Made by a program: the position numbers and the translations under genes. Of a stretch of DNA of 64,000 bases, positions 1-64,000 are shown one piece after another. Positions within the stretch are counted from its first letter, which is position 1. Every line of letters starts with the position of its first letter. The stretch spans positions 1 through 64,000 of the forward strand of contig JARGNR010000010.1 in assembly GCA_029212405.1 (NCBI GenBank), written 5' to 3'. A model generated the notes under the pieces. That model worked only from the letters and a program-made list of their open reading frames with translations. It had not been told where the DNA came from and made no database searches. The stretch is from Saprospiraceae bacterium. GTDB taxonomy: Bacteria; Bacteroidota; Bacteroidia; Chitinophagales; Saprospiraceae.

Positions 1-281
1 GCCTCCAAATGTACTGTAATCACTTCCGCACCTGCATCTCGAAATTCTTCGATATACTTTTCTGGTTGTACAATCATTAAATGCACATCCAATGGCTTTG
101 TAGAGTGTTTCCCTATGGCCTTTACAATCGGTTGTCCAAAAGATATATTGGGCACAAAAACACCATCCATAACATCCACGTGCAACCAGTCCGCTTCACT
201 GGAATTAATGAGTTCGATATCTCTTTGTAAATTGGCAAAGTCTGCAGCTAAAATGGAAGGGGCAACTAAATGATTAGACAT
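1..281 (-). CDS. rpe: Ribulose-phosphate 3-epimerase, 3' end cut by window edge
   Basis: Interconverts ribulose-5-phosphate and xylulose-5-phosphate in the pentose phosphate pathway, in the cytoplasm. Only the first ~93 residues are in the window; the gene runs off the left edge. The visible part has the family opening SILAADFA at residues 9-16, the WLHVDVMDG strand with metal-binding His34 and Asp36, and DVHLMI with His67. The ATG at 279-281 is in the expected place, since the protein starts only eight residues before the first TIM-barrel strand motif. A promoter-like element lies about 35 bases upstream. The gene is monocistronic or first in its unit. Confidence 0.93.
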   Translation of the reverse strand, partial: MSNHLVAPSILAADFANLQRDIELINSSEADWLHVDVMDGVFVPNISFGQPIVKAIGKHSTKPLDVHLMIVQPEKYIEEFRDAGAEVITVHLE

Positions 282-316
282 GTATTTCTACTGTTTAAAA
301 AGTAAATTTAATTGCG

Positions 317-324
317 CAAAGGTA
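317..324 (-). promoter_or_regulatory. Candidate -7 promoter element for rpe
   Basis: Read on the minus strand this is TACCTTTG, an exact match to the Bacteroidota -7 consensus TAnnTTTG, 36 bases upstream of the rpe start codon. I see no TTG -33 element at the usual 17-23 base spacing, so this is a candidate only. Confidence 0.45.
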
Positions 325-408
325 AAAAAATAAGAATAAGTGTCTGATTTACTAAAGAACAATGATATCATTAATCTCTGCTCGTATGAAAAAGTAAAAT
401 GGTCTTAT

Positions 409-861
409 CTACTTAAAACTGATATCGTCATTTTTTTTGAGAACTTCCCAGGTATGGTCGGCCAGCAATTCACATTCCGCTATAAAAAGATAAGGTCCTT
501 TTGGTCCCCACTCTTCCGGTGAAATCATGGATAGGACCCAACTTTCATCCTTTTTCTCGTACACGTAATAGGTTTTATTGATAACCGGTTTAAATCCACA
601 ATCCGCTTTATAAATTCGTTCTGATATACTGATCCTATCATGTATTTCTTGAGCCTGTCGAATCAAAACCTCCACCTGATCTTTGATCTGTGTAAGCTGA
701 GAATCAGTTTGTTGATACATTGCCGTCATGGCATTTCCCTTAGTACGCCCTTTATCCAGCGGTTTTATTATGGCACTCCCTACATGATGTGCATAAGGTA
801 AGAGCCCAGGATTTTCGGCTACTTTATCAATATCAATACTGTCTTTATTACTTTTTTGCAT
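409..861 (-). CDS. DUF2452 family protein
   Basis: A 150-residue soluble protein with no signal peptide or membrane segment. The N-terminal half carries the stretch NPGLLPYAHHVGSAIIKP, which I recognise as typical of DUF2452, a family of unknown function in Bacteroidota and Proteobacteria. Next comes a helical part (TDSQLTQIKDQVEVLIRQAQ) and a C-terminal part rich in Tyr and Trp. Length is normal for the family. It lies between rpe and a cupin gene, all on the minus strand, with a 62-base gap to the cupin that may allow cotranscription. No biochemical role can be given. Confidence 0.75.
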   Translation of the reverse strand: MQKSNKDSIDIDKVAENPGLLPYAHHVGSAIIKPLDKGRTKGNAMTAMYQQTDSQLTQIKDQVEVLIRQAQEIHDRISISERIYKADCGFKPVINKTYYVYEKKDESWVLSMISPEEWGPKGPYLFIAECELLADHTWEVLKKNDDISFK

Positions 862-923
862 CTCCGTATACTAATGTTATCAATACAATACATGCAGACT
901 GAAAATGTTCTTTAATTCGCCTA

Positions 924-1283
924 CTATATTTTCTTATAGGAATCCACAGTTAACTCATGACGTACATCTCCAGTATGTTTTATTGCTTGTGGTTCAAACA
1001 ACATCAGCCAAACCTCCTCTTCTGCAATTGGCTTATGTTCTACACCCTTGGGAATAATCAACATTTCACCCGCCTCTAAAGTTCGCATACCATCTTCAAA
1101 ATCAATCTTTAATGATCCCTTTATAATGTAAAATAGTTCATCTTCATCCTTATGATTGTGCCAAACAAACTCTCCTTTCACCTTGGCAATTTTGACATCC
1201 TGCCCATTCAACTGGCCGATGATTCTAGGGCTCCAATGCTCTGAAAACAATCCAAACTTTTCATTTATATTGATTACATCCAT
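924..1283 (-). CDS. Small cupin-domain protein
   Basis: A 119-residue single-domain cupin. The first cupin motif is visible around residues 41-58 (VWHNHKDEDELFYIIKG), supplying two His and one Glu for a metal. The second is around residues 75-85 (MLIIPKGVEHKP) with one more His. This points to a metal-binding beta-barrel of the mannose-6-phosphate isomerase-like kind. The substrate cannot be predicted: small cupins include isomerases, dioxygenases and pure binding proteins. It is cytoplasmic, on the same strand as the DUF2452 and VOC genes, and separated from the latter by 126 bases. Confidence 0.85.
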   Translation of the reverse strand: MDVININEKFGLFSEHWSPRIIGQLNGQDVKIAKVKGEFVWHNHKDEDELFYIIKGSLKIDFEDGMRTLEAGEMLIIPKGVEHKPIAEEEVWLMLFEPQAIKHTGDVRHELTVDSYKKI

Positions 1284-1409
1284 ACTTTTTACTTTTATTT
1301 ATTAAATACAGTGGTTAAAAACGCATTGATAATTCCTATCCTATCTCGACTTGACGGGATGCATGATCATTTTAACCAACGTTTTTTTATCACTTCAATA
1401 TCACGCGAG

Positions 1410-1832
1410 CTAGGTCGCAAATAATTGTCCGAAATCTTTGAAGGACTTAAATTCTAGCGCATTCCCTGTAGGGTCATAAAAGAACATAGTCGCTTGCTCG
1501 CCAGGCAAGCCTTTAAAACGAATATACGGTTCGATTCCAAACTTGATTCCAGCCTCTTTTAATCGTTTTACCAACTCATGCCAAACATTCCACTCCAGCA
1601 CTACTCCAAAATGTGGAATAGGTACAGCATGACCATCTACTTCATTCGAAGATAATTCCCGATAGTCTTTTGCATGTTCATCAAAATGAATGACCAACTG
1701 ATGTCCAAAAAAATCAAAATCCACCCAATGCGTATCACTTCTGCCTTCTGAGCATCCGATAATTTCTCTATAAAATTTTCTGGCCTCTTCTAGGTTTGAC
1801 ACTGGAATAGCCAAATGAAATGGTGTTAACAT
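1410..1832 (-). CDS. VOC (glyoxalase/bleomycin-resistance) family protein
   Basis: A 140-residue protein of the vicinal oxygen chelate fold. It opens with FHLAIPVSNLEEARKFY and closes with FFYDPTGNALEFKSF, the two characteristic halves. Likely metal ligands are His6, a His in the GHQLVIHFD segment, a His in IPHFGVVLEW, and the Glu of ALEFKSF. The family includes dioxygenases, glyoxalases and resistance proteins. The His/Glu set and the PTGNALEF ending favour a metal-dependent enzyme over a binding protein, but no substrate is indicated. No operon partner is obvious, as 126 bases separate it from either neighbour. Confidence 0.88.
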   Translation of the reverse strand: MLTPFHLAIPVSNLEEARKFYREIIGCSEGRSDTHWVDFDFFGHQLVIHFDEHAKDYRELSSNEVDGHAVPIPHFGVVLEWNVWHELVKRLKEAGIKFGIEPYIRFKGLPGEQATMFFYDPTGNALEFKSFKDFGQLFAT

Positions 1833-1958
1833 GTATCCTATTTTAATACGTTATCCAAATTAAATACAAAATATGAAAATGTAAATAAAATGAGAGTAAG
1901 AGATGAGTTAAACAATGAAGTGATTTAAAAACAACAAGTAGATGTATTCTAGGAAAAA

Positions 1959-2540
1959 TTATTTATACATCGAACTGCCATCAATGTATTCCCACACTCT
2001 ATCGGGGACCAAATACTGTATGCTTTTATTCTCTTTGATTTGTTTACGTATGTAACTGGCTGAAATGGTAAGTAACGGTGCTTCCAAAATACGTATCTTT
2101 TCATGATCTTGCAAAACACCCAAATCATACCCAGGCCTTTGATAAACGTAGATAGCATGGTTTTCTAAAATCGCCTCATAGTTTTTCCACTTGTGAAACG
2201 TTCCCAAATTATCTCCTCCCATGATCAAACAAAACTCATGCGATGGGTATTTTTCATTGAGATAAGTAAGGGTGTCGATGGTATAAGAAGGCTTGTCTAA
2301 TCCAAATTCAATGTCCGACGCTTTGATTTTTAGGTTATCACCAATAGCCAGATTAACCAAGTACAAACGATCACGATCCTTGGCCAATGACTTTTTTTCT
2401 TTATGTGGATTATGAGGAGAAACGACCATCCAAATTTCATCCAGATCACTATGCTCCACCATATAATTTGCAATAATCATGTGGCCAACATGTACTGGAT
2501 TAAACGAACCAAAAAAAAGTCCAATTTTTTTACCTTTCAC
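1959..2540 (-). CDS. nadD: Nicotinate-nucleotide adenylyltransferase
   Basis: Transfers AMP from ATP to nicotinate mononucleotide, the penultimate step of NAD synthesis. The 193-residue protein has the nucleotidyltransferase opening GLFFGSFNPVHVGHM (the HxGH motif), the HNPHK segment, IMGGDNLGTFHKW, and the ISASYIRKQI motif near the C terminus that binds the nucleotide. The start codon is GTG at 2538-2540; the only upstream in-frame codons lack ATG, and the next internal ATG would destroy the HxGH motif. It sits 60 bases downstream of dnaN on the same strand and may be read from the dnaN promoter. Confidence 0.95.
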   Translation of the reverse strand: MKGKKIGLFFGSFNPVHVGHMIIANYMVEHSDLDEIWMVVSPHNPHKEKKSLAKDRDRLYLVNLAIGDNLKIKASDIEFGLDKPSYTIDTLTYLNEKYPSHEFCLIMGGDNLGTFHKWKNYEAILENHAIYVYQRPGYDLGVLQDHEKIRILEAPLLTISASYIRKQIKENKSIQYLVPDRVWEYIDGSSMYK

Positions 2541-2600
2541 TCGGTAGTTGAATTTTAAATTGAAGTTGTTGAATAATAAAAGTTGAAGATTCTACTTCTA

Positions 2601-3716
2601 TTAATTACTCATCATAACAGGCATCACTAGCATCAACAATTCCTCATTGTCTTTTTGCTCTGCTGGCAATAATATCCCTGCTCTATTTGGAGTAGATAGA
2701 TTTAAAGTAACCTCCTTGGATTCAAGAACACCCAACATTTCTCCCAAAAATTTAGCGTTAAACCCTATGGTCATTGGTTCTCCAGAATATTCACAAGATA
2801 ATTGCTCTGTAGCCTCATTCGAAAAGTCTAAATCCTGAGCAGAAATAGTCAAACTATTTTCATTGATATTAAGGATGACTTGATTGGTTGTCTTATTGGC
2901 ATAAATAGCAATCCTTTTTAAAGAATTTTGGAAATCTCTTCTTCCTAGTGCCAAGACATTTGGATTTTCAACAGGAATTACTGCATTATAATCAGGATAT
3001 TTAGCATCCACCAATCTACAAATCACTTTGGTATCGTCGAATGTGAAAAATGCATTTTTATTATTGTAACTCAAACTTACTTCTCCCTCTGAACTTAATG
3101 CATTCTTTAATAAATTCAATGCCTTCTTAGGTATGATAAATGAAGCTGTATTTTCACTTGAAGTTCCTCCAAATGTATACTTCACTAATTTATGTGCATC
3201 TGTCGCTACAAAAATCACTTTATTAAAGTCAACTTGAACAAAAACTCCCGTCATTGCCTGTCTCAATTCATCGTTACTTGTTGCAAATAAAGTTTTGGCG
3301 ATTGCTTCAGACAAGATTTTAGTTGTCAGGCGAATATTATTGACATTGTCTTCTTCAGGCATTTGTGGAAACTCATCAGGAGTATCTCCAGCCAACTTAT
3401 ATTCACCGTAGGAAGATTTTAATGTAATCCCGTTGGTCTCTGTATCCAATACAAAAGTGATGGGCTGCTCAGGCAATGCTTTTAATGTTTCTAATAAGAT
3501 TTTAGCTGGAACGGCTATTCGTCCTGCCTCACTTGCCAACACTTCCAACTTTGAAGTAATAGTTGTTTCTAAATTTGTTGAAGTTATTGTCAACGTATTG
3601 TCTTTAAGGTCAAACAGAAAATCCTCCAGTATTGGCAACACTGGGTTGGGATTAATCGCACCACTTGCGATTTGTAATTGACTCAACAATTCAGAGGATG
3701 ATACTTCAAATTTCAT
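2601..3716 (-). CDS. dnaN: DNA polymerase III beta subunit (sliding clamp)
   Basis: The ring-shaped processivity clamp of replication. It is 371 residues long if started at the ATG at 3714-3716 (MKFEVSSSELLSQLQIASG), matching the usual Bacteroidota length. A longer in-frame start 20 codons upstream adds a tail that does not resemble the family, so I chose the internal one. Family segments visible are NPVLPILEDFLF near the N terminus and the C-terminal LLMLVMPVMM, the equivalent of the peptide-binding P-M-R/M-L ending. A -7 promoter element lies upstream and a strong terminator separates it from the amidohydrolase unit. Confidence 0.96.
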   Translation of the reverse strand: MKFEVSSSELLSQLQIASGAINPNPVLPILEDFLFDLKDNTLTITSTNLETTITSKLEVLASEAGRIAVPAKILLETLKALPEQPITFVLDTETNGITLKSSYGEYKLAGDTPDEFPQMPEEDNVNNIRLTTKILSEAIAKTLFATSNDELRQAMTGVFVQVDFNKVIFVATDAHKLVKYTFGGTSSENTASFIIPKKALNLLKNALSSEGEVSLSYNNKNAFFTFDDTKVICRLVDAKYPDYNAVIPVENPNVLALGRRDFQNSLKRIAIYANKTTNQVILNINENSLTISAQDLDFSNEATEQLSCEYSGEPMTIGFNAKFLGEMLGVLESKEVTLNLSTPNRAGILLPAEQKDNEELLMLVMPVMMSN

Positions 3717-3789
3717 AACACTATTTTTATTTTCATCAGAATGGGCCAATAAGACCGATTCTTGAAAAGCATTCATTTCGTAAAGATTG

Positions 3790-3797
3790 CAAAAATA
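3790..3797 (-). promoter_or_regulatory. Candidate -7 promoter element for dnaN
   Basis: Minus-strand TATTTTTG matches TAnnTTTG and lies 74 bases upstream of the chosen dnaN start, between that start and the terminator of the preceding unit. A -33 TTG at standard spacing is not clear. Confidence 0.5.
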
Positions 3798-3845
3798 ATG
3801 CTTTTAACCAGATTCTTAATTTTTATACTCTTAAAATCCAAAAAG

Positions 3846-3880
3846 AAAAGAACTTGATTTGTAACAAATCAAGTTCTTTT
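3846..3880 (-). terminator. Perfect 16-bp stem terminator after the amidohydrolase genes
   Basis: A perfect inverted repeat with 16-base arms and a 3-base loop (TAA). The arm ends are A/T runs, giving U tracts on either strand. It lies 26 bases after the stop codon of the last amidohydrolase gene and before the dnaN promoter, so it should insulate the two units and may act in both directions. Confidence 0.88.
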
Positions 3881-3905
3881 CCAATTTTATGTATAATTTC
3901 TTTAA

Positions 3906-5201
3906 TTATTTGCCTGCTCCTGGATCTCTTTCCAAAAATTCATCGTACAATAATGTATGTCGACTTTCCATCGGCACCTTATATCCATTAATGAATAAGT
4001 GCTCGATTTGAGTTTTTGTCTCAAATGGGTCTCCATTTGAAATAAAGATATTCGCTATTTTACCTTTCTCCAAGCTACCTAACTGATCTGAAACACCCAA
4101 TATTTCTGCTGGAATTATAGTGATCGATTTTAAGGCCTCTTCTACACCCATTCCATATGCTGCTGCAAACCCCGCATTAAAAGGTAAATTTCTTACATTT
4201 TCCGTTTCATTGGATCGTATGGCAACTTTAACCCCTGCTTTATGCATAATAGAAGGGTTTTTATAAGAGACATCGTAACTAGCAGATGATCTTCCTGGTA
4301 CAGACAACACAGGTCCAGTAATTACAGGAATTCCAGATTTTGCCAATTCTTTTGCAACTCTATATCCTTCAGATACTCCTGTAAAGATTACATCAAGTTT
4401 ATTCTTTTCTACCCATTTGATTGCTGCTTTGATATCATTATCTTTATTCACTTCAATCATTAATTTTGCTTCACCTCGTACAATTGGCATCAATGCTTCC
4501 ATTTGAGGATTAAAGTCATCCATTTTTTGATTGGTTGCTTTTGCAGCTGAATCAATTGCAGCATATTGCCTTGCCTTATCCCAGATATCATTCATCTTCT
4601 TCATCGCTTTTTCACCGTCCTTTTTGATATCCTCAGGCTTTCTTCGATCCCATCTTCCTCTTTTACCCGTAGAAGGGAAATTCATTTGAACAGCCTTAAA
4701 CCCAGCAAACATTTGATTCGGAGTATATCCGTGCAAATTGATCAATGCTGCAGTTCCAGGAAACAACCCACCTGCCGTTTTGGAAATAACAGAAGTAACT
4801 CCATTCGTTCTTGTTACAGGAATAGCCACTGAATTGGGGTTTACAGCTGTCAATGCTTGCATATGAGGTGTAAAATCTCCTAATTCTCGATAATCCTGAG
4901 TCAAAGAAATAGACCCGACTTCTGACAATCCTAGATTGGTGCCACCATCGATAAACCCTGGATAGACATGCATACCAGTACACATTATGGTAGTAGACCC
5001 TGCGTCCATTTGAGTGATTGTTCCAATCTCAGCAATCTTCCCATCTTTAATTAATAAATCTCCTTGAATAGTGCCATTTGTCACCGTATGGAGGGTAGCA
5101 TCTTTAAGTAAAAATGTACCTTTTTGAGATTTGTTGACCATTTGTGCTTCAGCAGAAAAGCCAAAAACGATGAAGATCAACAGTATATATAATTTATTCA
5201 T
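3906..5201 (-). CDS. Secreted amidohydrolase-like protein, metal site degenerate
   Basis: A 431-residue exported protein with signal peptide (MNKLYILLIFIVFGFSAEAQ) and an amidohydrolase/imidazolonepropionase-like fold. Family framework segments are present: MHVYPGFIDGGTNLG near residue 95, GVKVAIRSNE, and the C-terminal LGSLEKGKIANIFISNGDPF. The HxH metal motif that should follow PGFID is replaced by GGT, and the later His ligands are not evident, so the metal site is probably lost. It is the last gene of a three-gene unit with two paralogues; 28 bases separate it from the next. It may be a non-catalytic partner or bind ligand only. Confidence 0.85.
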   Translation of the reverse strand: MNKLYILLIFIVFGFSAEAQMVNKSQKGTFLLKDATLHTVTNGTIQGDLLIKDGKIAEIGTITQMDAGSTTIMCTGMHVYPGFIDGGTNLGLSEVGSISLTQDYRELGDFTPHMQALTAVNPNSVAIPVTRTNGVTSVISKTAGGLFPGTAALINLHGYTPNQMFAGFKAVQMNFPSTGKRGRWDRRKPEDIKKDGEKAMKKMNDIWDKARQYAAIDSAAKATNQKMDDFNPQMEALMPIVRGEAKLMIEVNKDNDIKAAIKWVEKNKLDVIFTGVSEGYRVAKELAKSGIPVITGPVLSVPGRSSASYDVSYKNPSIMHKAGVKVAIRSNETENVRNLPFNAGFAAAYGMGVEEALKSITIIPAEILGVSDQLGSLEKGKIANIFISNGDPFETKTQIEHLFINGYKVPMESRHTLLYDEFLERDPGAGK

Positions 5202-5229
5202 TTTATTTAATTTTATTTGACCAGATCAA

Positions 5230-6597
5230 TTAATGCTTGTGTGTTTCTCCTAGAAATAATTCAGAAAAAACATCTTGCATACATCTATCTTCATCTTCAC
5301 TATCTAATTCAATAAAGCTATCTTGAAATTTTTCTTCTGGATCAATATCAATCCGCATATCGTCTGGATCATTTTCAATGTCAAATTTCACCACACCGTC
5401 AACTATTGTCATTTGCGGTATAGCATAAATTGAAAGTGGATGAGCGTTAAAAATCGCAATATCTCCATCTTTCCCTACTTCTAAAGACCCAACTCTATCG
5501 TCGATACCTAACTGTATAGCAGGATTAATGGTGATGAGTTTCAATGCTTCGTTGTCAGATAGATCTCCGTATCGTTGTGTTTTGGCAGCTTCATGATATA
5601 AATGACGAATCAATTCACCAGAATCTGAATTAATAGAAGTCACTACCCCATTTCTAGAAAGTATAGCTGCATTGTATGCAGTACTGTAGTAAACTTCAAA
5701 TTTATACGCCCACCAATCTGAAAATACAGAGGCTCCAGCTCCAAACTGTGCCAATTCTGGTGCAACTTTAAATCCTTCATTTACGTGTTGAAAACAAATT
5801 TTCTTTACTCCAAAATCAGAAAGAACATTCATCAACATTAAAATTTCATCTGCTCTATAAGAGTGACAATGAATAATAATTTCACCGTTTAAGATATCCT
5901 TCATAGTTTCCATCCGTCTACTATAAACTGGCGGAGTTTTTGTTTTTCCAGAATTAAAATCTGCCCAATCTTTCTTATACATCTCTGCTTCAGCAAATGC
6001 TTTTCTAAATACTTGCTCCACTCCCATACGTGTGTTTGGAGTAATATTTCTTCCTTCACCGTGCACCCGCATTGGGTTTTCTCCAAGTGCAAATTTAATA
6101 GTTCTCGGTGCTCCTTGCATTCTTAATTCATCTGGGTCCCAAGTACCGTATCTATGCTTAATCGTTTCACACTCTCCACCCACAGCATTGGCTGATCCAT
6201 GCATCGCATGAGAAATGGTTACTCCACCTGCCAGTGCTCTATAAATAGCAACATCCTGAGGGTCTAACCCATCCCCAACAAAGACTTCTGATGTCACTGG
6301 ATTTGTTGCTTCATTTACCGTCTCTAATGCAATATGAGAATGTGCATCAATAATACCAGGCATAACAAATTTCCCTGTAGCATCAATAGTTTTAGCATTT
6401 TCAGGTGCTTTAATTCCTTTTCCTATTTTCTTTATTTTCCCATTGGTAACAAGAACATCTGTATTCTCTTTGACCCCATCAGAAATGGTAATCACTGTCC
6501 CGTTTTTAATGAGAATGTTGCCCATTTCTTGTGCTTGACTTGAAAAAGCTAAGGCAAATACACAAAGGACTAATATATATTTATTCATTTTTTTCAT
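5230..6597 (-). CDS. Secreted amidohydrolase, apparently catalytic
   Basis: A 455-residue exported metal-dependent hydrolase (signal MKKMNKYILVLCVFALAFSSQAQ). Unlike its two neighbours it keeps the canonical ligands: HSH in GIIDAHSHIALE, a His pair in IIHCHSY, a His in CFQHVNEG and Asp in INSDSGEL. The C-terminal framework LGIDDRVGSLEVGKDGDIAIF is intact. The substrate is unknown; similar proteins are annotated as imidazolonepropionase-like or peptidase-like. The C terminus is a Met/Asp/Glu-rich tail ending in ETHKH. A start nine bases downstream (ATG at 6586-6588) is also possible. It is the middle gene of the unit, 28 bases after its upstream partner. Confidence 0.9.
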   Translation of the reverse strand: MKKMNKYILVLCVFALAFSSQAQEMGNILIKNGTVITISDGVKENTDVLVTNGKIKKIGKGIKAPENAKTIDATGKFVMPGIIDAHSHIALETVNEATNPVTSEVFVGDGLDPQDVAIYRALAGGVTISHAMHGSANAVGGECETIKHRYGTWDPDELRMQGAPRTIKFALGENPMRVHGEGRNITPNTRMGVEQVFRKAFAEAEMYKKDWADFNSGKTKTPPVYSRRMETMKDILNGEIIIHCHSYRADEILMLMNVLSDFGVKKICFQHVNEGFKVAPELAQFGAGASVFSDWWAYKFEVYYSTAYNAAILSRNGVVTSINSDSGELIRHLYHEAAKTQRYGDLSDNEALKLITINPAIQLGIDDRVGSLEVGKDGDIAIFNAHPLSIYAIPQMTIVDGVVKFDIENDPDDMRIDIDPEEKFQDSFIELDSEDEDRCMQDVFSELFLGETHKH

Positions 6598-6625
6598 TTT
6601 AATGTTTGAAATTAAGTGGTCTCAG

Positions 6626-8386
6626 TTACTTTGGACCATCCTTTAATGAGCCTGTCATTGGAAATGAACCAAATTCAGCAACTGAAACAGATCCTTCAAA
6701 ATCTGTACCTTCCAATGTAACATCTATGGAATAAGGTATTCCCTCCACATTGATATCAAACGTTAAATTGTTCCCGTCCAAATCTATATTTGTAGCGTCA
6801 ACAAAATCTTCAGGTTCATCTGCACTATTGATTCTAATCGTTAAATTATCATCACTTCCATCAACAATCATGATACCTGTTTGAGTATCGTTGGGTACTT
6901 CTACTGTATAATTCCATGTACCTATAACTGAAACATCATCCCCCTTGCTTCCCTTTTTCTTTTTCTTCTTTTCCTTAAATTCTTTTAGTCCACCATCGTT
7001 AAAGACATACTTAATTTTTGATTCTTTGTCAAAAAAGGACTTGTCTGTAATAAAGATATTAGCAATTTTTCCTTGTTCCACCGTTCCTGCAACATTCGAG
7101 ATTCCGAGTAAAGAAGCTGGATTTGTAGTTAATGCTGCCAACGCGCCTTTTTCTGACAGTCCCCCTTCTACCATTCTCAATAGATTTGGCTTTATTTCTT
7201 TTGTTTTTGTATCTAAAGACGACAAGCTAAATGCAATCCCTTTCTTTTCAAATAACGCGGCTTGCCCTACGTATTCATCGTGAGATTTCTTTTTCTTTGC
7301 CTTCATCATTGCTAGAGCGGGATCCTCTTCTTTTTTCTTTTTCTTCTTTTTCTTCTCTTTCTTTTTCTCGCCTTCTTCTTTCTCTCCACTCTTCTCTTCT
7401 TTTTCTGCGTCTTCTTTATCTTCCTCCTTTTCTTCTTCTGGATCTTCAATTTTCTCTGGTAAATGCATTGATAAAACAACTGAATGTTTACCAGCTACAA
7501 TTTCATCCATTAAAGGCCATCCTTGACGTACGCCAGTCAGCACCATTTTAAAACCAAGCTCATTATTTAAAATCAATGCACGATTTACATCCCTAACTTT
7601 TGCTGTATAAAAGAATACAGGCATTTGTTTATTCACAACAGGAAACATTGCCCCCAGTTCTGCAGAATGATTTGGCTTGGTTAATCCTTTAGGTTGCATG
7701 TTGTACGACTTCAGGTAGGTATTACTATACTCAGCATTTTTATACAAATCTCTAAACTGCGACATCACTCCAATCGTCGTTGCAGGAAACATCCCTCTGG
7801 CAGGTTTAAATTGAGTAAATAATGAAGTGTTTTCCTTAACTAATGTTTCATCTGTTGCTCCACTTCCTGTGGTTAGAATACTTCCTTGCCCGGGTAACAT
7901 TCTTCCTCTCGGAACTACATGAACAAACCCGAAACCCAAATCTCTCAATTCGGCCATAGATTTATCCAACTTTTCTCCAATTGCCTCACGAACTGTTTTT
8001 TGAGGAGTGATTCCCGCTAATTTTTTTGGCGGATTTCCTGGATTTTTAACTCTTGGACGATCTTTTTTTTCTTCTTCCTTAATACCTGCATGAGAACATG
8101 CATCGATAAATCCCGCATATACATACATGGAATCTGCATCAATGACTTTGGCATCAAAAGGAATTTCGACATTCGGCCCAACGGATTGAATGAGTCCGTC
8201 TTTAATTAATACTGAAGTATTGGGTAAAACCATACCCGGTTTTTGAACGACAAACGCATTCTTGATATAATACGTATTGGTTACTTCTTTGGCATCGTTG
8301 CTATTTTGTGCAAATCCTATATTTACAAAGAACATGCACAAAAAAAGACCTAGCAATTCCAGCTTAAAATGTTTGGATTTGGTCAT
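6626..8386 (-). CDS. Secreted amidohydrolase-like protein with charged insert and C-terminal beta domain
   Basis: A 586-residue exported protein, first gene of the three-gene unit. Residues 1-26 are a signal peptide. The amidohydrolase fold follows (YVYAGFIDACSHAGI, where the HxH position reads CSH, so one ligand is missing). A segment of about 45 residues around 310-355 is almost all Glu, Lys and Asp, ending in a run of eight Lys. Framework segments LGISNVAGTVEQGKIANIFI follow. A second Lys-rich run (EKKKKKKGSKGDD) leads to a ~100-residue C-terminal beta-rich domain ending GSFPMTGSLKDGPK. Loss of a metal ligand suggests altered or no hydrolysis. Confidence 0.85.
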   Translation of the reverse strand: MTKSKHFKLELLGLFLCMFFVNIGFAQNSNDAKEVTNTYYIKNAFVVQKPGMVLPNTSVLIKDGLIQSVGPNVEIPFDAKVIDADSMYVYAGFIDACSHAGIKEEEKKDRPRVKNPGNPPKKLAGITPQKTVREAIGEKLDKSMAELRDLGFGFVHVVPRGRMLPGQGSILTTGSGATDETLVKENTSLFTQFKPARGMFPATTIGVMSQFRDLYKNAEYSNTYLKSYNMQPKGLTKPNHSAELGAMFPVVNKQMPVFFYTAKVRDVNRALILNNELGFKMVLTGVRQGWPLMDEIVAGKHSVVLSMHLPEKIEDPEEEKEEDKEDAEKEEKSGEKEEGEKKKEKKKKKKKKEEDPALAMMKAKKKKSHDEYVGQAALFEKKGIAFSLSSLDTKTKEIKPNLLRMVEGGLSEKGALAALTTNPASLLGISNVAGTVEQGKIANIFITDKSFFDKESKIKYVFNDGGLKEFKEKKKKKKGSKGDDVSVIGTWNYTVEVPNDTQTGIMIVDGSDDNLTIRINSADEPEDFVDATNIDLDGNNLTFDINVEGIPYSIDVTLEGTDFEGSVSVAEFGSFPMTGSLKDGPK

Positions 8387-8573
8387 ATATTCTAATTTTA
8401 AAATTTTTGATGGCGGAAGATAATAAATTGATATTCCGAAATAGTTTTAAAATCAGAAAAATATATGAATAACTTTATGTTGACCTAAATAAAATGAATA
8501 GTTAGCAATACCAATGAATCAACTTCAGTCAATAGCATAGTTCATCCATACCGCTCCTAAAACACGTAACTAT

Positions 8574-10118
8574 TTAATTAATTTTGTAGACGACACCAGC
8601 ATTTATACCAATGGCAAAATACTTTTGGCTCACAGTGTTGGCTGCATTACTAAAGTCGTCAGGAAAATATGTAAATCTAGGTGCTAGATAGAAATCTCCT
8701 AAACTACCAAAATTCCTTCCTATCATTAAGCCACCAAAATAATTAACACCGATTCTATTCTTGAACAATTTATTTAGTGAAAGAGGGGTATAGTCCTTTT
8801 TAGTTGTCAGTAAATTCCCTGTTGCACGAGTCATGAAGTTAATTCTAACACCTGCTTCAATCCCTATATCAAAACCACCTAAATATGTGGAATACCCCAA
8901 TGATACTGGAAAATCAAAAAGATGAATATAGTGATGTTGTCTGTTACTACCTTTGTACGTAGTTTCTGTGATTATATCTCCATAAATGTGAGTAATCGTA
9001 TCTCCATTCCCGGAAATTGTAGTAGAAATTATTCCAATAGTCGTATCCTGTTGCGTAAACTCATACTCCAGGTCCATTCGTTCTGAAATTCTAGAATAGG
9101 AAACTCCACCTTTGATATAAAAAGGTACATTATCTCTCACAAGCATTCCATACAACCCAATCTCCAATCCTTCCAATGATGATTCATAAGCCAATCGTGG
9201 AGTATACGAGTCTGGAGCTTCAAGTGATTTTACTCCAAGTGTCTTTCTTGGTGAAAAAACACCTACTTCAGGTATAAGGGCCATATGCCATTCTGCATTA
9301 TTAAAAGAAGGACAATTGATTCTCATTCTTGAAAACAAATTACCATCCATCTCATTTTCTATCAGATTTTCTGAAGAAGTATTCAGCTCCGACATGGAAA
9401 TAATATCTCTTTGTAAAACTTCTGGACTACTTACATTCGAATTTCTATTTTCTATTAATTCACTGGTAGAATTTGATTTGGAAGCATCAATTTCATCCTG
9501 AGATAAAAATATATACGAATTGCTTAAATCCTCTTTTGCAGTGGATGGCTTTGAATTTTCTGAGTTGACCTCTCTGTTAAAATCTCTTGTTTGAGCTTGT
9601 TTTGAACTTGAATTTAAATTTTTATTTAAAGTTGATGAATTATCTTCTTGATTGCTATTTTCGTAGTTAACATTATTGTTTTCTGAATTGGAACTGGATC
9701 TGGAACTTAAATTTGAACTTGAACTTGAACTTGAACTTGAACTTGAATTTCCTGAACTCAAATTATTTAGATTATCTGAATTAGAAATAAGCGTTTCTCC
9801 TAAACTCGTTTCCTTCTTTTCAGTACGACTGTTGGTATACTCTGTCGCATTGATAGAATTTTTGCCACTAATTTGAGGTTGAATTAATGCATCAGAATGT
9901 GTGTTGTTTGATTTTGACTCATCCATTAAATTCCATGCCATTGTCAAAGACGCTAAAAGCAATATTGGAATGAACAACCAGTACACAAAATTGCCCTTAC
10001 TTGACTTTTTAGGTGTATCCCCTAAATCAAGTGCAGACAACAACTCATCCATTTGGACCGTCTCTTGTGCGCCCTCCAATTCGCTTTTGATATGTTTTTC
10101 AAAATCTAAATACTTCAT
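8574..10118 (-). CDS. Probable dual membrane-spanning anti-sigma factor (TM helix + outer-membrane barrel)
   Basis: A 514-residue protein directly after an ECF sigma gene (10-base gap). Residues 1-43 are a soluble, acidic tail with no signal peptide. Residues 45-66 (YWLFIPILLLASLTMAWNLM) are one hydrophobic helix. Residues ~67-275 are a Ser/Asn/Glu-rich linker with a run of Ser. Residues ~280-514 resemble a PorT-like eight-stranded barrel, with alternating strands and an ending typical of outer-membrane proteins (FAIGINAGVVYKIN). A cytoplasmic tail plus an inner-membrane helix plus an outer-membrane barrel fits the Dma anti-sigma type known from Bacteroides. Alternatively it is a misassigned OMP, but the N terminus has no cleavable signal. 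Confidence 0.7.
   Translation of the reverse strand: MKYLDFEKHIKSELEGAQETVQMDELLSALDLGDTPKKSSKGNFVYWLFIPILLLASLTMAWNLMDESKSNNTHSDALIQPQISGKNSINATEYTNSRTEKKETSLGETLISNSDNLNNLSSGNSSSSSSSSSSSNLSSRSSSNSENNNVNYENSNQEDNSSTLNKNLNSSSKQAQTRDFNREVNSENSKPSTAKEDLSNSYIFLSQDEIDASKSNSTSELIENRNSNVSSPEVLQRDIISMSELNTSSENLIENEMDGNLFSRMRINCPSFNNAEWHMALIPEVGVFSPRKTLGVKSLEAPDSYTPRLAYESSLEGLEIGLYGMLVRDNVPFYIKGGVSYSRISERMDLEYEFTQQDTTIGIISTTISGNGDTITHIYGDIITETTYKGSNRQHHYIHLFDFPVSLGYSTYLGGFDIGIEAGVRINFMTRATGNLLTTKKDYTPLSLNKLFKNRIGVNYFGGLMIGRNFGSLGDFYLAPRFTYFPDDFSNAANTVSQKYFAIGINAGVVYKIN
9715..9744. repeat. Hexanucleotide tandem repeat (GAACTT)n inside the anti-sigma linker
   Basis: Five perfect copies of GAACTT, with degenerate copies on both sides from about 9691 to 9750. 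On the coding strand they encode the poly-Ser part of the linker. Copy-number change would alter linker length without shifting the frame. Confidence 0.9.
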
Positions 10119-10128
10119 ATCTTATGTT

Positions 10129-10695
10129 TTATATCAGATGTAAATGATTTACTCTCTGATTTTCTTTCTCCTGTCTTTGTCTGATTATCTCAATCACTCT
10201 TGCTCTTGCTCTACTTAGCGAAGCTCTAGAGGTACCTTCTGAGATACCCAATATTTCGCTAATTTCTTTATGATTGTATCCTTCAATCACAGACATATTA
10301 AAAACAACAAACAAACTTCTAGGAAGCTCATTCAATAATCCTAAAATTTCTTCCTTCCCTAAAGTACTATACACTTGAGGGATTTCACAATGCTGTACAC
10401 TATCATGCAGTACATCAGGCTCATGGTACTTCTGAAAATGCTTTTTTTGAAATGTAATTGAACAATTCACAGCAATTCTCTTTAGCCAGCCTTCAAAAGA
10501 TCCCTTCCCAGAATAACTATTAATATACTTGAATATATTAATAAATGCCTCTTGCAAAGCATCATTTGCCGATTCATGATCCTTAGTATACCTCCTACAA
10601 ATAGACAACAGTACTGGAGCATACGTTCGCACCAATACTTCTTGGCAATTTTTTTTGCCTGATTTACATCCTTCTATGATTTTATCTATCTCCAA
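10129..10695 (-). CDS. ECF-type RNA polymerase sigma factor
   Basis: A 188-residue sigma-70 family factor with only regions 2 and 4. Region 2 spans roughly residues 22-95 (YAPVLLSICRRYTKDHESAND, then DALQEAFINIFKYINSYSGK and FEGWLKRIAVN). Region 4 spans 118-175 (LNELPRSLFVVFNMSVIEGY, then HKEISEILGISEGTSRASLSRA), with the helix-turn-helix around EISEILGISEGT. It directs RNA polymerase to a small regulon. It lies 10 bases upstream of a candidate membrane-spanning anti-sigma gene and 26 bases downstream of a surface lipoprotein gene, so the three probably form one signalling unit, likely autoregulated as such factors usually are. Confidence 0.93.
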   Translation of the reverse strand: MEIDKIIEGCKSGKKNCQEVLVRTYAPVLLSICRRYTKDHESANDALQEAFINIFKYINSYSGKGSFEGWLKRIAVNCSITFQKKHFQKYHEPDVLHDSVQHCEIPQVYSTLGKEEILGLLNELPRSLFVVFNMSVIEGYNHKEISEILGISEGTSRASLSRARARVIEIIRQRQEKENQRVNHLHLI

Positions 10696-10721
10696 GATCC
10701 AATCAAGTATTTGTTAGTTGG

Positions 10722-13298
10722 TTAATCTAATACAACTAGTGAATGCGCAATATAGCATGCATTATTTTCATCTAAAACTACTACATAGTACTCTCCTTTA
10801 GTCAATTCTCCTGCTTCATTTATGGCTGTCACATCGTTCATATTTTCCGCTGATAACACTCTTGCTTCACCTGGAGTACAACTTTCGCACACCTCACCAT
10901 CATCAATCGTATACTCAATTTTACCATCTGCACAAACATCACAGGATACAGAAGTAGTAGAAATGTTCTTCAATCCTTCAAAATGAGGTAATTCGACAGA
11001 TTCTGTTGTAAAGCAATTGCTAAATATTGGATTCTCCGACCCCAAGTCAAAACGATATCCCGTTTCTATTATTTCAAGATTCAGCTTACCTTGAGATAAA
11101 TTTACTGGAATTTTATCTTCTGAATCTGAAGGAATATAAAAGTAATCAAAACCAGAAGGAAGATTAGAAAATGTAATTACGCCACCTTCACAAGAAAGAC
11201 TGATATCTATATCTGGCAATGATCCAGCTTTACTAATAGTAAGAGATGTACTTCTCATACAATTGTTTGCATCCGTCATGGTCAGGTTATAAACTCCTGG
11301 ATCGTATACAAACAACTGATTCCCCAATGCTTCTCCTGCATCCCATGTATACGTATAAGGTTTATATCCATCCAATTCTGCTATCGTAATGATGGATAAA
11401 TCACAAAAATCCTCTTTTGATGACTGAATGGGAGTAGTCACATCATATACTTCTATTGATTCAGAAACTTCACAATCACCACTATCAATTATTTTTATGT
11501 CATAACTACCTGGTATCAAGTCTTCGATCTTCTCATTTTGAGAGAAAAATCCTGCAGGGCCTGTCCATTCAAAACTAAACGGTGCTTTTCCTCCTTCAAA
11601 ACTCATTTCAATGAAACCACTATTTTTAAAACATTCATCATTGGAAGAATAAATATTATCTATTCTCAATCTCTTGTAGACCTCTACCTGATCACAAAAA
11701 GTATACGTACACTCAGTAACAATATCGGTAACCTCAACACAAACTTCAGATCCGGACATCAAGTCATTTAAATAAATATCTGTGCTTCCATTCTGCCATA
11801 TATAGGAATATTCACCCGAACCGCCTTCTATATCTACTGAAACTCTGTTATAATCCCCATCTATGCAATAATCCTCTTTTTCATATACAAATTCTGAGGA
11901 TGCCGTGCATTCTACTTGACAAATTTCAATCTCAAGCGATTCGGAAAAATCTGCGCTTAGTTCATAAATATCACTGGACAGTGACAATTTATCATCAAAA
12001 ACTACAAGGGTGAAAGGATTAGATGAGTTACAACTTATTTCTCCTAAGTTGATACTAAAAGATCCATTTGCATTAGGAAAAAATATATTTCTAATTCCAC
12101 CGCTATTCGTCATTATTGTGGCTGTATTTATCCCCTCGCCATTGCATTCAATCTTACCAGAAATATAGTCTTCATCAATATCTATGACTATATCCCCTAT
12201 GGTGCCAATATCTTCAAATGGACCAATAAACAATTCCTTTAATACGGTACCACAAACTGGATGCAAGACCTCAAGCCTTAATTCTTCTCCAAGCGGTATT
12301 TTGCCACAGAAAAATCCATCTTGATCCGTTATGCCAATTCGTGAAGGCAAACCATTATTATCAATTTGAACCGTATAGTTTTTAGCTGGAAGTTCGTTTG
12401 AAAATTTCACTTTCCCACACACTTGTGACACTCCATAGTCATAGCCAATATTCCAAAATCCTAATTTTTTTATAGAAACCGAAAAACTTGAACCGACAAA
12501 GCTTGCTAGTGATGTTTCTAACCACAACCCTTCAACTTCGTCAAAACTCCAAGCCATGATATCTCCATCAATTTTATTTATCAATTCCTCACTTATGGGA
12601 ATCGTCAACACCGCAGACTTATCAGATCTAATTCTTAACGGTTGATTATCAAATCCTCTCAATTCAATGGCTACCATTCCAAATGTTGACAAAACCCTAT
12701 GTCTTCCTTCTACATCTATACCAATAAGCCCACCTGCCATTTTGCTTCCTAAATGAGGGTCATCAGCATGAATGGTATAGGCCGTAGCGGATACCGTTCC
12801 ATCATAAGAAGAACCATTCGATCTCATGAGAGCAGAAGAAGGGAAACTAATCGTACCTCCACCTGAAATAGTTAATACTCCGCCCGTTGCGGCATCAAAT
12901 GTCAGATCTTGTGATTCTCTTAAAAGTTCAATTTTGGAAGTCCCCTTGCCATTTGTATTAGGGTACACTAAATCTGAACCTAATAAATATCCTGACTTTT
13001 CAGCTTTAACAAAAGTCCCTTGTGGATCCAATTTAACATCTTCAAATGAAAAAAAACCAAATGCATTTGTGGTAGTCGTACTGCTATAGATCGACACATC
13101 TACATTGGTTACTGGATTATTTTCAGCATCATAGATGTACCCAATCAAATCTCCTTCAATTTCGTTGAATTCTAATGGTACGGTTATTTGACTATTTGTT
13201 TCTGTTTCTGGATTTATATCTCCTACATCATTGTGGCAAGAGACAAAAAAAGCCACAGCAAACAATAAAGTAAGTTGGAAAGTGTATTTTTTTAACAT
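10722..13298 (-). CDS. Surface lipoprotein with carboxypeptidase-like, ZU5-like and SprB-like domains
   Basis: An 858-residue lipoprotein. I start it at the ATG at 13296-13298, which gives a clean lipoprotein signal (MLKKYTFQLTLLFAVAFFVSC) with Cys21; four codons upstream there is another ATG that would add MHVF. Residues ~50-125 form a carboxypeptidase-regulatory-like fold (GYIYDAENNPVTNVDVSIYS). Residues ~140-290 resemble a ZU5-like region (GGTISFPSSALMRSNG). A second regulatory-like fold follows. Residues ~475-730 contain three PKD/SprB-like repeats with GGSGEYSYIW, GGKAPFSFEW and DGYKPYTYTW starts. It lies just upstream of the ECF sigma gene on the same strand and could be the sensed surface component. 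Confidence 0.85.
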   Translation of the reverse strand: MLKKYTFQLTLLFAVAFFVSCHNDVGDINPETETNSQITVPLEFNEIEGDLIGYIYDAENNPVTNVDVSIYSSTTTTNAFGFFSFEDVKLDPQGTFVKAEKSGYLLGSDLVYPNTNGKGTSKIELLRESQDLTFDAATGGVLTISGGGTISFPSSALMRSNGSSYDGTVSATAYTIHADDPHLGSKMAGGLIGIDVEGRHRVLSTFGMVAIELRGFDNQPLRIRSDKSAVLTIPISEELINKIDGDIMAWSFDEVEGLWLETSLASFVGSSFSVSIKKLGFWNIGYDYGVSQVCGKVKFSNELPAKNYTVQIDNNGLPSRIGITDQDGFFCGKIPLGEELRLEVLHPVCGTVLKELFIGPFEDIGTIGDIVIDIDEDYISGKIECNGEGINTATIMTNSGGIRNIFFPNANGSFSINLGEISCNSSNPFTLVVFDDKLSLSSDIYELSADFSESLEIEICQVECTASSEFVYEKEDYCIDGDYNRVSVDIEGGSGEYSYIWQNGSTDIYLNDLMSGSEVCVEVTDIVTECTYTFCDQVEVYKRLRIDNIYSSNDECFKNSGFIEMSFEGGKAPFSFEWTGPAGFFSQNEKIEDLIPGSYDIKIIDSGDCEVSESIEVYDVTTPIQSSKEDFCDLSIITIAELDGYKPYTYTWDAGEALGNQLFVYDPGVYNLTMTDANNCMRSTSLTISKAGSLPDIDISLSCEGGVITFSNLPSGFDYFYIPSDSEDKIPVNLSQGKLNLEIIETGYRFDLGSENPIFSNCFTTESVELPHFEGLKNISTTSVSCDVCADGKIEYTIDDGEVCESCTPGEARVLSAENMNDVTAINEAGELTKGEYYVVVLDENNACYIAHSLVVLD

Positions 13299-13316
13299 AA
13301 ATACGTGCATTCTTGA

Positions 13317-13333
13317 AATGGAAAACTTCCATT
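13317..13333. promoter_or_regulatory. Inverted repeat upstream of the lipoprotein/sigma unit
   Basis: AATGGAA-AAC-TTCCATT: perfect 7-base arms around a 3-base spacer, 18 bases upstream of the lipoprotein start codon. It could be an operator or a small 5'-leader hairpin. No consensus promoter is visible beside it. Confidence 0.35.
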
Positions 13334-13420
13334 AAATTTACGAATTAAATACCTTTAAAAAGTATTTATAGTATATAGAGTCAAGAATGTGTAAAAATGC
13401 TGCTACAACAGTAGAAAAAA

Positions 13421-14167
13421 TTATATTTCAAAAACACCTGCAGGATATCCTAATGATTGAGGAGAATCTCCTTCTTCGACTCCCTTCATATCAAATGACA
13501 ATAGTTTACTTTTATGCCCGACAGCTACTTTTGCTCCCCCTTTTAGAGTCCGCCAATTTTCCCAACTCATATACATCCCCTTTATAGGAATAATACTGGT
13601 CCACATTTTATAGCCTGTAGGAATATTATTTTCGTTCAATAACCAAAGGTAGGCATCTCCTGGAGTGACTCCTCCAGAATCATATGAAACCATCAGTCCT
13701 CGTTGGCCATCTTTCGTTTCCACCACAGACCTACTGGTCCCCGGATCAAAAGCTTTGAAAGGAGCAAACATCCAAAATGAATCATTGCACCAATAGGACC
13801 ATGCCTCTTGTATAAGCTTACTTTTTTCTTCCCCTTCTATATTTTCACCATTTACAAACGCAGCACCGTCCACCTCATCCAAATTCAAGATCACCTTATT
13901 CCCTTCCCATTCAATTACAGCTTTATTGTTCTTCTTATCCCACAAATACTTATGACCTCGCATAAATTCCCATTTAAGAAACTTCAGAGAATCCCACGCC
14001 GGTTTGTTCAAAGCAGTAAACATCTCCATGGCTAATGCATCTGCATTTTGTCCAGAAATTGCCTTTGGTCGATCTTCACTTAGATATTTAATTGCACCAA
14101 ATAGAACTACTCCTATAAATACGAATACTATTAAAACCCATTTTATTATTGATTTAGCTTTTGACAT
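13421..14167 (-). CDS. Membrane-anchored protein of unnamed Bacteroidota family
   Basis: A 248-residue protein with one N-terminal hydrophobic segment (IKWVLIVFVFIGVVLFGAIKY, residues ~8-28) and a periplasmic or extracellular remainder rich in Trp and Tyr. Distinct stretches are KFLKWEFMRGHKYLWDKK, NDSFWMFAPFKAFDPGTSR and GGVTPGDAYLWLLNENN. The general form of beta strands with many Trp suggests a lipocalin- or LolA-like half-barrel, but this is only an impression. I know related proteins occur widely in Bacteroidota but cannot name the family. It is divergent from the lipoprotein gene at 14358, with ~190 bases between. Confidence 0.8.
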   Translation of the reverse strand: MSKAKSIIKWVLIVFVFIGVVLFGAIKYLSEDRPKAISGQNADALAMEMFTALNKPAWDSLKFLKWEFMRGHKYLWDKKNNKAVIEWEGNKVILNLDEVDGAAFVNGENIEGEEKSKLIQEAWSYWCNDSFWMFAPFKAFDPGTSRSVVETKDGQRGLMVSYDSGGVTPGDAYLWLLNENNIPTGYKMWTSIIPIKGMYMSWENWRTLKGGAKVAVGHKSKLLSFDMKGVEEGDSPQSLGYPAGVFEI

Positions 14168-14357
14168 TTTTACTTTTTTATTGTTGGTTGTATAAGTAAT
14201 GACTTTAGGGATAAAATGTTTCAGAAGACATCTTTGTCCTAAAAGTAGGGCTTACAGTTTCTTTTTTGCATTTTTGCGCCCCATAAGTACACTGTCGATC
14301 GTTAAATTCTTGACTTTTTAGTGTTTTTTGATACTAAATATCTACTTACCATCGTAT

Positions 14358-15227
14358 ATGAAACGAAGCATGTTAAAATATTACTATTTACTCTTTATCT
14401 GCATTTGTATGGGATCTTGTTCACTCACAGATAGTGACAGCCCTATTCCTTCCTACTTGATAATTAATGAGATTGATGTATTTACAACTGAAAATCAAGG
14501 AGCGCCCACACATAATATCTCTGACATTTGGGTGTATGCAGACAATCAATTGCTAGGAGTTTTTGAAATACCAATCAAAATTCCAATAATTGTCAATGGT
14601 GCTGAGACAAAAATCTCTATCTCTCCTGGTTTTAGAAACAATGGAGAGACTTCTCGTTCATTTATTTATAATTTAATGAAACCTATAGACTTTACCATTC
14701 CATTAGCGCCTGGTGAGGAAGTAGAAAGAGCCCTTACATTTTCCTATTCAGAAGATGCCAAATTTGATTTTGTCGAAGGCTTTGAAAGCTCGGAACATAT
14801 ATTTACTCTCGACCTTGATGGAAATGAACAGACATTCATTCAAATTACTGACGAAGATGCCATTGCAGGTGCAAAATCTGGTAAAATAAGCCTAGATGAA
14901 ACGAATAACGACATCGCAGTTTCAACTATTTTCACCTATGAAAGGGCACAAAATGCGGGTACCGATTCTTATTTTGAGATGGACTATAAAAATGATATCC
15001 CATTTTTTGTCGGTGTCATATATGTACAAGAGGGTAGCGAAGTAACCCAACCTCTTATAGTTTTGAACCCTCAGGAGGACTGGAATAAAATATACATTGA
15101 CTTTTCAGAAATCCTTACCAGTCCAGTATTAGAAACCTATCGTGTATACATTACTACAGATGTCGCACCATTGGACCAAACTACTGGAGAACTATATTTT
15201 GATAATTTAAAGTTTGTTCATTTCTAA
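14358..15227 (+). CDS. Lipoprotein of unknown function
   Basis: A 289-residue lipoprotein. I start it at the ATG at 14358 (MKRSMLKYYYLLFICICMGSC), because this gives a proper signal with a lipobox Cys near residue 21; the longer ORF start adds ten residues with no signal character. The remainder is beta-rich, with an N-terminal part like a Greek-key fold (YADNQLLGVFEIPIKIP, PGFRNNGETSRS) and a C-terminal part resembling a carbohydrate-binding jelly-roll (NKIYIDFSEILTSPVLETYR and ELYFDNLKFVHF). The stop is seven bases upstream of the glycosyltransferase start, so they are cotranscribed; it may assist polysaccharide export or attachment, which is inference. Confidence 0.82.
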   Translation: MKRSMLKYYYLLFICICMGSCSLTDSDSPIPSYLIINEIDVFTTENQGAPTHNISDIWVYADNQLLGVFEIPIKIPIIVNGAETKISISPGFRNNGETSRSFIYNLMKPIDFTIPLAPGEEVERALTFSYSEDAKFDFVEGFESSEHIFTLDLDGNEQTFIQITDEDAIAGAKSGKISLDETNNDIAVSTIFTYERAQNAGTDSYFEMDYKNDIPFFVGVIYVQEGSEVTQPLIVLNPQEDWNKIYIDFSEILTSPVLETYRVYITTDVAPLDQTTGELYFDNLKFVHF

Positions 15228-15234
15228 GCCATTG

Positions 15235-16662
15235 ATGAATAACCTAAAAAAGACAAGCAAATACTTTTACATTTTGATAGACTACCTATCTGCAATGGCA
15301 GCGTGGTTGTTTTTCTTTTACTATCGAAAGAGTTTTGAAGCTTGGCCCTTCTCTTGGGATGATGTATTTGAAGATAACAAGTTGTACCATGGATTAATCT
15401 TTGTACCAATCATATGGATTCTTTTGTACTCCATCTTTGACAAATACAATGATGTATACAGGTATAGTAGATTAGCCACACTAAAACGGACCTTGATTTT
15501 ATCATTCATGGGTTGCTTAATACTTTTCTTTACGATCATGCTAGATGATACCGTTTTACAAAAAGAAGGGTACACGTATTTCAACAGTTTTTCTTGTCTA
15601 TTTCTATTGCATTTTTCAATCACATCCGTGTCTCGGATGGTATTTTTAACCTGGTGTAAAAACAAGGTCAAATCTGGTAAAATCACTTACAATTCACTCA
15701 TTATAGGCGGGGATAAAAATGCAGTTGAGATGTATGAAGAAATCATCAACAGGCCGTATAGTTTAGGGTTCAATTTTATTGGCTTTATTGATTCCAATGG
15801 TAAGAGTAAAAATCACTTGGAAGCTCAACTTCCAAATTTGGGAAAAGTGGCTGATCTAGCAGATATAATCGTAGAAAAGGAAATTGAAGAAGTAATAGTA
15901 GCGGTAGAAACTTCAGAGCATGATCGAATAAAAGACATTTTTGATATCCTTTTTGACTTTAGCGACAAAATCATTATCAAAGTAATTCCGGACATGTACG
16001 ATATAATGTTGGGATCCGTTAAAATGAATCATTTATTTGGAGCAGTTTTGATCCAAATAGAACAAGACCTCATGCCCCATTGGCAAAGAGTAATTAAAAG
16101 AGCCATAGATCTTTGCGCATCAATTATTGCTCTAATAGTTTTATCCCCACTTTTGTTATTTGTGGCCATTAAAGTGAAATTATCATCCCCCGGTCCAATT
16201 TTTTATCATCAAGAAAGAATAGGATTGAATGGACAGCCTTTTAATATTATAAAATTCAGGTCCATGCACACTGATGCAGAAGCTGCTGGTCCTCAATTAA
16301 GTTCGGATACAGATTCTAGAATGACAAAATGGGGTGCAATAATGAGAAAATGGCGCTTGGATGAAATTCCCCAATTTTGGAATGTCATAAAAGGGGATAT
16401 GTCACTGGTAGGACCAAGACCAGAACGTCAGTTTTACATCGATCAGATTGTATCGAGAGCACCACATTACAAACATTTATTAAAAGTCAGACCAGGAATC
16501 ACAAGCTGGGGTCAGGTAAAATATGGATATGCAAGTAATGTGGACCAAATGATTCAGCGCTTAAAATTTGATATTCTTTATATTGAAAACATGTCTCTTT
16601 CTTTGGACTTTAAAATTCTCTTTTATACAGCTTTAGTTCTCATCCAGGGAAAAGGCAAATAG
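15235..16662 (+). CDS. WcaJ-type undecaprenyl-phosphate sugar phosphotransferase
   Basis: Starts extracellular polysaccharide synthesis by placing a sugar-1-phosphate on undecaprenyl phosphate at the inner membrane. Started at 15235, after the preceding stop, it has 475 residues. The N-terminal ~130 residues hold four to five membrane helices. Residues ~145-250 form a Rossmann-like domain (SLIIGGDKNAVEMYEEI). The C-terminal catalytic part starts with RAIDLCASIIALIVLSPLLL and contains SPGPIFYHQERIG, IIKFRSMHTDAE, RKWRLDEIPQFWNVIKGDMS and LVGPRPE. No other polysaccharide genes are in the window, so it is an orphan priming enzyme here. It converges with dinB, with four bases between. Confidence 0.95.
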   Translation: MNNLKKTSKYFYILIDYLSAMAAWLFFFYYRKSFEAWPFSWDDVFEDNKLYHGLIFVPIIWILLYSIFDKYNDVYRYSRLATLKRTLILSFMGCLILFFTIMLDDTVLQKEGYTYFNSFSCLFLLHFSITSVSRMVFLTWCKNKVKSGKITYNSLIIGGDKNAVEMYEEIINRPYSLGFNFIGFIDSNGKSKNHLEAQLPNLGKVADLADIIVEKEIEEVIVAVETSEHDRIKDIFDILFDFSDKIIIKVIPDMYDIMLGSVKMNHLFGAVLIQIEQDLMPHWQRVIKRAIDLCASIIALIVLSPLLLFVAIKVKLSSPGPIFYHQERIGLNGQPFNIIKFRSMHTDAEAAGPQLSSDTDSRMTKWGAIMRKWRLDEIPQFWNVIKGDMSLVGPRPERQFYIDQIVSRAPHYKHLLKVRPGITSWGQVKYGYASNVDQMIQRLKFDILYIENMSLSLDFKILFYTALVLIQGKGK

Positions 16663-16666
16663 AATT

Positions 16667-17752
16667 CTATTGTTTCTTATTAATATTAAAATCAAATTCC
16701 AATTGGTTATCCTTTCGCTCTGTATTTAGACTAGATAGTCCTATTCCCAATAATCGGATAGGTTTCATATCTGACTCTAATTCCATTAACATATCAAAGG
16801 TCAGATCAATAATTATATCCATGTCATTGGTAAATCCACCTAGCGTCCTACTTCTAGTGAACGTGGTAAAATCATTGAATCTATATTTCAGATTAATCGT
16901 CTTCCCTTTGATACCATATTTCACACAGCTTTGGCATAATTTCCCAATCAAAAGTCGAACAGATGATTTCACATCCGCTAACGTCATTAAATCTTCACTA
17001 TAGGTAGTTTCACTGGAGATAGATTTTCTTATTCTATCTGGCTTCACCTTGCGATTATCTATCCCTCGAACAACATCATATAAGTAGGATCCAAATTTCC
17101 CAAAACGTTGTGCTAACTCAAGTCTAGAATGGACTTTTAGATCTTTTCCTGTTTTTATACCAAAGTTCTTCATTTTTTCAGCCGTTGCCTTACCTACACC
17201 AAAAAACTTTTCTATCGGCAGTTCTTCTAAAAAAGGAAGTACTTGGTGAGGAAGGATTACTGCCAATCCGTCCGGCTTTTTTAAATCTGAAGCTACTTTC
17301 GCCAAAAATTTATTAACACTTACTCCAGCAGAAGCCGTCAGTAATGTCTTTTCCTTAATCTTTTGCTTTATTTCACTGGCAATTTTTATTGCAGAGGGTT
17401 CATCAAATTTATTTTGTGTCACTTCGATGAATGCCTCATCTAATGATAGCGGTTCTACCAAATCTGTATATTCATAGAAAATCTCTCTAATTTGACGAGA
17501 TACTTCTTTGTAAACATCAAATCTGTGTTTCACAAATACAATATGAGGGCATTTTTGGTAGGCGAGTCGACTAGACATTGCGGACCGCACGCCATACTTC
17601 CTTGCTTCATAACTTGCTGCTGCAACAACTCCTCTCTCTTTTGATCCACCTACAGCTACGGGTTTTCCTTGCAATTCAGGATGATCTCTTTGTTCTACAG
17701 AAGCAAAAAACGCATCCATATCAATATGTATGATCTTTCGCTCCATTTCCAA
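16667..17752 (-). CDS. dinB: DNA polymerase IV (Y-family translesion polymerase)
   Basis: Low-fidelity polymerase that copies past DNA damage. At 361 residues it has the full Y-family layout: palm with IIHIDMDAFFASVE (Asp11 as metal ligand) and LSLDEAFIEVT (Asp105, Glu106), thumb with the helix-hairpin-helix segment FFGVGKATAEKMKNFGI, and a C-terminal little-finger domain (SISSETTYSEDL onward). No clamp-binding QLxLF motif in its classical form is obvious, but NQLEFDFN near the C terminus is a plausible equivalent. Start may be the first ATG or the one two codons in. The endonuclease gene lies eight bases upstream and could be cotranscribed. Confidence 0.96.
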   Translation of the reverse strand: MEMERKIIHIDMDAFFASVEQRDHPELQGKPVAVGGSKERGVVAAASYEARKYGVRSAMSSRLAYQKCPHIVFVKHRFDVYKEVSRQIREIFYEYTDLVEPLSLDEAFIEVTQNKFDEPSAIKIASEIKQKIKEKTLLTASAGVSVNKFLAKVASDLKKPDGLAVILPHQVLPFLEELPIEKFFGVGKATAEKMKNFGIKTGKDLKVHSRLELAQRFGKFGSYLYDVVRGIDNRKVKPDRIRKSISSETTYSEDLMTLADVKSSVRLLIGKLCQSCVKYGIKGKTINLKYRFNDFTTFTRSRTLGGFTNDMDIIIDLTFDMLMELESDMKPIRLLGIGLSSLNTERKDNQLEFDFNINKKQ

Positions 17753-17760
17753 TTAATCAC

Positions 17761-18819
17761 TTAAATTTTTACGAATTTTTCTACACCCTTTATTTGACCA
17801 TTTACATCAATGACTTGAATGAGATAGAAACCATTTTTTAGCCCACTGACTTCTAGCGAAATGCTTCCTTCCTCTGCCAACAACCATCCTTTCTTCGCTA
17901 CTTGTCCATCAATTGAAAGAATTTGATATCGTTCCAATGAAGCATCTTTTGCTTCTAAAAATATAACTTCATGTACTGGATTGGGCTTTATTTTCAGCTC
18001 GATCGAAGAAAGATCAACTAAAGATACGGTAAGACAAGACCCCATAATTGCATCACAATATAATCTTGCTAATCTACAATCGAGTATAAATGGGTTTTTC
18101 TTTCCATCTTGATACTCAGCGATCTTGTTATTTCTAATCCATTCCTTTTCATCAACTGGATCTTCAAAATGCCATTGACACATAGTTTCCTGTTGCAAGC
18201 CAAAAAAATTAGGGGCAGCTTGATCCGCTTGATTTTGATACATGGTATAGAAATAAAAGTAGGAACGAGCTACATCCCCTTTATGTTTTTCTCTGGGTTC
18301 AAAACGTTCTCCTTGTAGCAATTCACTGTACAAATCTATTCCTTGAGTAGGAATCGACGTGATTACGTCATCCTCTAAATACCATTTGTCGGTCTGACTA
18401 TCAATCACTTCTCCAAAAATTAAACTTCCTCGGTCTGCGTTGACTTGTTCTCTTGTTGGGAATAAATGGTGCATATCACTATAAGCATTGGTATTCTCGC
18501 TTGCTCCCTTTGATCTAGGATAAGTATGTTCTGTATTTATCCCCTTAGAAAAAGCGTCTATTGTGGGATCTGCTGATGGATCTAACGTGATCTGGAATCC
18601 AGTGTACACACACTCTAAAATATTATCCTTAGCATCAATATTTCTAAAAAATGTATCCCTAGCTTCACTATACGTAAGAACATTGGACGTCTTATAATTG
18701 GCTACCAATGCTGCTCTTAAATCTTCTCCTTCTAGATCTGGAAAAACACCTTCATGATCATACTGAGCAGAGAGTCCAAAGAAAAACAAACAGTAAAAGC
18801 CACTTAAAATATACTTCAT
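17761..18819 (-). CDS. Secreted endonuclease I family nuclease with T9SS signal
   Basis: A 352-residue exported nuclease. The ATG at 18817-18819 gives the signal MKYILSGFYCLFFFGLSAQ; a start 18 codons upstream in the same frame adds a hydrophobic stretch that is not natural. The endonuclease I signature is clear: NTEHTYPRSKGA (catalytic His) and DMHHLFPTREQVNADRG. The last ~75 residues form a T9SS sorting domain (KPNPVHEVIFLEAK, ending in LIQVIDVNGQIKGVEKFVKI). It should degrade extracellular DNA for nutrients or biofilm turnover. It lies just upstream of dinB on the same strand; whether they share a transcript is unclear. Confidence 0.92.
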   Translation of the reverse strand: MKYILSGFYCLFFFGLSAQYDHEGVFPDLEGEDLRAALVANYKTSNVLTYSEARDTFFRNIDAKDNILECVYTGFQITLDPSADPTIDAFSKGINTEHTYPRSKGASENTNAYSDMHHLFPTREQVNADRGSLIFGEVIDSQTDKWYLEDDVITSIPTQGIDLYSELLQGERFEPREKHKGDVARSYFYFYTMYQNQADQAAPNFFGLQQETMCQWHFEDPVDEKEWIRNNKIAEYQDGKKNPFILDCRLARLYCDAIMGSCLTVSLVDLSSIELKIKPNPVHEVIFLEAKDASLERYQILSIDGQVAKKGWLLAEEGSISLEVSGLKNGFYLIQVIDVNGQIKGVEKFVKI

Positions 18820-18885
18820 AAATAGGACCAAAATTAGATTTTCAAGATAAGAATGTAAATATAGAGATAACAAGCAGACTTGATA

Positions 18886-21800
18886 CTATCTCACTAAGGT
18901 TATGTCTCCTGTAATTGTTTCTGTTTGATTTTCCTCATTCAGATATTGTATGACATATACATATACACCTGGAGGGCATAATTTACCGTTGAATCTACCA
19001 TCCCATGACAAATCCACCTCTTGAATATTAAATCCTGCTTTTTCAAACATCAATTCACCCCATCGATCAAAAATCATCACTTGACTGATAAATGCATCCT
19101 CACTATTTGAAAAAATTGTAAAGAGATCATTTATATTGTCTCCATTGGGTGAAAAAACATTAGGGATATATACCTCTGTTTCTTGAACAACCTTTATCTG
19201 TCTGCACTCTACTATTTGACACCCATCACCAAAATTTAAAACTACACACAATTCTGCACTATTCTCAGGGCTTATTATCACTTCGCTACAATCTGTACAA
19301 ATTATTTCTCCATCTAGTGTCCATACCAATTCAATTGAGTCAATTGTGGTGTCAAAGTCAATAGAAAATGTACCAGACTCTGATAAAATGATACTTGTAT
19401 CTCCCAAAAGAATAATATTATCAATACTTTCCAATTCCACATTAAAACCCAATTCGGTAGAACACCCGTCCAGATTTGTAACAATTATACTATGTGCCCC
19501 TTCATCCAATTCAACATTTGCCATATCTGTAATAAGATTACCATCTAAGAGAACTCCATTTTCAGCATCGGTTAAAACATCAATAGTACTACTTCCCATT
19601 TCTTGGCAAAGGGAAGGAAATATGTCTACACTGACTTCAGGGGTATCATAAATTGAAAGCATTGTATCCAATGTATAGGTACAATCAGAAATCGTATAGA
19701 CATAGGAAACATCAAAAGTACCTATCCCTGCTGATTCGATATCAAATGTATTCCCATCAACTATAAATGGACTTTGCCAGGATCCTGATCCCGAAGCATC
19801 TCCATTGATCATAATATCAAGCGTTACATCCGATCCGTCAGACAAACAAATATCTTGATTGGATAACTCAACTGTCAAATCCACCGATGGACACGGTAAA
19901 GAAGTACAGTTTTCGGTCACAATGCTGCCTCCACATACATCTCCACTATTAAATGTAATTGTGATCTCAACTTCTTCTTCAGATCCTAACCCATTAACAG
20001 AGAAGGTATTTCCCAGTAATGTAGAGTTAGATTGACCAGAAACGATTTCAATATCCACCGATTCTACATTGGTATCATCCCAAGAAAAAGTTATAAACCC
20101 TGATTCACTTTCACATTCTATAGTAGGCGGATTGAAAGGTTCGATCACATCTATCATGTGTTCTGTAACAATAGAATTACAACCTGATTCTTGTAAAATG
20201 AGACTAATCGTATAACTACCTGCAGTAGAAAATTCTATTTCAAAAGGGCCAGCACTATTAGGATTCGCTCCATTGGCAATGGACCCACCATCAAAATCCC
20301 AAGTAAAAATGCTGGTTGAAGATGTTCCAAACGAACCAGCATATTCTATAATAGCAAAATCATCAATACAAACTTCATTGGTGTACGTAAATTCTGAATC
20401 TGGAGAAACATTTACAATAACGTCATCACAAACAATTTCAGAATTGCCACAACCGTTCATTGCTTCCACACAAAATTCAAAGGACTCCCCGCTGGTTATA
20501 TCTACATAAATTGTATCTGAAGTCAATCCAAATGTAAAAGGCAAATTTGGATTTAAGGTCCATGTATACATTTCACCCAAACCTTGATTTCCAACATAAA
20601 TTGGAGCAAGTAAATTTGAAGCACAAATTGAATTGGGTGCATAGGTGATTGAAGGATTGGATGGAGACAAATTATCCACATCAATAGAAAATGGACCAAA
20701 CGTCTGCGCACATGGGTCACTCCCCACATATACACTCACTTGCACTGAATACGATCCAACACCGGTCACAACTAATATGGAATCAATATCATCCGTATCC
20801 GTTACGATTCCTCCCATGTCATCGTACCATGTATAAGTAATTGAGTCATAATCCATTGGCATAACACTGCTTATCTGAAAACCTAGCTCTACTTGTCCAC
20901 TTTCACAATTCCCAATAGTGGAAGATCCAAACAGATCAATACCATAAGCAGTAATACTCATTAAGCTATCACACCCAGAAACTGCACTACCTTCTAATGT
21001 GATATTTCGAGTATCTCCAGGATTTGTAAAAGTCATCCCATTGATATCTACTGGAAATTCAGTAAGGCAAAAGTAATAATCAACTTGCTCTCTCGGAGAT
21101 ATTGGAATCTCGACAACATTCACATACTGCTTATACGTACAACCAAATACATTTTCTACCACATTGCTATCCAGTCCTGGTCCAGTTATCATAGTGGTAC
21201 CTAACCAACCTGGAACACCATCTCCATTGGGATCCTCGATCAATACAGTTGGAGCTCCTCCTCCTTCTGTTATAATACATCCAGATTCAGGAGCGATTAA
21301 TGTAATAGGAAAACACTCTTGACATACGAAAATATCAGAAAACATTTCATCTTCCAATGTTTCTACACAAACTGAAAACGTCTGTGTTTCCGAATCGTCG
21401 CATTCGTTGTAAGCATACACACTAATGTCAAAACATCCTTCTTCATCGAGAATGAACGTCACTACATTCGTGTCAATAACAGGATGTACTCCAGAAGGAT
21501 AATTATCGATGGGAGGGTCTATCGTCCAATTAAATTCCACGTCTAATTCAAAATCATCCAAGGTAAATGTGATTTCAGAACCTACACAAAGCGTATCTAC
21601 ATCCAAGTCTAAATCAAAATTATTAGAGATGGTGGTTATTTCTGGCATTTCAAAAGCCTGGTCAGCTGAATTTACAATCACCTCATAATCACATACACTA
21701 CCTCCACAGCCATCCACAAATAAATAATAGACTTGACCAATTTCAAATTGATCACTTGATATATTAATTGTCTCTGCGGTAAGGTCCATGCAACTATCTG

Positions 21801-23457
21801 CTCGACAAATGAAACTATTTTCAAAATCACAGCCTTCATAAACACCTGCTTGAATACCTATTGTTTGCGGGATGGTTCCTGTCTCATCAAAAATTGTAGT
21901 ACAATTGGTGGGTACGATAGATAGATCAATAAAATTACTCCCTGCTACGAATGCAAACCAAGATACATTATTCGCTGCTCCTCCATTGCATAACGGATCA
22001 GGTTGAATACCTATCAACTCGTCTGGTAATGTAGCCGTAAATCCATCCAAACAATCAATGGAACATATGATTGGAGCATCGTCACAAATCAAACCTGCTA
22101 CCAAATCTTCCGAATTACATCCATCACAGATTTCTTCTTCTACTAAATCCACATTCTCGAGGTTTACAAAATCCGAAATTTGTATTGTCCCATCCTCTAT
22201 ATCCAATAATCGATCAGTTTTGACTAAAGAAATATCTGCTGATTGTATGGCGATGTCATTACTACAACCAGACACACTACCAAATTCATTTGTTCTTGCA
22301 ATAAGAATATCTACAGGATCACCAGAAAATTTCTCAAGAAAACCTGCCAATAAAAACCCATTATCTACTTCAATAATGGATTTTATATCATCATAATTTT
22401 CATTTCCATACGTCTTTGCCCAAAGTATTTCTCCATCCTCCGTAATTTCTATTACTACTCCATCATTTATAAATGCAGGATTTGACTCTGTTCTAAAAGC
22501 AGTAAGCAAAAAATTTCCATTTAATAATCGAATTGTTTTGCCAGGTCTCAACCATGAATCTTCTATCCAAAACCTTTTAGACCAGCTGACATTACCTGCC
22601 CCGTCTATTTGTGTCATGGTCATACTCCGATCTAAAGAGAGGTCATTATATGCATGCCCAAAACAAACAAAGCCATTGCCTGATACTTTAATATCCCCAA
22701 CAAAATCCGTATAATCCAAATTAGAGTCACTATAGGAATGTACTTGTTTAATAGTCCCTGAATTTGAATCCAAGGTTAATAAACCTGCTTCATTAAAAGC
22801 ATCGGCTTCCTCATTTCTCCAATACCCTGAAATAATATGATCACCTACTGAATTCTCTATTATACCTGAAAAATAATATGGCAATATAATAAAGCCATCT
22901 ACAGTTTTATACCAAATGATATCACCATTTTGAGATAATTTTAGGAAAAAAGTACCGAACTTGTTAGATTGTTGGTCTGAAAAAATCCCAATAATTAAAA
23001 AATCGCCCGAATTGGTTTCAACTATTCTTCCAACCGTTTTAGAAATTAGATTATCATACTTCTTGGACCATACCACGTTAGCCATTTCATCAATTCGGGT
23101 AACAAATAAGTTATTATCGCTATTATTTAATGCAAATTCATTTGTATTTCCCAAAACAATTATATCTCCATTATCCAACTGCAGGCCATCCGTGATAACT
23201 TCATCTTTTTCCGTACCAATCTTTCTGTCCCAAATCTTCTTCCCAGAATTATTCATTTTCAAAAAATACCCATCCTGATCATCTGCTGCAGAGTTAGTTG
23301 TAGACCCTAACACCAGCATATTTCCATCATTTGTTTTGAGGATTTGATTAGCATAGTCAAAATCACTACCTTCAAACGTTTTCAGAAAAGCACCCTGGGT
23401 GTAGGTAGTAATACTCCACAAGAATAGAAAGGAAAAGAATAGTAAATTTTTCTTCAA
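18886..23457 (-). CDS. Giant T9SS-secreted protein with propeller, PKD-like and CHU_C domains
   Basis: A 1523-residue exported protein (signal MKKNLLFFSFLFLWSITTYTQG). Residues ~25-430 are repeats of about 50-60 residues with TxDGGxx/GDIIVLG-type cores (NGDIIVLGNTNEF), suggesting a beta-propeller. Residues ~450-620 are Cys-rich with PKD-like and Cys-knot features. Residues ~640-1420 hold further Ig/PKD-like domains. The C-terminal ~85 residues are the gliding-motility-associated CHU_C signal (YIPNVFSPNGDNINDLF, MIFDRWGELMFEKAG, SWDGRFNGKLCPPGVYVYVI) that sends cargo through T9SS. It is probably a surface adhesin or matrix protein. No anchoring protein gene of the SprF type is adjacent. Confidence 0.92.
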   Translation of the reverse strand: MKKNLLFFSFLFLWSITTYTQGAFLKTFEGSDFDYANQILKTNDGNMLVLGSTTNSAADDQDGYFLKMNNSGKKIWDRKIGTEKDEVITDGLQLDNGDIIVLGNTNEFALNNSDNNLFVTRIDEMANVVWSKKYDNLISKTVGRIVETNSGDFLIIGIFSDQQSNKFGTFFLKLSQNGDIIWYKTVDGFIILPYYFSGIIENSVGDHIISGYWRNEEADAFNEAGLLTLDSNSGTIKQVHSYSDSNLDYTDFVGDIKVSGNGFVCFGHAYNDLSLDRSMTMTQIDGAGNVSWSKRFWIEDSWLRPGKTIRLLNGNFLLTAFRTESNPAFINDGVVIEITEDGEILWAKTYGNENYDDIKSIIEVDNGFLLAGFLEKFSGDPVDILIARTNEFGSVSGCSNDIAIQSADISLVKTDRLLDIEDGTIQISDFVNLENVDLVEEEICDGCNSEDLVAGLICDDAPIICSIDCLDGFTATLPDELIGIQPDPLCNGGAANNVSWFAFVAGSNFIDLSIVPTNCTTIFDETGTIPQTIGIQAGVYEGCDFENSFICRADSCMDLTAETINISSDQFEIGQVYYLFVDGCGGSVCDYEVIVNSADQAFEMPEITTISNNFDLDLDVDTLCVGSEITFTLDDFELDVEFNWTIDPPIDNYPSGVHPVIDTNVVTFILDEEGCFDISVYAYNECDDSETQTFSVCVETLEDEMFSDIFVCQECFPITLIAPESGCIITEGGGAPTVLIEDPNGDGVPGWLGTTMITGPGLDSNVVENVFGCTYKQYVNVVEIPISPREQVDYYFCLTEFPVDINGMTFTNPGDTRNITLEGSAVSGCDSLMSITAYGIDLFGSSTIGNCESGQVELGFQISSVMPMDYDSITYTWYDDMGGIVTDTDDIDSILVVTGVGSYSVQVSVYVGSDPCAQTFGPFSIDVDNLSPSNPSITYAPNSICASNLLAPIYVGNQGLGEMYTWTLNPNLPFTFGLTSDTIYVDITSGESFEFCVEAMNGCGNSEIVCDDVIVNVSPDSEFTYTNEVCIDDFAIIEYAGSFGTSSTSIFTWDFDGGSIANGANPNSAGPFEIEFSTAGSYTISLILQESGCNSIVTEHMIDVIEPFNPPTIECESESGFITFSWDDTNVESVDIEIVSGQSNSTLLGNTFSVNGLGSEEEVEITITFNSGDVCGGSIVTENCTSLPCPSVDLTVELSNQDICLSDGSDVTLDIMINGDASGSGSWQSPFIVDGNTFDIESAGIGTFDVSYVYTISDCTYTLDTMLSIYDTPEVSVDIFPSLCQEMGSSTIDVLTDAENGVLLDGNLITDMANVELDEGAHSIIVTNLDGCSTELGFNVELESIDNIILLGDTSIILSESGTFSIDFDTTIDSIELVWTLDGEIICTDCSEVIISPENSAELCVVLNFGDGCQIVECRQIKVVQETEVYIPNVFSPNGDNINDLFTIFSNSEDAFISQVMIFDRWGELMFEKAGFNIQEVDLSWDGRFNGKLCPPGVYVYVIQYLNEENQTETITGDITLVR

Positions 23458-23498
23458 GATTAAATATAGTTTTCTCCGAACCTCAATTTTCAGCTCAC

Positions 23499-23506
23499 CA
23501 AATATA
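23499..23506 (-). promoter_or_regulatory. Candidate -7 promoter element for the giant T9SS gene
   Basis: Minus-strand TATATTTG matches TAnnTTTG and lies 42 bases upstream of the start codon at 23457. The nearest TTG upstream is only 13 bases away, shorter than usual, so only the -7 element supports this. Confidence 0.45.
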
Positions 23507-23743
23507 ACTCATTAAATGTCAATATCTTACTCATTAAACATTTTTGTACGATGTTTAATAGCACAAAGATAATAATGAAAACGTTTTCTTTGGTTAATTC
23601 TTGTACAAAACCAATAAATAATATGGACAAAGGCGATAATTAGAATGGTGTTCCATCCATCTACTTTCACAATGTTTGAAATTAAAAACTTGAATAGCAG
23701 AGTCATTTGAAAAATAAGATAAGATTCCTATCGTTTATAAAAT

Positions 23744-23805
23744 AAAAGAGGGGACAAAAACGGGCGTTTCTGCCCCCAGCTATCACGATAAACCAATTAC
23801 GTCTT
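23744..23805 (-). repeat. 62-nt hairpin repeat, copy 1
   Basis: Identical over 62 bases to copy 2. On the minus strand it has a 27-base lead (GACGTAATTGGTTTATCGTG and further), then a 12-bp stem with a 4-base loop (GCCC) and a U-rich tail. Two of the pairs are G-U on the minus strand and A-C mismatches on the plus strand, so the stem is complete only when transcribed in the etf direction. Confidence 0.9.
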
Positions 23806-23857
23806 CGTAAGATTACTAGGTGAACCTACTTATATTTTAAAGTAATTGTTTAAGGTA

Positions 23858-23919
23858 AAAAGAGGGGACAAAAACGGGCGTTTCTGCCCCCAGCTATCAC
23901 GATAAACCAATTACGTCTT
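23858..23919 (-). repeat. 62-nt hairpin repeat, copy 2
   Basis: Identical to copy 1 and separated from it by 52 unrelated bases. The stem is followed on the minus strand by CTCTTTTTACC, again a U tract, so it could act as a terminator or as the 3' end of a small RNA. Confidence 0.9.
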
Positions 23920-24032
23920 TAGTCAATTTTATGTTTTTAGCGACATTCAATCATTATTGTTCGCTATTTATACTGTAAACATCGCAAATTACTTTTTAAT
24001 TTCAAAGAAAACGTTAAAAGAATTTAAAAAAT

Positions 24033-24094
24033 AAAAGCGGGGACAAAAACAGGCGTTTCTGACCCCAGCTATCACGATAAACCAATTACGTCTT
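24033..24094 (-). repeat. 62-nt hairpin repeat, copy 3, at the etfA stop codon
   Basis: Differs from copies 1 and 2 at three places: one in the loop, one in the lower stem (a G-U pair becomes U-U) and one just outside the stem. Its edge overlaps two bases of the etfA stop codon. The stem is followed on the minus strand by GCTTTTATTTTTTAA, a good U tract, so it should be the etfA terminator. Confidence 0.9.
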
Positions 24095-25055
24095 ATAATC
24101 CGGCCTTAAATTTCTTTACAGCTTCTGTCAGCTTAGGAACTACCTCAAAAAGATCTCCTAATACTCCATAATCTGCTGCCTTGAAAAAAGGTGCTTCCGA
24201 ATCTTTATTTATTACAACAATTACCTTCGAATTGTTGACTCCTGCTAAATGTTGTATTGCTCCGCTTATTCCAGCCGCAATGTATAAGTTGGGTTTAATA
24301 GCAACGCCAGTTTGTCCAACATGTTCATGGTGTGGCCTCCAGCCAATGTCGGCTACAGGACGACTACACGCAGTTGTTGCTCCCAACTCATTGGCCAGCT
24401 CCTCAATAATGCCCCAATTTTCTGGTCCCTTCATTCCTCTTCCAGCAGAAACTACTAATTCTGCCTCTGGCAACGGCACTGTCCCTTCTTCACGCTTAAC
24501 TTCTATTACTTTGACAGAAGAAGTTGGAATTGTTACATCCATATGCTCTACATCAACTCTTGTACCAATTTCTTCAGGTTTAAAAGAATTTCCAGATAAC
24601 GTCAATACTCGTTTGTCAGTTTTTACTTTAAATTCAGCAATTGCCTTACCTGAAAACACTGACTTCTTTACTGTAAATCCATTTTCATAAGAAGGTACAT
24701 CAATAACCCCAGAAACAGATCCCGCTGATAATTTTGCGGATAACCTTCCTAACAATGACTTCCCTGTGGAAGAATGGGCTAAGATTACTGTTTGAGCACT
24801 TGTAGCATCTACCACTTGGCCAATTACAGAAGTGTGCACCATACTATCAAACTGATCTAATGAGGCATCAGATATTTGAATTACTCTATCCGCTCCATAA
24901 TTACCTAACTCCTCTACTCCATTGGCACTTCCAAGTACCAATGCTATACATTCAGCTCCTTCTGCATCTGCTACTTTTTTACCGTAAAAGACACATTCCA
25001 AAGCCGCTTTTTTTACTTTATTACCTTGCGTTTCCGCATAAACTAATACAGCCAT
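24093..25055 (-). CDS. etfA: Electron transfer flavoprotein alpha subunit
   Basis: With EtfB forms the FAD-carrying heterodimer that takes electrons from acyl-CoA dehydrogenases to the quinone pool. At 320 residues it is of normal length. The C-terminal FAD-binding domain is clear: VSAGRGMKGPENWGIIEELA, ACSRPVADIGWRPHHEHVGQ, TGVAIKPNLYIAAGISGAIQ, INKDSEAPFFKAADYGVLGD. The N-terminal domain (MAVLVYAETQGNKVKKAALE) is Rossmann-like. It lies 10 bases after etfB and is followed directly by a hairpin repeat that may end the transcript. Confidence 0.97.
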   Translation of the reverse strand: MAVLVYAETQGNKVKKAALECVFYGKKVADAEGAECIALVLGSANGVEELGNYGADRVIQISDASLDQFDSMVHTSVIGQVVDATSAQTVILAHSSTGKSLLGRLSAKLSAGSVSGVIDVPSYENGFTVKKSVFSGKAIAEFKVKTDKRVLTLSGNSFKPEEIGTRVDVEHMDVTIPTSSVKVIEVKREEGTVPLPEAELVVSAGRGMKGPENWGIIEELANELGATTACSRPVADIGWRPHHEHVGQTGVAIKPNLYIAAGISGAIQHLAGVNNSKVIVVINKDSEAPFFKAADYGVLGDLFEVVPKLTEAVKKFKAGL

Positions 25056-25065
25056 AATTTTTATT

Positions 25066-25806
25066 TTATATCACTTTAGCTTCTTCATGAAGCAATCTAA
25101 CTAATTCATCCATGTTCTCCGGGTCCAACATTTTGACACCTAACTTCCCTTGAGGTAAAGAATAACCAGTTACAGATACTGGATTTTCAACATCAGATGG
25201 TGGCACTACTTTAAGTGGTTTTCTTTTTGACATCATAATGCCTTTCATGTTGGCTATTCTCTGCTCAGCTAGACCTTTTGCAGCCGACAATACGAATGCC
25301 CCTGTTATTTCTGACACTTCAACACCTCCTTCGATATCTCTAGATACAATAGCTTTGTCATCTGTCATTTCTAGTTTACTTACATAAGATGCAAATGGTA
25401 GATTCAACATTTCTGCTACCATTGCTCCAACTTCAGATCCATTATAATCAATAGTCTCCTTTCCAAATAAAATGATATCATACCCATTTTCTTTTGCGTA
25501 TTCAGCTATTTGAGCCGCTGTATAATATGCACTTTGAGGATCTGTATCAATCCGAACAGCATCATCAGCACCTAGCGCTAACCCTTTTCTAATAATAATG
25601 TCATTGGAAGATGGACCTACATTAAGTACGGTAACTGTACCTCCATTTGCCTCTTTCAATTCTAACGCACGCACTAAAGCATACCACTCATCGTAAGGGT
25701 TCATTATGAATTGAACTCCATCTTTGATGAACGCTGTCTTGTCATCAGAAAACGCAATTTTCGCCGTGGTTTCAGGCGTTTTGCTAATGCAAACCAATAA
25801 TTTCAT
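25066..25806 (-). CDS. etfB: Electron transfer flavoprotein beta subunit
   Basis: Partner of EtfA; binds AMP and completes the flavoprotein that carries electrons from beta-oxidation dehydrogenases. The 246-residue protein begins MKLLVCISKTPETTAKIAF, has the PYDEWYALVRALELKEANGG segment, the AMP-binding region DADDAVRID-like (GADDAVRIDTD), DIILFGKETIDYNGSEVGAM and the recognition-loop region ending KGLAEQRIANMKGIMMSKRK with KPLKVV. It is first in the etfBA operon. The 245-base gap upstream separates it from the divergent TPR gene; I see no consensus promoter with both elements for it. Confidence 0.97.
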   Translation of the reverse strand: MKLLVCISKTPETTAKIAFSDDKTAFIKDGVQFIMNPYDEWYALVRALELKEANGGTVTVLNVGPSSNDIIIRKGLALGADDAVRIDTDPQSAYYTAAQIAEYAKENGYDIILFGKETIDYNGSEVGAMVAEMLNLPFASYVSKLEMTDDKAIVSRDIEGGVEVSEITGAFVLSAAKGLAEQRIANMKGIMMSKRKPLKVVPPSDVENPVSVTGYSLPQGKLGVKMLDPENMDELVRLLHEEAKVI

Positions 25807-25890
25807 ATGAAAATATTTTGTTTTTAATTTATCTATTCCACTTTAATTGTAAACAAAAATGACAACCGAAAGTTGTTGTTTAATTCTTTG

Positions 25891-25898
25891 TATTTTTG
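25891..25898 (+). promoter_or_regulatory. Candidate -7 promoter element for the TPR gene
   Basis: TATTTTTG matches TAnnTTTG. A TTG lies 15 bases upstream, slightly short of the usual 17-23. It would give a leader of roughly 150 bases before the TPR gene at 26052, which is long. Confidence 0.35.
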
Positions 25899-26051
25899 CA
25901 TCAATCACAACAACAAAATTTCAATTAATTTGATTAAAATTAAAAGCACTGCAAAGATATATTGATTTTCAAGAAATTATACTCTGAGTTAAAAAATAAA
26001 AGCACCAATAGACAAAAAGCCCTAAATTGTCGCTGTACGTAACATGATACT

Positions 26052-26372
26052 ATGAAAAAAAACAGAATCTCAACATTACAAGAGTTTTTAAAAGAAGATC
26101 CAGGTGACAGCTTTGTTCGATTTGCACTAGCAAAAGAGTATGAAAAACTTGGCACATTAAAGTCTGCACTGGATACCTACGAAGAATTAAAGAAATTGGA
26201 TGCTGACTATGTAGGATTGTATTATCACCTAGGCGGACTTTATGTCCAATTAAATGAAAAAGAAAAAGCGCTAAAAACATTTGAAGAAGGAATCATTGTC
26301 GCAAAGAAACTAGCAGATTTTCATGCCTTATCTGAATTGCACACGGCAAAAACGAACTTAGAAATTGCTTAA
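26052..26372 (+). CDS. Small tetratricopeptide-repeat protein
   Basis: A 106-residue all-helical protein with about two and a half TPR units: FVRFALAKEYEKLGTLKSAL (residues ~20-39) and GLYYHLGGLYVQLNEKEKAL (~57-76) show the typical W/L-G-Y-A-P pattern. TPR proteins act as protein-protein adaptors. There is no signal peptide or membrane segment, so it is cytoplasmic. It is the only plus-strand gene between etfB and the LytTR regulator, and converges with the latter with nine bases between. Its partner is unknown. Confidence 0.85.
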   Translation: MKKNRISTLQEFLKEDPGDSFVRFALAKEYEKLGTLKSALDTYEELKKLDADYVGLYYHLGGLYVQLNEKEKALKTFEEGIIVAKKLADFHALSELHTAKTNLEIA

Positions 26373-26381
26373 CATGCCTTC

Positions 26382-27125
26382 TTATCCTAATAAATTCACC
26401 ACATAGGATTTTTTACGTACTGAAACAGGTACTATTTGATCATTTTTCATCAAAATATAACCACCTTCTGATTTCACGTAAGCTTTGACATGTTGCATAT
26501 TGATTAAATGCGATTGATGGACTCTAACAAATCCAGAATCACTTAACATATTATCATATTCCTTCAATGTTTTTGTGATCAACAATTTACTACCATCTAG
26601 AAAATGAAAGTAAGTATAATTAGTCATGGCTTCTAATCTGACAATCTCTGTCAAGGGAGCCACTACGATTTTATCCGAAGTATGTAATGCCAATTTATCT
26701 AGTGGAGCATCTTCCTTCATATTTTGTTTCAACAATGCATATTGTCCCTTTGTTGACTTTACTCTATTATGCATTTTATCGACCGCTTTTTTTAACAATT
26801 CTGGGTCGACAGGTTTAAGTAAATAATCTACTGCTGAATATTGAAATGCCTTCAATGCAAAATTCTCTTTAGCTGTCACAAAAATGATGGATTCTAAACT
26901 GTCTGGCAAAATGTCAATTAAATCAAATCCATCTCCATCTTCCATCTCGATATCTAAAAATAAAATATCCGGAGTTATTTGTTTGAGCAATTTGGCCCCA
27001 GAAAGAACTCCATCCGCTTCTCCTACTACCTCAACATTTGGACAATAATCAGACAAGTCTGCTTTGAGCGATGCTCTTGCCAGTTCCATATCATCAATAA
27101 TTATTGCTTTGATCTTTTCAGACAT
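26382..27125 (-). CDS. LytTR-family response regulator
   Basis: A 247-residue two-component regulator. The receiver domain occupies residues ~5-120, with acidic pair Asp11-Asp12, phosphoacceptor Asp58 (DILFLDIEMEDGDGF), a Thr in FVTAKENFA and Lys in DYLLKPV. The LytTR DNA-binding domain occupies ~140-245 (KIVVAPLTEIVRLEAMTNYT, FVRVHQSHLINMQHVKAYVK). It is a transcription factor of the AlgR/AgrA/LytR type. No histidine kinase is in the window, so the partner must be elsewhere. It lies 15 bases after the gamma-carbonic anhydrase gene on the same strand, probably in one operon. Confidence 0.95.
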   Translation of the reverse strand: MSEKIKAIIIDDMELARASLKADLSDYCPNVEVVGEADGVLSGAKLLKQITPDILFLDIEMEDGDGFDLIDILPDSLESIIFVTAKENFALKAFQYSAVDYLLKPVDPELLKKAVDKMHNRVKSTKGQYALLKQNMKEDAPLDKLALHTSDKIVVAPLTEIVRLEAMTNYTYFHFLDGSKLLITKTLKEYDNMLSDSGFVRVHQSHLINMQHVKAYVKSEGGYILMKNDQIVPVSVRKKSYVVNLLG

Positions 27126-27140
27126 TTCTACTCCATTAAT

Positions 27141-27650
27141 TTATTTATAAAAGTTGGCATATTCTACATATGCCGCAGCGGTTCCTTTAATATAAAAATC
27201 TGTTTTACCTTCTTCTAACGGTTTGATTTGCTTAGCAGGTATTCCAGCGTATAGAAATCCAGATTTAAGTACAGAACCACTTGTCACTACAGCACCTGCA
27301 GCCACTATAACATTAGACTCGATTATTGCCTCATCCAATAGTATAGCCCCCATTCCTATGAGCACATCATCATGAATTTGACATCCATGTACAATGGCCC
27401 GATGTCCAATCGAAACATTATTACCAATCAATGTATCTCCTCGTCCTGTAGTGCCATGAATAATACTGGCATCCTGAATATTTACTCGATTTCCAATCTT
27501 AATTTTATTCACATCTCCTCGGATCACTACCTGAAACCAAACGCTGCACTCCTCTCCCATTACCACATCTCCTGTAATTGTTGCATTTTCAGCTACCCAT
27601 GTTGATTCTGGAATTTGAGGATCGACCCCATTTACAGATAGTATAGGCAT
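27141..27650 (-). CDS. Gamma-carbonic-anhydrase-like hexapeptide protein
   Basis: A 169-residue left-handed beta-helix protein of the gamma carbonic anhydrase family. Hexapeptide repeats run from residue ~18 to ~130 (WVAENATITGDVVMGEECSV, RVNIQDASIIHG, VSIGHRAIVHGCQIHDDVLI). The three zinc-binding His are at 65, 83 and 88. Many members show weak or no hydration activity, so carbonic anhydrase activity is only likely; binding of acyl-CoA or a role like that of PaaY is also possible. It lies three bases after the TraB gene and is followed by the LytTR regulator. Confidence 0.9.
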   Translation of the reverse strand: MPILSVNGVDPQIPESTWVAENATITGDVVMGEECSVWFQVVIRGDVNKIKIGNRVNIQDASIIHGTTGRGDTLIGNNVSIGHRAIVHGCQIHDDVLIGMGAILLDEAIIESNVIVAAGAVVTSGSVLKSGFLYAGIPAKQIKPLEEGKTDFYIKGTAAAYVEYANFYK

Positions 27651-27653
27651 CTC

Positions 27654-28601
27654 CTAGGATTTTGTTTGAGACAATGGAGTAAGTGTGAACCCTTCTTTTC
27701 TAAGTAAATGTACAACTCCACGCTCTCCAGCCAAGTGCCCTGCACCAACCGCAAAGAAAGTGGGCATTTCATTCATCATAGTTTTCATGCCACTGATCCA
27801 TGCTTCATTTCTCTTATTCAACAATATGTCTTCGTATTCAGAAAGCTGTTCTGCTTCATCTCCTATCATAGCTATCATATCATTAATCAATTGGTCTTTA
27901 TACATTTGGACCATATCATCAAATTGACTCTTATCCTTATCTTCATCTTTTATGGTTTCTACCAACATTTCTGCTTGTGCAGTGTACGGAATAGAATCAA
28001 ATACACTCAATTGAAATTCGATAGTCTCGAGACCTCCAGTAGGTTTATTTGAGTTTTTTGCAATCTCCATAAATTCCATTTCATAAGATTTCATTGATCC
28101 ATTTTGCAAACCTGCAGGATCCATGTCTCCTGAAGCAAATACAGTAAGAAACATAGGTTTCATTCTTTCCAACATTGCCAAAGGAAGACCCATTTTTTTA
28201 AAGTGTGCATCCACCAATTTGTAGTCCTCATCACTTATTAAATCCTTTAGCGTCTTATTGTCATTCATAAAGGCTTTATTCATTAAACCCATCATCGCTC
28301 CCATGTCTCCCATTTCTTTCATGTCTATTTCGAATACCATTTTTTTGGTATTGTCCATAGCAGCTAATGTCCCAGCCGGCAGATAATAATCATCCGAATC
28401 TATCAAGTGAATTGTCCCATATAAATAAGATGGAGCTGTAAGTCCATTGCCCTCTATCTTCCATAGCAATGAATTGGTTAATGGTTTATAACTATTTTGT
28501 TCGACTGACTCAACAGCTGTCTCCTTTGTAGTTTTACAAGATATCGTCGTTAAAGAGACGACCACAAACAGCAGCAATATGTATTGGATACTTTTTTTCA
28601 T
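27654..28601 (-). CDS. TraB/GumN-family lipoprotein
   Basis: A 315-residue lipoprotein (signal MKKSIQYILLLFVVVSLTTISC, Cys22). The TraB/GumN family core is clear: NSLLWKIEGNGLTAPSYLYG with SYLYGTIHLID, then KMVFEIDM, SYEMEFMEIAKNSNKPTGGL and the C-terminal MPTFFAVGAGHLAGERGVVH. The family is related to erythromycin esterase and Tiki proteases and has a conserved metal-binding GxxH and E. It probably has a protease-like active site, but function is not established. First gene of the unit with the gamma-carbonic anhydrase and LytTR regulator; a ~180-base gap precedes it. Confidence 0.92.
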   Translation of the reverse strand: MKKSIQYILLLFVVVSLTTISCKTTKETAVESVEQNSYKPLTNSLLWKIEGNGLTAPSYLYGTIHLIDSDDYYLPAGTLAAMDNTKKMVFEIDMKEMGDMGAMMGLMNKAFMNDNKTLKDLISDEDYKLVDAHFKKMGLPLAMLERMKPMFLTVFASGDMDPAGLQNGSMKSYEMEFMEIAKNSNKPTGGLETIEFQLSVFDSIPYTAQAEMLVETIKDEDKDKSQFDDMVQMYKDQLINDMIAMIGDEAEQLSEYEDILLNKRNEAWISGMKTMMNEMPTFFAVGAGHLAGERGVVHLLRKEGFTLTPLSQTKS

Positions 28602-28781
28602 CGATAAGATTTTTTATTGTTTTAAGCTTCGTTTCAAGCCAAGAAATTTACTATTTTCTATTTCCTTTGCGCTTCTACATAATGGATAACCTTTGGAAAT
28701 CTATACAGGTTCAACCAAGTCAGTATTTTATTTTTATTTCATTCATCATGAGTCATAAAAGTGACTAACATTTTGCATCTT

Positions 28782-29306
28782 CTAAACTCCATTTAATAAT
28801 TTAAGCACTTTGGCACCTCGATTCTTAAAGCCCGCACTTCCGTAAGGAATCTGTTCTTCAATCACCGGAATCAATTCGTGTTTCAACTCAGGGTATTTCA
28901 AAGCAATATTTCCACATACTGACATTGCAAAAACACGTATTGCAATAGCATTTTGAGGATTAAATAAAAACTCAAATGCTTTTTCAAATGCCAATCCTTC
29001 CACTTCCTCAGGTATGTCCATATTTTGTAAGGTTCTGAACGTATTGCGAACTACTGCATCATGTTGAGGTGCCTCCAAATTCAACAGCATTTTTTCTAAA
29101 TATGGAATAATTAATTGGGGCTCGTAATCCGCTATCATGCCAGCAGGCCATGCTGCACGCTGACACGTTCTTAAATCTTTATCAAAGAAACACTCCATCA
29201 ACTCTTCCATTCGAGCTGGATTCTTTTGTATTATCTGCACCACTTTCAATGCTCCTTCTTTTGAATAATTTTCTTCCAAAAATTGTTTAAATGAAGTCGT
29301 GTGCAT
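28782..29306 (-). CDS. HEAT-repeat-like helical protein
   Basis: A 174-residue all-helical soluble protein. The sequence shows paired helices of HEAT/armadillo type, e.g. MEELMECFFDKDLRTCQRAA, VEGLAFEKAFEFLFNPQNAI and IRVFAMSVCGNIALKYPELK. It is of cytoplasmic type, with no signal. I cannot name the family and assume a binding or scaffold role. Its ATG starts one base after the lspA stop codon, so the two are cotranscribed; no function connecting them to lipoprotein processing is known to me. Confidence 0.78.
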   Translation of the reverse strand: MHTTSFKQFLEENYSKEGALKVVQIIQKNPARMEELMECFFDKDLRTCQRAAWPAGMIADYEPQLIIPYLEKMLLNLEAPQHDAVVRNTFRTLQNMDIPEEVEGLAFEKAFEFLFNPQNAIAIRVFAMSVCGNIALKYPELKHELIPVIEEQIPYGSAGFKNRGAKVLKLLNGV

Positions 29307-29307
29307 A

Positions 29308-30027
29308 TTACTCTTCTTCCTCTATGGTAGGTTTTGAAATTTCGTTCATTGTGTCAGATACAGTTTCTTCTGACATTGGTGCTACTGAAGTCGAAGTCTC
29401 TTTACTTTTATTTTTATCCTGCTTAAAGAATTTTCTGTGGAAGAGAATAATACTGGCTACACCAACAGAAATAGCACTATCGGCCAAATTAAAAACAGGT
29501 CTAAAAAACTGAAATCGTTCTCCTCCCCAAAGTGGAAACCAATCTGGCAATGTGGTATCAATCAATGGGAAATAAAACATATCAACTACTTTACCTTGCA
29601 AAAAAGGTGCGTAGCCTCCATCAGCTGGCATAAACTCTGCTAAACCACCATGAAATACCGATTTTGAAAAGATCATACCATAAAACATACTGTCTACAAT
29701 ATTGCCCATTGCACCTGCAATAATAAGGGCAAAAGAGATCAATAAACCAAGGGGTTCTTTATTTTTTATCAGAGATCTTAGAATATAAATCAAGATGGCA
29801 ACCATGACAATTCGGAATACTGTCAAAATGATTTTACCTGTTGCTCCTCCATACGATAGACCGAAAGCCATACCAGGATTCTCAATAAAATGGATTTGAG
29901 CCCAACTCAACCCCATAATATTGAAGCCCTCACCGTAATCTATATTTAACTTCACCCATACTTTCAACCATTGGTCCAAGACTAGGACTAGAATAATGAT
30001 TAGTGTTACGATTATTGACTTCTTCAC
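29308..30027 (-). CDS. lspA: Lipoprotein signal peptidase II
   Basis: Cleaves signal peptides of prolipoproteins after lipidation of the Cys, in the inner membrane. At 239 residues it is longer than the usual ~165, with a Bacteroidota-type insert between the last two helices and an acidic ~30-residue C-terminal tail (SEETVSDTMNEISKPTIEEE). Signatures are FIENPGMAFGLSYGG, the catalytic Asp in GAMGNIVDSMFYG, and the second Asp in FNLADSAISVGVAS. It matters here because the window encodes many lipoproteins. First in the unit with the HEAT-like gene. Confidence 0.95.
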   Translation of the reverse strand: MKKSIIVTLIIILVLVLDQWLKVWVKLNIDYGEGFNIMGLSWAQIHFIENPGMAFGLSYGGATGKIILTVFRIVMVAILIYILRSLIKNKEPLGLLISFALIIAGAMGNIVDSMFYGMIFSKSVFHGGLAEFMPADGGYAPFLQGKVVDMFYFPLIDTTLPDWFPLWGGERFQFFRPVFNLADSAISVGVASIILFHRKFFKQDKNKSKETSTSVAPMSEETVSDTMNEISKPTIEEEE

Positions 30028-30277
30028 AAATATTATTTTAATTGAATCTCATGAATTCTAAATGCATCATATTTAACCGTTGGACACCTTGTAATGGTAT
30101 GAACGGGGCTCAAAATTAAAAATAATTCAGCAATGACAAAGACTTAAAAAAAAATAGCAATTTGGCTTTATCCTTTATATTCCACGATTGCACCATTGAT
30201 GATCGCGAATATAGTAGTATATCGTCAACCTACTCTTGCTAGTATCCATAACGGTACCAAAAATCATTTGTATTTGA

Positions 30278-31063
30278 TTATAGAGGAATTACCTCATCTC
30301 CAATACGAATTAGTCCATTGATCCGACTAATTGCATTAGCTCCAAAATAAACTTTATTTTCTTCCTTCCTATATGTTGCTAAAGATCTCAAGGGCTCTTT
30401 GGACCTCAAGCCGGATTCTTGATCAATGGTGACAACTGGACAACGGGCACAAGGTTTGACCACCATTAATTTAGAACTACCAATAGATACATCTTCCCAA
30501 GTATCTTCTACATGTGCTTCCATTGTTTGAACGATAATATTTGCTCTGAACCGATCATAATCCAATGGTTTTTCTAAGTGCTCATTTAACCTATTTAAAC
30601 TTTCAGACCCAAGAATAAGATAGGGATATCCATCTGCAAAACTTACTTCCACCGATTCAGGCCCTTTTATAAGTTTCTTTATTCTAACATTGTTTTTTTC
30701 CATTTTGACTAATCGAACTGATTGACCAAGAATTTTTGAAAACCACATATTTGCTTCAGTACTTACTTCCGTCGCAGGGACGGCGTGTTCAAAAATGGTG
30801 GTTTGAACTGTTGTATAAGTTTTCGCAGCAAGTGAAAGTTTTAATGTTTCATTTTTATAATTAACAACTAAATCATCCCCTTTAATGACTGGTTTGAAAT
30901 TTACTAGAATAGGATGTGTCCGCTGTGATATAAATGTACCTCTCTCATCTATTAACATGTACCGCCTATCATGTTCAAACCCTCTTTGTTCTACTTCCAC
31001 AGAATCGACTGAAGATCCTTTCATTCCCTTTATTGGATATACATACAATGCTATTACTTTCAC
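30278..31063 (-). CDS. MOSC-domain protein (YcbX-like)
   Basis: A 261-residue protein with an N-terminal MOSC_N beta-barrel (YVYPIKGMKGSSVDSVEVEQ with GFEHDRRYMLIDERGTFISQ) and a C-terminal MOSC domain. The conserved Cys pair occurs in MVVKPCARCPVVTIDQESG, followed by RSLATYRKEENKVYFGANAI. Such proteins bind sulfur-liganded molybdenum cofactor and reduce N-hydroxylated compounds or pass on sulfur. No ferredoxin domain is attached, unlike in E. coli YcbX. Cytoplasmic; monocistronic, with ~250 bases to lspA and a terminator of the neighbouring gene upstream. Confidence 0.93.
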   Translation of the reverse strand: MKVIALYVYPIKGMKGSSVDSVEVEQRGFEHDRRYMLIDERGTFISQRTHPILVNFKPVIKGDDLVVNYKNETLKLSLAAKTYTTVQTTIFEHAVPATEVSTEANMWFSKILGQSVRLVKMEKNNVRIKKLIKGPESVEVSFADGYPYLILGSESLNRLNEHLEKPLDYDRFRANIIVQTMEAHVEDTWEDVSIGSSKLMVVKPCARCPVVTIDQESGLRSKEPLRSLATYRKEENKVYFGANAISRINGLIRIGDEVIPL

Positions 31064-31099
31064 AATTAGTCTATATTTTTCAAAATCTTAAAATAAAAA

Positions 31100-31129
31100 A
31101 ACCAGCCTTAAATATGTTTAAGACTGGTT
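31100..31129 (-). terminator. Terminator of the 177-codon outer-membrane-protein gene
   Basis: Two 13-base arms (AACCAGCCTTAAA and TTTAAGACTGGTT) around a 4-base loop, with one non-Watson-Crick pair (G-U or A-C depending on strand). On the minus strand it is followed by a run of T (the plus strand reads TTAAAATAAAAAA just to the left). Located 36 bases after the stop of the gene ending at 31165. Confidence 0.8.
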
Positions 31130-31164
31130 ACTATTTTTTGTAGTAAAATATCAATTATTTAATC

Positions 31165-31647
31165 TCAATTTAAAACATATCTTACTGAAAGTGCTCCATT
31201 TCCTGCACCAAAAGAATCTATTCCCGAATATCCACCAATAAAAAATGTTGGAATCCAATCAACCGAAAATGACACTGGTGTATCTTCCAGAGTATATTCC
31301 ACACCTATATAGCCACTTATTGATACAGACATTCCACCATCTACTGCGGAACTATCAAAGGTATAAAAAGCCAATCCTGCTCCACCTCCATAATACCACT
31401 TCAATCGCTCTACACTTTCAAGTTCATTGTGAATAAGGTATCCAGCATTCACTCTAAATTGAGTAAACCCGAAATAACTTCTGAAACCTCCCCAAGCTTC
31501 AACCGCAGAAGTTTCATTTAGAAATGTTTTATACGTTACTGACAAAGGATATCCAAATCTTAATCCGACAGCAGAGTTATAATCTTGTGCCTGAGTGAAT
31601 CCAAAAGAGCCTATTACTAAGGCCAAAACAAATAGTAGATTTTTCAT
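31165..31647 (-). CDS. Small outer-membrane beta-barrel protein
   Basis: A 160-residue exported protein. The start at 31645-31647 gives a clean signal, MKNLLFVLALVIGSFGFTQAQ; the ORF extends 17 codons upstream with no signal character. The mature part shows alternating strands: AVGLRFGYPLSVTYKTFL, AVEAWGGFRSYFGFTQFRVN, WYYGGGAGLAFYTFD and GALSVRYVLN at the end. This is like PorT/OmpW-sized eight-stranded barrels. Function unknown. A -7 promoter element at 31741-31748 and a hairpin terminator frame it as a single-gene unit. Confidence 0.8.
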   Translation of the reverse strand: MKNLLFVLALVIGSFGFTQAQDYNSAVGLRFGYPLSVTYKTFLNETSAVEAWGGFRSYFGFTQFRVNAGYLIHNELESVERLKWYYGGGAGLAFYTFDSSAVDGGMSVSISGYIGVEYTLEDTPVSFSVDWIPTFFIGGYSGIDSFGAGNGALSVRYVLN

Positions 31648-31740
31648 TTTTATAAATAATTTGGGTTTCATAATATAGTAAATGTACAATATTATCATGT
31701 CTAATTAAACCTTAACCCATAATAGATCGCTTAAAATGAA

Positions 31741-31748
31741 CAAATGTA
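31741..31748 (-). promoter_or_regulatory. Promoter of the small outer-membrane-protein gene
   Basis: Minus-strand TACATTTG matches TAnnTTTG; a TTG (plus 31772-31774) sits 23 bases upstream, within the 17-23 range reported for Flavobacterium promoters. The leader would be ~90 bases. Both elements present, so this is one of the better promoter calls here. Confidence 0.6.
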
Positions 31749-31783
31749 CGTTTTCATTGAGTAAGTGGTACCAAAACAAAAAC

Positions 31784-31809
31784 AGTCTGCCCAAATGAAT
31801 GAACAGACT
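31784..31809 (-). terminator. Terminator of the M36 protease gene
   Basis: An AGTCTG/CAGACT stem with a ~14-base loop, flanked by A and T runs, 29 bases after the stop codon at 31838. The stem is short, so strength is modest. Confidence 0.55.
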
Positions 31810-31837
31810 ATTTTAGCTTTAAAAATAAAATCGCTAA

Positions 31838-34800
31838 TTATTGAATAATAACCTTTTTTGTGGTCAATCCTTTTTCTGATTTTATTTGTATTAAATAGAT
31901 ACCTTTTTCTAATGTAGAGGTATCAAATGTTCTTATTGATTGATTGTTTCCAACCACTAAGTTCATATTTTTAACAATCCTTCCATCAATACTTGTCAAC
32001 ATCAACTGAATCGGTGTAGTTTGTTCTGCTGATAATCCTATTGAAACATAATCTGAAGCTGGGTTTGGTGCAACAGAAATGTCAAAACCATCCAATTCTT
32101 CTTCCGTTCCTAATATTCCATCTGACTCCACTATAATATTTACAGGAGGAGTACATTGTGTTTCTGAACTATTTTCAGAAGAAATACAAGCAAAGGATTC
32201 ATATGTTTTCAAGTCTAACATTTCCAAATCATCCACATACCATCCAGGGAATGCAGCGTTGGTTCCACCAGTTTCATTGGTACCGAATCTAAATCGCACC
32301 ACAATTTCTTGGCCAATGTACTCTGATAAATCTATGTATGAATCAACCCACTCATCATTTGAAGAACCCGAAAATCCTTCTAATTCAGGAATTGCAAATG
32401 TGGAATAATTGATACTGATAGGATATCCATTTCTAATAAATTTCTCTTTGATATCTCTAAATACTATTCCTCCATCAGTGGATATGGTTATAAAACCTCC
32501 ATCTACTGCAATTTCAGAATCATATCTATGAATAAATTTCAAAGCAGGTTTATCTCCAACTACTTGTAATGGTGGTATATCCATATAAAAGTCTTCTTCC
32601 ACTTCAGGATCTGGTTGTGAAGCCCACCAAGATAAGTCTCCTGAATTAGCAAAGTCAGATGACTGGAACCACAAATTAAATCCTTCTATCGCACCAAAAT
32701 CATATAGATCGAAATCCACATCTTCTACATCATCAAAAAATAGTGTTTCAGATTTCACATTACTTCTTGCTATAGCCTCATAGGTAATAGTCAATTCATC
32801 TTTGAATTCCATATCTCCGATTTCAAAAATCAACTCTTCATTCTCAAATGTAGCTGGCATACTTGCTGATCCGTCTACATAGTCTAGTCCTTCTGGGATA
32901 TTTACTGTGATCAATACTCCTGTTTGTGTTTCTGGAATATGGTTTTGTGCAGTTACCGTTACATTTACTGATTCGCCTGGAGTTACAATGCTCTGTACTT
33001 CCTGCTGTACTTTCAAACTTTCAATGGCCAACGGAAATGGATCAAAATTTTGAGTACCATTTGATTTGTCCGTTGCATCTCCTCCATCATCAGCTAAATA
33101 TCCTAATCCTCTTTTTGCAAATGCTGTCCACAATATCTCTGCATGTGCTCCATCATAAAACATGGAGTCGGCTTGCATGATACCATCTCTTAAATCGATC
33201 AAACTTGGACTACATTGAGTCATCTTCATACCTTCGATCGTCAATCGTACTGCTTTGAAATTTCCACTTTCCTCATCTTCCCATTTTGTATCTAGTCCAA
33301 ATGCATCCACAAATCCCCAGTATACTTCCCACAATGCACTGGTCCACACCTCACCTATTGTGTAGATTGCAGTTGATCCATCCGTATTTGTTGCAGTTTT
33401 AATATCATCATACACCCTTGGATTGATGTTCATATCTGTTGTGTACGGAAAATTTCTAATACCCCCAACTGCGAGTGCGGGACCAGCATAGATGGCAATT
33501 CCTCTTAAGTCTTCTCCTTTATCACCTTCTTCAACAGTAGTGACCAATGAAAAATAATCACTAATTCCTTCACCAGGTTGCTCATCGTTATTCAAACACC
33601 CTGGACTTCCAGGTCCTCCAACTAATCTGCTACTTATACCATGCGCGTACTCGTGAGCAATAACTCCGTTATCCACTGAACCATCCAAAAAGTCTGAACC
33701 CATTGGAGGTCTACTTTGAATCGTCAATACCACATCAATATCTGATGCTAGTGAAGCTCTTATCCGATCACAATCAGTTTTTCCTAGTGAAAGAGGTGTA
33801 ATCGTCACTAGATCAGCATTCTCTCCTCCAGCCATACCGAAAGAAGAAAGCCCATCCGTATCACCACCCCCAACGATATTACAAATAATCACACTAATTG
33901 CACCTGCTTCTTGAGCATGCCATGCTTTCAAACTAAAATCACACAATCCTCTATCGATTAATGCAATGTTACCAGCTATTTCGTCTCCATTTGTAATCGG
34001 ATTACAACATGTAGTTGGATTCGCTGGAGAACCATCTGTAGCCACAACTACTTTTCCTGTTACTGCAGTACCATTTTCATCTGGAATAGGGCCTCCAAAA
34101 CCAAATTGTCCAGTTGCTGTCCCAACGTCTATCAAAAACCCTTCTAAAGCTTCTGGTTCATCAATACTTAAAATTCCACTTGGGTTATTCCATAAGAACA
34201 TTGACATTCTTCCATTTGCACCATCAGGCACAATTGAAAAACTGGCATTATTTATTGGTTGCGGATCTGTTGTATTTGTAGGATCATACAAATTAAATCC
34301 ATCAGATGCTTGTGCTAAAATATAATCATCTCCTGAACCTCCATTTCCATAATTATTTGCTTGAAAATTACCTGCTTGCTCGTCAAAACCCATTCTATAA
34401 CTGATATCATGCATCATATTATTCATGTAAAACAAGTTGACTACTGCACCATCTTCATTTTCAACTGCTGAATTATCGGTACTAAAACTTTGGTCAAAAA
34501 CTAAATCATCTCCTCCGTCAGGCTCATCTCCTGATGATGTATCCAAATCAGATTTGTCTAAGTATGCATGTACGTTATTTCCTCTAGTAATTGTATATTC
34601 CGCTCCATCCATTTGATTTGTATCATGCCATCCAAATGGAGATGCATCTGGAAAAAATGGATCTACTTCTACTGTTCTATCTCCAAAAGCAGGGCTTTCT
34701 GTTGGCAAGGCATACACTGTATAAGTACCTCCAGAAACTGAAACCGCTTCTGCCAATGCTGAAGCTTCAGCAAATGTTTTTAGGCTACTTTTCTTAGCAT

Positions 34801-35485
34801 GATCTTTTGAACATCCAACATGTTTATCATATTGTCCTTTATGAAAGGTACATTTAACAGTGAAATTAAATTTTGAGATTACTTCACCTGTATTTGCATC
34901 TACGAATGTATTGTAATAATCATCTCTATCAATTTCATCAATTGCTAAATTCCATGCTAATTTCAATGCATCTCCGTCTTGAATATAGACCAATTTTACT
35001 GTCATTTCATTATGTGCAAATGATGGTTTACCAAATTCATAGGTATTAGTTTTACTATCACTTCTTAATAATGCCGGCATATCAGTTGCAAGAATTCCCA
35101 AATGAGAAACTGCAGATTTAATAGCTGCTTGCGGTGTAATTGAAGCTTTCGTTGATGTCACCTTATCTTTTGCGCCTGCAATAAAACTATGGTTTACAAC
35201 TCGAACTTTCCCTTTTGTATCAATCACAACAGGAGTAATTGCATTGTGGATGGGAATTCCATTGTGCGCCTGCACCAAATAGATGTATGTTATCCCTGTT
35301 TTGTTACTGGTATACATATCAGACACCATAGAATTGATGTAGTCTGATTCCTGTAGACCCCAGTTTTCAGCTTTTTGTTCGATAAATCGCATTCCTTGAT
35401 CCAGGTAAGATTGAGATTGAGCCTTTAAATCTGGGCTTATCAAAACCATCAAAGAAGCAATAATAGTGTAGAGCAATTTCTTCAT
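31838..35485 (-). CDS. M36-family (fungalysin-like) metalloprotease with T9SS signal
   Basis: A 1215-residue secreted zinc protease. Signal peptide at residues 1-22, then an FTP propeptide region (~30-200), then the M36 catalytic domain with a PA domain insert (~460-570, SPANPTTCCNPITNGDEIAG). The zinc motif HEYAH is at His611, Glu612, His615, with GEGISDYFSLV carrying the third ligand Glu. Later come a CARDB/NEW3-like region (SVNVTVTAQNHIPETQTGVL), a beta-sandwich, and a C-terminal T9SS sorting domain (ISVAPNPASDYVSIGLSAEQ, LIQIKSEKGLTTKKVIIQ). Probably digests proteins outside the cell. It is a single-gene unit. Confidence 0.95.
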   Translation of the reverse strand: MKKLLYTIIASLMVLISPDLKAQSQSYLDQGMRFIEQKAENWGLQESDYINSMVSDMYTSNKTGITYIYLVQAHNGIPIHNAITPVVIDTKGKVRVVNHSFIAGAKDKVTSTKASITPQAAIKSAVSHLGILATDMPALLRSDSKTNTYEFGKPSFAHNEMTVKLVYIQDGDALKLAWNLAIDEIDRDDYYNTFVDANTGEVISKFNFTVKCTFHKGQYDKHVGCSKDHAKKSSLKTFAEASALAEAVSVSGGTYTVYALPTESPAFGDRTVEVDPFFPDASPFGWHDTNQMDGAEYTITRGNNVHAYLDKSDLDTSSGDEPDGGDDLVFDQSFSTDNSAVENEDGAVVNLFYMNNMMHDISYRMGFDEQAGNFQANNYGNGGSGDDYILAQASDGFNLYDPTNTTDPQPINNASFSIVPDGANGRMSMFLWNNPSGILSIDEPEALEGFLIDVGTATGQFGFGGPIPDENGTAVTGKVVVATDGSPANPTTCCNPITNGDEIAGNIALIDRGLCDFSLKAWHAQEAGAISVIICNIVGGGDTDGLSSFGMAGGENADLVTITPLSLGKTDCDRIRASLASDIDVVLTIQSRPPMGSDFLDGSVDNGVIAHEYAHGISSRLVGGPGSPGCLNNDEQPGEGISDYFSLVTTVEEGDKGEDLRGIAIYAGPALAVGGIRNFPYTTDMNINPRVYDDIKTATNTDGSTAIYTIGEVWTSALWEVYWGFVDAFGLDTKWEDEESGNFKAVRLTIEGMKMTQCSPSLIDLRDGIMQADSMFYDGAHAEILWTAFAKRGLGYLADDGGDATDKSNGTQNFDPFPLAIESLKVQQEVQSIVTPGESVNVTVTAQNHIPETQTGVLITVNIPEGLDYVDGSASMPATFENEELIFEIGDMEFKDELTITYEAIARSNVKSETLFFDDVEDVDFDLYDFGAIEGFNLWFQSSDFANSGDLSWWASQPDPEVEEDFYMDIPPLQVVGDKPALKFIHRYDSEIAVDGGFITISTDGGIVFRDIKEKFIRNGYPISINYSTFAIPELEGFSGSSNDEWVDSYIDLSEYIGQEIVVRFRFGTNETGGTNAAFPGWYVDDLEMLDLKTYESFACISSENSSETQCTPPVNIIVESDGILGTEEELDGFDISVAPNPASDYVSIGLSAEQTTPIQLMLTSIDGRIVKNMNLVVGNNQSIRTFDTSTLEKGIYLIQIKSEKGLTTKKVIIQ

Positions 35486-35567
35486 AAGTTAAGTATTGAC
35501 TTTATAATTCTATAATTTGTTAAATAAAAGGATCGCAATATACAATATTGACAAACATTTAAAAAAG

Positions 35568-35575
35568 CAAATATA
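35568..35575 (-). promoter_or_regulatory. Promoter of the M36 protease gene
   Basis: Minus-strand TATATTTG matches TAnnTTTG, with TTG (plus 35599-35601) 23 bases upstream. Leader length of roughly 80 bases. Confidence 0.55.
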
Positions 35576-35719
35576 ACTTTAGATGTATTTGCGAAGACCA
35601 ATTTAGAGAATACAACTCCTTTTTCCCAATAAAGATCAAGAATTGTGGCATTTTTTGAGCGAATCAAAAAAGAAAATCAAATAACATATTAATAAATTCT
35701 AATATGAGAATGACAGTTT

Positions 35720-35727
35720 TATCTTTG
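35720..35727 (+). promoter_or_regulatory. Candidate -7 promoter element for tdk
   Basis: TATCTTTG matches TAnnTTTG, 26 bases upstream of the tdk start. No TTG at the expected -33 distance. Confidence 0.4.
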
Positions 35728-35753
35728 AGTCTTGACACTGCAAAATCATAAAT

Positions 35754-36344
35754 ATGTTTTTAGAACCGAGTTTTAGAGGACAAAGAAGTGGATGGATCGA
35801 AGTTGTCTGCGGCTCGATGTTTTCTGGGAAAACTGAAGAGTTGATTAGAAGAATTAAACGAGCAAAAATTGCCAACCAGAAAGTCTTGATTTTCAAACCT
35901 AAAAAGGATGTAAGATACGGGACGGATGTAGTTGTTTCTCACGATGAAAACAGCTATGACTCTATACCCGTAGAAAGCAGTTATGAGATCTTACAACATA
36001 TTGGCGATGCAAATGTCATCGGTATTGATGAAGCACAATTTTTTGATAAAGACTTACCTGCGGTGTGCCAAAAGTTAGCCATTAGAGGGAGTCGAGTTAT
36101 CATTGCAGGACTTGACATGGATTTTAGAGGAGTTCCATTTGGACCAATGCCCAATCTTTTGGCTGTTGCTGAATACATTACAAAAGTGCACGCCATATGC
36201 CCACATTGTGGCAATCTTGCTACCCATAGTTATCGATTATCTTCAGAAACAGAAACAGTTGTATTGGGAGAAAAAGATAAATATGAACCTCGATGTAGAG
36301 TGTGTTATGAAATGGGAAATATATTAGACCTGAAAGTAAGGTAA
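35754..36344 (+). CDS. tdk: Thymidine kinase
   Basis: Phosphorylates thymidine to dTMP in nucleotide salvage. At 196 residues it is a type II thymidine kinase: Walker [11 protein letters not shown] (residues 20-29), Walker B-like [11 protein letters not shown] with catalytic Glu, the lasso-loop region [18 protein letters not shown] with a CxxC and a second CRVC pair near the C terminus for the structural zinc. The start at 35754 is well supported by position. Divergent from the M36 gene. The gene is single, followed ~110 bases later by the PqiA-like gene. Confidence 0.96.
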
Positions 36345-36454
36345 GAGCACAAAAAACAATTTCATTTTTAATGTCAACATAAATCCTCTTTATAATTAAA
36401 TATGATGTAACAAATTAAAGTCTATTTTCGTATTCTTAATTATAAACTCCATTC

Positions 36455-37759
36455 ATGCGGTTGACACTTTCCCTTCTCATTTTAGCTGGCCTCCTATTCG
36501 GAGCATTCAGAGGTTATCAATTGCGTGAACTTACCAAAGAACAAACTGAATACAAAGAAGTCTTGGCAGAGATCAATAGAATCAATTATGGTCTCTTTAA
36601 TATGGAATTATGGAAAGAAAAGGCGGTTGACATTTTTTCAAAACGAATCGCTGATTTCCAAGTACCTCCAAAAGCCTATGTGGATATTGATGCTGAGCTT
36701 CAAGTATATCTTACTTCCCTATATAAAGAATGGCTGCTTTCTGGAAAACTCGTCAATATGTTCATTGATGAAGCTGAAAAGTCTGGAAATTTGAACAAAT
36801 ACATAGCAAATATGGCCAAAGATTATTTCAATAAAGAGATGAAAAACTTTGGCCTCGAATCAAAAATACCCGGAATTGCAGAGACCCTTACAGCCGAAAT
36901 AAAACGTAACGAACCTATGCTAGCCGGCTATTTAAAGCAAGGGCTACAAAATTTATTATTTGAGGACAATCCCATGCAAATTACAGATTTGCGACAACCC
37001 ATTTATCAGCATTATGGTCATACAACTCTTCAAGAAACCAATGAAGACTTATCTCAACGAGTAAGCACATTGGAGAATCAAATAAACAAAGACATTAAGG
37101 TCGTTTACGCTATAGTTCTAGGACTTGTTGTACTTTGCTTTTTCACCTATGGAGCAATTGGAGGCACCTCTACAATTAGTCTTATTTCGTTTGCTTCAAT
37201 CATCCTGCTGTTTTTGGGAGTGACGATGCCTATGATTGACATCGATGCTCGATTAAACGGTTTTCAAATGAATCTTGTAGGCTCTACGGTTTCATTTGAT
37301 CAACAGTACATGTATTATCAATCGAAGTCCATTTTGGATGTGACCAGTACACTTATAAGAGGTAGAGGGATCGACCTTAAAATTGTGGGTATTATGATTT
37401 TGCTTTTTAGTGTGGTTGTCCCTTTCATAAAATTGGTATTGTCCTCCATTTTCTTATATTCAAATAAGATTCGAAACAGCAAGGTTGCTAAAACGATTAT
37501 TTATCACCTTGGCAAGTGGAGTATGGCTGATGTTTTTGTGGTCGCCATGTTTATGGCGTATATTGGATTTTATGGGATAATAACCGCCCAATTAGGAGAA
37601 ATTGGAAACAACAAAACAGGATATGCTGTAGAAACATTAAACTACAGTAGACTCTCCCCTGGTGCTTTATTCTTCACTACCTATTGTGTATTAAGTATTA
37701 TTACAGGAATTTTAATAAATAGATGGGAATCCAAACAAACCAAACTAACAGATAGTTAG
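36455..37759 (+). CDS. PqiA-like inner-membrane protein
   Basis: A 434-residue membrane protein. One N-terminal hydrophobic segment (residues ~1-16), a mostly helical ~190-residue soluble part ending in a short coiled coil (LQETNEDLSQRVSTLENQIN), then TM segments starting at VVYAIVLGLVVLCFFTYGAI. The last ~130 residues resemble paraquat-inducible protein A (KWSMADVFVVAMFMAYIGFY, PFIKLVLSSIFLYS), which handles lipid transport with MCE proteins in Proteobacteria. No MCE gene is near. Function in lipid or membrane homeostasis is inference. Confidence 0.82.
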   Translation: MRLTLSLLILAGLLFGAFRGYQLRELTKEQTEYKEVLAEINRINYGLFNMELWKEKAVDIFSKRIADFQVPPKAYVDIDAELQVYLTSLYKEWLLSGKLVNMFIDEAEKSGNLNKYIANMAKDYFNKEMKNFGLESKIPGIAETLTAEIKRNEPMLAGYLKQGLQNLLFEDNPMQITDLRQPIYQHYGHTTLQETNEDLSQRVSTLENQINKDIKVVYAIVLGLVVLCFFTYGAIGGTSTISLISFASIILLFLGVTMPMIDIDARLNGFQMNLVGSTVSFDQQYMYYQSKSILDVTSTLIRGRGIDLKIVGIMILLFSVVVPFIKLVLSSIFLYSNKIRNSKVAKTIIYHLGKWSMADVFVVAMFMAYIGFYGIITAQLGEIGNNKTGYAVETLNYSRLSPGALFFTTYCVLSIITGILINRWESKQTKLTDS

Positions 37760-37906
37760 AGTTGCACAAAAAAAACATTCTTTTTAGCAGCGGAATTTAA
37801 GTATTCTCATTCTTATTAATAGAATAATAGTCAAATCCCCCTTATTTACAATTTAGCCTAGGGAAAACCCTTAAGGTCAACCATCGAAATAATAATTAGA
37901 AGAATT

Positions 37907-37929
37907 TTTTTTGCATATTTTTTGCATAT
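37907..37929. repeat. Pair of overlapping TTTTTTGCATAT direct repeats
   Basis: Two 12-mers TTTTTTGCATAT overlap by one base and repeat with an 11-base period, about one helical turn, ~110-130 bases upstream of the 38036 gene. This may be a bent or regulatory element. A near but not exact -7 box (one base too long) is inside. Confidence 0.45.
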
Positions 37930-38035
37930 AAGGTTTTATATTTAAGTCATCGCAGAAAATTTCTTGATTATATTGGATATTTAGGTAGTTAAGACCTTAG
38001 TACAATCGAATTCACTTCAAAACAACAAATAGATT

Positions 38036-38773
38036 ATGAGAAAAATTTATTTACTCGCAATCATGATAGCCTTTTCTTGCTCGGAGCTTTTAAGTCAGGC
38101 ATATCCTGATCGTCATAATACATCTTGGACAGATGGATGGGTATCCTGTGTTGAAACAGATTCTCCAAATGTCAAACGAGATCCTGGTCACTGGATCATG
38201 TATGATTTTGGCGATCAGTATTCACTCCACAAATCAACCATATGGAACTTCAATGTTCCAGATACCACTCAAAGGGGAATGAGAGACATTGTGATTGATT
38301 ATTCGAACGATGGTCAAACGTGGACTGAAATCACTGAATTTGAAGTACCTGAAGCGCCTGGATCTGCTTTTTATCAAGGCGATGATGGACCCAATTTTGA
38401 AGGAATAGTTGCTCGATATGTCTTAATCAGTATTCTTAACAACTATGGAGATGCAAATTGTGTCGGTATGAGTGAATTGAGAATCGATGCCACTATAGCT
38501 ACATCAACGAATTTGCCTGACAATGAATTAGATTTGGTAATAGAGGCAAGTCCAAATCCTGCATCCGAATTCACTAACATCCGATTGAGCAATTCCGATT
38601 CTAAGCTGAATTACTCACTTACAGATATGGCTGGGAAACTTCTCCGCCAAGGTGATGTAACTGGAAGTGAATTCCGAATAAATACATCCAACCTTCCTTC
38701 TGGAACATACTCTATTACAGTGTATAACGAAACTGGAAAGAAAGCAATTTTAATCAATGTAATTAATAACTAG
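38036..38773 (+). CDS. Secreted discoidin-like protein with T9SS signal
   Basis: A 245-residue exported protein (signal MRKIYLLAIMIAFSCSELLSQ). Residues ~30-165 look like an F5/8 type C (discoidin) fold: HWIMYDFGDQYSLHKSTIWN, DIVIDYSNDGQTWTEITEFE, and YVLISILNNYGDANCVGMSE with the C-terminal RIDA strand. The last ~75 residues are a T9SS sorting domain (IEASPNPASEFTNIRLSNSD, ending in TGKKAILINVINN). Discoidin folds bind carbohydrate or lipid. It is 77 bases upstream of the DUF1800 gene on the same strand and may form one unit with the pair. Confidence 0.85.
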   Translation: MRKIYLLAIMIAFSCSELLSQAYPDRHNTSWTDGWVSCVETDSPNVKRDPGHWIMYDFGDQYSLHKSTIWNFNVPDTTQRGMRDIVIDYSNDGQTWTEITEFEVPEAPGSAFYQGDDGPNFEGIVARYVLISILNNYGDANCVGMSELRIDATIATSTNLPDNELDLVIEASPNPASEFTNIRLSNSDSKLNYSLTDMAGKLLRQGDVTGSEFRINTSNLPSGTYSITVYNETGKKAILINVINN

Positions 38774-38850
38774 AAAATAGGACTTCCAAGTTGTCACTTT
38801 AGATGATAAATGACAATGTCAATTAATTGGAGCTTAAAAAAATAAAACCT

Positions 38851-40653
38851 ATGAAACAATTATTAAAAATAGTATGTCTTTTACTCCCTTTCAGCATGAT
38901 GGGACAAGCATATACGGACTATGTAGGAGCAGGGCATTCTAAAGGCTTTACCATTACTGCCAGCCATAGTCTACCTAATGCCAGTGCCGAAAATACGGTA
39001 AATGGAAAAGGGATGGACAGCAAATATTTTTCAGCCTCTAGATTTCTTCAACATGCAACTATGGGTCCTTCAGAAAGTATGATAGAAGCTCTACTGGCTA
39101 CTGATAATGATTTTGAAAGTTGGATTGATAATGAATATACAAAACCAGCAACATATCTACAACCTGAAATGGAATTAATATGGGATGAAATTGTTGCCTA
39201 TTATGTATCACAAGGCTATGATCCAGAAGACCTTTTTGGTCCTTACAAACTTCACTTTGATTATGCGTATTGGCAAATATTAATGACCAACGATGATCAC
39301 CTGCGGCATAAAATTGCAAATGCATTGAGTCAAATTCTTGTTATATCAAGTAATTCTGACTTAAGTGGATGGGCGGATGCATTGACAGGATACTATGATT
39401 TACTTTTAGAACATTCATTTGGTAACTATAGAGACTTATTAGAAGATGTTACTCTTTCCATACAAATGGGGTATTATCTAAGTCACTTAAACAATGCCAA
39501 AGAAAATCCCGAAGCCAATACAAGTCCAGATGAAAACTATGCAAGAGAAATCATGCAATTATTCACAATCGGTTTATATGAATTGAATCCTGACGGCACA
39601 AGAGTATTAGATGGAAGTGGTGATCCAATTCCGACCTATGATCAGAATGACATTCAAGAGTTTGCCAAGGTATTTACAGGATTAGGCGTAGGCGAATTAA
39701 TCAATCCGAATGAATGGCCTTATCAACCTTTTTTTGGTCTAAATCTTTGGGCCGCTGTGAAAGACGTTCCGATGGTGATGTATGAAGACTTTCATGAAAC
39801 TACGGAGAAAACTTTATTGAATGGCACCGTACTTCCTGCCAATCAACCTGGGATGACTGACATTAATGATGCTATTGACAATCTTTTTAACCATCCGAAT
39901 GTAGGACCTTTTATAGGAAAATTATTAATTAAACGATTGGTAAAATCCAATCCAACCCCTGAATATGTAAATAGAGTGACCAATGCTTTTAATGATAATG
40001 GAAGTGGAGTACGTGGTGACATGCAAGCTGTCATCAAAGCCATTTTGCTTGATGAAGAAGCTAGGAGTGGAGAGGCTATGTTGGCTCTAGATGCAGGACG
40101 AGCAAAAGAGCCAATGCAAAAAGTAACTGCATATGCCAGAGTAATGCCTTTAATTACACCCTATAATAGATACTGGAATCAAGGATATGATTTGTTCAAC
40201 AATACAGGACAACACATATTGTCTGCACCAACAGTATTCAATTTTTACCTTCCTGACTTTCAACCAATCGGAGGAATAGCAGACAACAACTTGACTGCTC
40301 CTGAATTTAAACTACACAATACATCCAATGCCATTTCTACAGTAAATCAATATTGGTGGATGGCCAATTTTTGGGATGGACACTTTTTCTCCACTTGGGA
40401 TGATGGCGATTTACAAAGTGAGGTGAGAGTGGATATTGACGCTTTTATGCCTTTAGTAAACGAACCAGAACTGTTGGTGAATCGATTAGATAAATTATTA
40501 ACCTTTGGTCAACTTTCTGATCAGACCCGAGATAATATCTTACCTATACTTCATGATACGTATTGGACATGGAATGACAATTGGGAAGTAGAAAGAATAC
40601 GAGCTGCCATTTATTACATTCTGGTCTCACCGGATTACAACGTAATGAAGTAA
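38851..40653 (+). CDS. DUF1800-family secreted protein
   Basis: A 600-residue protein started at the ATG at 38851 (MKQLLKIVCLLLPFSMMGQA), which gives a signal peptide; the ORF's upstream ATG adds eight unlikely residues. DUF1800 landmarks are SRFLQHATMGPSESMIEALL near the N terminus, ENYAREIMQLFTIGLYELNP, FAKVFTGLGVGE, KTLLNGTVLPANQPGM and the C-terminal MNYILVSPDYNVMK-type ending (AAIYYILVSPDYNVMK). The family is always paired with DUF1501 and its function is not settled. 27 bases separate it from that gene. Confidence 0.92.
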   Translation: MKQLLKIVCLLLPFSMMGQAYTDYVGAGHSKGFTITASHSLPNASAENTVNGKGMDSKYFSASRFLQHATMGPSESMIEALLATDNDFESWIDNEYTKPATYLQPEMELIWDEIVAYYVSQGYDPEDLFGPYKLHFDYAYWQILMTNDDHLRHKIANALSQILVISSNSDLSGWADALTGYYDLLLEHSFGNYRDLLEDVTLSIQMGYYLSHLNNAKENPEANTSPDENYAREIMQLFTIGLYELNPDGTRVLDGSGDPIPTYDQNDIQEFAKVFTGLGVGELINPNEWPYQPFFGLNLWAAVKDVPMVMYEDFHETTEKTLLNGTVLPANQPGMTDINDAIDNLFNHPNVGPFIGKLLIKRLVKSNPTPEYVNRVTNAFNDNGSGVRGDMQAVIKAILLDEEARSGEAMLALDAGRAKEPMQKVTAYARVMPLITPYNRYWNQGYDLFNNTGQHILSAPTVFNFYLPDFQPIGGIADNNLTAPEFKLHNTSNAISTVNQYWWMANFWDGHFFSTWDDGDLQSEVRVDIDAFMPLVNEPELLVNRLDKLLTFGQLSDQTRDNILPILHDTYWTWNDNWEVERIRAAIYYILVSPDYNVMK

Positions 40654-40680
40654 TATTTATTAAAATTAAAAAAGAAGGAC

Positions 40681-42120
40681 ATGGGACATCACCATCATAA
40701 AATAAAAAGAAGAACATTTCTAGGACAAGCAAGTTGCGCAGCGGTAGGTCTTACTACATTATTTTCCACCGTATTGAACCTGAAAGCAATGAATGCAGCT
40801 GCCTCATTGAATTTTCCAAATTTGGCACCAGTTGGCCCATTTGACGATTATAAGGCTATGGTTTGTCTACTTTTAGCTGGGGGAAGTGATTCTTATAACA
40901 TGCTAATCCCCACAGGGACAAGTGATTATGAAGAATATTCCACAGTTAGATCTAATCAAGCCATTCCTCAAAATGAGATTATCAATATCAATCCACTCAA
41001 TACTCCCGGCAAAACATTTGGAGTAAATCCAAATATGCCAAATATGGCGGCTATGTTTGATGAAGGTAAATTAGCTTTCATCTCGAATGTAGGGACCTTG
41101 ATTGAACCAACTACAAAAACAACACTATATAATGGAGTTGCTGATATTCCATTAGGATTGTTTTCGCATTCTGATCAGGTAATGCACTGGCAAACTTCAG
41201 TACCTCATGACAGAGTTGCTACAGGATGGGGTGGAAAAATAGTAGATTTACTCAATTCCATACCGAACGGTCCAGATACCAATCCAAACATTTCTATGAA
41301 TATTTCATTATCTGGTAGTAATGTATTCCAAACGGGGCAAGGTAGTGTTGAATTCGCATTGAGTCCACAATGGGGTGCAAATGGGATGAATGGATATGGA
41401 GATGAATGGCTGCAAAGTCAATTGAGGACAGAAGCCGTAGATAATATGGTAGATGCCCAATATCAAGATATCTTCAAAAAAACCTATGCCAAAACATTGA
41501 AGACGGCAAGAGATGGAAATCTGCAATATGAAGCAGCCGAAGCCAATGCTATTCCGCTTCAAACAGATTTTAATCAAAATAGTGATTTATCTCTTGCTTT
41601 CGAAAGAGTAGCCAAGACCATAAATATTAGAGAAGAGTTGGGAATGAAACGACAGATCTTTTTTATAGAGTATGGCGGCTGGGATCATCATGATGAATTA
41701 TTAATTGCTCAGGGTGATATGTTGACAGAAGTAGACAATGCGCTTCAATCCTTCAGTCTAGCTATGGAAGAATTGGGCCTTTCAGATAAAGTGACCACGT
41801 TTTCCATATCAGAGTTTTCACGAACCTTAATTTCTAATGGAAACGGTACCGATCATGCCTGGGGAGGTAATGTATTTGCCATGGGTGGAGCAGTAAATGG
41901 TCAGAATATTTATGGCCAGTTTCCTCAATTAGCACTAGATTCAAGTTTAGAAATTGGAAATGGAGTATTGATACCTACCACCTCAGCGGATGAGTATTTT
42001 GCTGAATTGGCTATGTGGTACAATGTGCCTTCCAGTGGATTATTAGATATATTTCCCAATCTAGGGAATTTCTATTCGGTTTCTTCGGGTGCCAATCCGA
42101 TTGGGTTTCTGAATATTTAG
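40681..42120 (+). CDS. DUF1501-family protein with Tat-like signal
   Basis: A 479-residue protein. The N terminus (MGHHHHKIKRRTFLGQ) has an Arg-Arg signal of the twin-arginine type followed by a hydrophobic stretch (SCAAVGLTTLFSTVLN). The DUF1501 core, related to alkaline phosphatase/sulfatase folds, shows MVCLLLAGGSDSYNMLIP, SDQVMHWQTSVP, TGWGGKIVDLL, FFIEYGGWDHHDEL, FSISEFSRTLISNGN and GTDHAWGGNVFAMGG, with a conserved Asp, His and Ser set. The natural run of four His near the N terminus is unusual. Secreted partner of the DUF1800 protein. Confidence 0.92.
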   Translation: MGHHHHKIKRRTFLGQASCAAVGLTTLFSTVLNLKAMNAAASLNFPNLAPVGPFDDYKAMVCLLLAGGSDSYNMLIPTGTSDYEEYSTVRSNQAIPQNEIININPLNTPGKTFGVNPNMPNMAAMFDEGKLAFISNVGTLIEPTTKTTLYNGVADIPLGLFSHSDQVMHWQTSVPHDRVATGWGGKIVDLLNSIPNGPDTNPNISMNISLSGSNVFQTGQGSVEFALSPQWGANGMNGYGDEWLQSQLRTEAVDNMVDAQYQDIFKKTYAKTLKTARDGNLQYEAAEANAIPLQTDFNQNSDLSLAFERVAKTINIREELGMKRQIFFIEYGGWDHHDELLIAQGDMLTEVDNALQSFSLAMEELGLSDKVTTFSISEFSRTLISNGNGTDHAWGGNVFAMGGAVNGQNIYGQFPQLALDSSLEIGNGVLIPTTSADEYFAELAMWYNVPSSGLLDIFPNLGNFYSVSSGANPIGFLNI

Positions 42121-42150
42121 ACCTTCAAAATTAATTTCACAAAAAATAGT

Positions 42151-42180
42151 AAAGAGGCTTTCAGAAATGGAAGTCTCTTT
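42151..42180 (+). terminator. Terminator of the DUF1501 gene
   Basis: Stem AAAGAGGCTT / AAGTCTCTTT with a G-U pair and a ~10-base loop, followed by TTTT at 42181-42184. It starts 31 bases after the stop codon. Confidence 0.75.
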
Positions 42181-42286
42181 TTTTATTCAAATTTTCACAC
42201 AATTTTAATTTGAATAGAAGGAAGATTTGAAACAACTTTTCTTGTAAATTCGTTATGCTATCAAAGTCAATAAAAAGATATAGTTT

Positions 42287-43876
42287 ATGAATAAAGTATT
42301 CATTATTTATGCGCTACTCCTGTTTTCCATTCCTTCATTTACTCAAAAGGATGAAATTCAATGGGGTGGAGAATATGAAGATCGAGGATATTATTCCATT
42401 ATTGGTGAATCTGACAACGCCCTATTTGTAGAACGTAAATACAACACACGTCTTAATAATCGGAATGTAGATATAGAATTGCTGCGATTTGACTCTGAAA
42501 TGGAGGTAACGCATGGAATAGAATTAAGAGATCTGGAACAATCTAATTATGAAAGTATTGTTACGATCAATTCACCAGAAGGATTGGCACATATATATTA
42601 CCAAACTTCAAAACAGGGAGAACAATTTGTGTCTGCACAACTCTTTGATCACCAATCTCTACGAAAAACTGAAATCGTTGACCTAGCCCGATTCAAAATT
42701 TCAAAACATGCAGATCAAACGGTTAGGCAAGATGGAAATTATCAATTTTCTTATGCCCTAGATGTTATTTTATCCAGAGATAAAACCAAAATGGCAATAT
42801 TTTATGATCAGGAGAAAGTAGGAAAGAAAAAGAGAAACTTCTATCAATATTGTATAATTGACATCAACAATAGATTTTCTATTCTCCATAAAGGCGATTT
42901 CTACAGTGATGATCAAAGTAATAAATATTTAATGAGTGATCGACACTTGTCTAATAGTGGAAAATTGACGTATGCCATAAAACGATATGTAAAAAATAAT
43001 GGTACGGAACACATCAATAAGAAGCCTGCATATGACTATGAAATCCACCATATGTCAGGGGATAGTTTGGAGTACATTTATGATATCAGAGTAAAAAAAG
43101 AGTATTTAGATAAGGTTGTACTTGGCAGTGATGAAGAAGACAATTTATATATCGCTGGATACCTTAGAAAACAACCTTGGGGCGATATAAAAAAGTCCTA
43201 CTTACTCAGTTTAGATAATTTAGGATATGATCGGTACAAGGTAGTAGATGAATATTCACGAAGAGATGTCAAAAAGATACAAGGAAAAGAAGGCAATAAA
43301 TTAGATGACAATTTTCAAACCATCGATATATTTCCAACAAACGATATTGTTTACTTGGTGAGACAATATCGAAGGAGAGGATCTCGAAATAATACTTTTA
43401 ACAATACAGGGTTTGGGGTAAATAGAATGAATCAATTCAATGATCTGATCTATTTTTGGAACTATGAAGATGTAATAATTGAGGGAATTGGAAAGAATAC
43501 AGGGGAAAGATTATGGACGGCTATTAACCCACGAGAGCATGAAGATGACAATACCTTTTCCCGTTATTTTATCACAGGTCAAATGGAACTTATCAATAAC
43601 AATCTAGTCTTTTTATATAATGAACGCGAAGAGAATATTGTCCGAATAAGGAGAAAAGAAAATCTAAAACGCACAGATATTCCGGGAGATAGAACAGCTA
43701 TAACAATGGCCGTGATAAATTCCAATGGAGAATTGATGTATCATGTTATAGACGAAGAAGATCATTTTCACATCCCTGAAAGAGGAGCTTTTATATCAAA
43801 TGACGATATTTATTTCTTGTATCACCATAAAAACTACAAACGTTTCAAAGTGGGTGTTTCAAGATCAGAAAATTGA
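42287..43876 (+). CDS. Secreted protein of unknown function
   Basis: A 529-residue exported protein (signal MNKVFIIYALLLFSIPSFTQ). The remainder is beta-rich with repeated Tyr/Asp stretches of ~50-60 residues (e.g. LDVILSRDKTKMAIFYDQEK, SLDNLGYDRYKVVDEYSRRD, RLWTAINPREHEDDNTFSRY), like a distorted beta-propeller. Many Lys/Arg give a basic middle region. No anchor, catalytic motif or T9SS signal is evident. I do not recognise it. Single-gene unit with the DUF1501 terminator upstream and 121 bases before the HtrA gene. Confidence 0.7.
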   Translation: MNKVFIIYALLLFSIPSFTQKDEIQWGGEYEDRGYYSIIGESDNALFVERKYNTRLNNRNVDIELLRFDSEMEVTHGIELRDLEQSNYESIVTINSPEGLAHIYYQTSKQGEQFVSAQLFDHQSLRKTEIVDLARFKISKHADQTVRQDGNYQFSYALDVILSRDKTKMAIFYDQEKVGKKKRNFYQYCIIDINNRFSILHKGDFYSDDQSNKYLMSDRHLSNSGKLTYAIKRYVKNNGTEHINKKPAYDYEIHHMSGDSLEYIYDIRVKKEYLDKVVLGSDEEDNLYIAGYLRKQPWGDIKKSYLLSLDNLGYDRYKVVDEYSRRDVKKIQGKEGNKLDDNFQTIDIFPTNDIVYLVRQYRRRGSRNNTFNNTGFGVNRMNQFNDLIYFWNYEDVIIEGIGKNTGERLWTAINPREHEDDNTFSRYFITGQMELINNNLVFLYNEREENIVRIRRKENLKRTDIPGDRTAITMAVINSNGELMYHVIDEEDHFHIPERGAFISNDDIYFLYHHKNYKRFKVGVSRSEN

Positions 43877-43997
43877 TCTAACTATTAGGACAACTATATT
43901 TAACCAAAATTTAAAATTTCATCCATAACATCTTTGTCAAAAATCATGTTTAACAAGTGAAAATATTAACACTAAGAGAACAGATAAAATAAAGAAT

Positions 43998-45170
43998 ATG
44001 AAAGCGACAAACATCTTAAATGCGATCTTAATTCTAATCATTGGTATAGGAGGTGGAATTTGGTATTCAAGTACACAAAGTCAAGCCGACTCATTCGAGG
44101 AGATTGCAATTCATACAAAGTATGATAATGTAAAAACAGCCATTCCAGCTCCAAACAACTCTACTAAAAGAAAAGTAGACCCAATAACAGTAGTTACGGA
44201 TGTAGAGACAGCTACGATTAATTTATTTGAAGAGACTGCTCCATCTGTATGTTTTATAAATACTTCAAAAATGACTCAATCAGGATATTGGAGTCAAAAT
44301 CTATACGAAACTCCTTCAGGTTCTGGTTCTGGATTTATTTGGGATGAAAACGGAAGTATTGTGACCAACTTTCATGTGATTCAGGGAGCAAGTAAGATCA
44401 CTGTCACACTCTCAGACATGTCCTCATGGGAAGCAGAAGTTCTGGGTGCCGAACCGAATAAAGATTTAGCTGTGCTTAAAATAAAAGCTCCATCACGATT
44501 ATTGACTCCAATAAAAGTAGGATTTTCTGAAGATTTGAGAGTAGGCCAATCTGTGTTTGCTATTGGTAATCCATTTGGATTGGATCAAACATTAACAACA
44601 GGAATAATCAGTGCATTAGGAAGAGAAATAAATTCTATAACAGGCGTACCGATCAATGATGTCATTCAGACAGATGCAGCAATCAATCCCGGAAACTCTG
44701 GAGGTCCATTATTAGATAGTAGTGGTCGATTAATTGGTGTGAACACTATGATTTATAGCCCTTCTGGTGCAAGTGCAGGAATTGGCTTTTCAATACCTGT
44801 AGATGAAGTAAATTGGGTAGTCAGCGATATTATAAAATATGGTGAAGTGAGAAAACCGCTTATTGGAGTTTCATTGATCCCTTCAAAACGAGCACGAGAA
44901 GCAGGGTTAGTAGGTTCACTCATATTAAAGGTCGTTGAAAATGGTCCTGCCGACAAAGTGGGCTTGCGAGAAACTTCAAGAAACAATAATGGAGAAATTG
45001 AATTAGGTGATATCATCATAGGAATCAATGATATTGATATTAAAAACAATAATGATCTGTTCCTTGCTTTGGAAAAATTTGCTCCTGGAGATAAAGTTTC
45101 TATAACGTATCAGCGAAATGGTAAGGAACTTGCCGTTGATTTGGTTCTTGGGAGTTCCGTTGGAAGCTAG
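43998..45170 (+). CDS. HtrA/DegP-type serine protease with PDZ domain
   Basis: A 390-residue periplasmic quality-control protease. Residues ~5-26 are a hydrophobic anchor or signal (ILNAILILIIGIGGGIWYSS). The trypsin-like domain has His126 (SIVTNFHVIQG), Asp156 (NKDLAVLKI) and Ser234 (NPGNSGGPLLD), with GFSIPVDEV before the PDZ domain. One PDZ domain covers ~295-390 (LKVVENGPADKVGLRETS, IELGDIIIGINDIDIKNNND). With a single PDZ it resembles DegS-size proteins. The usual role is to degrade misfolded envelope proteins and, for DegS, to trigger sigma-factor release; linking it to the ECF sigma factor at 10 kb would be speculation. Confidence 0.95.
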   Translation: MKATNILNAILILIIGIGGGIWYSSTQSQADSFEEIAIHTKYDNVKTAIPAPNNSTKRKVDPITVVTDVETATINLFEETAPSVCFINTSKMTQSGYWSQNLYETPSGSGSGFIWDENGSIVTNFHVIQGASKITVTLSDMSSWEAEVLGAEPNKDLAVLKIKAPSRLLTPIKVGFSEDLRVGQSVFAIGNPFGLDQTLTTGIISALGREINSITGVPINDVIQTDAAINPGNSGGPLLDSSGRLIGVNTMIYSPSGASAGIGFSIPVDEVNWVVSDIIKYGEVRKPLIGVSLIPSKRAREAGLVGSLILKVVENGPADKVGLRETSRNNNGEIELGDIIIGINDIDIKNNNDLFLALEKFAPGDKVSITYQRNGKELAVDLVLGSSVGS

Positions 45171-45201
45171 AAAGATGAGTTGACATTCCATATATCTCCA
45201 A

Positions 45202-45222
45202 TAAATCCGCTAAAAGGATTTA
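45202..45222 (+). terminator. Terminator-like hairpin after the HtrA gene
   Basis: Stem TAAATCC / GGATTTA with a 7-base loop and a following TTTTT at 45226-45230. Lies 31 bases after the HtrA stop. Confidence 0.5.
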
Positions 45223-45275
45223 ATGTTTTTCAACAATAAATTCTACCTTGCTCATAAATTCCAATCGTAAGGTAA

Positions 45276-46730
45276 ATGAAAAATACAGCCTCGGATTTAT
45301 TCAAAATAATTGAAACAATTATCCCCGACTTGCATGCCTATGTGGAAAAAAGCATGGAGGGGCAAGGAATTGTATTGAAACAACAATTGGCATCTACACT
45401 CGCCAAAGATTTAAACTTGGTTCAATGGATTAAAAATGGAGGTATCAATGCGACCAATGTAAATCAATTCCTGCGCACCTATTTGGAGCACAGCCAACGG
45501 ATGCATCATCCCCACTATATCGGACATCAAGTATCCTCATCTCATTTAGCTTCTGCCGTAGCAGACTTTATCCATGGAGTAATCAATAACCCTATGGCTA
45601 TTTATGAGATGGGGCCAAGTGCTTCAGTCATAGAACAAACCATTATTAACTGGATGTTGGATAAAGCGGGATGGTTTAAGGGAGAAACAATTGATAATTT
45701 TGAAGACAATCCCAATAACGGAGGTGGAGTATTAACCCACGGTGGATCGATGGCCAATTTAACTGCTTTATTATCTGCTCGAGCAAAAGTAGCACCAGAA
45801 GCTTGGGATTCTGGAAACCCGAACAATTTGGTTGTGATTGGATCAGAAGTAGCACATTACTCCATCGCTCGATCTATTTCAATTATGGGCCTTGGAAAGA
45901 AAAACATGGTATCGGTCCCTACTTCAAAATCAGAAGTGTTACAGGCTGAACATTTAGAATCTGTTTATAAAAGAACACAAAACGAGGGAAAAACTGTGAT
46001 GGCGGTTATAGCCAATGCATGTGCTACATCAACTGGTCTTTATGATCCAATAGATGAGATAGGTCAATTCTGTAATGAATATGGACTATGGTATCATGTA
46101 GATGGTGCACATGGAGCATCTGCCTTGTTATCGGATAAATATAAAGGACATCTCAAGGGGTTGGAAAGAGCGGACTCCATGATTTGGGACACTCATAAAA
46201 TGCTTAGGACCTCTGCCTTGTGTGCTGCCGTATTATTTAAGGATGCAAAAAACCTAACCAATACATTTCAGCAAAAGGGAAGTTATCTTTTTCATGACAA
46301 AGAAAAGCCAGGATTTGATTTGATGCCATATACGATAGAATGTACCAAATCTGGAATTGGCACTAAATTATTCTGGGTCTTAGCAGCCGAAGGTGAAAAA
46401 GGGTTGGCCAACTATATTGACCGTCAATACGATGTCACCAAAGAATTTTATTCTATTATATCCAATGCATCAGATTTTGAATGCCCCTATTATCCAGAAT
46501 CAAATATTCTTTGTTTTAGATATAAAGCTGGACCAGATACCAATGAATTCCAATTAAAAATCAGAAATGAGTTGGTTAAAAGTGGACAATTCTACATTAC
46601 CTCTACAGAAATTAAGGGCATTCGATATTTACGATTAACGGTGATCAATGCACTTACTAATTCTGAACATATTCAAACGTTGATTAAAACCATAAGAGCA
46701 ATTGCTATTTCAATGAATCCCCAACCATAA
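45276..46730 (+). CDS. PLP-dependent decarboxylase (group II fold)
   Basis: A 484-residue fold-type I PLP enzyme of the glutamate/tyrosine/aromatic amino-acid decarboxylase group. It shows the helical N-terminal region (HHPHYIGHQVSSSHLASAVA), GVLTHGGSMANLTALLSARA for PLP phosphate, LWYHVDGAHGASALLSD with the Asp that pairs to the pyridine N, and the Schiff-base Lys308 in WDTHKMLRTSAL. Length and layout fit. The substrate is uncertain; in Bacteroidota such genes are sometimes annotated as sphingolipid or aspartate decarboxylases. It begins 105 bases after HtrA. Confidence 0.9.
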   Translation: MKNTASDLFKIIETIIPDLHAYVEKSMEGQGIVLKQQLASTLAKDLNLVQWIKNGGINATNVNQFLRTYLEHSQRMHHPHYIGHQVSSSHLASAVADFIHGVINNPMAIYEMGPSASVIEQTIINWMLDKAGWFKGETIDNFEDNPNNGGGVLTHGGSMANLTALLSARAKVAPEAWDSGNPNNLVVIGSEVAHYSIARSISIMGLGKKNMVSVPTSKSEVLQAEHLESVYKRTQNEGKTVMAVIANACATSTGLYDPIDEIGQFCNEYGLWYHVDGAHGASALLSDKYKGHLKGLERADSMIWDTHKMLRTSALCAAVLFKDAKNLTNTFQQKGSYLFHDKEKPGFDLMPYTIECTKSGIGTKLFWVLAAEGEKGLANYIDRQYDVTKEFYSIISNASDFECPYYPESNILCFRYKAGPDTNEFQLKIRNELVKSGQFYITSTEIKGIRYLRLTVINALTNSEHIQTLIKTIRAIAISMNPQP

Positions 46731-46780
46731 TTCATGAATTTGAGGTCTATACAAATACTACTATAAACCATTAAAGAGAT

Positions 46781-47239
46781 ATGAAATCAAATATAGCCTC
46801 TCTTTCTATTCTCCTCCTTTTAATCCTGTCTTCGTGTACAGATACATTCGATTGCAACTGTTTTGATTATAAAGGCAAGGCAAAAATAATAACAGAGCGT
46901 AAAACCGTATCCAGAATAGCTGGCGAAGACACTATTATCACTCTTTCCCAAGATACTTTTGAATTTGAATTGTTATTGGGATGCGATAAATTTCATGTAG
47001 GCTCTGAAGAAGGAGAATTTATGGTAACGGATTCTCTGATTATATTTAATCAAACTAAAGACTATTGCCCTCCCAATGTTGACTGCATCTATACATTTGG
47101 TAGGAATGTATACAAATGGGAATGTTCTGATAATGGAACTCGGCTAATTTTGACAGAAGAGTTTAAACCCGAACGTACATTAGTACATCAATTGGGAAGT
47201 GTAACGTATTCGCTATTAAATCAAGAAATTAATTATTAA
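46781..47239 (+). CDS. Small lipoprotein of unknown function
   Basis: A 152-residue lipoprotein (signal MKSNIASLSILLLLILSSC, Cys19). The mature part begins TDTFDCNCFDYKGKA and has eight Cys in pairs (CNC, CDK, CPPNVDC, WEC), suggesting disulphides and a small beta-sheet. No family is recognised. It follows the decarboxylase by 50 bases and converges with the barrel gene on the other strand; the two stop codons overlap by four bases (47236-47239). Confidence 0.75.
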   Translation: MKSNIASLSILLLLILSSCTDTFDCNCFDYKGKAKIITERKTVSRIAGEDTIITLSQDTFEFELLLGCDKFHVGSEEGEFMVTDSLIIFNQTKDYCPPNVDCIYTFGRNVYKWECSDNGTRLILTEEFKPERTLVHQLGSVTYSLLNQEINY

Positions 47240-47955
47240 AAAACATTGATTACCAGATTGGCTGAAATGTAGTAGTTCCTTAAAAAGAAAACTTGAGTAG
47301 GAATAATTTGATAAATTGTCTCTTTATAAATCGGATTATTATTGATATAGATTTTATTCAGCCCATAGGAGAATCTGGTACCAATAGCGATGTTATTGGC
47401 GATTTTGGTTCCAATTCCGACCACTGCTGATACATCTGTTGATTTTATTTCAGGTTCAATTTGAGCAAATGAAACATCAGTAAAGTCTCTCACGTTTTCT
47501 TGAATTCTTAGATCAATCAATCGACTCAAAGCAATTCCGCCCTCAAAGTATAGTTTAGATTTAGCCCCATGAGGTTTGAGTGATAGCATCAATGGAATTT
47601 CTGCATAATCTAAATGGATGAATCTGCTTTTAGGATAAGATACTCTAAATTCAATTTCTTCTTCTTCAATGCTGGCTCCCTTACGAATCAATAAAAAATT
47701 CACATCAAAACTCAGTTTTTCGTTAATAAATGCAGACACCTTTAATCCACCAAAGATGCTAGAATAATCATATCCTGTATAATTGTCCCCATCCAGTTGT
47801 GAAAATGTAAGACCTCCTATAATCCCTGCAGAAAATCTTTTATGTACTTTTTTTGTATGTCCTCTTTGAGCAGAAGAAATATAGATAAACCCCAATAGAA
47901 ATATACCTATCAAAATATTTCGATTTACCAAAGGTCTGTAATTATTCATCATCAA
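47236..47955 (-). CDS. PorT-like outer-membrane beta-barrel protein
   Basis: A 239-residue exported protein with signal (NRNILIGIFLLGFIYISSAQ near residues 8-27). The mature part matches the outer-membrane beta-barrel (PorT-like, OMP_b-brl_2) pattern: FSAGIIGGLTFSQLDGDNYT, SIFGGLKVSAFINEKLSFDV, FIHLDYAEIPLMLSLKP, SKLYFEGGIALSRLIDLR and a C-terminal YYISANLVINVF strand. Eight strands are likely. Function unknown. Its stop overlaps the lipoprotein stop by four bases; the next gene to the right is divergent with ~320 bases between. Confidence 0.85.
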   Translation of the reverse strand: MMMNNYRPLVNRNILIGIFLLGFIYISSAQRGHTKKVHKRFSAGIIGGLTFSQLDGDNYTGYDYSSIFGGLKVSAFINEKLSFDVNFLLIRKGASIEEEEIEFRVSYPKSRFIHLDYAEIPLMLSLKPHGAKSKLYFEGGIALSRLIDLRIQENVRDFTDVSFAQIEPEIKSTDVSAVVGIGTKIANNIAIGTRFSYGLNKIYINNNPIYKETIYQIIPTQVFFLRNYYISANLVINVF

Positions 47956-48278
47956 CTAAAAATTGTTTATCTGTGTATCCAAAAATACAAAGAAAACTTC
48001 ATTAAATGTTAGGAATACAACCTTTCATTCAATTCTAGAGTCTGATATTGAGCATGAAAAATGAAAAGGATACTATCTTGTATAATCTCAACGTTTTACT
48101 GTGTTTACATAGGATTTTAAAATTACTTTTAAGGGTTTACTTTAGATGCAAAATCTATTCTCGATTCTATCGTGTGAATTCGTAAGTCTTGGTACGTTAA
48201 GAACACAAAAGAAACAATATCTATTATAAACCAAAAATGGGTTAATTATTTCAACTGTAAGCATCGAACTAAAACCAA
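47956..48278. other. Gene-free interval between divergent genes
   Basis: A 323-base AT-rich gap that must contain promoters for the PorT-like gene (left) and the PycTM-like gene (right). I see no -7 box with exact TAnnTTTG close to either start, no hairpin of note and no ORF. In particular there is no remnant of a Pycsar-effector N-terminal half; an in-frame TAA lies six bases upstream of the 48279 start. Confidence 0.6.
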
Positions 48279-48542
48279 ATGTATTACATCAAAAACGAGA
48301 AGAAGAAAAACAAGCTTATTGGTCAATGTTTTACCCATATGGGTATGGATGAATATACCCAATCCGTTATGTCTGTTGTAGAAGATGGAAAAACACTTTA
48401 CTCTTCTATTTTAACGGATATTCACAATGTAGGTGTCACATTAGCTCGTAAATATCGACTAATAAGAAATTCCTATTTAATATTTCTTTATGGAGTCATA
48501 ATTTCAGTTATTTTATTTGCAATTTGCCATCTCGTCTACTAA
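48279..48542 (+). CDS. C-terminal half of a Pycsar-effector-like (PycTM/DUF5706) membrane protein
   Basis: An 87-residue protein with one C-terminal membrane segment (YLIFLYGVIISVILFAICHL). Residues ~9-80 resemble the C-terminal half of Pycsar effector (PycTM, DUF5706) proteins: LIGQCFTHMGMDEYTQSVM, then LYSSILTDIHNVGVTLARKY, then RLIRNSYLIFLYGVIISV. In complete PycTM proteins two helices with an ADNKA-type start precede this region; here they are absent and an in-frame stop is just upstream. No nucleotide cyclase is adjacent. It starts a tight unit with the barrel fusion 19 bases downstream. Confidence 0.65.
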   Translation: MYYIKNEKKKNKLIGQCFTHMGMDEYTQSVMSVVEDGKTLYSSILTDIHNVGVTLARKYRLIRNSYLIFLYGVIISVILFAICHLVY

Positions 48543-48561
48543 ACCTTAATGAATCTTATTC

Positions 48562-51500
48562 ATGAAAAACAAATATTTTATACTTTTTGCCTTCTTATAT
48601 TCTCAAAGTATTCTATTCGGCCAACAAAGCGCAGATTTCTTGTTCTTTTCCAATGGTACAGATGATTCCAAGTTTATAAAAAACATGCCACATCCACTTG
48701 ACACTGATGTGACATTAGTTTCTTTGGGGGATAATGGTGCCCAATTATTACAAAATATAGTTACTACCTACCCAGATCATACATTAAAAACGGTTATTGG
48801 TGATCGAGACATCAATCAATTAGTAAAGCCTAAAAAAGGACAATTTAAATATAAAAAATCAAGAATATGTCCTGATCCTTTTGTTCAAGAATTGGATGAT
48901 CAACATGTAATGATTACATTGAACTCCAATTGGTTTATAGATCGAGAATATAAGTTCAAGGCACTCAATTACGATTGTGATTTTTTCAATGAAATTCATT
49001 TACTTGAAGGGCTTGAAGATATTTTAGAGGATTATAAAGAGTGGAATAAAATAATTGTTGCTCACCATGGAATTGAATCTATTTCTGAAATTGCAGGAAA
49101 GGGTCTGGGATGGTATAGTTTCATCCCATTTTATGGTCAAATGTATCAATCATTCCGAAAGAACATTGGTAACAAACAGGATTTTGCCTCCAAAGGATAT
49201 CATAGATACATCTCATTTCTTTCAAAAATCACTGAAAAATTTGATAAACTATGTATCATTTCTGGCCACGATCATATCAATCACGTAATCCATCATGAGT
49301 CGATTACCCATATCAATGTAAACAGTAGCAGTATTCGAAATAAATCTTCAAAAAACGACCAAACATCGTTTCTTTCTAAAGAGCCAAATCTATTACAGTT
49401 AAAGTCAACCCCAAATGGATGGGAGTTTTCTTTTCATTCAGAAACGACAGAGCATGTTATTAGCAATGTATTCAAATCAACAAAGAAAGAGCCAATAACT
49501 CAAAAAGAAAATCAACTTTCAGAGGTAAAATCAACGGTAAAAGCAAGTGAAAAATACGATGCCAGTGCAATGACTCGATTTATCTATGGAAGTGGGTATC
49601 GAGAAGAATGGTCTACTCCAGTCACTGCCCCATTACTGAAAATTGATGAATATGATGGAGGTTTACGGCCGTATGCTATTGGAGGCGGACTGCAAACCAT
49701 GAGCATTAAGTTTAAGAGTAAAAATGGTAAAAAATATGCTTTCCGAGTTTTGGACAAGCAGCCAGAAAAAAGTCTTTCAGACATCATCCGAGAATCCATC
49801 TATAGAGTTATTGTTCAAGAAATGATAACAACGATGCACCCTTATGGTCCATTGGTTGCCAACAAACTTCTGGACGCAACAGATATTATTCACATTAAAC
49901 CGGAATTATTTATATTGGAAAGACACCCCGATCTAGAGGAAAAATATCATTCTTTTATTGGAAAAATAGGCACTCTGGAAGAGAAACCATCAGGAAAGAA
50001 AAAAAACAGGGAAGGCTTTTATGGTGCAGATAAAGTTGTTTCCAGTTATGACATGTTTATTTCATTGCGTAAATCATATAAAAATAAAATTGACCCCATG
50101 GCCTATGCCAAAGCCAGATTAATGGATATGTGGTTGGGTGATTGGGATCGGCACGAAGACAATTGGAAGTGGGCCATGTTCAAGGAAGGGGATTACAAAA
50201 TTTATAAACCCATCCCAAAAGACAGAGACCATGTATTTTCTAAATGGTCAGGTTTCATTCCCAATATTGCAGATTATGCTGTCAGCAATGCCGAAGATTT
50301 TGGATATCATTTTGGCAACATGAGACATCTTAATTTCAAGGCTCGTTTTTTGGATCGTGAACTTGCAGGTGAAGTCAGTCTGGATATCTGGTTGCAAGCG
50401 GCTCAATACCTACAAAGTCAATTAACAGATGAGGTTATTCATGATGCGGTCCTACAAATTCCAGGAGAAGTATATGACTTTCATGCAAAAGAGATCGAAG
50501 AAAAATTGATTTCTCGGAGAACAGACCTTTCTCAATTCATCCAAGCCTATTACAAAGAGCTCAACCGGGATGTATATATCACAGGAACCAATAAAAGTGA
50601 TTGGTTTGAAATCCACCGCCAAGAGGATGGAAAAGTACGTGTAAGAATCTATGATCAGAAAAAAGATGGAAGTCGAGGACCACAGTATTATCAGCGGATT
50701 CTACAACCCGAAATTGTTCAAAAAATTTATTGTTTTGGATTGGATGGTAAAGATAAATTTGACGTATCAGGGGATGTAAAAAAATCAATTAAAGTACGAA
50801 TATTGGGAGGGAGTGATAAAGATCAAATTCGGGATGTATCCCAAGTAAGTGGCAAGGGAAGACTTACCCAGGTTTACGATACTTTTAAAGAGGATAGTAT
50901 CACTTCAAGCAATGAAACGGTGATCAAACGCCCCAGTCAACCTGCCCATTATGACCCTTATGCATTTGATTACAATTGGTTGATTCCTATTATTACGATC
51001 AGAAATAGTTCAGGAAATGGTTTCGGGATTGGAGGAAATGCGACCTATATCGTTCGAGGGTTCAACAAACCAGGATACGCTAAAAAATGGACATTTGGAG
51101 GCGTCTATTATCCGGAATTAAAAGCACACAGCATCACAGGAGGATTTAAATTCAGACATTTTATCGGAAAAACAGATCTACAATTACGCAGCAGATATTC
51201 TTCTTTTTATGATAAATTTCCATTCTTCTACGGCATAGGGAATGACACAAAATTTGATCGAGAAAATAGAAGGGAACTCAACAGTATTGATTACGACATT
51301 GTTGATGTTGAAGCGGGATTGGAAACTACTTTTGCTCAAAAAAGTACCTGGTACAATCGAATTCTTTTCGAAAACCATGATGTTACCAATCGGGATGATA
51401 TTGCAGCGCTTGATACTACCTTGAATGGATATGGAAAACAGTCCTTCTTTTCGCTAAAATCTGCCTTGGATTTGGACTTTACCAATAATTCACTATATCC

Positions 51501-52011
51501 TGAGGATGGAGCTCAATTCAGTATTTCACTAGAAGGTAGAACCAATATGGACGGAAAGCTATCTTCGAATTTCAACACTCGATTTTCATATTTTAAGACC
51601 TTTGACCTGGGCCTTAAGACAACACTAATTGGCTCGTTGCATTACAATCAAGCCAACGGAACTTCAGCCTTTTACCATTTGAGCAAACTGGGTAGTCAAA
51701 CCCATTTTAGGGGATATACAAGAAATCGATTTATTGACAAATATGCGATGTTATACAACAGTGAAGCACGCGTAATTCTGGGAACGATCAAAACGCCATT
51801 GATCCAATTTGTAGTTGGGGTATTTGGTTTTTATGACGGAGGCAAAGTATGGAACGAGCGTTCTGAATTCAGTGATGGGAAGTGGAACAATAGTTATGGC
51901 GGTGGAATTTTCTTTGCTCCTGGCTTTAAAGATTATACGATATCATTTTTATTTGCAAGACCAGAAGATGACTTTACCTATTCAAAATTCCAGATTGGAT
52001 TTGATTTCTAG
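48562..52011 (+). CDS. Fusion: degenerate metallophosphatase + kinase-like + Omp85-type barrel
   Basis: An 1149-residue exported protein (signal MKNKYFILFAFLYSQSILFG). Residues ~25-310 form a calcineurin-like phosphoesterase with altered metal motifs (GDNGA, GDRD in place of GNH, AHHG, SGHDH). Residues ~360-600 have a kinase-like pattern: Lys398 in YAFRVLDKQPEKSL, Asp527 in LGDWDRHEDNWKWA (D-x-D-R-H-x-x-N) and DRDHVF near 555. Residues ~800-1149 are a BamA/surface-antigen barrel (THFRGYTRNRF, ending FTYSKFQIGFDF). The protein should sit in the outer membrane with its two enzymatic-like domains in the periplasm. The kinase assignment is my inference. Confidence 0.72.
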   Translation: MKNKYFILFAFLYSQSILFGQQSADFLFFSNGTDDSKFIKNMPHPLDTDVTLVSLGDNGAQLLQNIVTTYPDHTLKTVIGDRDINQLVKPKKGQFKYKKSRICPDPFVQELDDQHVMITLNSNWFIDREYKFKALNYDCDFFNEIHLLEGLEDILEDYKEWNKIIVAHHGIESISEIAGKGLGWYSFIPFYGQMYQSFRKNIGNKQDFASKGYHRYISFLSKITEKFDKLCIISGHDHINHVIHHESITHINVNSSSIRNKSSKNDQTSFLSKEPNLLQLKSTPNGWEFSFHSETTEHVISNVFKSTKKEPITQKENQLSEVKSTVKASEKYDASAMTRFIYGSGYREEWSTPVTAPLLKIDEYDGGLRPYAIGGGLQTMSIKFKSKNGKKYAFRVLDKQPEKSLSDIIRESIYRVIVQEMITTMHPYGPLVANKLLDATDIIHIKPELFILERHPDLEEKYHSFIGKIGTLEEKPSGKKKNREGFYGADKVVSSYDMFISLRKSYKNKIDPMAYAKARLMDMWLGDWDRHEDNWKWAMFKEGDYKIYKPIPKDRDHVFSKWSGFIPNIADYAVSNAEDFGYHFGNMRHLNFKARFLDRELAGEVSLDIWLQAAQYLQSQLTDEVIHDAVLQIPGEVYDFHAKEIEEKLISRRTDLSQFIQAYYKELNRDVYITGTNKSDWFEIHRQEDGKVRVRIYDQKKDGSRGPQYYQRILQPEIVQKIYCFGLDGKDKFDVSGDVKKSIKVRILGGSDKDQIRDVSQVSGKGRLTQVYDTFKEDSITSSNETVIKRPSQPAHYDPYAFDYNWLIPIITIRNSSGNGFGIGGNATYIVRGFNKPGYAKKWTFGGVYYPELKAHSITGGFKFRHFIGKTDLQLRSRYSSFYDKFPFFYGIGNDTKFDRENRRELNSIDYDIVDVEAGLETTFAQKSTWYNRILFENHDVTNRDDIAALDTTLNGYGKQSFFSLKSALDLDFTNNSLYPEDGAQFSISLEGRTNMDGKLSSNFNTRFSYFKTFDLGLKTTLIGSLHYNQANGTSAFYHLSKLGSQTHFRGYTRNRFIDKYAMLYNSEARVILGTIKTPLIQFVVGVFGFYDGGKVWNERSEFSDGKWNNSYGGGIFFAPGFKDYTISFLFARPEDDFTYSKFQIGFDF

Positions 52012-52027
52012 CACAGACAATATAAAC

Positions 52028-53068
52028 ATGGGACAATTTTTTACGATAACAATAAGTATGCTCTTCTTATGGACAATGATGTCCTCTTGTGCACAAAATG
52101 CTAAGACAGCAACACCTCAAAATCCTGCACCAATAGAAGAAAAAGGTCCATTATCATTGGACTCAATGCCAATAGATACTGCTTCGATTGAAATGGTCTA
52201 TCATTCCAAAGATTTTACGGACAGTACTTCGAGTTATTCCCAATCGAAAACATTTAACTACGATCTGTCGAGACCCTCTAATACCTCCGTTTTACCAGCT
52301 GAATTAATGGAGATATCCGCTTTGACCTACGATGTCGGTAAAAAAGTTCTGTATACGGTGAATGATGAAAAAGGAGATTTGTATACCTTAAATCCTACAG
52401 ATGGAAAAATTATCGAAAAAAAGAAATTTGGTAAAAAAGGAGATTATGAGGGAGTTGAAATTAGTGATGAAGGCATCATTTATACCGTTACGGCAAATGG
52501 AAACATCACTGCAATAGAAAAATCCACTGGAACGACTGAAAAATTCAAAACCAAATTAAAGACGCTCAATGATGTGGAAGGATTGGGCTACGATGCAAAT
52601 CGAAAGCTGCTTTTATTAGCTTGTAAAGGAGCTCCTACTCTATCTGTTTCTTTTCAAAAAACAAAGAAAATCAAAAACGTATATGGTTGGTCAATTGAAA
52701 ATAAAACTTTGATCGAAGAACCGATATTAAGTATTCATGATGAAGCCTTGCTTGAATATCTGGAGCAGAACGAACATTCATACAGTAAATCCAGAATGAA
52801 AAAATATAAAAAACGAGCAAAGAATTTTTCACCTTCTGGCATTGCTTATCAATCTGACGAAGCGCTATACTATTTGATTTCAAGTGTTGGTAAATTACTA
52901 ATTACCGCAGATATAGATGGCAAAATCCACCACATTGAATTTCTGGATGATACGTACTTCGCGCAGCCAGAAGGCATTTGTTTTGGTGAAAACAATTCAC
53001 TGTATATAAGTAATGAAGGCAGAGGACTGGTTCCCAAATTGATGCGATTTGACTTTCTATCTGAGTAG
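52028..53068 (+). CDS. SdiA-regulated-type beta-propeller lipoprotein
   Basis: A 346-residue lipoprotein started at the ATG at 52028, 16 bases after the previous stop; the ORF's upstream ATG lies inside the barrel gene. Signal MGQFFTITISMLFLWTMMSSC ends at Cys21. The mature part looks like the SdiA-regulated family, a phytase-like propeller: ELMEISALTYDVGKKVLYTV, DYEGVEISDEGIIYTV, LNDVEGLGYDANRKLLLLAC, FSPSGIAYQSDEALYYLISS and FAQPEGICFGENNSLYISNE, with conserved Glu/Asp in the repeat loops. It may bind metal and phosphate. Cotranscribed with the phosphoesterase/kinase-like fusion. Confidence 0.85.
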   Translation: MGQFFTITISMLFLWTMMSSCAQNAKTATPQNPAPIEEKGPLSLDSMPIDTASIEMVYHSKDFTDSTSSYSQSKTFNYDLSRPSNTSVLPAELMEISALTYDVGKKVLYTVNDEKGDLYTLNPTDGKIIEKKKFGKKGDYEGVEISDEGIIYTVTANGNITAIEKSTGTTEKFKTKLKTLNDVEGLGYDANRKLLLLACKGAPTLSVSFQKTKKIKNVYGWSIENKTLIEEPILSIHDEALLEYLEQNEHSYSKSRMKKYKKRAKNFSPSGIAYQSDEALYYLISSVGKLLITADIDGKIHHIEFLDDTYFAQPEGICFGENNSLYISNEGRGLVPKLMRFDFLSE

Positions 53069-53264
53069 AATAGACCTATCGAGGTAAATCACGAATTGAT
53101 ATTTAAAATATAAGCGAAGGTCTAATATTCGACCAAAAATCAAGTATTCTATTTAGCTTTAGAAAAGATTTTCTATACAAACAACTTACGTATAGAGGTT
53201 CAATATTGAAGAAAGAAAATTTATTTCTTTTTAAAATTAAATTACTCGTGAAATTGAGTTTCAA

Positions 53265-53657
53265 ATGATCAATATGAAAACATTTTGGTACTGGTCCATT
53301 GTGATTGTTGCTCTCTATGCCATGTATGCCTCCTACGGGTTGATACAAGAAGAATATACTAAAACACATGCCTGTCCTGAAATCATGACGATTCCTTTTT
53401 GTTATATTGGATTTGTTTGTTTTACATTGATCTTATTGAACCACATTATACCCTATCGCTATTCAGAACAAGGATTTGCCATTGCCTTATTCATGCCAAT
53501 GACAATGGCAATAAACGGGTCAATGTTTGAACTTTTTGGTAAATTCATTGGGCCAAAAACAAGTAGTGGAATTCCTTTGAGCTATATTTTGCTAGTATTT
53601 TGTGTGTATTTCACTGTTGCCAAAATCTATTATTTGAAATCAATAGGTGAATGGTAA
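53265..53657 (+). CDS. Small four-helix membrane protein of unknown function
   Basis: A 130-residue membrane protein with about four hydrophobic segments: WYWSIVIVALYAMYASYGL, IGFVCFTLILLNHIIPY, FAIALFMPMTMAINGSMF and LSYILLVFCVYFTVAKIYYL. The stretch CPEIMTIPFCYIGF, with two Cys, is distinctive. I do not recognise a family. The first or the fourth codon (MKTFWYW) may be the start. Single-gene unit; no clear promoter elements in the ~200 bases upstream. Confidence 0.7.
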   Translation: MINMKTFWYWSIVIVALYAMYASYGLIQEEYTKTHACPEIMTIPFCYIGFVCFTLILLNHIIPYRYSEQGFAIALFMPMTMAINGSMFELFGKFIGPKTSSGIPLSYILLVFCVYFTVAKIYYLKSIGEW

Positions 53658-53789
53658 TATCTAAGGTATACATCATTTATGATGTCTCCTTCAAATCAGT
53701 ATACATTCCGATGAGTTACCAACGAATTTGCTTATATTGATAGCATAAATCTGAATACCCGTAAGAAGTTGGTACTAAATTATTGACAC

Positions 53790-54662
53790 ATGTTTTCAAC
53801 CTATTCCCAATATCAGTCAAACCTATTGTACTTTGAAAGTCAAGAGGGGAAGATGGCCTATTTTGATGAAGGACAAGGGGAATGCATTTTACTTCTACAT
53901 GGGGTCCCCACTTCATCTTGGTTGTATCGAAAAATTATTCCGATACTACTTCAGAAAGGATATAGAGTGATCGCACCTGATATGCTGGGCTATGGCAGCA
54001 GCGACAAGCCAGAGGGGTATGAATTGTACTCTGATTTTAAAATGGGAGAACGCATTTTGAGAATGATGGCTCACCTAGAAGTTGGTTCTTGGTCTCACGT
54101 ATTTCATGATGGAGGTGGACTATGGACATGGGCCATGTTAGAGCAAGATCAGACGAAAGTTAAAAACCTTTTTATGTTGAATACCATCATTTATCAAACT
54201 GGATTCAAACCTCCGATAAAATTTGAAAAAGGTATAATTGCAAAATTATTTACACGTTTGTATAGCTATTCTAAATTCACCCAAAAAATTTCAATAGACC
54301 CTACCTTTAAAAATGGCATTCACCACAAAAACAAAATATCTAGTGATATGTTGGAAGGATACAAAGTGCCATTAAAAGGCAAAGGTCATCTTGCATTGTA
54401 CTATTTTTTTACGCAAACTTGTAAGCAAATAAAAGACTATAGCCCTTTGCATCAATCTCTCAAAATTCCTTTAACTGTAATTTGGGGAAAATGGGATGAT
54501 GTATTGAGATGGGAGGGCAATGAAGAGCATGTGAAATTAAACTTTACTGTTTCACAAGATGATATTCACCTAATTGATGCAAAACATTTCATACAGGAAG
54601 AGCAACCTGAAGAAATTGCAGAAATCATAATTCAAAAATTGCAGAAAACGATTTTAACTTAG
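53790..54662 (+). CDS. Alpha/beta hydrolase (dehalogenase/epoxide-hydrolase-like)
   Basis: A 290-residue alpha/beta hydrolase. It begins with ILLLHGVPTSSWLYRKIIP (HG oxyanion motif) and VIAPDMLGYGSSDKP. The nucleophile elbow is VFHDGGGLWTW, so the nucleophile is Asp107, as in haloalkane dehalogenases and epoxide hydrolases, not Ser. The usual Trp after Asp (HDWGG) is replaced by Gly, so the halide-binding Trp is absent. The acid Asp is in IWGKWDDVL and the His in IDAKHFIQEEQ. Cytoplasmic. The substrate is open; epoxide hydrolase is a better guess than dehalogenase. It runs into selO with 38 bases between. Confidence 0.85.
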   Translation: MFSTYSQYQSNLLYFESQEGKMAYFDEGQGECILLLHGVPTSSWLYRKIIPILLQKGYRVIAPDMLGYGSSDKPEGYELYSDFKMGERILRMMAHLEVGSWSHVFHDGGGLWTWAMLEQDQTKVKNLFMLNTIIYQTGFKPPIKFEKGIIAKLFTRLYSYSKFTQKISIDPTFKNGIHHKNKISSDMLEGYKVPLKGKGHLALYYFFTQTCKQIKDYSPLHQSLKIPLTVIWGKWDDVLRWEGNEEHVKLNFTVSQDDIHLIDAKHFIQEEQPEEIAEIIIQKLQKTILT

Positions 54663-54700
54663 AGTTGGCCTATGAGATTCACACAATTCACACTATTTTA

Positions 54701-56266
54701 ATGATGTTAACTATTCAAGATACATTCAATAAAGAATTACCTGCAGATAAAAACACTTCAAATACAAGAAGACAAGTTTTGCAAGCATGCTATTCATTTG
54801 TAACACCTAGAATTCCTTCTAACCCCTCGGTTGTCCACGTTTCAAAAGAAATGGCTGAAGCTATAGGTATAGAATCATTCGAGCTCAAACAACCCCAATT
54901 TAAAGGCATATTTTCAGGTGCCTTGGTTATGAAAGGAACCCAACCTTATGCCATGTGTTATGGAGGGCATCAATTCGGTTCATGGGCGGGTCAATTGGGA
55001 GATGGTCGAGCCATCAATCTGGGAGAAGTAGTCCACAACAATCAACGATGGGCATTGCAATTAAAAGGGGCAGGCGAAACCCCTTATTCCAGAACCGCGG
55101 ATGGTTTGGCAGTTCTAAGATCTTCAATTAGGGAGCATTTGTGTAGTGAAGCCATGTTCCATTTAGGCGTACCCACTACTCGATCTTTGTCTTTATGTCT
55201 CACCGGAGATCAAGTCATGAGAGATGTCATGTACGACGGTAATCCCGAATATGAAAAAGGAGCGGTTGTATGTCGAGTAGCCGAATCATTCATTCGATTT
55301 GGTAATTTTCAAATATTTGCCAGCAGAAAAGACGATGTTACACTGAAGGCACTAACAGACTATACCATTAAGTATTTTTATCCTGAGATCAAATCAGAAG
55401 GAAAAGAGAAATACATTGCTTTTTTTAATGCCGTACTCGATCGTACGTTGCATATGGTTGTTCATTGGCAACGAGTAGGATTTGTACATGGTGTGATGAA
55501 TACAGACAACATGTCGATATTAGGACAAACCATTGATTATGGACCATATGGCTGGTTGGAAGATTATAATAAAGATTGGACTCCTAATACGACGGATAGA
55601 CAACAAAAGAGATATCGGTTTGGCAATCAACCTGGAATCGCACAATGGAATCTATTCCAATTAGCCAATGCATTATTTCCATTAATTGGAGAAGCAAAGC
55701 CCTTGGAAGATGCCCTTAAACGATACATTGAGGATTTCACGGTAGCGTATCAAGAAATGATGCGTTCAAAGTTGGGTCTTCAAATAGAAGACACGGAGGA
55801 TGCGAAATTGATTGAGCAATTAGAAGAGACGCTATCCTTGACAGAAACAGATATGACCATTTTTTTTAGAAAGTTAGCTGACCTAGTCAAAGAAGATGAC
55901 CAAGAGATTGCACTTAAAAAAATAAGAGATGCTTTCTATCAACCTGAACTGATGGATGACCAGTATCAAGATCAATGGAAAGAATGGCTTTCAGACTACA
56001 TCCAACGGATAAATCGTGACTCTTTTTCAGATTTAGATCGTAAGGCATTGATGAATAAAACAAACCCCAAATATGTCTTACGTAATTATATGGCACAGTT
56101 GGCTATTGATGCTGCGGACAAGGGTGATTATACCATTATTGAAGAATTACACCAGATTCTTAAACGTCCGTATGAAGACCAACCAAGCAATGAAAAATGG
56201 TTTGCGAAAAGACCGGAATGGGCAAGACATAAAGTTGGTTGTTCTATGTTATCTTGCAGCTCTTAA
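54701..56266 (+). CDS. selO: Protein adenylyltransferase SelO
   Basis: Pseudokinase-fold enzyme that transfers AMP to Ser, Thr or Tyr of target proteins, linked to redox stress. Started at 54701 (or 54704), it has ~521 residues; the ORF extends 12 codons further upstream without support. Family features: YAMCYGGHQFGSWAGQLGDG (ATP loop), LQLKGAGETPYSRTADGLAV, LRSSIREHLCSEAMFHLGVP, FVHGVMNTDNMSILGQTIDY, GPYGWLEDYN. The C-terminal end SMLSCSS keeps the redox Cys typical of SelO (Sec in vertebrates). It follows the hydrolase closely and may share its transcript. Confidence 0.95.
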   Translation: MMLTIQDTFNKELPADKNTSNTRRQVLQACYSFVTPRIPSNPSVVHVSKEMAEAIGIESFELKQPQFKGIFSGALVMKGTQPYAMCYGGHQFGSWAGQLGDGRAINLGEVVHNNQRWALQLKGAGETPYSRTADGLAVLRSSIREHLCSEAMFHLGVPTTRSLSLCLTGDQVMRDVMYDGNPEYEKGAVVCRVAESFIRFGNFQIFASRKDDVTLKALTDYTIKYFYPEIKSEGKEKYIAFFNAVLDRTLHMVVHWQRVGFVHGVMNTDNMSILGQTIDYGPYGWLEDYNKDWTPNTTDRQQKRYRFGNQPGIAQWNLFQLANALFPLIGEAKPLEDALKRYIEDFTVAYQEMMRSKLGLQIEDTEDAKLIEQLEETLSLTETDMTIFFRKLADLVKEDDQEIALKKIRDAFYQPELMDDQYQDQWKEWLSDYIQRINRDSFSDLDRKALMNKTNPKYVLRNYMAQLAIDAADKGDYTIIEELHQILKRPYEDQPSNEKWFAKRPEWARHKVGCSMLSCSS

Positions 56267-56304
56267 TTGCGAAACATTTTTTTAACTAATCGAACTTTGA
56301 ACAT

Positions 56305-56607
56305 ATGAATTTCTTTAAAAACCTATTTGGTGGTAAAAATAAAATTGAGCTCTCAGAAGAAGAATTGCTAGAAGTGGGTGCGTGTCCAAATTGCTGGGGT
56401 AAACAAGAGTACAATGATGAATATGTAGCCTATCAAAAGGATCAAACCAAGGCAAACATCAACAAAGATAAACAACACCAAAAAGCATTTGTCCAACAAT
56501 ACATTGAAACTGGAATAACGGGAATACAGCTCAAGAGGGAAGGGGAATATCTGACGTGTCCGAAATGCAATACAAAACATAAATACGTTTCTTCAAAGGC
56601 AAACTAA
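56305..56607 (+). CDS. Small zinc-ribbon-like protein
   Basis: A 100-residue soluble protein with two Cys pairs, CPNC (residues ~28-31) and CPKC (~87-90), consistent with a zinc ribbon, separated by a ~55-residue acidic-basic helix (DKQHQKAFVQQYIETGITGI). No signal or membrane segment. I do not recognise a family. It lies 38 bases after selO and 16 before the DUF547 gene and may be part of their transcript. Confidence 0.7.
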   Translation: MNFFKNLFGGKNKIELSEEELLEVGACPNCWGKQEYNDEYVAYQKDQTKANINKDKQHQKAFVQQYIETGITGIQLKREGEYLTCPKCNTKHKYVSSKAN

Positions 56608-56623
56608 TTGAAAAATTAAAATT

Positions 56624-57484
56624 GTGCAGAGTTTAAAATACATTGGCTACGGCATTGTCACGATGGGTATCTTAGTACTTGTTTATATGATTTCTTCTGG
56701 AAAAAATATCAATGAATTAGGTCTAGAAATTCTCTCGAAGGTCAAAAGTGCAAAAGGGGATAAAGTGAATCTGGAGGCCATCATTCCAAGCCCATTAAAA
56801 ACGATAGATCATAGTGACTGGGCCTATCTTATGCAGAAACATGTCAAAAGTGATGGTAAGGTAGATTATCGAGGTATCACAAAGAACAAATCGTATTTAA
56901 CATCTTATCTCCAAATGATTTCTCAAAACCCTCCGGCCCAAAATTGGTCAAAAGAAGAATCGCTTGCCTATTGGATCAATGCGTATAATGCATTTACGAT
57001 TCGTCTCATTTTGGACCATTACCCTGTTAAAAGCATCAAAGATATAGCAGATGGGTTACCAATGATCAATTCACCATGGGACATCAAGTTTTTTACGATT
57101 GGAGGTGTACCTTTTGATCTTAATACCATCGAACATGAAATCCTGCGAAAACAATTTGACGAACCCCGCATACACTTTGCCATTAATTGTGCATCTACTT
57201 CATGCCCTGTACTTAGAAATGAAGCCTATCTTCCCAAATATTTGGAATTTCAGTTAGAGGATCAGGCTAACGTATTTATAAATGATCCGAATAAAAATGT
57301 AATCACAGATACTAGCATACAACTTTCTAAAATATTCAACTGGTTTGCGGGAGATTTCACAAAAAAAGAATCTCTTCATTCCTTTCTTTCTGCGTATCAT
57401 TCCAATATAAATGCAGATGCAAAAATTTCTTATCTCCCATACGATTGGAGTTTGAATAACACATCAAAAAGGTCAAAAAAATAG
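56624..57484 (+). CDS. DUF547-family membrane-anchored protein
   Basis: A 286-residue protein with GTG start at 56624, chosen because the N-terminal hydrophobic segment follows at once (YIGYGIVTMGILVLVYMISS) and no ATG lies upstream in frame. The DUF547 domain covers residues ~70-260: SLAYWINAYNAFTIRLILDH, SPWDIKFFTIGGVPFDLNTI, EHEILRKQFDEPRIHFAINC, ASTSCPVLRNEAYLP. The Cys in NCASTSCP may be catalytic, as the fold is likened to transglutaminase or NlpC/P60-type enzymes; activity is unproven. Likely periplasmic. 16 bases follow the zinc-ribbon gene. Confidence 0.88.
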   Translation: MQSLKYIGYGIVTMGILVLVYMISSGKNINELGLEILSKVKSAKGDKVNLEAIIPSPLKTIDHSDWAYLMQKHVKSDGKVDYRGITKNKSYLTSYLQMISQNPPAQNWSKEESLAYWINAYNAFTIRLILDHYPVKSIKDIADGLPMINSPWDIKFFTIGGVPFDLNTIEHEILRKQFDEPRIHFAINCASTSCPVLRNEAYLPKYLEFQLEDQANVFINDPNKNVITDTSIQLSKIFNWFAGDFTKKESLHSFLSAYHSNINADAKISYLPYDWSLNNTSKRSKK

Positions 57485-57490
57485 TTATTT

Positions 57491-57534
57491 AGAATAGAAT
57501 AAAATTGGCTTTTCTATTCTCAGGAAAAATCCTG
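57491..57534 (+). terminator. Double inverted repeat after the DUF547 gene
   Basis: AGAATAGAA/TTCTATTCT (9-base arms, 12-base loop, 57491-57520), followed directly by CAGGA-AAAA-TCCTG (57521-57534). No long T run follows, so termination is uncertain. Confidence 0.4.
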
Positions 57535-57601
57535 TCTAGTGATATTTTCCATATTCATTAAATGTTCTTATTTTGAAGATAAATAACCACCAAAAAAAGC
57601 C

Positions 57602-58678
57602 ATGGAATGTACCTCACTATTATCCTCTGCCATTAATGATGGCGATGTTAGTACAAAATTATTTAAAGGAACAAGTCATAAAAACCTTGTTACTGATCTT
57701 CAACGAACATTGTTCGAACTGGGATTTGAAAAACAGTTAAAATGGGATCAATACCAAGCAGATGGTCAATACGGAAATGCTACTCAAGCCGCACTCGTCG
57801 CATTTGCAAAAAAAAATGGTTTAGATACTGACGGGAGTAAGGTCACGAATGAGCTAGCTAAAATACTCGTTCGTAGGCATGACTTTCTACCAAGTATGTA
57901 TCTACTTTGGGAAATTCACAATTCGGATTTGAGAACACGAAAATTTATCTCAAAGGGGACTAAGATGAGTATCATTGCCATTCAAACGCTGCTCAATACA
58001 CTGGGCTATAGAGAAGCCCCAAGTGGTGATCTGTTAGAAGAAGATGGGCTCTATGGCCCTGAAACAACTAAAGCATTTATTGCATTTGCTAAAGACAACA
58101 ATATCGACTCGGACGGCGATTGGCTCAGCCGACCTCTAATTAATCTCCTCCTGAAAGAAATCGATCTTTTCTATGGAAAGGATTGGTCTACATTGGCTGC
58201 AAATAATCTACCCAATGCATCTTCCCCTCTCATTCTATATCAAGGTACTCGTTTTGTAGGAAATCCTTGTCGTGCAGACGTTCAATTCAAACCGATGCTG
58301 GAAAAAATAAACACGTATGCGGAACAGGCTCAAGTCTTCATTTATGTAACCAGCTCTTTTCGAACAACTACTAATGTAGCCGGTGCCATCGTAACACCGG
58401 CAACTCGGTCCAATCATCTTGCCGGTCATGGAATAGATATGAATATAAAATATGGAAATGGGGGATTTGCCAATTCCAAAGTATTGACAAAATACCCAGA
58501 TGTTCCCGCACCTGTACGACAGTTTCTGACCTCAATTATCGATGATCCTGCCTTGCGCTGGGGAGGTAATTTTTCAGAAAAAGATCCGGTGCACATTGAT
58601 GATGGATTAAATCAAAATGGACCTGCATGGGACAAGCGATATGAATTGATGCAGAAGGCGGTGCAGTTGGGTAAGTAG
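57602..58678 (+). CDS. Peptidoglycan-binding / M15-type peptidase without signal peptide
   Basis: A 358-residue protein. Two peptidoglycan-binding-like (PG_binding_1) regions: LVTDLQRTLFELGFEKQLKW with ADGQYGNATQAALVAFAKKN (~30-90), and IAIQTLLNTLGYREAPSGDL with DGLYGPETTKAFIAFAKDNN (~125-180). A C-terminal D,D-/L,D-carboxypeptidase (M15) domain has SSFRTTTN, SNHLAGHGIDMNI with HxxGxGxD, and DPVHIDDG as the second zinc-binding His. No signal peptide or lipobox is visible in the N terminus (MECTSLLSSAINDGDVSTKL). That suggests export by another path, or release by lysis as for phage or toxin-like endolysins. Confidence 0.85.
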   Translation: MECTSLLSSAINDGDVSTKLFKGTSHKNLVTDLQRTLFELGFEKQLKWDQYQADGQYGNATQAALVAFAKKNGLDTDGSKVTNELAKILVRRHDFLPSMYLLWEIHNSDLRTRKFISKGTKMSIIAIQTLLNTLGYREAPSGDLLEEDGLYGPETTKAFIAFAKDNNIDSDGDWLSRPLINLLLKEIDLFYGKDWSTLAANNLPNASSPLILYQGTRFVGNPCRADVQFKPMLEKINTYAEQAQVFIYVTSSFRTTTNVAGAIVTPATRSNHLAGHGIDMNIKYGNGGFANSKVLTKYPDVPAPVRQFLTSIIDDPALRWGGNFSEKDPVHIDDGLNQNGPAWDKRYELMQKAVQLGK

Positions 58679-58794
58679 CAGACTATATAGAGTAATTCAT
58701 GGATCACCCGAAGTGAACATGCCGTTGATAGTTTGCCATCAATAAATGCCATTCAGGGCAATTCTGGTTCATCAGGTTTTGATTTAGAAACCAA

Positions 58795-59682
58795 TTAAAT
58801 AAAAACATCCAACTGCTCATCTAGAATCTTCGCCCTGATTGGAGTAAGTCCAACATTCTGTCCATCAATGTTCAAGGGATCTTTGGTTGAACTTTCAATC
58901 GAAAACGATTTGGCGCGATAATGCTCAATCACGGGATCACCTATATGTTTGCCTTTAAATACTTTGAGAAAAAGGGATAATAATCGCAACCTTGAAGCCT
59001 TTCGCACTACAAAAATGTCTAACAATCCATCATCGAATTCTGCCTGTGGAGCCATTTTCATTCCGTTGCCGGTATACTTGGTATTGCACGCCAAAAATAA
59101 TGCTACGTCATCTTCAATCGACAAATCATCGATTTCAATTTTTACCTTCGTAGTCTTGTTGATCATTAACTCTATCAATGAGGCTACGTCATATCGAATA
59201 CCCCCTAAAGCTCTGAGTTTTTCTGCCCTCAAATTGATTAATGATGGCATGCCCCATCCCAAAATATTAAAACTAAATATCTTTTCAGTCTCTGAAACAA
59301 CTTCAAAAATATCCATCTTTCCTCTCTTATTCGAAAGAATTTTTTGGACAGCTTTTACTGGATCCAAACAGTCTAAATCATGCATCAAAGAATTGCCAGT
59401 ACCTCCAGGAATGAATCCAATTGGGAGTCTTTTTCCATCCTTTCTTTGAAGAACTCCATTGATTACTTCGTGAAAGGTTCCGTCTCCACCGACAATACAA
59501 ATTGCCTCTAAATCATCAAGATTCTTCGTATTGGCCAGTTCATACGGGTGATTTTTATGGGTAGAAAGGTCTACTTCCAAATCAATACCGGCTTCTTCGA
59601 ATAATCCTCTGATTTTTTTTAGAATAGAAGGGCCTTTTTTTTGGCCACTCATAGGATTGATGATTAGGTAATAGTTGGACAT
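58795..59682 (-). CDS. Diacylglycerol-kinase-family lipid kinase
   Basis: A 295-residue lipid kinase of the YegS/DgkB group. It has the nucleotide-binding IINPMSGQKKGPSILKKIRG and ICIVGGDGTFHEVINGVLQR (GGDGT), and the substrate-side GFIPGGTGNSLMHDLDC. The C-terminal lobe includes ACNTKYTGNGMKMAPQAEFD and DGLLDIFVVRKASR. Phosphorylates diacylglycerol or sphingolipid; Bacteroidota make sphingolipids, so sphinganine is possible but not shown. Divergent from the 59722 ORF, with only 39 bases between. Confidence 0.93.
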   Translation of the reverse strand: MSNYYLIINPMSGQKKGPSILKKIRGLFEEAGIDLEVDLSTHKNHPYELANTKNLDDLEAICIVGGDGTFHEVINGVLQRKDGKRLPIGFIPGGTGNSLMHDLDCLDPVKAVQKILSNKRGKMDIFEVVSETEKIFSFNILGWGMPSLINLRAEKLRALGGIRYDVASLIELMINKTTKVKIEIDDLSIEDDVALFLACNTKYTGNGMKMAPQAEFDDGLLDIFVVRKASRLRLLSLFLKVFKGKHIGDPVIEHYRAKSFSIESSTKDPLNIDGQNVGLTPIRAKILDEQLDVFI

Positions 59683-59721
59683 TGAGGGAAGATACCAAAA
59701 TCCCTTTCAAGACCGATTAAA

Positions 59722-60720
59722 ATGAAATACATTTTCGAAGTTTTCAGAATAAGTTTCTCTCTTTCTACAGATAATTTTCTTTCCGCTGTCTTGACTTCTG
59801 CTATTAGGTCAGATGGCTCAGTAGAATATGGACTATATACAAGGGAAGAAGTACTTAGTTCAGATTATGATTTACCTCTATCGAATCTTATTGCTATAAC
59901 ACACAATGTTGTACTAACACAAACCATCTTTGGAGAACTTGATTGTGACATAACAGAAAAATTATTTGAAGAAATAGCAGATCAGATAGAGGAAGATGGA
60001 TTGAAACCAATTCAAATAGATGGTACTCGAGATTGTCTGGCTCATGTTTTAATGGAAGAATGTACAGATTACTATTCTGTTTCTGGCGATGGAACTACGA
60101 CTTATTTATATACAAGTTGTAATCAATGGACAGAAACAATTCAAGTTGGATGTAACGATGGATACCCTGGAGATAACCCAGGTAGTTGGACTCCTCCAAT
60201 TAATGATAGTGATCCAAATGGAGGGCCAAGACCTGATCCGATTGGAGATGGAACAGATGAAAATAATGACAATGATACAGACCCAATTGATAACAGAACA
60301 TCAATAGAAAAACTATGTGATTCATACCCAGTGCATTGTGACTGTATAGTTACAGGAGATAATGAAAGTGATGCCAAACTGATTCATAGATTAATAACAG
60401 ACCATGATCATTTGTTAGATCCATGTAATTCCAACAGTAGCTTTATGGAAAATATCTTATCTTCGGTCTGCGCAAAAAACAATGGAAATTTGACAAGTTC
60501 TGCTCTTCTTGAGGGAATCAATAATGCATCTTCAGATGGATTAATAACAGCATATAATAATATGGTTGATAATTATTCTACAGGTTGTGGGAGTCTAAAT
60601 GAACTAAATCAAATAACAGATAATATGTCTGAATGTAATCTTGCATCTTTCATAGAAAGCTTTAATTCATATTTTGGAATTATCAATGAACCCGCGAAAC
60701 AAACAAATCCCATACTTTGA
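59722..60720 (+). CDS. Hypothetical protein, 5' part of a probably split gene
   Basis: A 332-residue ORF of unknown function, in a visibly AT-richer stretch. No signal peptide is seen at the start (MKYIFEVFRISFSLSTDNFL). The middle contains a Cys-rich part (CTDYYSVSGDGTTTYLYTSC) and an Asp/Asn/Pro/Gly-rich linker (DENNDNDTDPIDNRT, ~170-200). The C-terminal part is helical, with several Cys (SVCAKNN, SECNLASFIES). The ORF ends with a TGA that overlaps the next ORF's start; a single missing T in the run at 60716-60718 would join the two (see 60717). Only 39 bases separate it from the divergent kinase gene, so a 5' truncation at this junction is possible. Confidence 0.6.
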   Translation: MKYIFEVFRISFSLSTDNFLSAVLTSAIRSDGSVEYGLYTREEVLSSDYDLPLSNLIAITHNVVLTQTIFGELDCDITEKLFEEIADQIEEDGLKPIQIDGTRDCLAHVLMEECTDYYSVSGDGTTTYLYTSCNQWTETIQVGCNDGYPGDNPGSWTPPINDSDPNGGPRPDPIGDGTDENNDNDTDPIDNRTSIEKLCDSYPVHCDCIVTGDNESDAKLIHRLITDHDHLLDPCNSNSSFMENILSSVCAKNNGNLTSSALLEGINNASSDGLITAYNNMVDNYSTGCGSLNELNQITDNMSECNLASFIESFNSYFGIINEPAKQTNPIL

Positions 60721-61202
60721 CTGTAGGCTCTATACTGTGTGCAACCATATTTGATATTCAAGATGCAGGAGATGGCATACATTTTACAGGAGGAATTTCA
60801 GGACTTAGATTTGATGTAATAAATATACTTAGTGTTACACAAACAGTACCTATTGGTAATTTGGTATTATTAGTGGATAAAGATGTATTGAATAATAATT
60901 GTCCAGTTTCAAATGTTGCAAACTTAATGACACTAGCAATAAATGAAACTATCGAACAAATTAGAATTTTGATGCAAAATGAACTTTTCTATGAAGATTT
61001 AACGGATCCAGATACATTTCAAGGAATCCTATTAAGAAATATATCAGCAAAAAGTGCAGATTGTGTTTCACATGGCTATGGAGGATCGGCTTCAGCCAAT
61101 GTTACAAATGAACCAGCAGCATATACAGCAAGATGCAATACAACTTTTCCTGTATTTACTAATAATTTTATATCTATGAACAATGGTGCAGATTGTCAAT
61201 AA
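60717..61202 (+). CDS. Hypothetical protein, 3' part of a probably split gene
   Basis: A 161-residue ORF with only a TTG as possible start (60717-60719), overlapping the preceding stop. There is no ATG until residue ~77. In this frame the reading is open back to a TGA at 60687-60689. The amino-acid style is like the ORF upstream (Cys, Asn, Asp, beta-rich; e.g. GDGIHFTGGISGLRFDVINI). Inserting one T in the CTTTGA context would fuse the two into one product of about 495 residues. I cannot name a family. Its end overlaps the lipoprotein start by 20 bases. Confidence 0.5.
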   Translation: MTVGSILCATIFDIQDAGDGIHFTGGISGLRFDVINILSVTQTVPIGNLVLLVDKDVLNNNCPVSNVANLMTLAINETIEQIRILMQNELFYEDLTDPDTFQGILLRNISAKSADCVSHGYGGSASANVTNEPAAYTARCNTTFPVFTNNFISMNNGADCQ

Positions 61203-62001
61203 GTACTATCGTATAATGTTAGTAATATTTGTTATTACATGTTACAGTTGTGCTACAACTAAAAGCATCGTATCGTGTACATTTAATCCTGAGAAAAATG
61301 AAATAATTGGAAATAATAAAAAGGCAAAAGCTTTTATGTCTTATAATAACAATAACTATATACCAATAGCAATTGAAGAATTATTGTACAATAATAGAAA
61401 TGTTATATCAAATTATAAAGAACCACTTCCTCAATATGCAGAATTAGATTCATTAACTGGAAATATAAAAATGGTCAATAATCCACAAGCAAAATCATTA
61501 CTAAGAGGTGGATATAAAATTAAAGGATGCACAGACACAACTTGGGCAAAAAAGAAAATGGCAGATCACTTATTGCGTAAATATCAATTAAGTAGACAAG
61601 ATTCATTTTTCATTAATGATATCTTTACTTATTCGTTCAATCTTGATTCCATTCAATTACTTAAATCACATGAAGATTTAAATATTATTGTAGGCTTAAA
61701 AAAATCTAGGGGATTTTATGAATGCCTTGGTTGTAATTTTTCATTATTTATTTCTGGCATTCTTGATGAGCGTGGATACAAATTTCGAGGAATAAAAAGA
61801 TACGAATTAAATCATGATCAAACTTTCTTTGATACTGAATTCCTAACAAAAGAAAAGTTTGATTTCTCATATTATTTCAAAGCATATAAAGATGTAGAGA
61901 TTGATGAAGTTATATCTACATTAAGAAATAAATATGGGATTATGTTGACACATGAACGCACTGATACAGTTAGAATGGGTGTTTATAATCTTGATGAATA
62001 A
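61183..62001 (+). CDS. Tandem-duplicated lipoprotein, copy A
   Basis: A 272-residue lipoprotein of unknown function. The start at 61183 gives a positively charged n-region (MVQIVNKYYRIMLVIF) and a lipobox ending at Cys23 (VITCYSC). An internal ATG at 61216 would lose the charges. It is clearly paralogous to the next gene: both have CTDTTWAKKKMADHLLRKYQ / CIDTIWAKNRMAEHLMQKYK, DSFFINDIFTYS / DSFYLNDAFTYS, a C-x-G-C pair, and the ending LTHERTDTVRMG. The domain is unrecognised. It overlaps the previous ORF by 20 bases. Confidence 0.82.
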   Translation: MVQIVNKYYRIMLVIFVITCYSCATTKSIVSCTFNPEKNEIIGNNKKAKAFMSYNNNNYIPIAIEELLYNNRNVISNYKEPLPQYAELDSLTGNIKMVNNPQAKSLLRGGYKIKGCTDTTWAKKKMADHLLRKYQLSRQDSFFINDIFTYSFNLDSIQLLKSHEDLNIIVGLKKSRGFYECLGCNFSLFISGILDERGYKFRGIKRYELNHDQTFFDTEFLTKEKFDFSYYFKAYKDVEIDEVISTLRNKYGIMLTHERTDTVRMGVYNLDE

Positions 62002-62093
62002 TTTATAAAAGTTCAATACAAATTATTACACAAATAATTGCGGTACGGTTTGGAGAAATGTACAGGCTAATGATTTTACAGACTGTTTATAAT

Positions 62094-62924
62094 ATGAATA
62101 AAATGAAACCTAGGTATCTGCTATTAAATATATTCATTGTGATTGTCATTTCTTGTTCTCCTAAGTTCATGATTACTGCCGATAAGAATGAATGTATTTT
62201 GATTAAAGAAGAGAATAGAATTCAAGGATCAGATTTGACCGCCAAAACTTTTGGTTCTGAATTTGAATACTATTTACCAAGAGTAATAGAAAGTCTTGCT
62301 TTTAATAGTACTCCGAATAGTCCAATAAATAGTAATTACAGTGAACCGCCAAGAACTTATTTCGAAGAAGACACTGTAAGCGGTGGAATTCGAGTCATTT
62401 CTAATCCAAAAAACAAATCCAAGATCAGAGCTTTTTATATAATTGAAGGGTGCATAGATACAATTTGGGCAAAAAATAGGATGGCAGAACATTTAATGCA
62501 AAAATATAAATTGACTAGAATAGATTCTTTCTATTTGAATGACGCATTTACATATTCAATACATCCAGACTCTTTACATTTATTGACTGTTCACAATGAC
62601 CCAAATGTGGATTTAGCTTTCAAGAATATTGGTTGGGATTTTCATTGTATGGGTTGTACAATTGCTAATTCACTAGGCTGGATATTCTATGAACAGGGGA
62701 TTGATCCCCTAGGATTTATTAGAGTTGAACTTAATCCTGATATAAACTATTATGATCAGGATTTCCTGAAAAATGTTAAACTACACTTTGTTTACAACTA
62801 TAATAAATATAGAGAGATTGAGTCATCTCAATTACAATATGCCCTAAGAGAAGATTTTGGTATTATTTTGACACATGAACGAAGAGATACAGTTAGAATG
62901 GGATACTATGTGCTTGATGAATAG
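62094..62924 (+). CDS. Tandem-duplicated lipoprotein, copy B
   Basis: A 276-residue lipoprotein started at the ATG at 62094 (MNKMKPRYLLLNIFIVIVIS), whose lipobox Cys follows; the ORF begins 12 codons earlier without support. Paralogous along its whole length to copy A, with shared WAK--MA-HL--KY-L-R-DSF and LTHER-DTVRMG-Y-LDE. The downstream bases also match (TATAAAAGTTCAATA follows both), and the bases upstream of copy B (CAGACTGTTTATAA) resemble the end of the ORF before copy A (CAGATTGTCAATAA). The duplication therefore covers more than the coding part. Confidence 0.82.
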   Translation: MNKMKPRYLLLNIFIVIVISCSPKFMITADKNECILIKEENRIQGSDLTAKTFGSEFEYYLPRVIESLAFNSTPNSPINSNYSEPPRTYFEEDTVSGGIRVISNPKNKSKIRAFYIIEGCIDTIWAKNRMAEHLMQKYKLTRIDSFYLNDAFTYSIHPDSLHLLTVHNDPNVDLAFKNIGWDFHCMGCTIANSLGWIFYEQGIDPLGFIRVELNPDINYYDQDFLKNVKLHFVYNYNKYREIESSQLQYALREDFGIILTHERRDTVRMGYYVLDE

Positions 62925-62953
62925 TATATAAAAGTTCAATAGTTTAAATTAGT

Positions 62954-62983
62954 AGAGGTTCGGATCTTACGATTCGAATCTCT
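62954..62983 (+). terminator. Terminator of lipoprotein copy B
   Basis: Stem AGAGGTTCG / CGAATCTCT with one G-U pair and a 12-base loop, followed by TTTTATTTTG. It starts 30 bases after the stop codon. Confidence 0.8.
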
Positions 62984-63294
62984 TTTTATTTTGATATCAA
63001 AAAAAGACATACACCATGATAAAGAATTTACAAGTAATATAATCTCTCTCACGATTAACCAATTATATCATAGACCTTTATGCTTTTTTTTTATTCTGGC
63101 AATGCTGGCACCATTATTCTTAAAAAGAACACTTTTCCAATTATGTTTAAGAAAATATCTTTCCTATATCCAATCTGAGAGGGATAATATGATTTGACTT
63201 GTTCTTTCCATGGCTTCTTAATCTTAAGAGCAAAAATGCAGATAATGATGTTTTTTAGGATCGCTCATAGACTATAGTTTCTGTTAAAAAGGAT
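62984..63294. other. Gene-free interval next to the decayed region
   Basis: About 310 AT-rich bases. A 68-codon ORF starting with TTG at 62991 is the only reading frame of any length and has no start region or coding character. There is no clear promoter. The bases look like worn-out accessory DNA between the lipoprotein pair and the gene remnants on the minus strand. Confidence 0.5.
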
Positions 63295-63539
63295 TTACAT
63301 ATCAATATCCAAATCATCTTTACGAAGTGAATCATAAAGAGGTGAGTCGTTTTTCTTGCCAAGTATAAATGATTTTAGCCGTTCTTCCTTGGTTGCACTT
63401 CCACCTTTTATAAAAGCATCAAAGAAAGGTAATTCATCTTCATTTAGAACATTTTCAAACTGATAAAAAGTTCAGATTTCTGTTGCTGAATAATATAACC
63501 TACATTAAAACCATCTACTTTATCTTTAATTTCACTCAT
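63295..63539 (-). pseudogene. Small gene with a 1-nt frameshift
   Basis: Starts with ATG at 63537-63539 (MSEIKDKVDGFNVGYIIQQQ) and ends with TAA at 63295-63297. The frame is broken at an A5 run (63465-63469); the product resumes as FYQFENVLNEDELPFFDAFI, then GKKNDSPLYDSLRKDDLDID. One extra base in the run would give one 81-residue protein. I do not recognise it. It overlaps the excisionase remnant by eight bases, the usual spacing for a small cotranscribed accessory operon. The break could be real or a sequencing error. Confidence 0.65.
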
Positions 63540-63687
63540 TGTTTGATTCGGTTTTATTTTCAATGAAATCTAAAATTGATTGCCTGTGATAGAGAATTTG
63601 TTTGCCAGTAATTTTGCGCTCGTCAATATGTCCTGACTATCTATATTTCTGGAAAGTAGTCTGAGAATTGATTCTAAGTAGTGTCAT
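63532..63687 (-). pseudogene. Excisionase-type (HTH_17) DNA-binding remnant with internal stop
   Basis: Reading on the minus strand from the ATG at 63685-63687: MTLLRINSQTTFQKYR, TAG (63637-63639), then SGHIDERKITGKQILYHRQS and ILDFIENKTESNNE. This is the helix-turn-helix-wing pattern of excisionase family proteins (recognition helix plus wing K-ITGKQILYHRQSI). An in-frame TAG interrupts the domain and the N terminus is short, so it is a remnant. Such proteins are usual in mobile elements. It begins only four bases after the stop codon of the S74-domain gene. Confidence 0.65.
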
Positions 63688-63691
63688 CGTT

Positions 63692-64000
63692 TCAATTTTG
63701 CGGTCCCTCCAGAGCTGCCAACCTCTTTTCCAATGTTTTTATCAGTTCATTTTGTGCTGACAATTGATCCGACATTTCTTGTACTGCCTTGACCAACGGC
63801 ACCACAAATTCAGCATATTTAAGGCCATACACATCATTTTCATTTTTTGGTGCATCCACCCCACTAAAATCAAATCCGATTTGTTGTGCTGATGCTTCCA
63901 CTTCCTGAGCAATAAAACCTGTTTGTAGAACATCATTGTCCGAATCAAATCCTTCTTTCCCATTCACTACATTATGCAATTCATTTCTATTCAAAATATA
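63692..64000 (-). CDS. S74-peptidase (intramolecular chaperone) C-terminal domain, 5' end cut by window edge
   Basis: The last ~102 residues of a protein that continues beyond the window; a TTG at 63992-63994 is not a start. Segments match the chaperone of tail-fibre and endosialidase proteins in Bacteroidota: LQTGFIAQEVEASAQQIG, FDFSGVDAPKNENDVYGLKY, AEFVVPLVKAVQEMSDQLSA and a short coiled coil (LIKTLEKRLAALE) at the end. The domain self-cleaves and trimerises the N-terminal shaft. In Bacteroidota it occurs in phage tail fibres and in large surface proteins; which of these applies cannot be told here. Confidence 0.88.
   Translation of the reverse strand, partial: YILNRNELHNVVNGKEGFDSDNDVLQTGFIAQEVEASAQQIGFDFSGVDAPKNENDVYGLKYAEFVVPLVKAVQEMSDQLSAQNELIKTLEKRLAALEGPQN

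Follow-up and report, generated by a model that had tools for sequence, protein, structure and literature searches.

Does a bacterium of the Saprospiraceae keep one of its ECF sigma factors in check with a single protein that links the cytoplasm with the outer membrane? The question arises from a locus on contig JARGNR010000010.1 (assembly GCA_029212405.1), of which the first 64,000 nucleotides were analysed (the window). An earlier note, made from the letters of this DNA, had proposed that a 514-residue protein whose gene adjoins that of an ECF sigma factor is an anti-sigma factor of the Dma type. Published Dma proteins consist of an N-terminal sigma-binding domain, one membrane helix, a disordered tether and a C-terminal beta-barrel, and their cognate sigma factors belong to ECF21; Bacteroides thetaiotaomicron has the pairs Dma1/Das1 and Dma2/Das2 and three Dma proteins in all (PMC13088901). 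Deletion of dma2 induces the genes of its operon, where its partners are DUF4943 and DUF4858 proteins (PMC13088901). In the EcfO/Reo system of Bacteroides fragilis and Phocaeicola vulgatus the regulon includes NigD surface lipoproteins (PMC13114119, PMC9308784). Loss of Reo activates that regulon, and outer-membrane stress is the proposed signal in Dma/Reo-type systems (PMC13088901, PMC13114119, PMC9308784). In FecR/FpvR-type signalling, an outer-membrane protein, an inner-membrane anti-sigma factor and an ECF sigma factor together relay a surface signal (PMC9249621, PMC11637429). A search for Saprospira ECF sigma factors with anti-sigma factors found no paper in the literature collection covered.

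Gene order and the ECF sigma factor

Transcription on the minus strand runs from a predicted lipoprotein gene (10722..13310 (-), 862 aa, lipobox FVSC with Cys25) over 26 bp to the ECF sigma factor gene (10129..10695 (-), 188 aa, TTG start; Pfam, structure match, orthologs) and, after 10 bp, to the dma-like gene (8574..10118 (-), 514 aa; ORF, model, orthologs and paralogs), whose product, the anti-sigma candidate, is predicted to extend across both membranes. The 10-base gap between sigma and dma-like genes is as the earlier note had read it. What that note overlooked is a third partner, the lipoprotein gene that opens the operon, as well as 16 paralogous pairs in the same genome and a promoter-like motif.

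The sigma protein has Sigma70_r2 and r4_2 domains above the Pfam cut-offs, with E. coli sigmaE as a structural match of region 2 (Z 15.0); assignment to a family yielded only general ECF matches. A TTG or GTG start at the same position, without a nearby ATG, is found in 13 of 15 sigma orthologs, and the Dma gene starts with ATG. We do not claim this start as a special control of stoichiometry, since a missing nearby ATG is frequent among the genome's other ECF genes too.

After the dma-like gene, at 3906-8386 (-), lie three successive genes that, judged by eye, resemble related secreted amidohydrolases. One of them, of 586 aa, carries a long Glu/Lys-rich insert, and its orthologs come after the Dma gene in same-genus genomes.

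Tail, helix and tether of the Dma-like protein

The sigma factor and the dma-like protein were modelled with AF2 as one read-through chain with an artificial 4-residue linker and 23 aligned rows. Because this linker joins the two proteins, the model can be used for fold and disorder, not for the interface. Its tail alignment comprised three joined rows only, and mixed rows holding sigma alone or Dma alone misplaced the tails.

Residues 1-43 (9990..10118 (-)) make up an N-terminal tail that, from its sequence and its relatives, is predicted to be cytoplasmic and is the putative sigma-binding part. A single membrane helix follows at residues about 44-66 (9921..9989 (-); hydropathy, model and relatives). 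Hydropathy places its start at residue 44 and the AF2 model spans 45-69, in line with the one hydrophobic helix (45-66) recognized before. Residues about 67-271 (9306..9920 (-)) form a disordered, Ser/Asn-rich, predicted periplasmic tether. Here pLDDT is below 50 for residues ~64-271, which gives about 205 disordered residues, close to the ~210-residue linker that had been described. Same-genus orthologs share the sequence of tail, helix and barrel, whereas of the tether the composition is kept but little of the sequence.

The description of the tail as acidic fits the window (9 D/E versus 6 K/R) but fails as a family feature, since tails averaged over 60 relatives have 7.8 acidic and 8.9 basic residues. 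Common to the tails of these relatives is a K/R patch ahead of the helix. Their tails are about 43 residues long, the mean helix start is residue 46, and K/R is commoner in the 12 residues before the helix than in the 12 after it in 59/60 cases. Because K/R is richer on the N-terminal side of the helix, the tail is placed in the cytoplasm, and the predicted topology is that of Dma proteins, with one helix and a short cytoplasmic N-terminal part.

These data also bear on whether this could be a normal outer-membrane protein whose signal sequence is unusually long and is cut by signal peptidase after the helix, with the free tail-helix piece acting on the sigma factor or on nothing. Small residues after the hydrophobic stretch in some orthologs would suit such a cut, but a 43-residue tail far exceeds the usual n-region and is preserved in length, in K/R placement and in sequence. 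Tail, tether and barrel are also fused in 60 relatives, and the published relatives span both membranes. The conservation of tail, helix and barrel, with the kept tail length and K/R placement, therefore argues against a cleaved signal peptide, which the earlier note had named as a finding that would speak against its reading; we regard this alternative as highly improbable.

Whether the tail contacts the sigma factor was approached in several ways. In the joined model the tail helices have pLDDT of only about 40-60. A mirror-tree test of tail against sigma gave a weak signal (partial r 0.12) and was dropped as proof of their pairing, this value being too weak. In a Pfam search, no curated family covering the N-terminal tail was found. 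Most other family members have a W-containing tail motif, in which the window's ortholog clade has L, I or F in place of W. Two relatives have unusual tails: in L101 (2094-3644) the tail bears the motif twice (SPMPSHLWEGIDAIL, SPLPAHLWEGIDAML), and in L041 (2370-3875) the tail is about double the usual length. Judging from these two tails, the putative sigma-binding module could be duplicable.

The C-terminal barrel

Residues about 275-514 (8577..9296 (-)) are modelled as a confident all-beta domain (pLDDT 80-97), predicted from the AF2 model and structure matches to be an 8-stranded OmpA-type outer-membrane barrel. The closest solved structure is a designed barrel (6x9z, Z 17.7, rmsd 1.8), followed by OprF (4rlc, Z 16.6), OmpA (9fzc, Z 16.3), NspA (1p4t, Z 16.1) and OmpW (2f1v, Z 14.5). 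With Pfam, the window barrel gives only a sub-threshold match to OMP_b-brl (E 0.32), and no match up to E 1 to PF13568 (OMP_b-brl_2, the family of PorT-like barrels). The barrel fold proposed in the earlier note thus stands, but its PorT-like character does not, as there is no PF13568 match and the best matches are OmpA-type and 8-stranded. A C-terminal part that did not fold as a barrel would likewise have counted against the Dma-type reading; the model folds as one, with OmpA-type matches at Z 14-17. As modelled, the protein ends in an outer-membrane beta-barrel, as Dma proteins do.

Sigma-Dma pairs in relatives and in the window's genome

When 119 related genomes were searched with the 514-aa protein, 44 had matches, mainly via the barrel, and 40 loci were fetched. 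An ECF sigma gene lies directly upstream in the same orientation in 39 of them, and the sigma and dma genes overlap by 4 bp at 23 of these 39 linked loci. The one exception, L091, has stop codons within the match. With an ECF sigma gene directly upstream in 39/40 fetched relatives, the sigma-Dma pairing is more than chance.

The pairing recurs within the window's own genome (6.8 Mb, 222 contigs). Out of 42 ECF sigma matches, 17 (the window's among them) have directly after them a gene whose product comprises a tail, a helix, a tether and a barrel-like C-terminal part. The barrels of these paralogs were judged by C-terminal length and composition, and some have weak, sub-threshold OMP_b-brl and OMP_b-brl_2 matches. 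At two of the 17 loci (L036 on C153 and L039 on C125) the Dma-like gene is split into two frames, of 258+169 and 241+213 aa; these are candidate pseudogenes or assembly errors. The search for the same sigma/TM-linker-barrel pair in other genomes, which the earlier note had suggested as a check, therefore came out in favour of the pair, both in the relatives and at 16 further loci of the own genome. Together with all four parts of the architecture and the ECF sigma gene upstream here, these counts support the Dma-type reading, which we consider largely right: the 514-aa protein has the Dma/Reo architecture, and its membership rests on architecture and context.

The lipoprotein as operon partner

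Conservation of the whole operon was counted at 12 named loci of Saprospiraceae/Chitinophagales that hold orthologs of the window's Dma protein. The order lipoprotein-sigma-Dma is kept at all 12. The window's lipoprotein family stands beside the sigma gene at 27/39 barrel-relative loci versus 0/15 non-Dma ECF loci of the own genome. In that genome the N-terminal half of the lipoprotein family has five matches, each adjoining a sigma-Dma pair, and about 90 other matches to the family are SprB repeats of large proteins. When the search was begun from the lipoprotein, a sigma gene adjoined 20 of 32 Saprospiraceae genes; in other orders of the class, none of 20 loci with lipoprotein relatives had a sigma neighbour. 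The association of lipoprotein, sigma factor and Dma protein is thus real and confined to Saprospiraceae, because the relatives of the lipoprotein in other orders lack the sigma neighbour.

The idea that the lipoprotein is a universal Dma partner was rejected on the same 20 loci. Some lipobox-bearing gene from outside the window's lipoprotein family is present upstream at at least 10 of the 17 own loci and, by the same regular expression, at essentially none of the control loci. At three loci of other orders (L220, L227 and L232) the lipoprotein relatives form tandem arrays of 2-4 genes without a sigma neighbour.

Domains and motifs of the lipoprotein

The N-terminal half of the lipoprotein was modelled with pLDDT 87.7 and pTM 0.85. 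Residues about 51-132 (12915..13160 (-); Pfam and model) match transthyretin/CarboxypepD_reg-like domains (SusC NTE 9hfj, Z 10.8). Residues about 131-294 (12429..12920 (-)) are termed ZU5-like on a fold match only, to ankyrin ZU5 (3ud2, Z 10.0 over 130 residues, rmsd 3.5), and two further domains of this kind come after them in the model. A SprB repeat lies in the C-terminal half (11553..11645 (-); Pfam). For the family, Pfam gives CarboxypepD_reg, the FAM171 N-terminal domain and SprB, and no ZU5 match among those listed. The FAM171 match, a weak one to the N-terminal domain of these animal membrane proteins at residues about 208-271, is seen in 12 of 13 family members and exceeds the Pfam cut-off in L249.

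The ZU5-like domain ends in H-F-[S/T] in all 29 relatives from other orders and in 26/32 from Saprospiraceae. The animal protein PIDD cuts itself right after each of its ZU5 domains at HF/S (PMC3210808), and ZU5 surface proteins have also been predicted in bacteria (PMC3482391). The fold match and the HF[S/T] of most relatives liken the lipoprotein to autoproteolytic surface proteins of the ZU5 superfamily, such as PIDD, although its family lacks a Pfam ZU5 match, the window's motif is lost and cleavage is putative. We propose this ZU5-like lipoprotein family of Bacteroidota as a candidate for a bacterial autocleavage domain. The window's own copy reads K282-L283-G284 at this position (12459..12467 (-)), and same-genus orthologs read EIG or SFG; because these replace H-F-[S/T], the window lipoprotein and those orthologs are predicted not to cut. 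Among the lipoprotein genes of L219-L269 the motif is nearly invariant, and where it is lost the S/T position is mostly taken by Gly.

The export signal that takes Bacteroidota lipoproteins to the surface (LES) is C-X-K-(D/E)2 after the lipid-bearing Cys (PMC5080379). Most orthologs read C-H/R-K-D there, close to this signal, and the window lipoprotein reads C-H-N-D-V, with N in place of K.

A promoter-like motif ahead of the lipoprotein gene

A predicted ECF-type promoter, GCAGCATTTT-N13-CTCT, occupies 13377..13403 (-) and starts 93 bp before the ATG of the lipoprotein gene. In most of the 12 orthologs, G[C/G]AGC[G/A]TTTT, then 11-14 bases and CTCT or a similar sequence stand upstream of this gene. 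The core AGC[G/A]TTT, a motif picked after inspection, is present in 8/12 orthologs, where 2000 resampled sets gave a mean of 0.8 and a maximum of 5. Among 20 further linked operons, an independent set, a de novo count put GCAGCG first in enrichment of all 6-mers (7/20 versus 0.17 expected). Elsewhere in the genome the full pattern occurs only once, and its reversed control also once.

Proposed mechanism

From the conserved gene order, the predicted topology and barrel fold, the sigma domains, the lipobox and the promoter-like motif, we read the locus, with high probability, as a three-gene envelope signalling operon of lipoprotein, ECF sigma factor and Dma-type anti-sigma factor that is probably autoregulated. 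In the mechanism that we propose, the short cytoplasmic tail of the Dma protein would hold the sigma factor at the inner membrane. The C-terminal barrel would anchor the chain in the outer membrane, with the disordered tether linking the tail side to it. A change at the outer membrane or the cell surface might then be relayed along the tether, whether through pulling, misassembly of the barrel or proteolysis, and the freed sigma factor would transcribe its own operon from 13377-13403, giving more lipoprotein. The mechanism is proposed by analogy, as loss of the anti-sigma factor switches on the regulon in Dma1/Das1, Dma2/Das2 and EcfO/Reo. We infer tail-sigma binding, outer-membrane insertion of the barrel, display of the lipoprotein at the cell surface, autoregulation, and the signal with its relay.

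Some anti-sigma factors of cell-surface signalling are known to have pro-sigma activity. The Dma protein might accordingly, once processed, assist the sigma factor as a positive co-factor with pro-sigma activity of the FecR type, and not only inhibit it; a tail freed by proteolysis could remain bound. In Bacteroides and Phocaeicola, however, the regulon is switched on when Dma1, Dma2 or Reo is lost, and we consider a co-factor role very unlikely here, favouring inhibition by the tail.

The place of the lipoprotein in this inhibitory circuit can be read in two ways. It could act as a sensor at the cell surface, seated on the barrel and gating the Dma protein, and not mainly be a product of the regulon. 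Its tight operon linkage in Saprospiraceae would suit a sensor, as would the ZU5-like domain and HF[S/T] of most relatives, which could cut or rearrange on a stimulus. But the promoter-like motif ahead of its gene would suit an output just as well, the published systems have NigD lipoproteins among the outputs of the regulon, several Dma pairs lack a member of the window's lipoprotein family, and the window's motif is degenerate. A sensor role therefore appears doubtful, if more plausible than the two alternatives above, and we favour the lipoprotein as an output.

Relation to known systems

The operon is of a known kind, with two variations, its lipoprotein-first order and a 17-fold expansion. 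Its likeness to Dma1/Das1 and Dma2/Das2 is one of architecture and context: tail, one helix, disordered tether, barrel, adjacent sigma gene and further operon genes are common to both. The Dma2 operon of B. thetaiotaomicron has DUF4943 and DUF4858 partners, whereas the window has a transthyretin/ZU5-like lipoprotein family, and the 17 pairs of the window's genome compare with three Dma proteins in B. thetaiotaomicron (PMC13088901). With EcfO/Reo the locus shares an anti-sigma factor predicted to run from cytoplasm to surface, its gene downstream of sigma, and a link to lipoproteins, which in EcfO/Reo are the NigD proteins of the surface and in the window a probable surface lipoprotein. In contrast, the window lipoprotein belongs to a different family (transthyretin-like, ZU5-like, SprB) and is encoded by the first gene of the operon. 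FecR/FpvR-type systems resemble the proposed mechanism in relaying a surface signal from the outer membrane to an ECF sigma factor, but use a separate TonB-dependent receptor, while in the window an 8-stranded barrel and the anti-sigma factor are one chain.

A bolder reading would be that Saprospiraceae evolved and multiplied a three-part surface-sensing module, in which a surface lipoprotein with a ZU5-like domain, HF[S/T]-autocleaving in most members, is coupled to a single-chain anti-sigma factor that joins an outer-membrane barrel to a cytoplasmic sigma factor, so that cleavage or binding at the surface frees the sigma factor directly, with about 17 parallel Dma channels per cell. We hold this to be unlikely.

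Dma-type anti-sigma factors have only recently been described, in gut Bacteroides, and the window locus extends their architecture to Saprospiraceae. The window's genome has 17 such pairs in parallel. The operon partner conserved here, probably a surface lipoprotein, offers a direct handle on what such systems sense or make, and HF[S/T], which most of its relatives carry, provides a testable link to the ZU5-type autocleavage of animal proteins.
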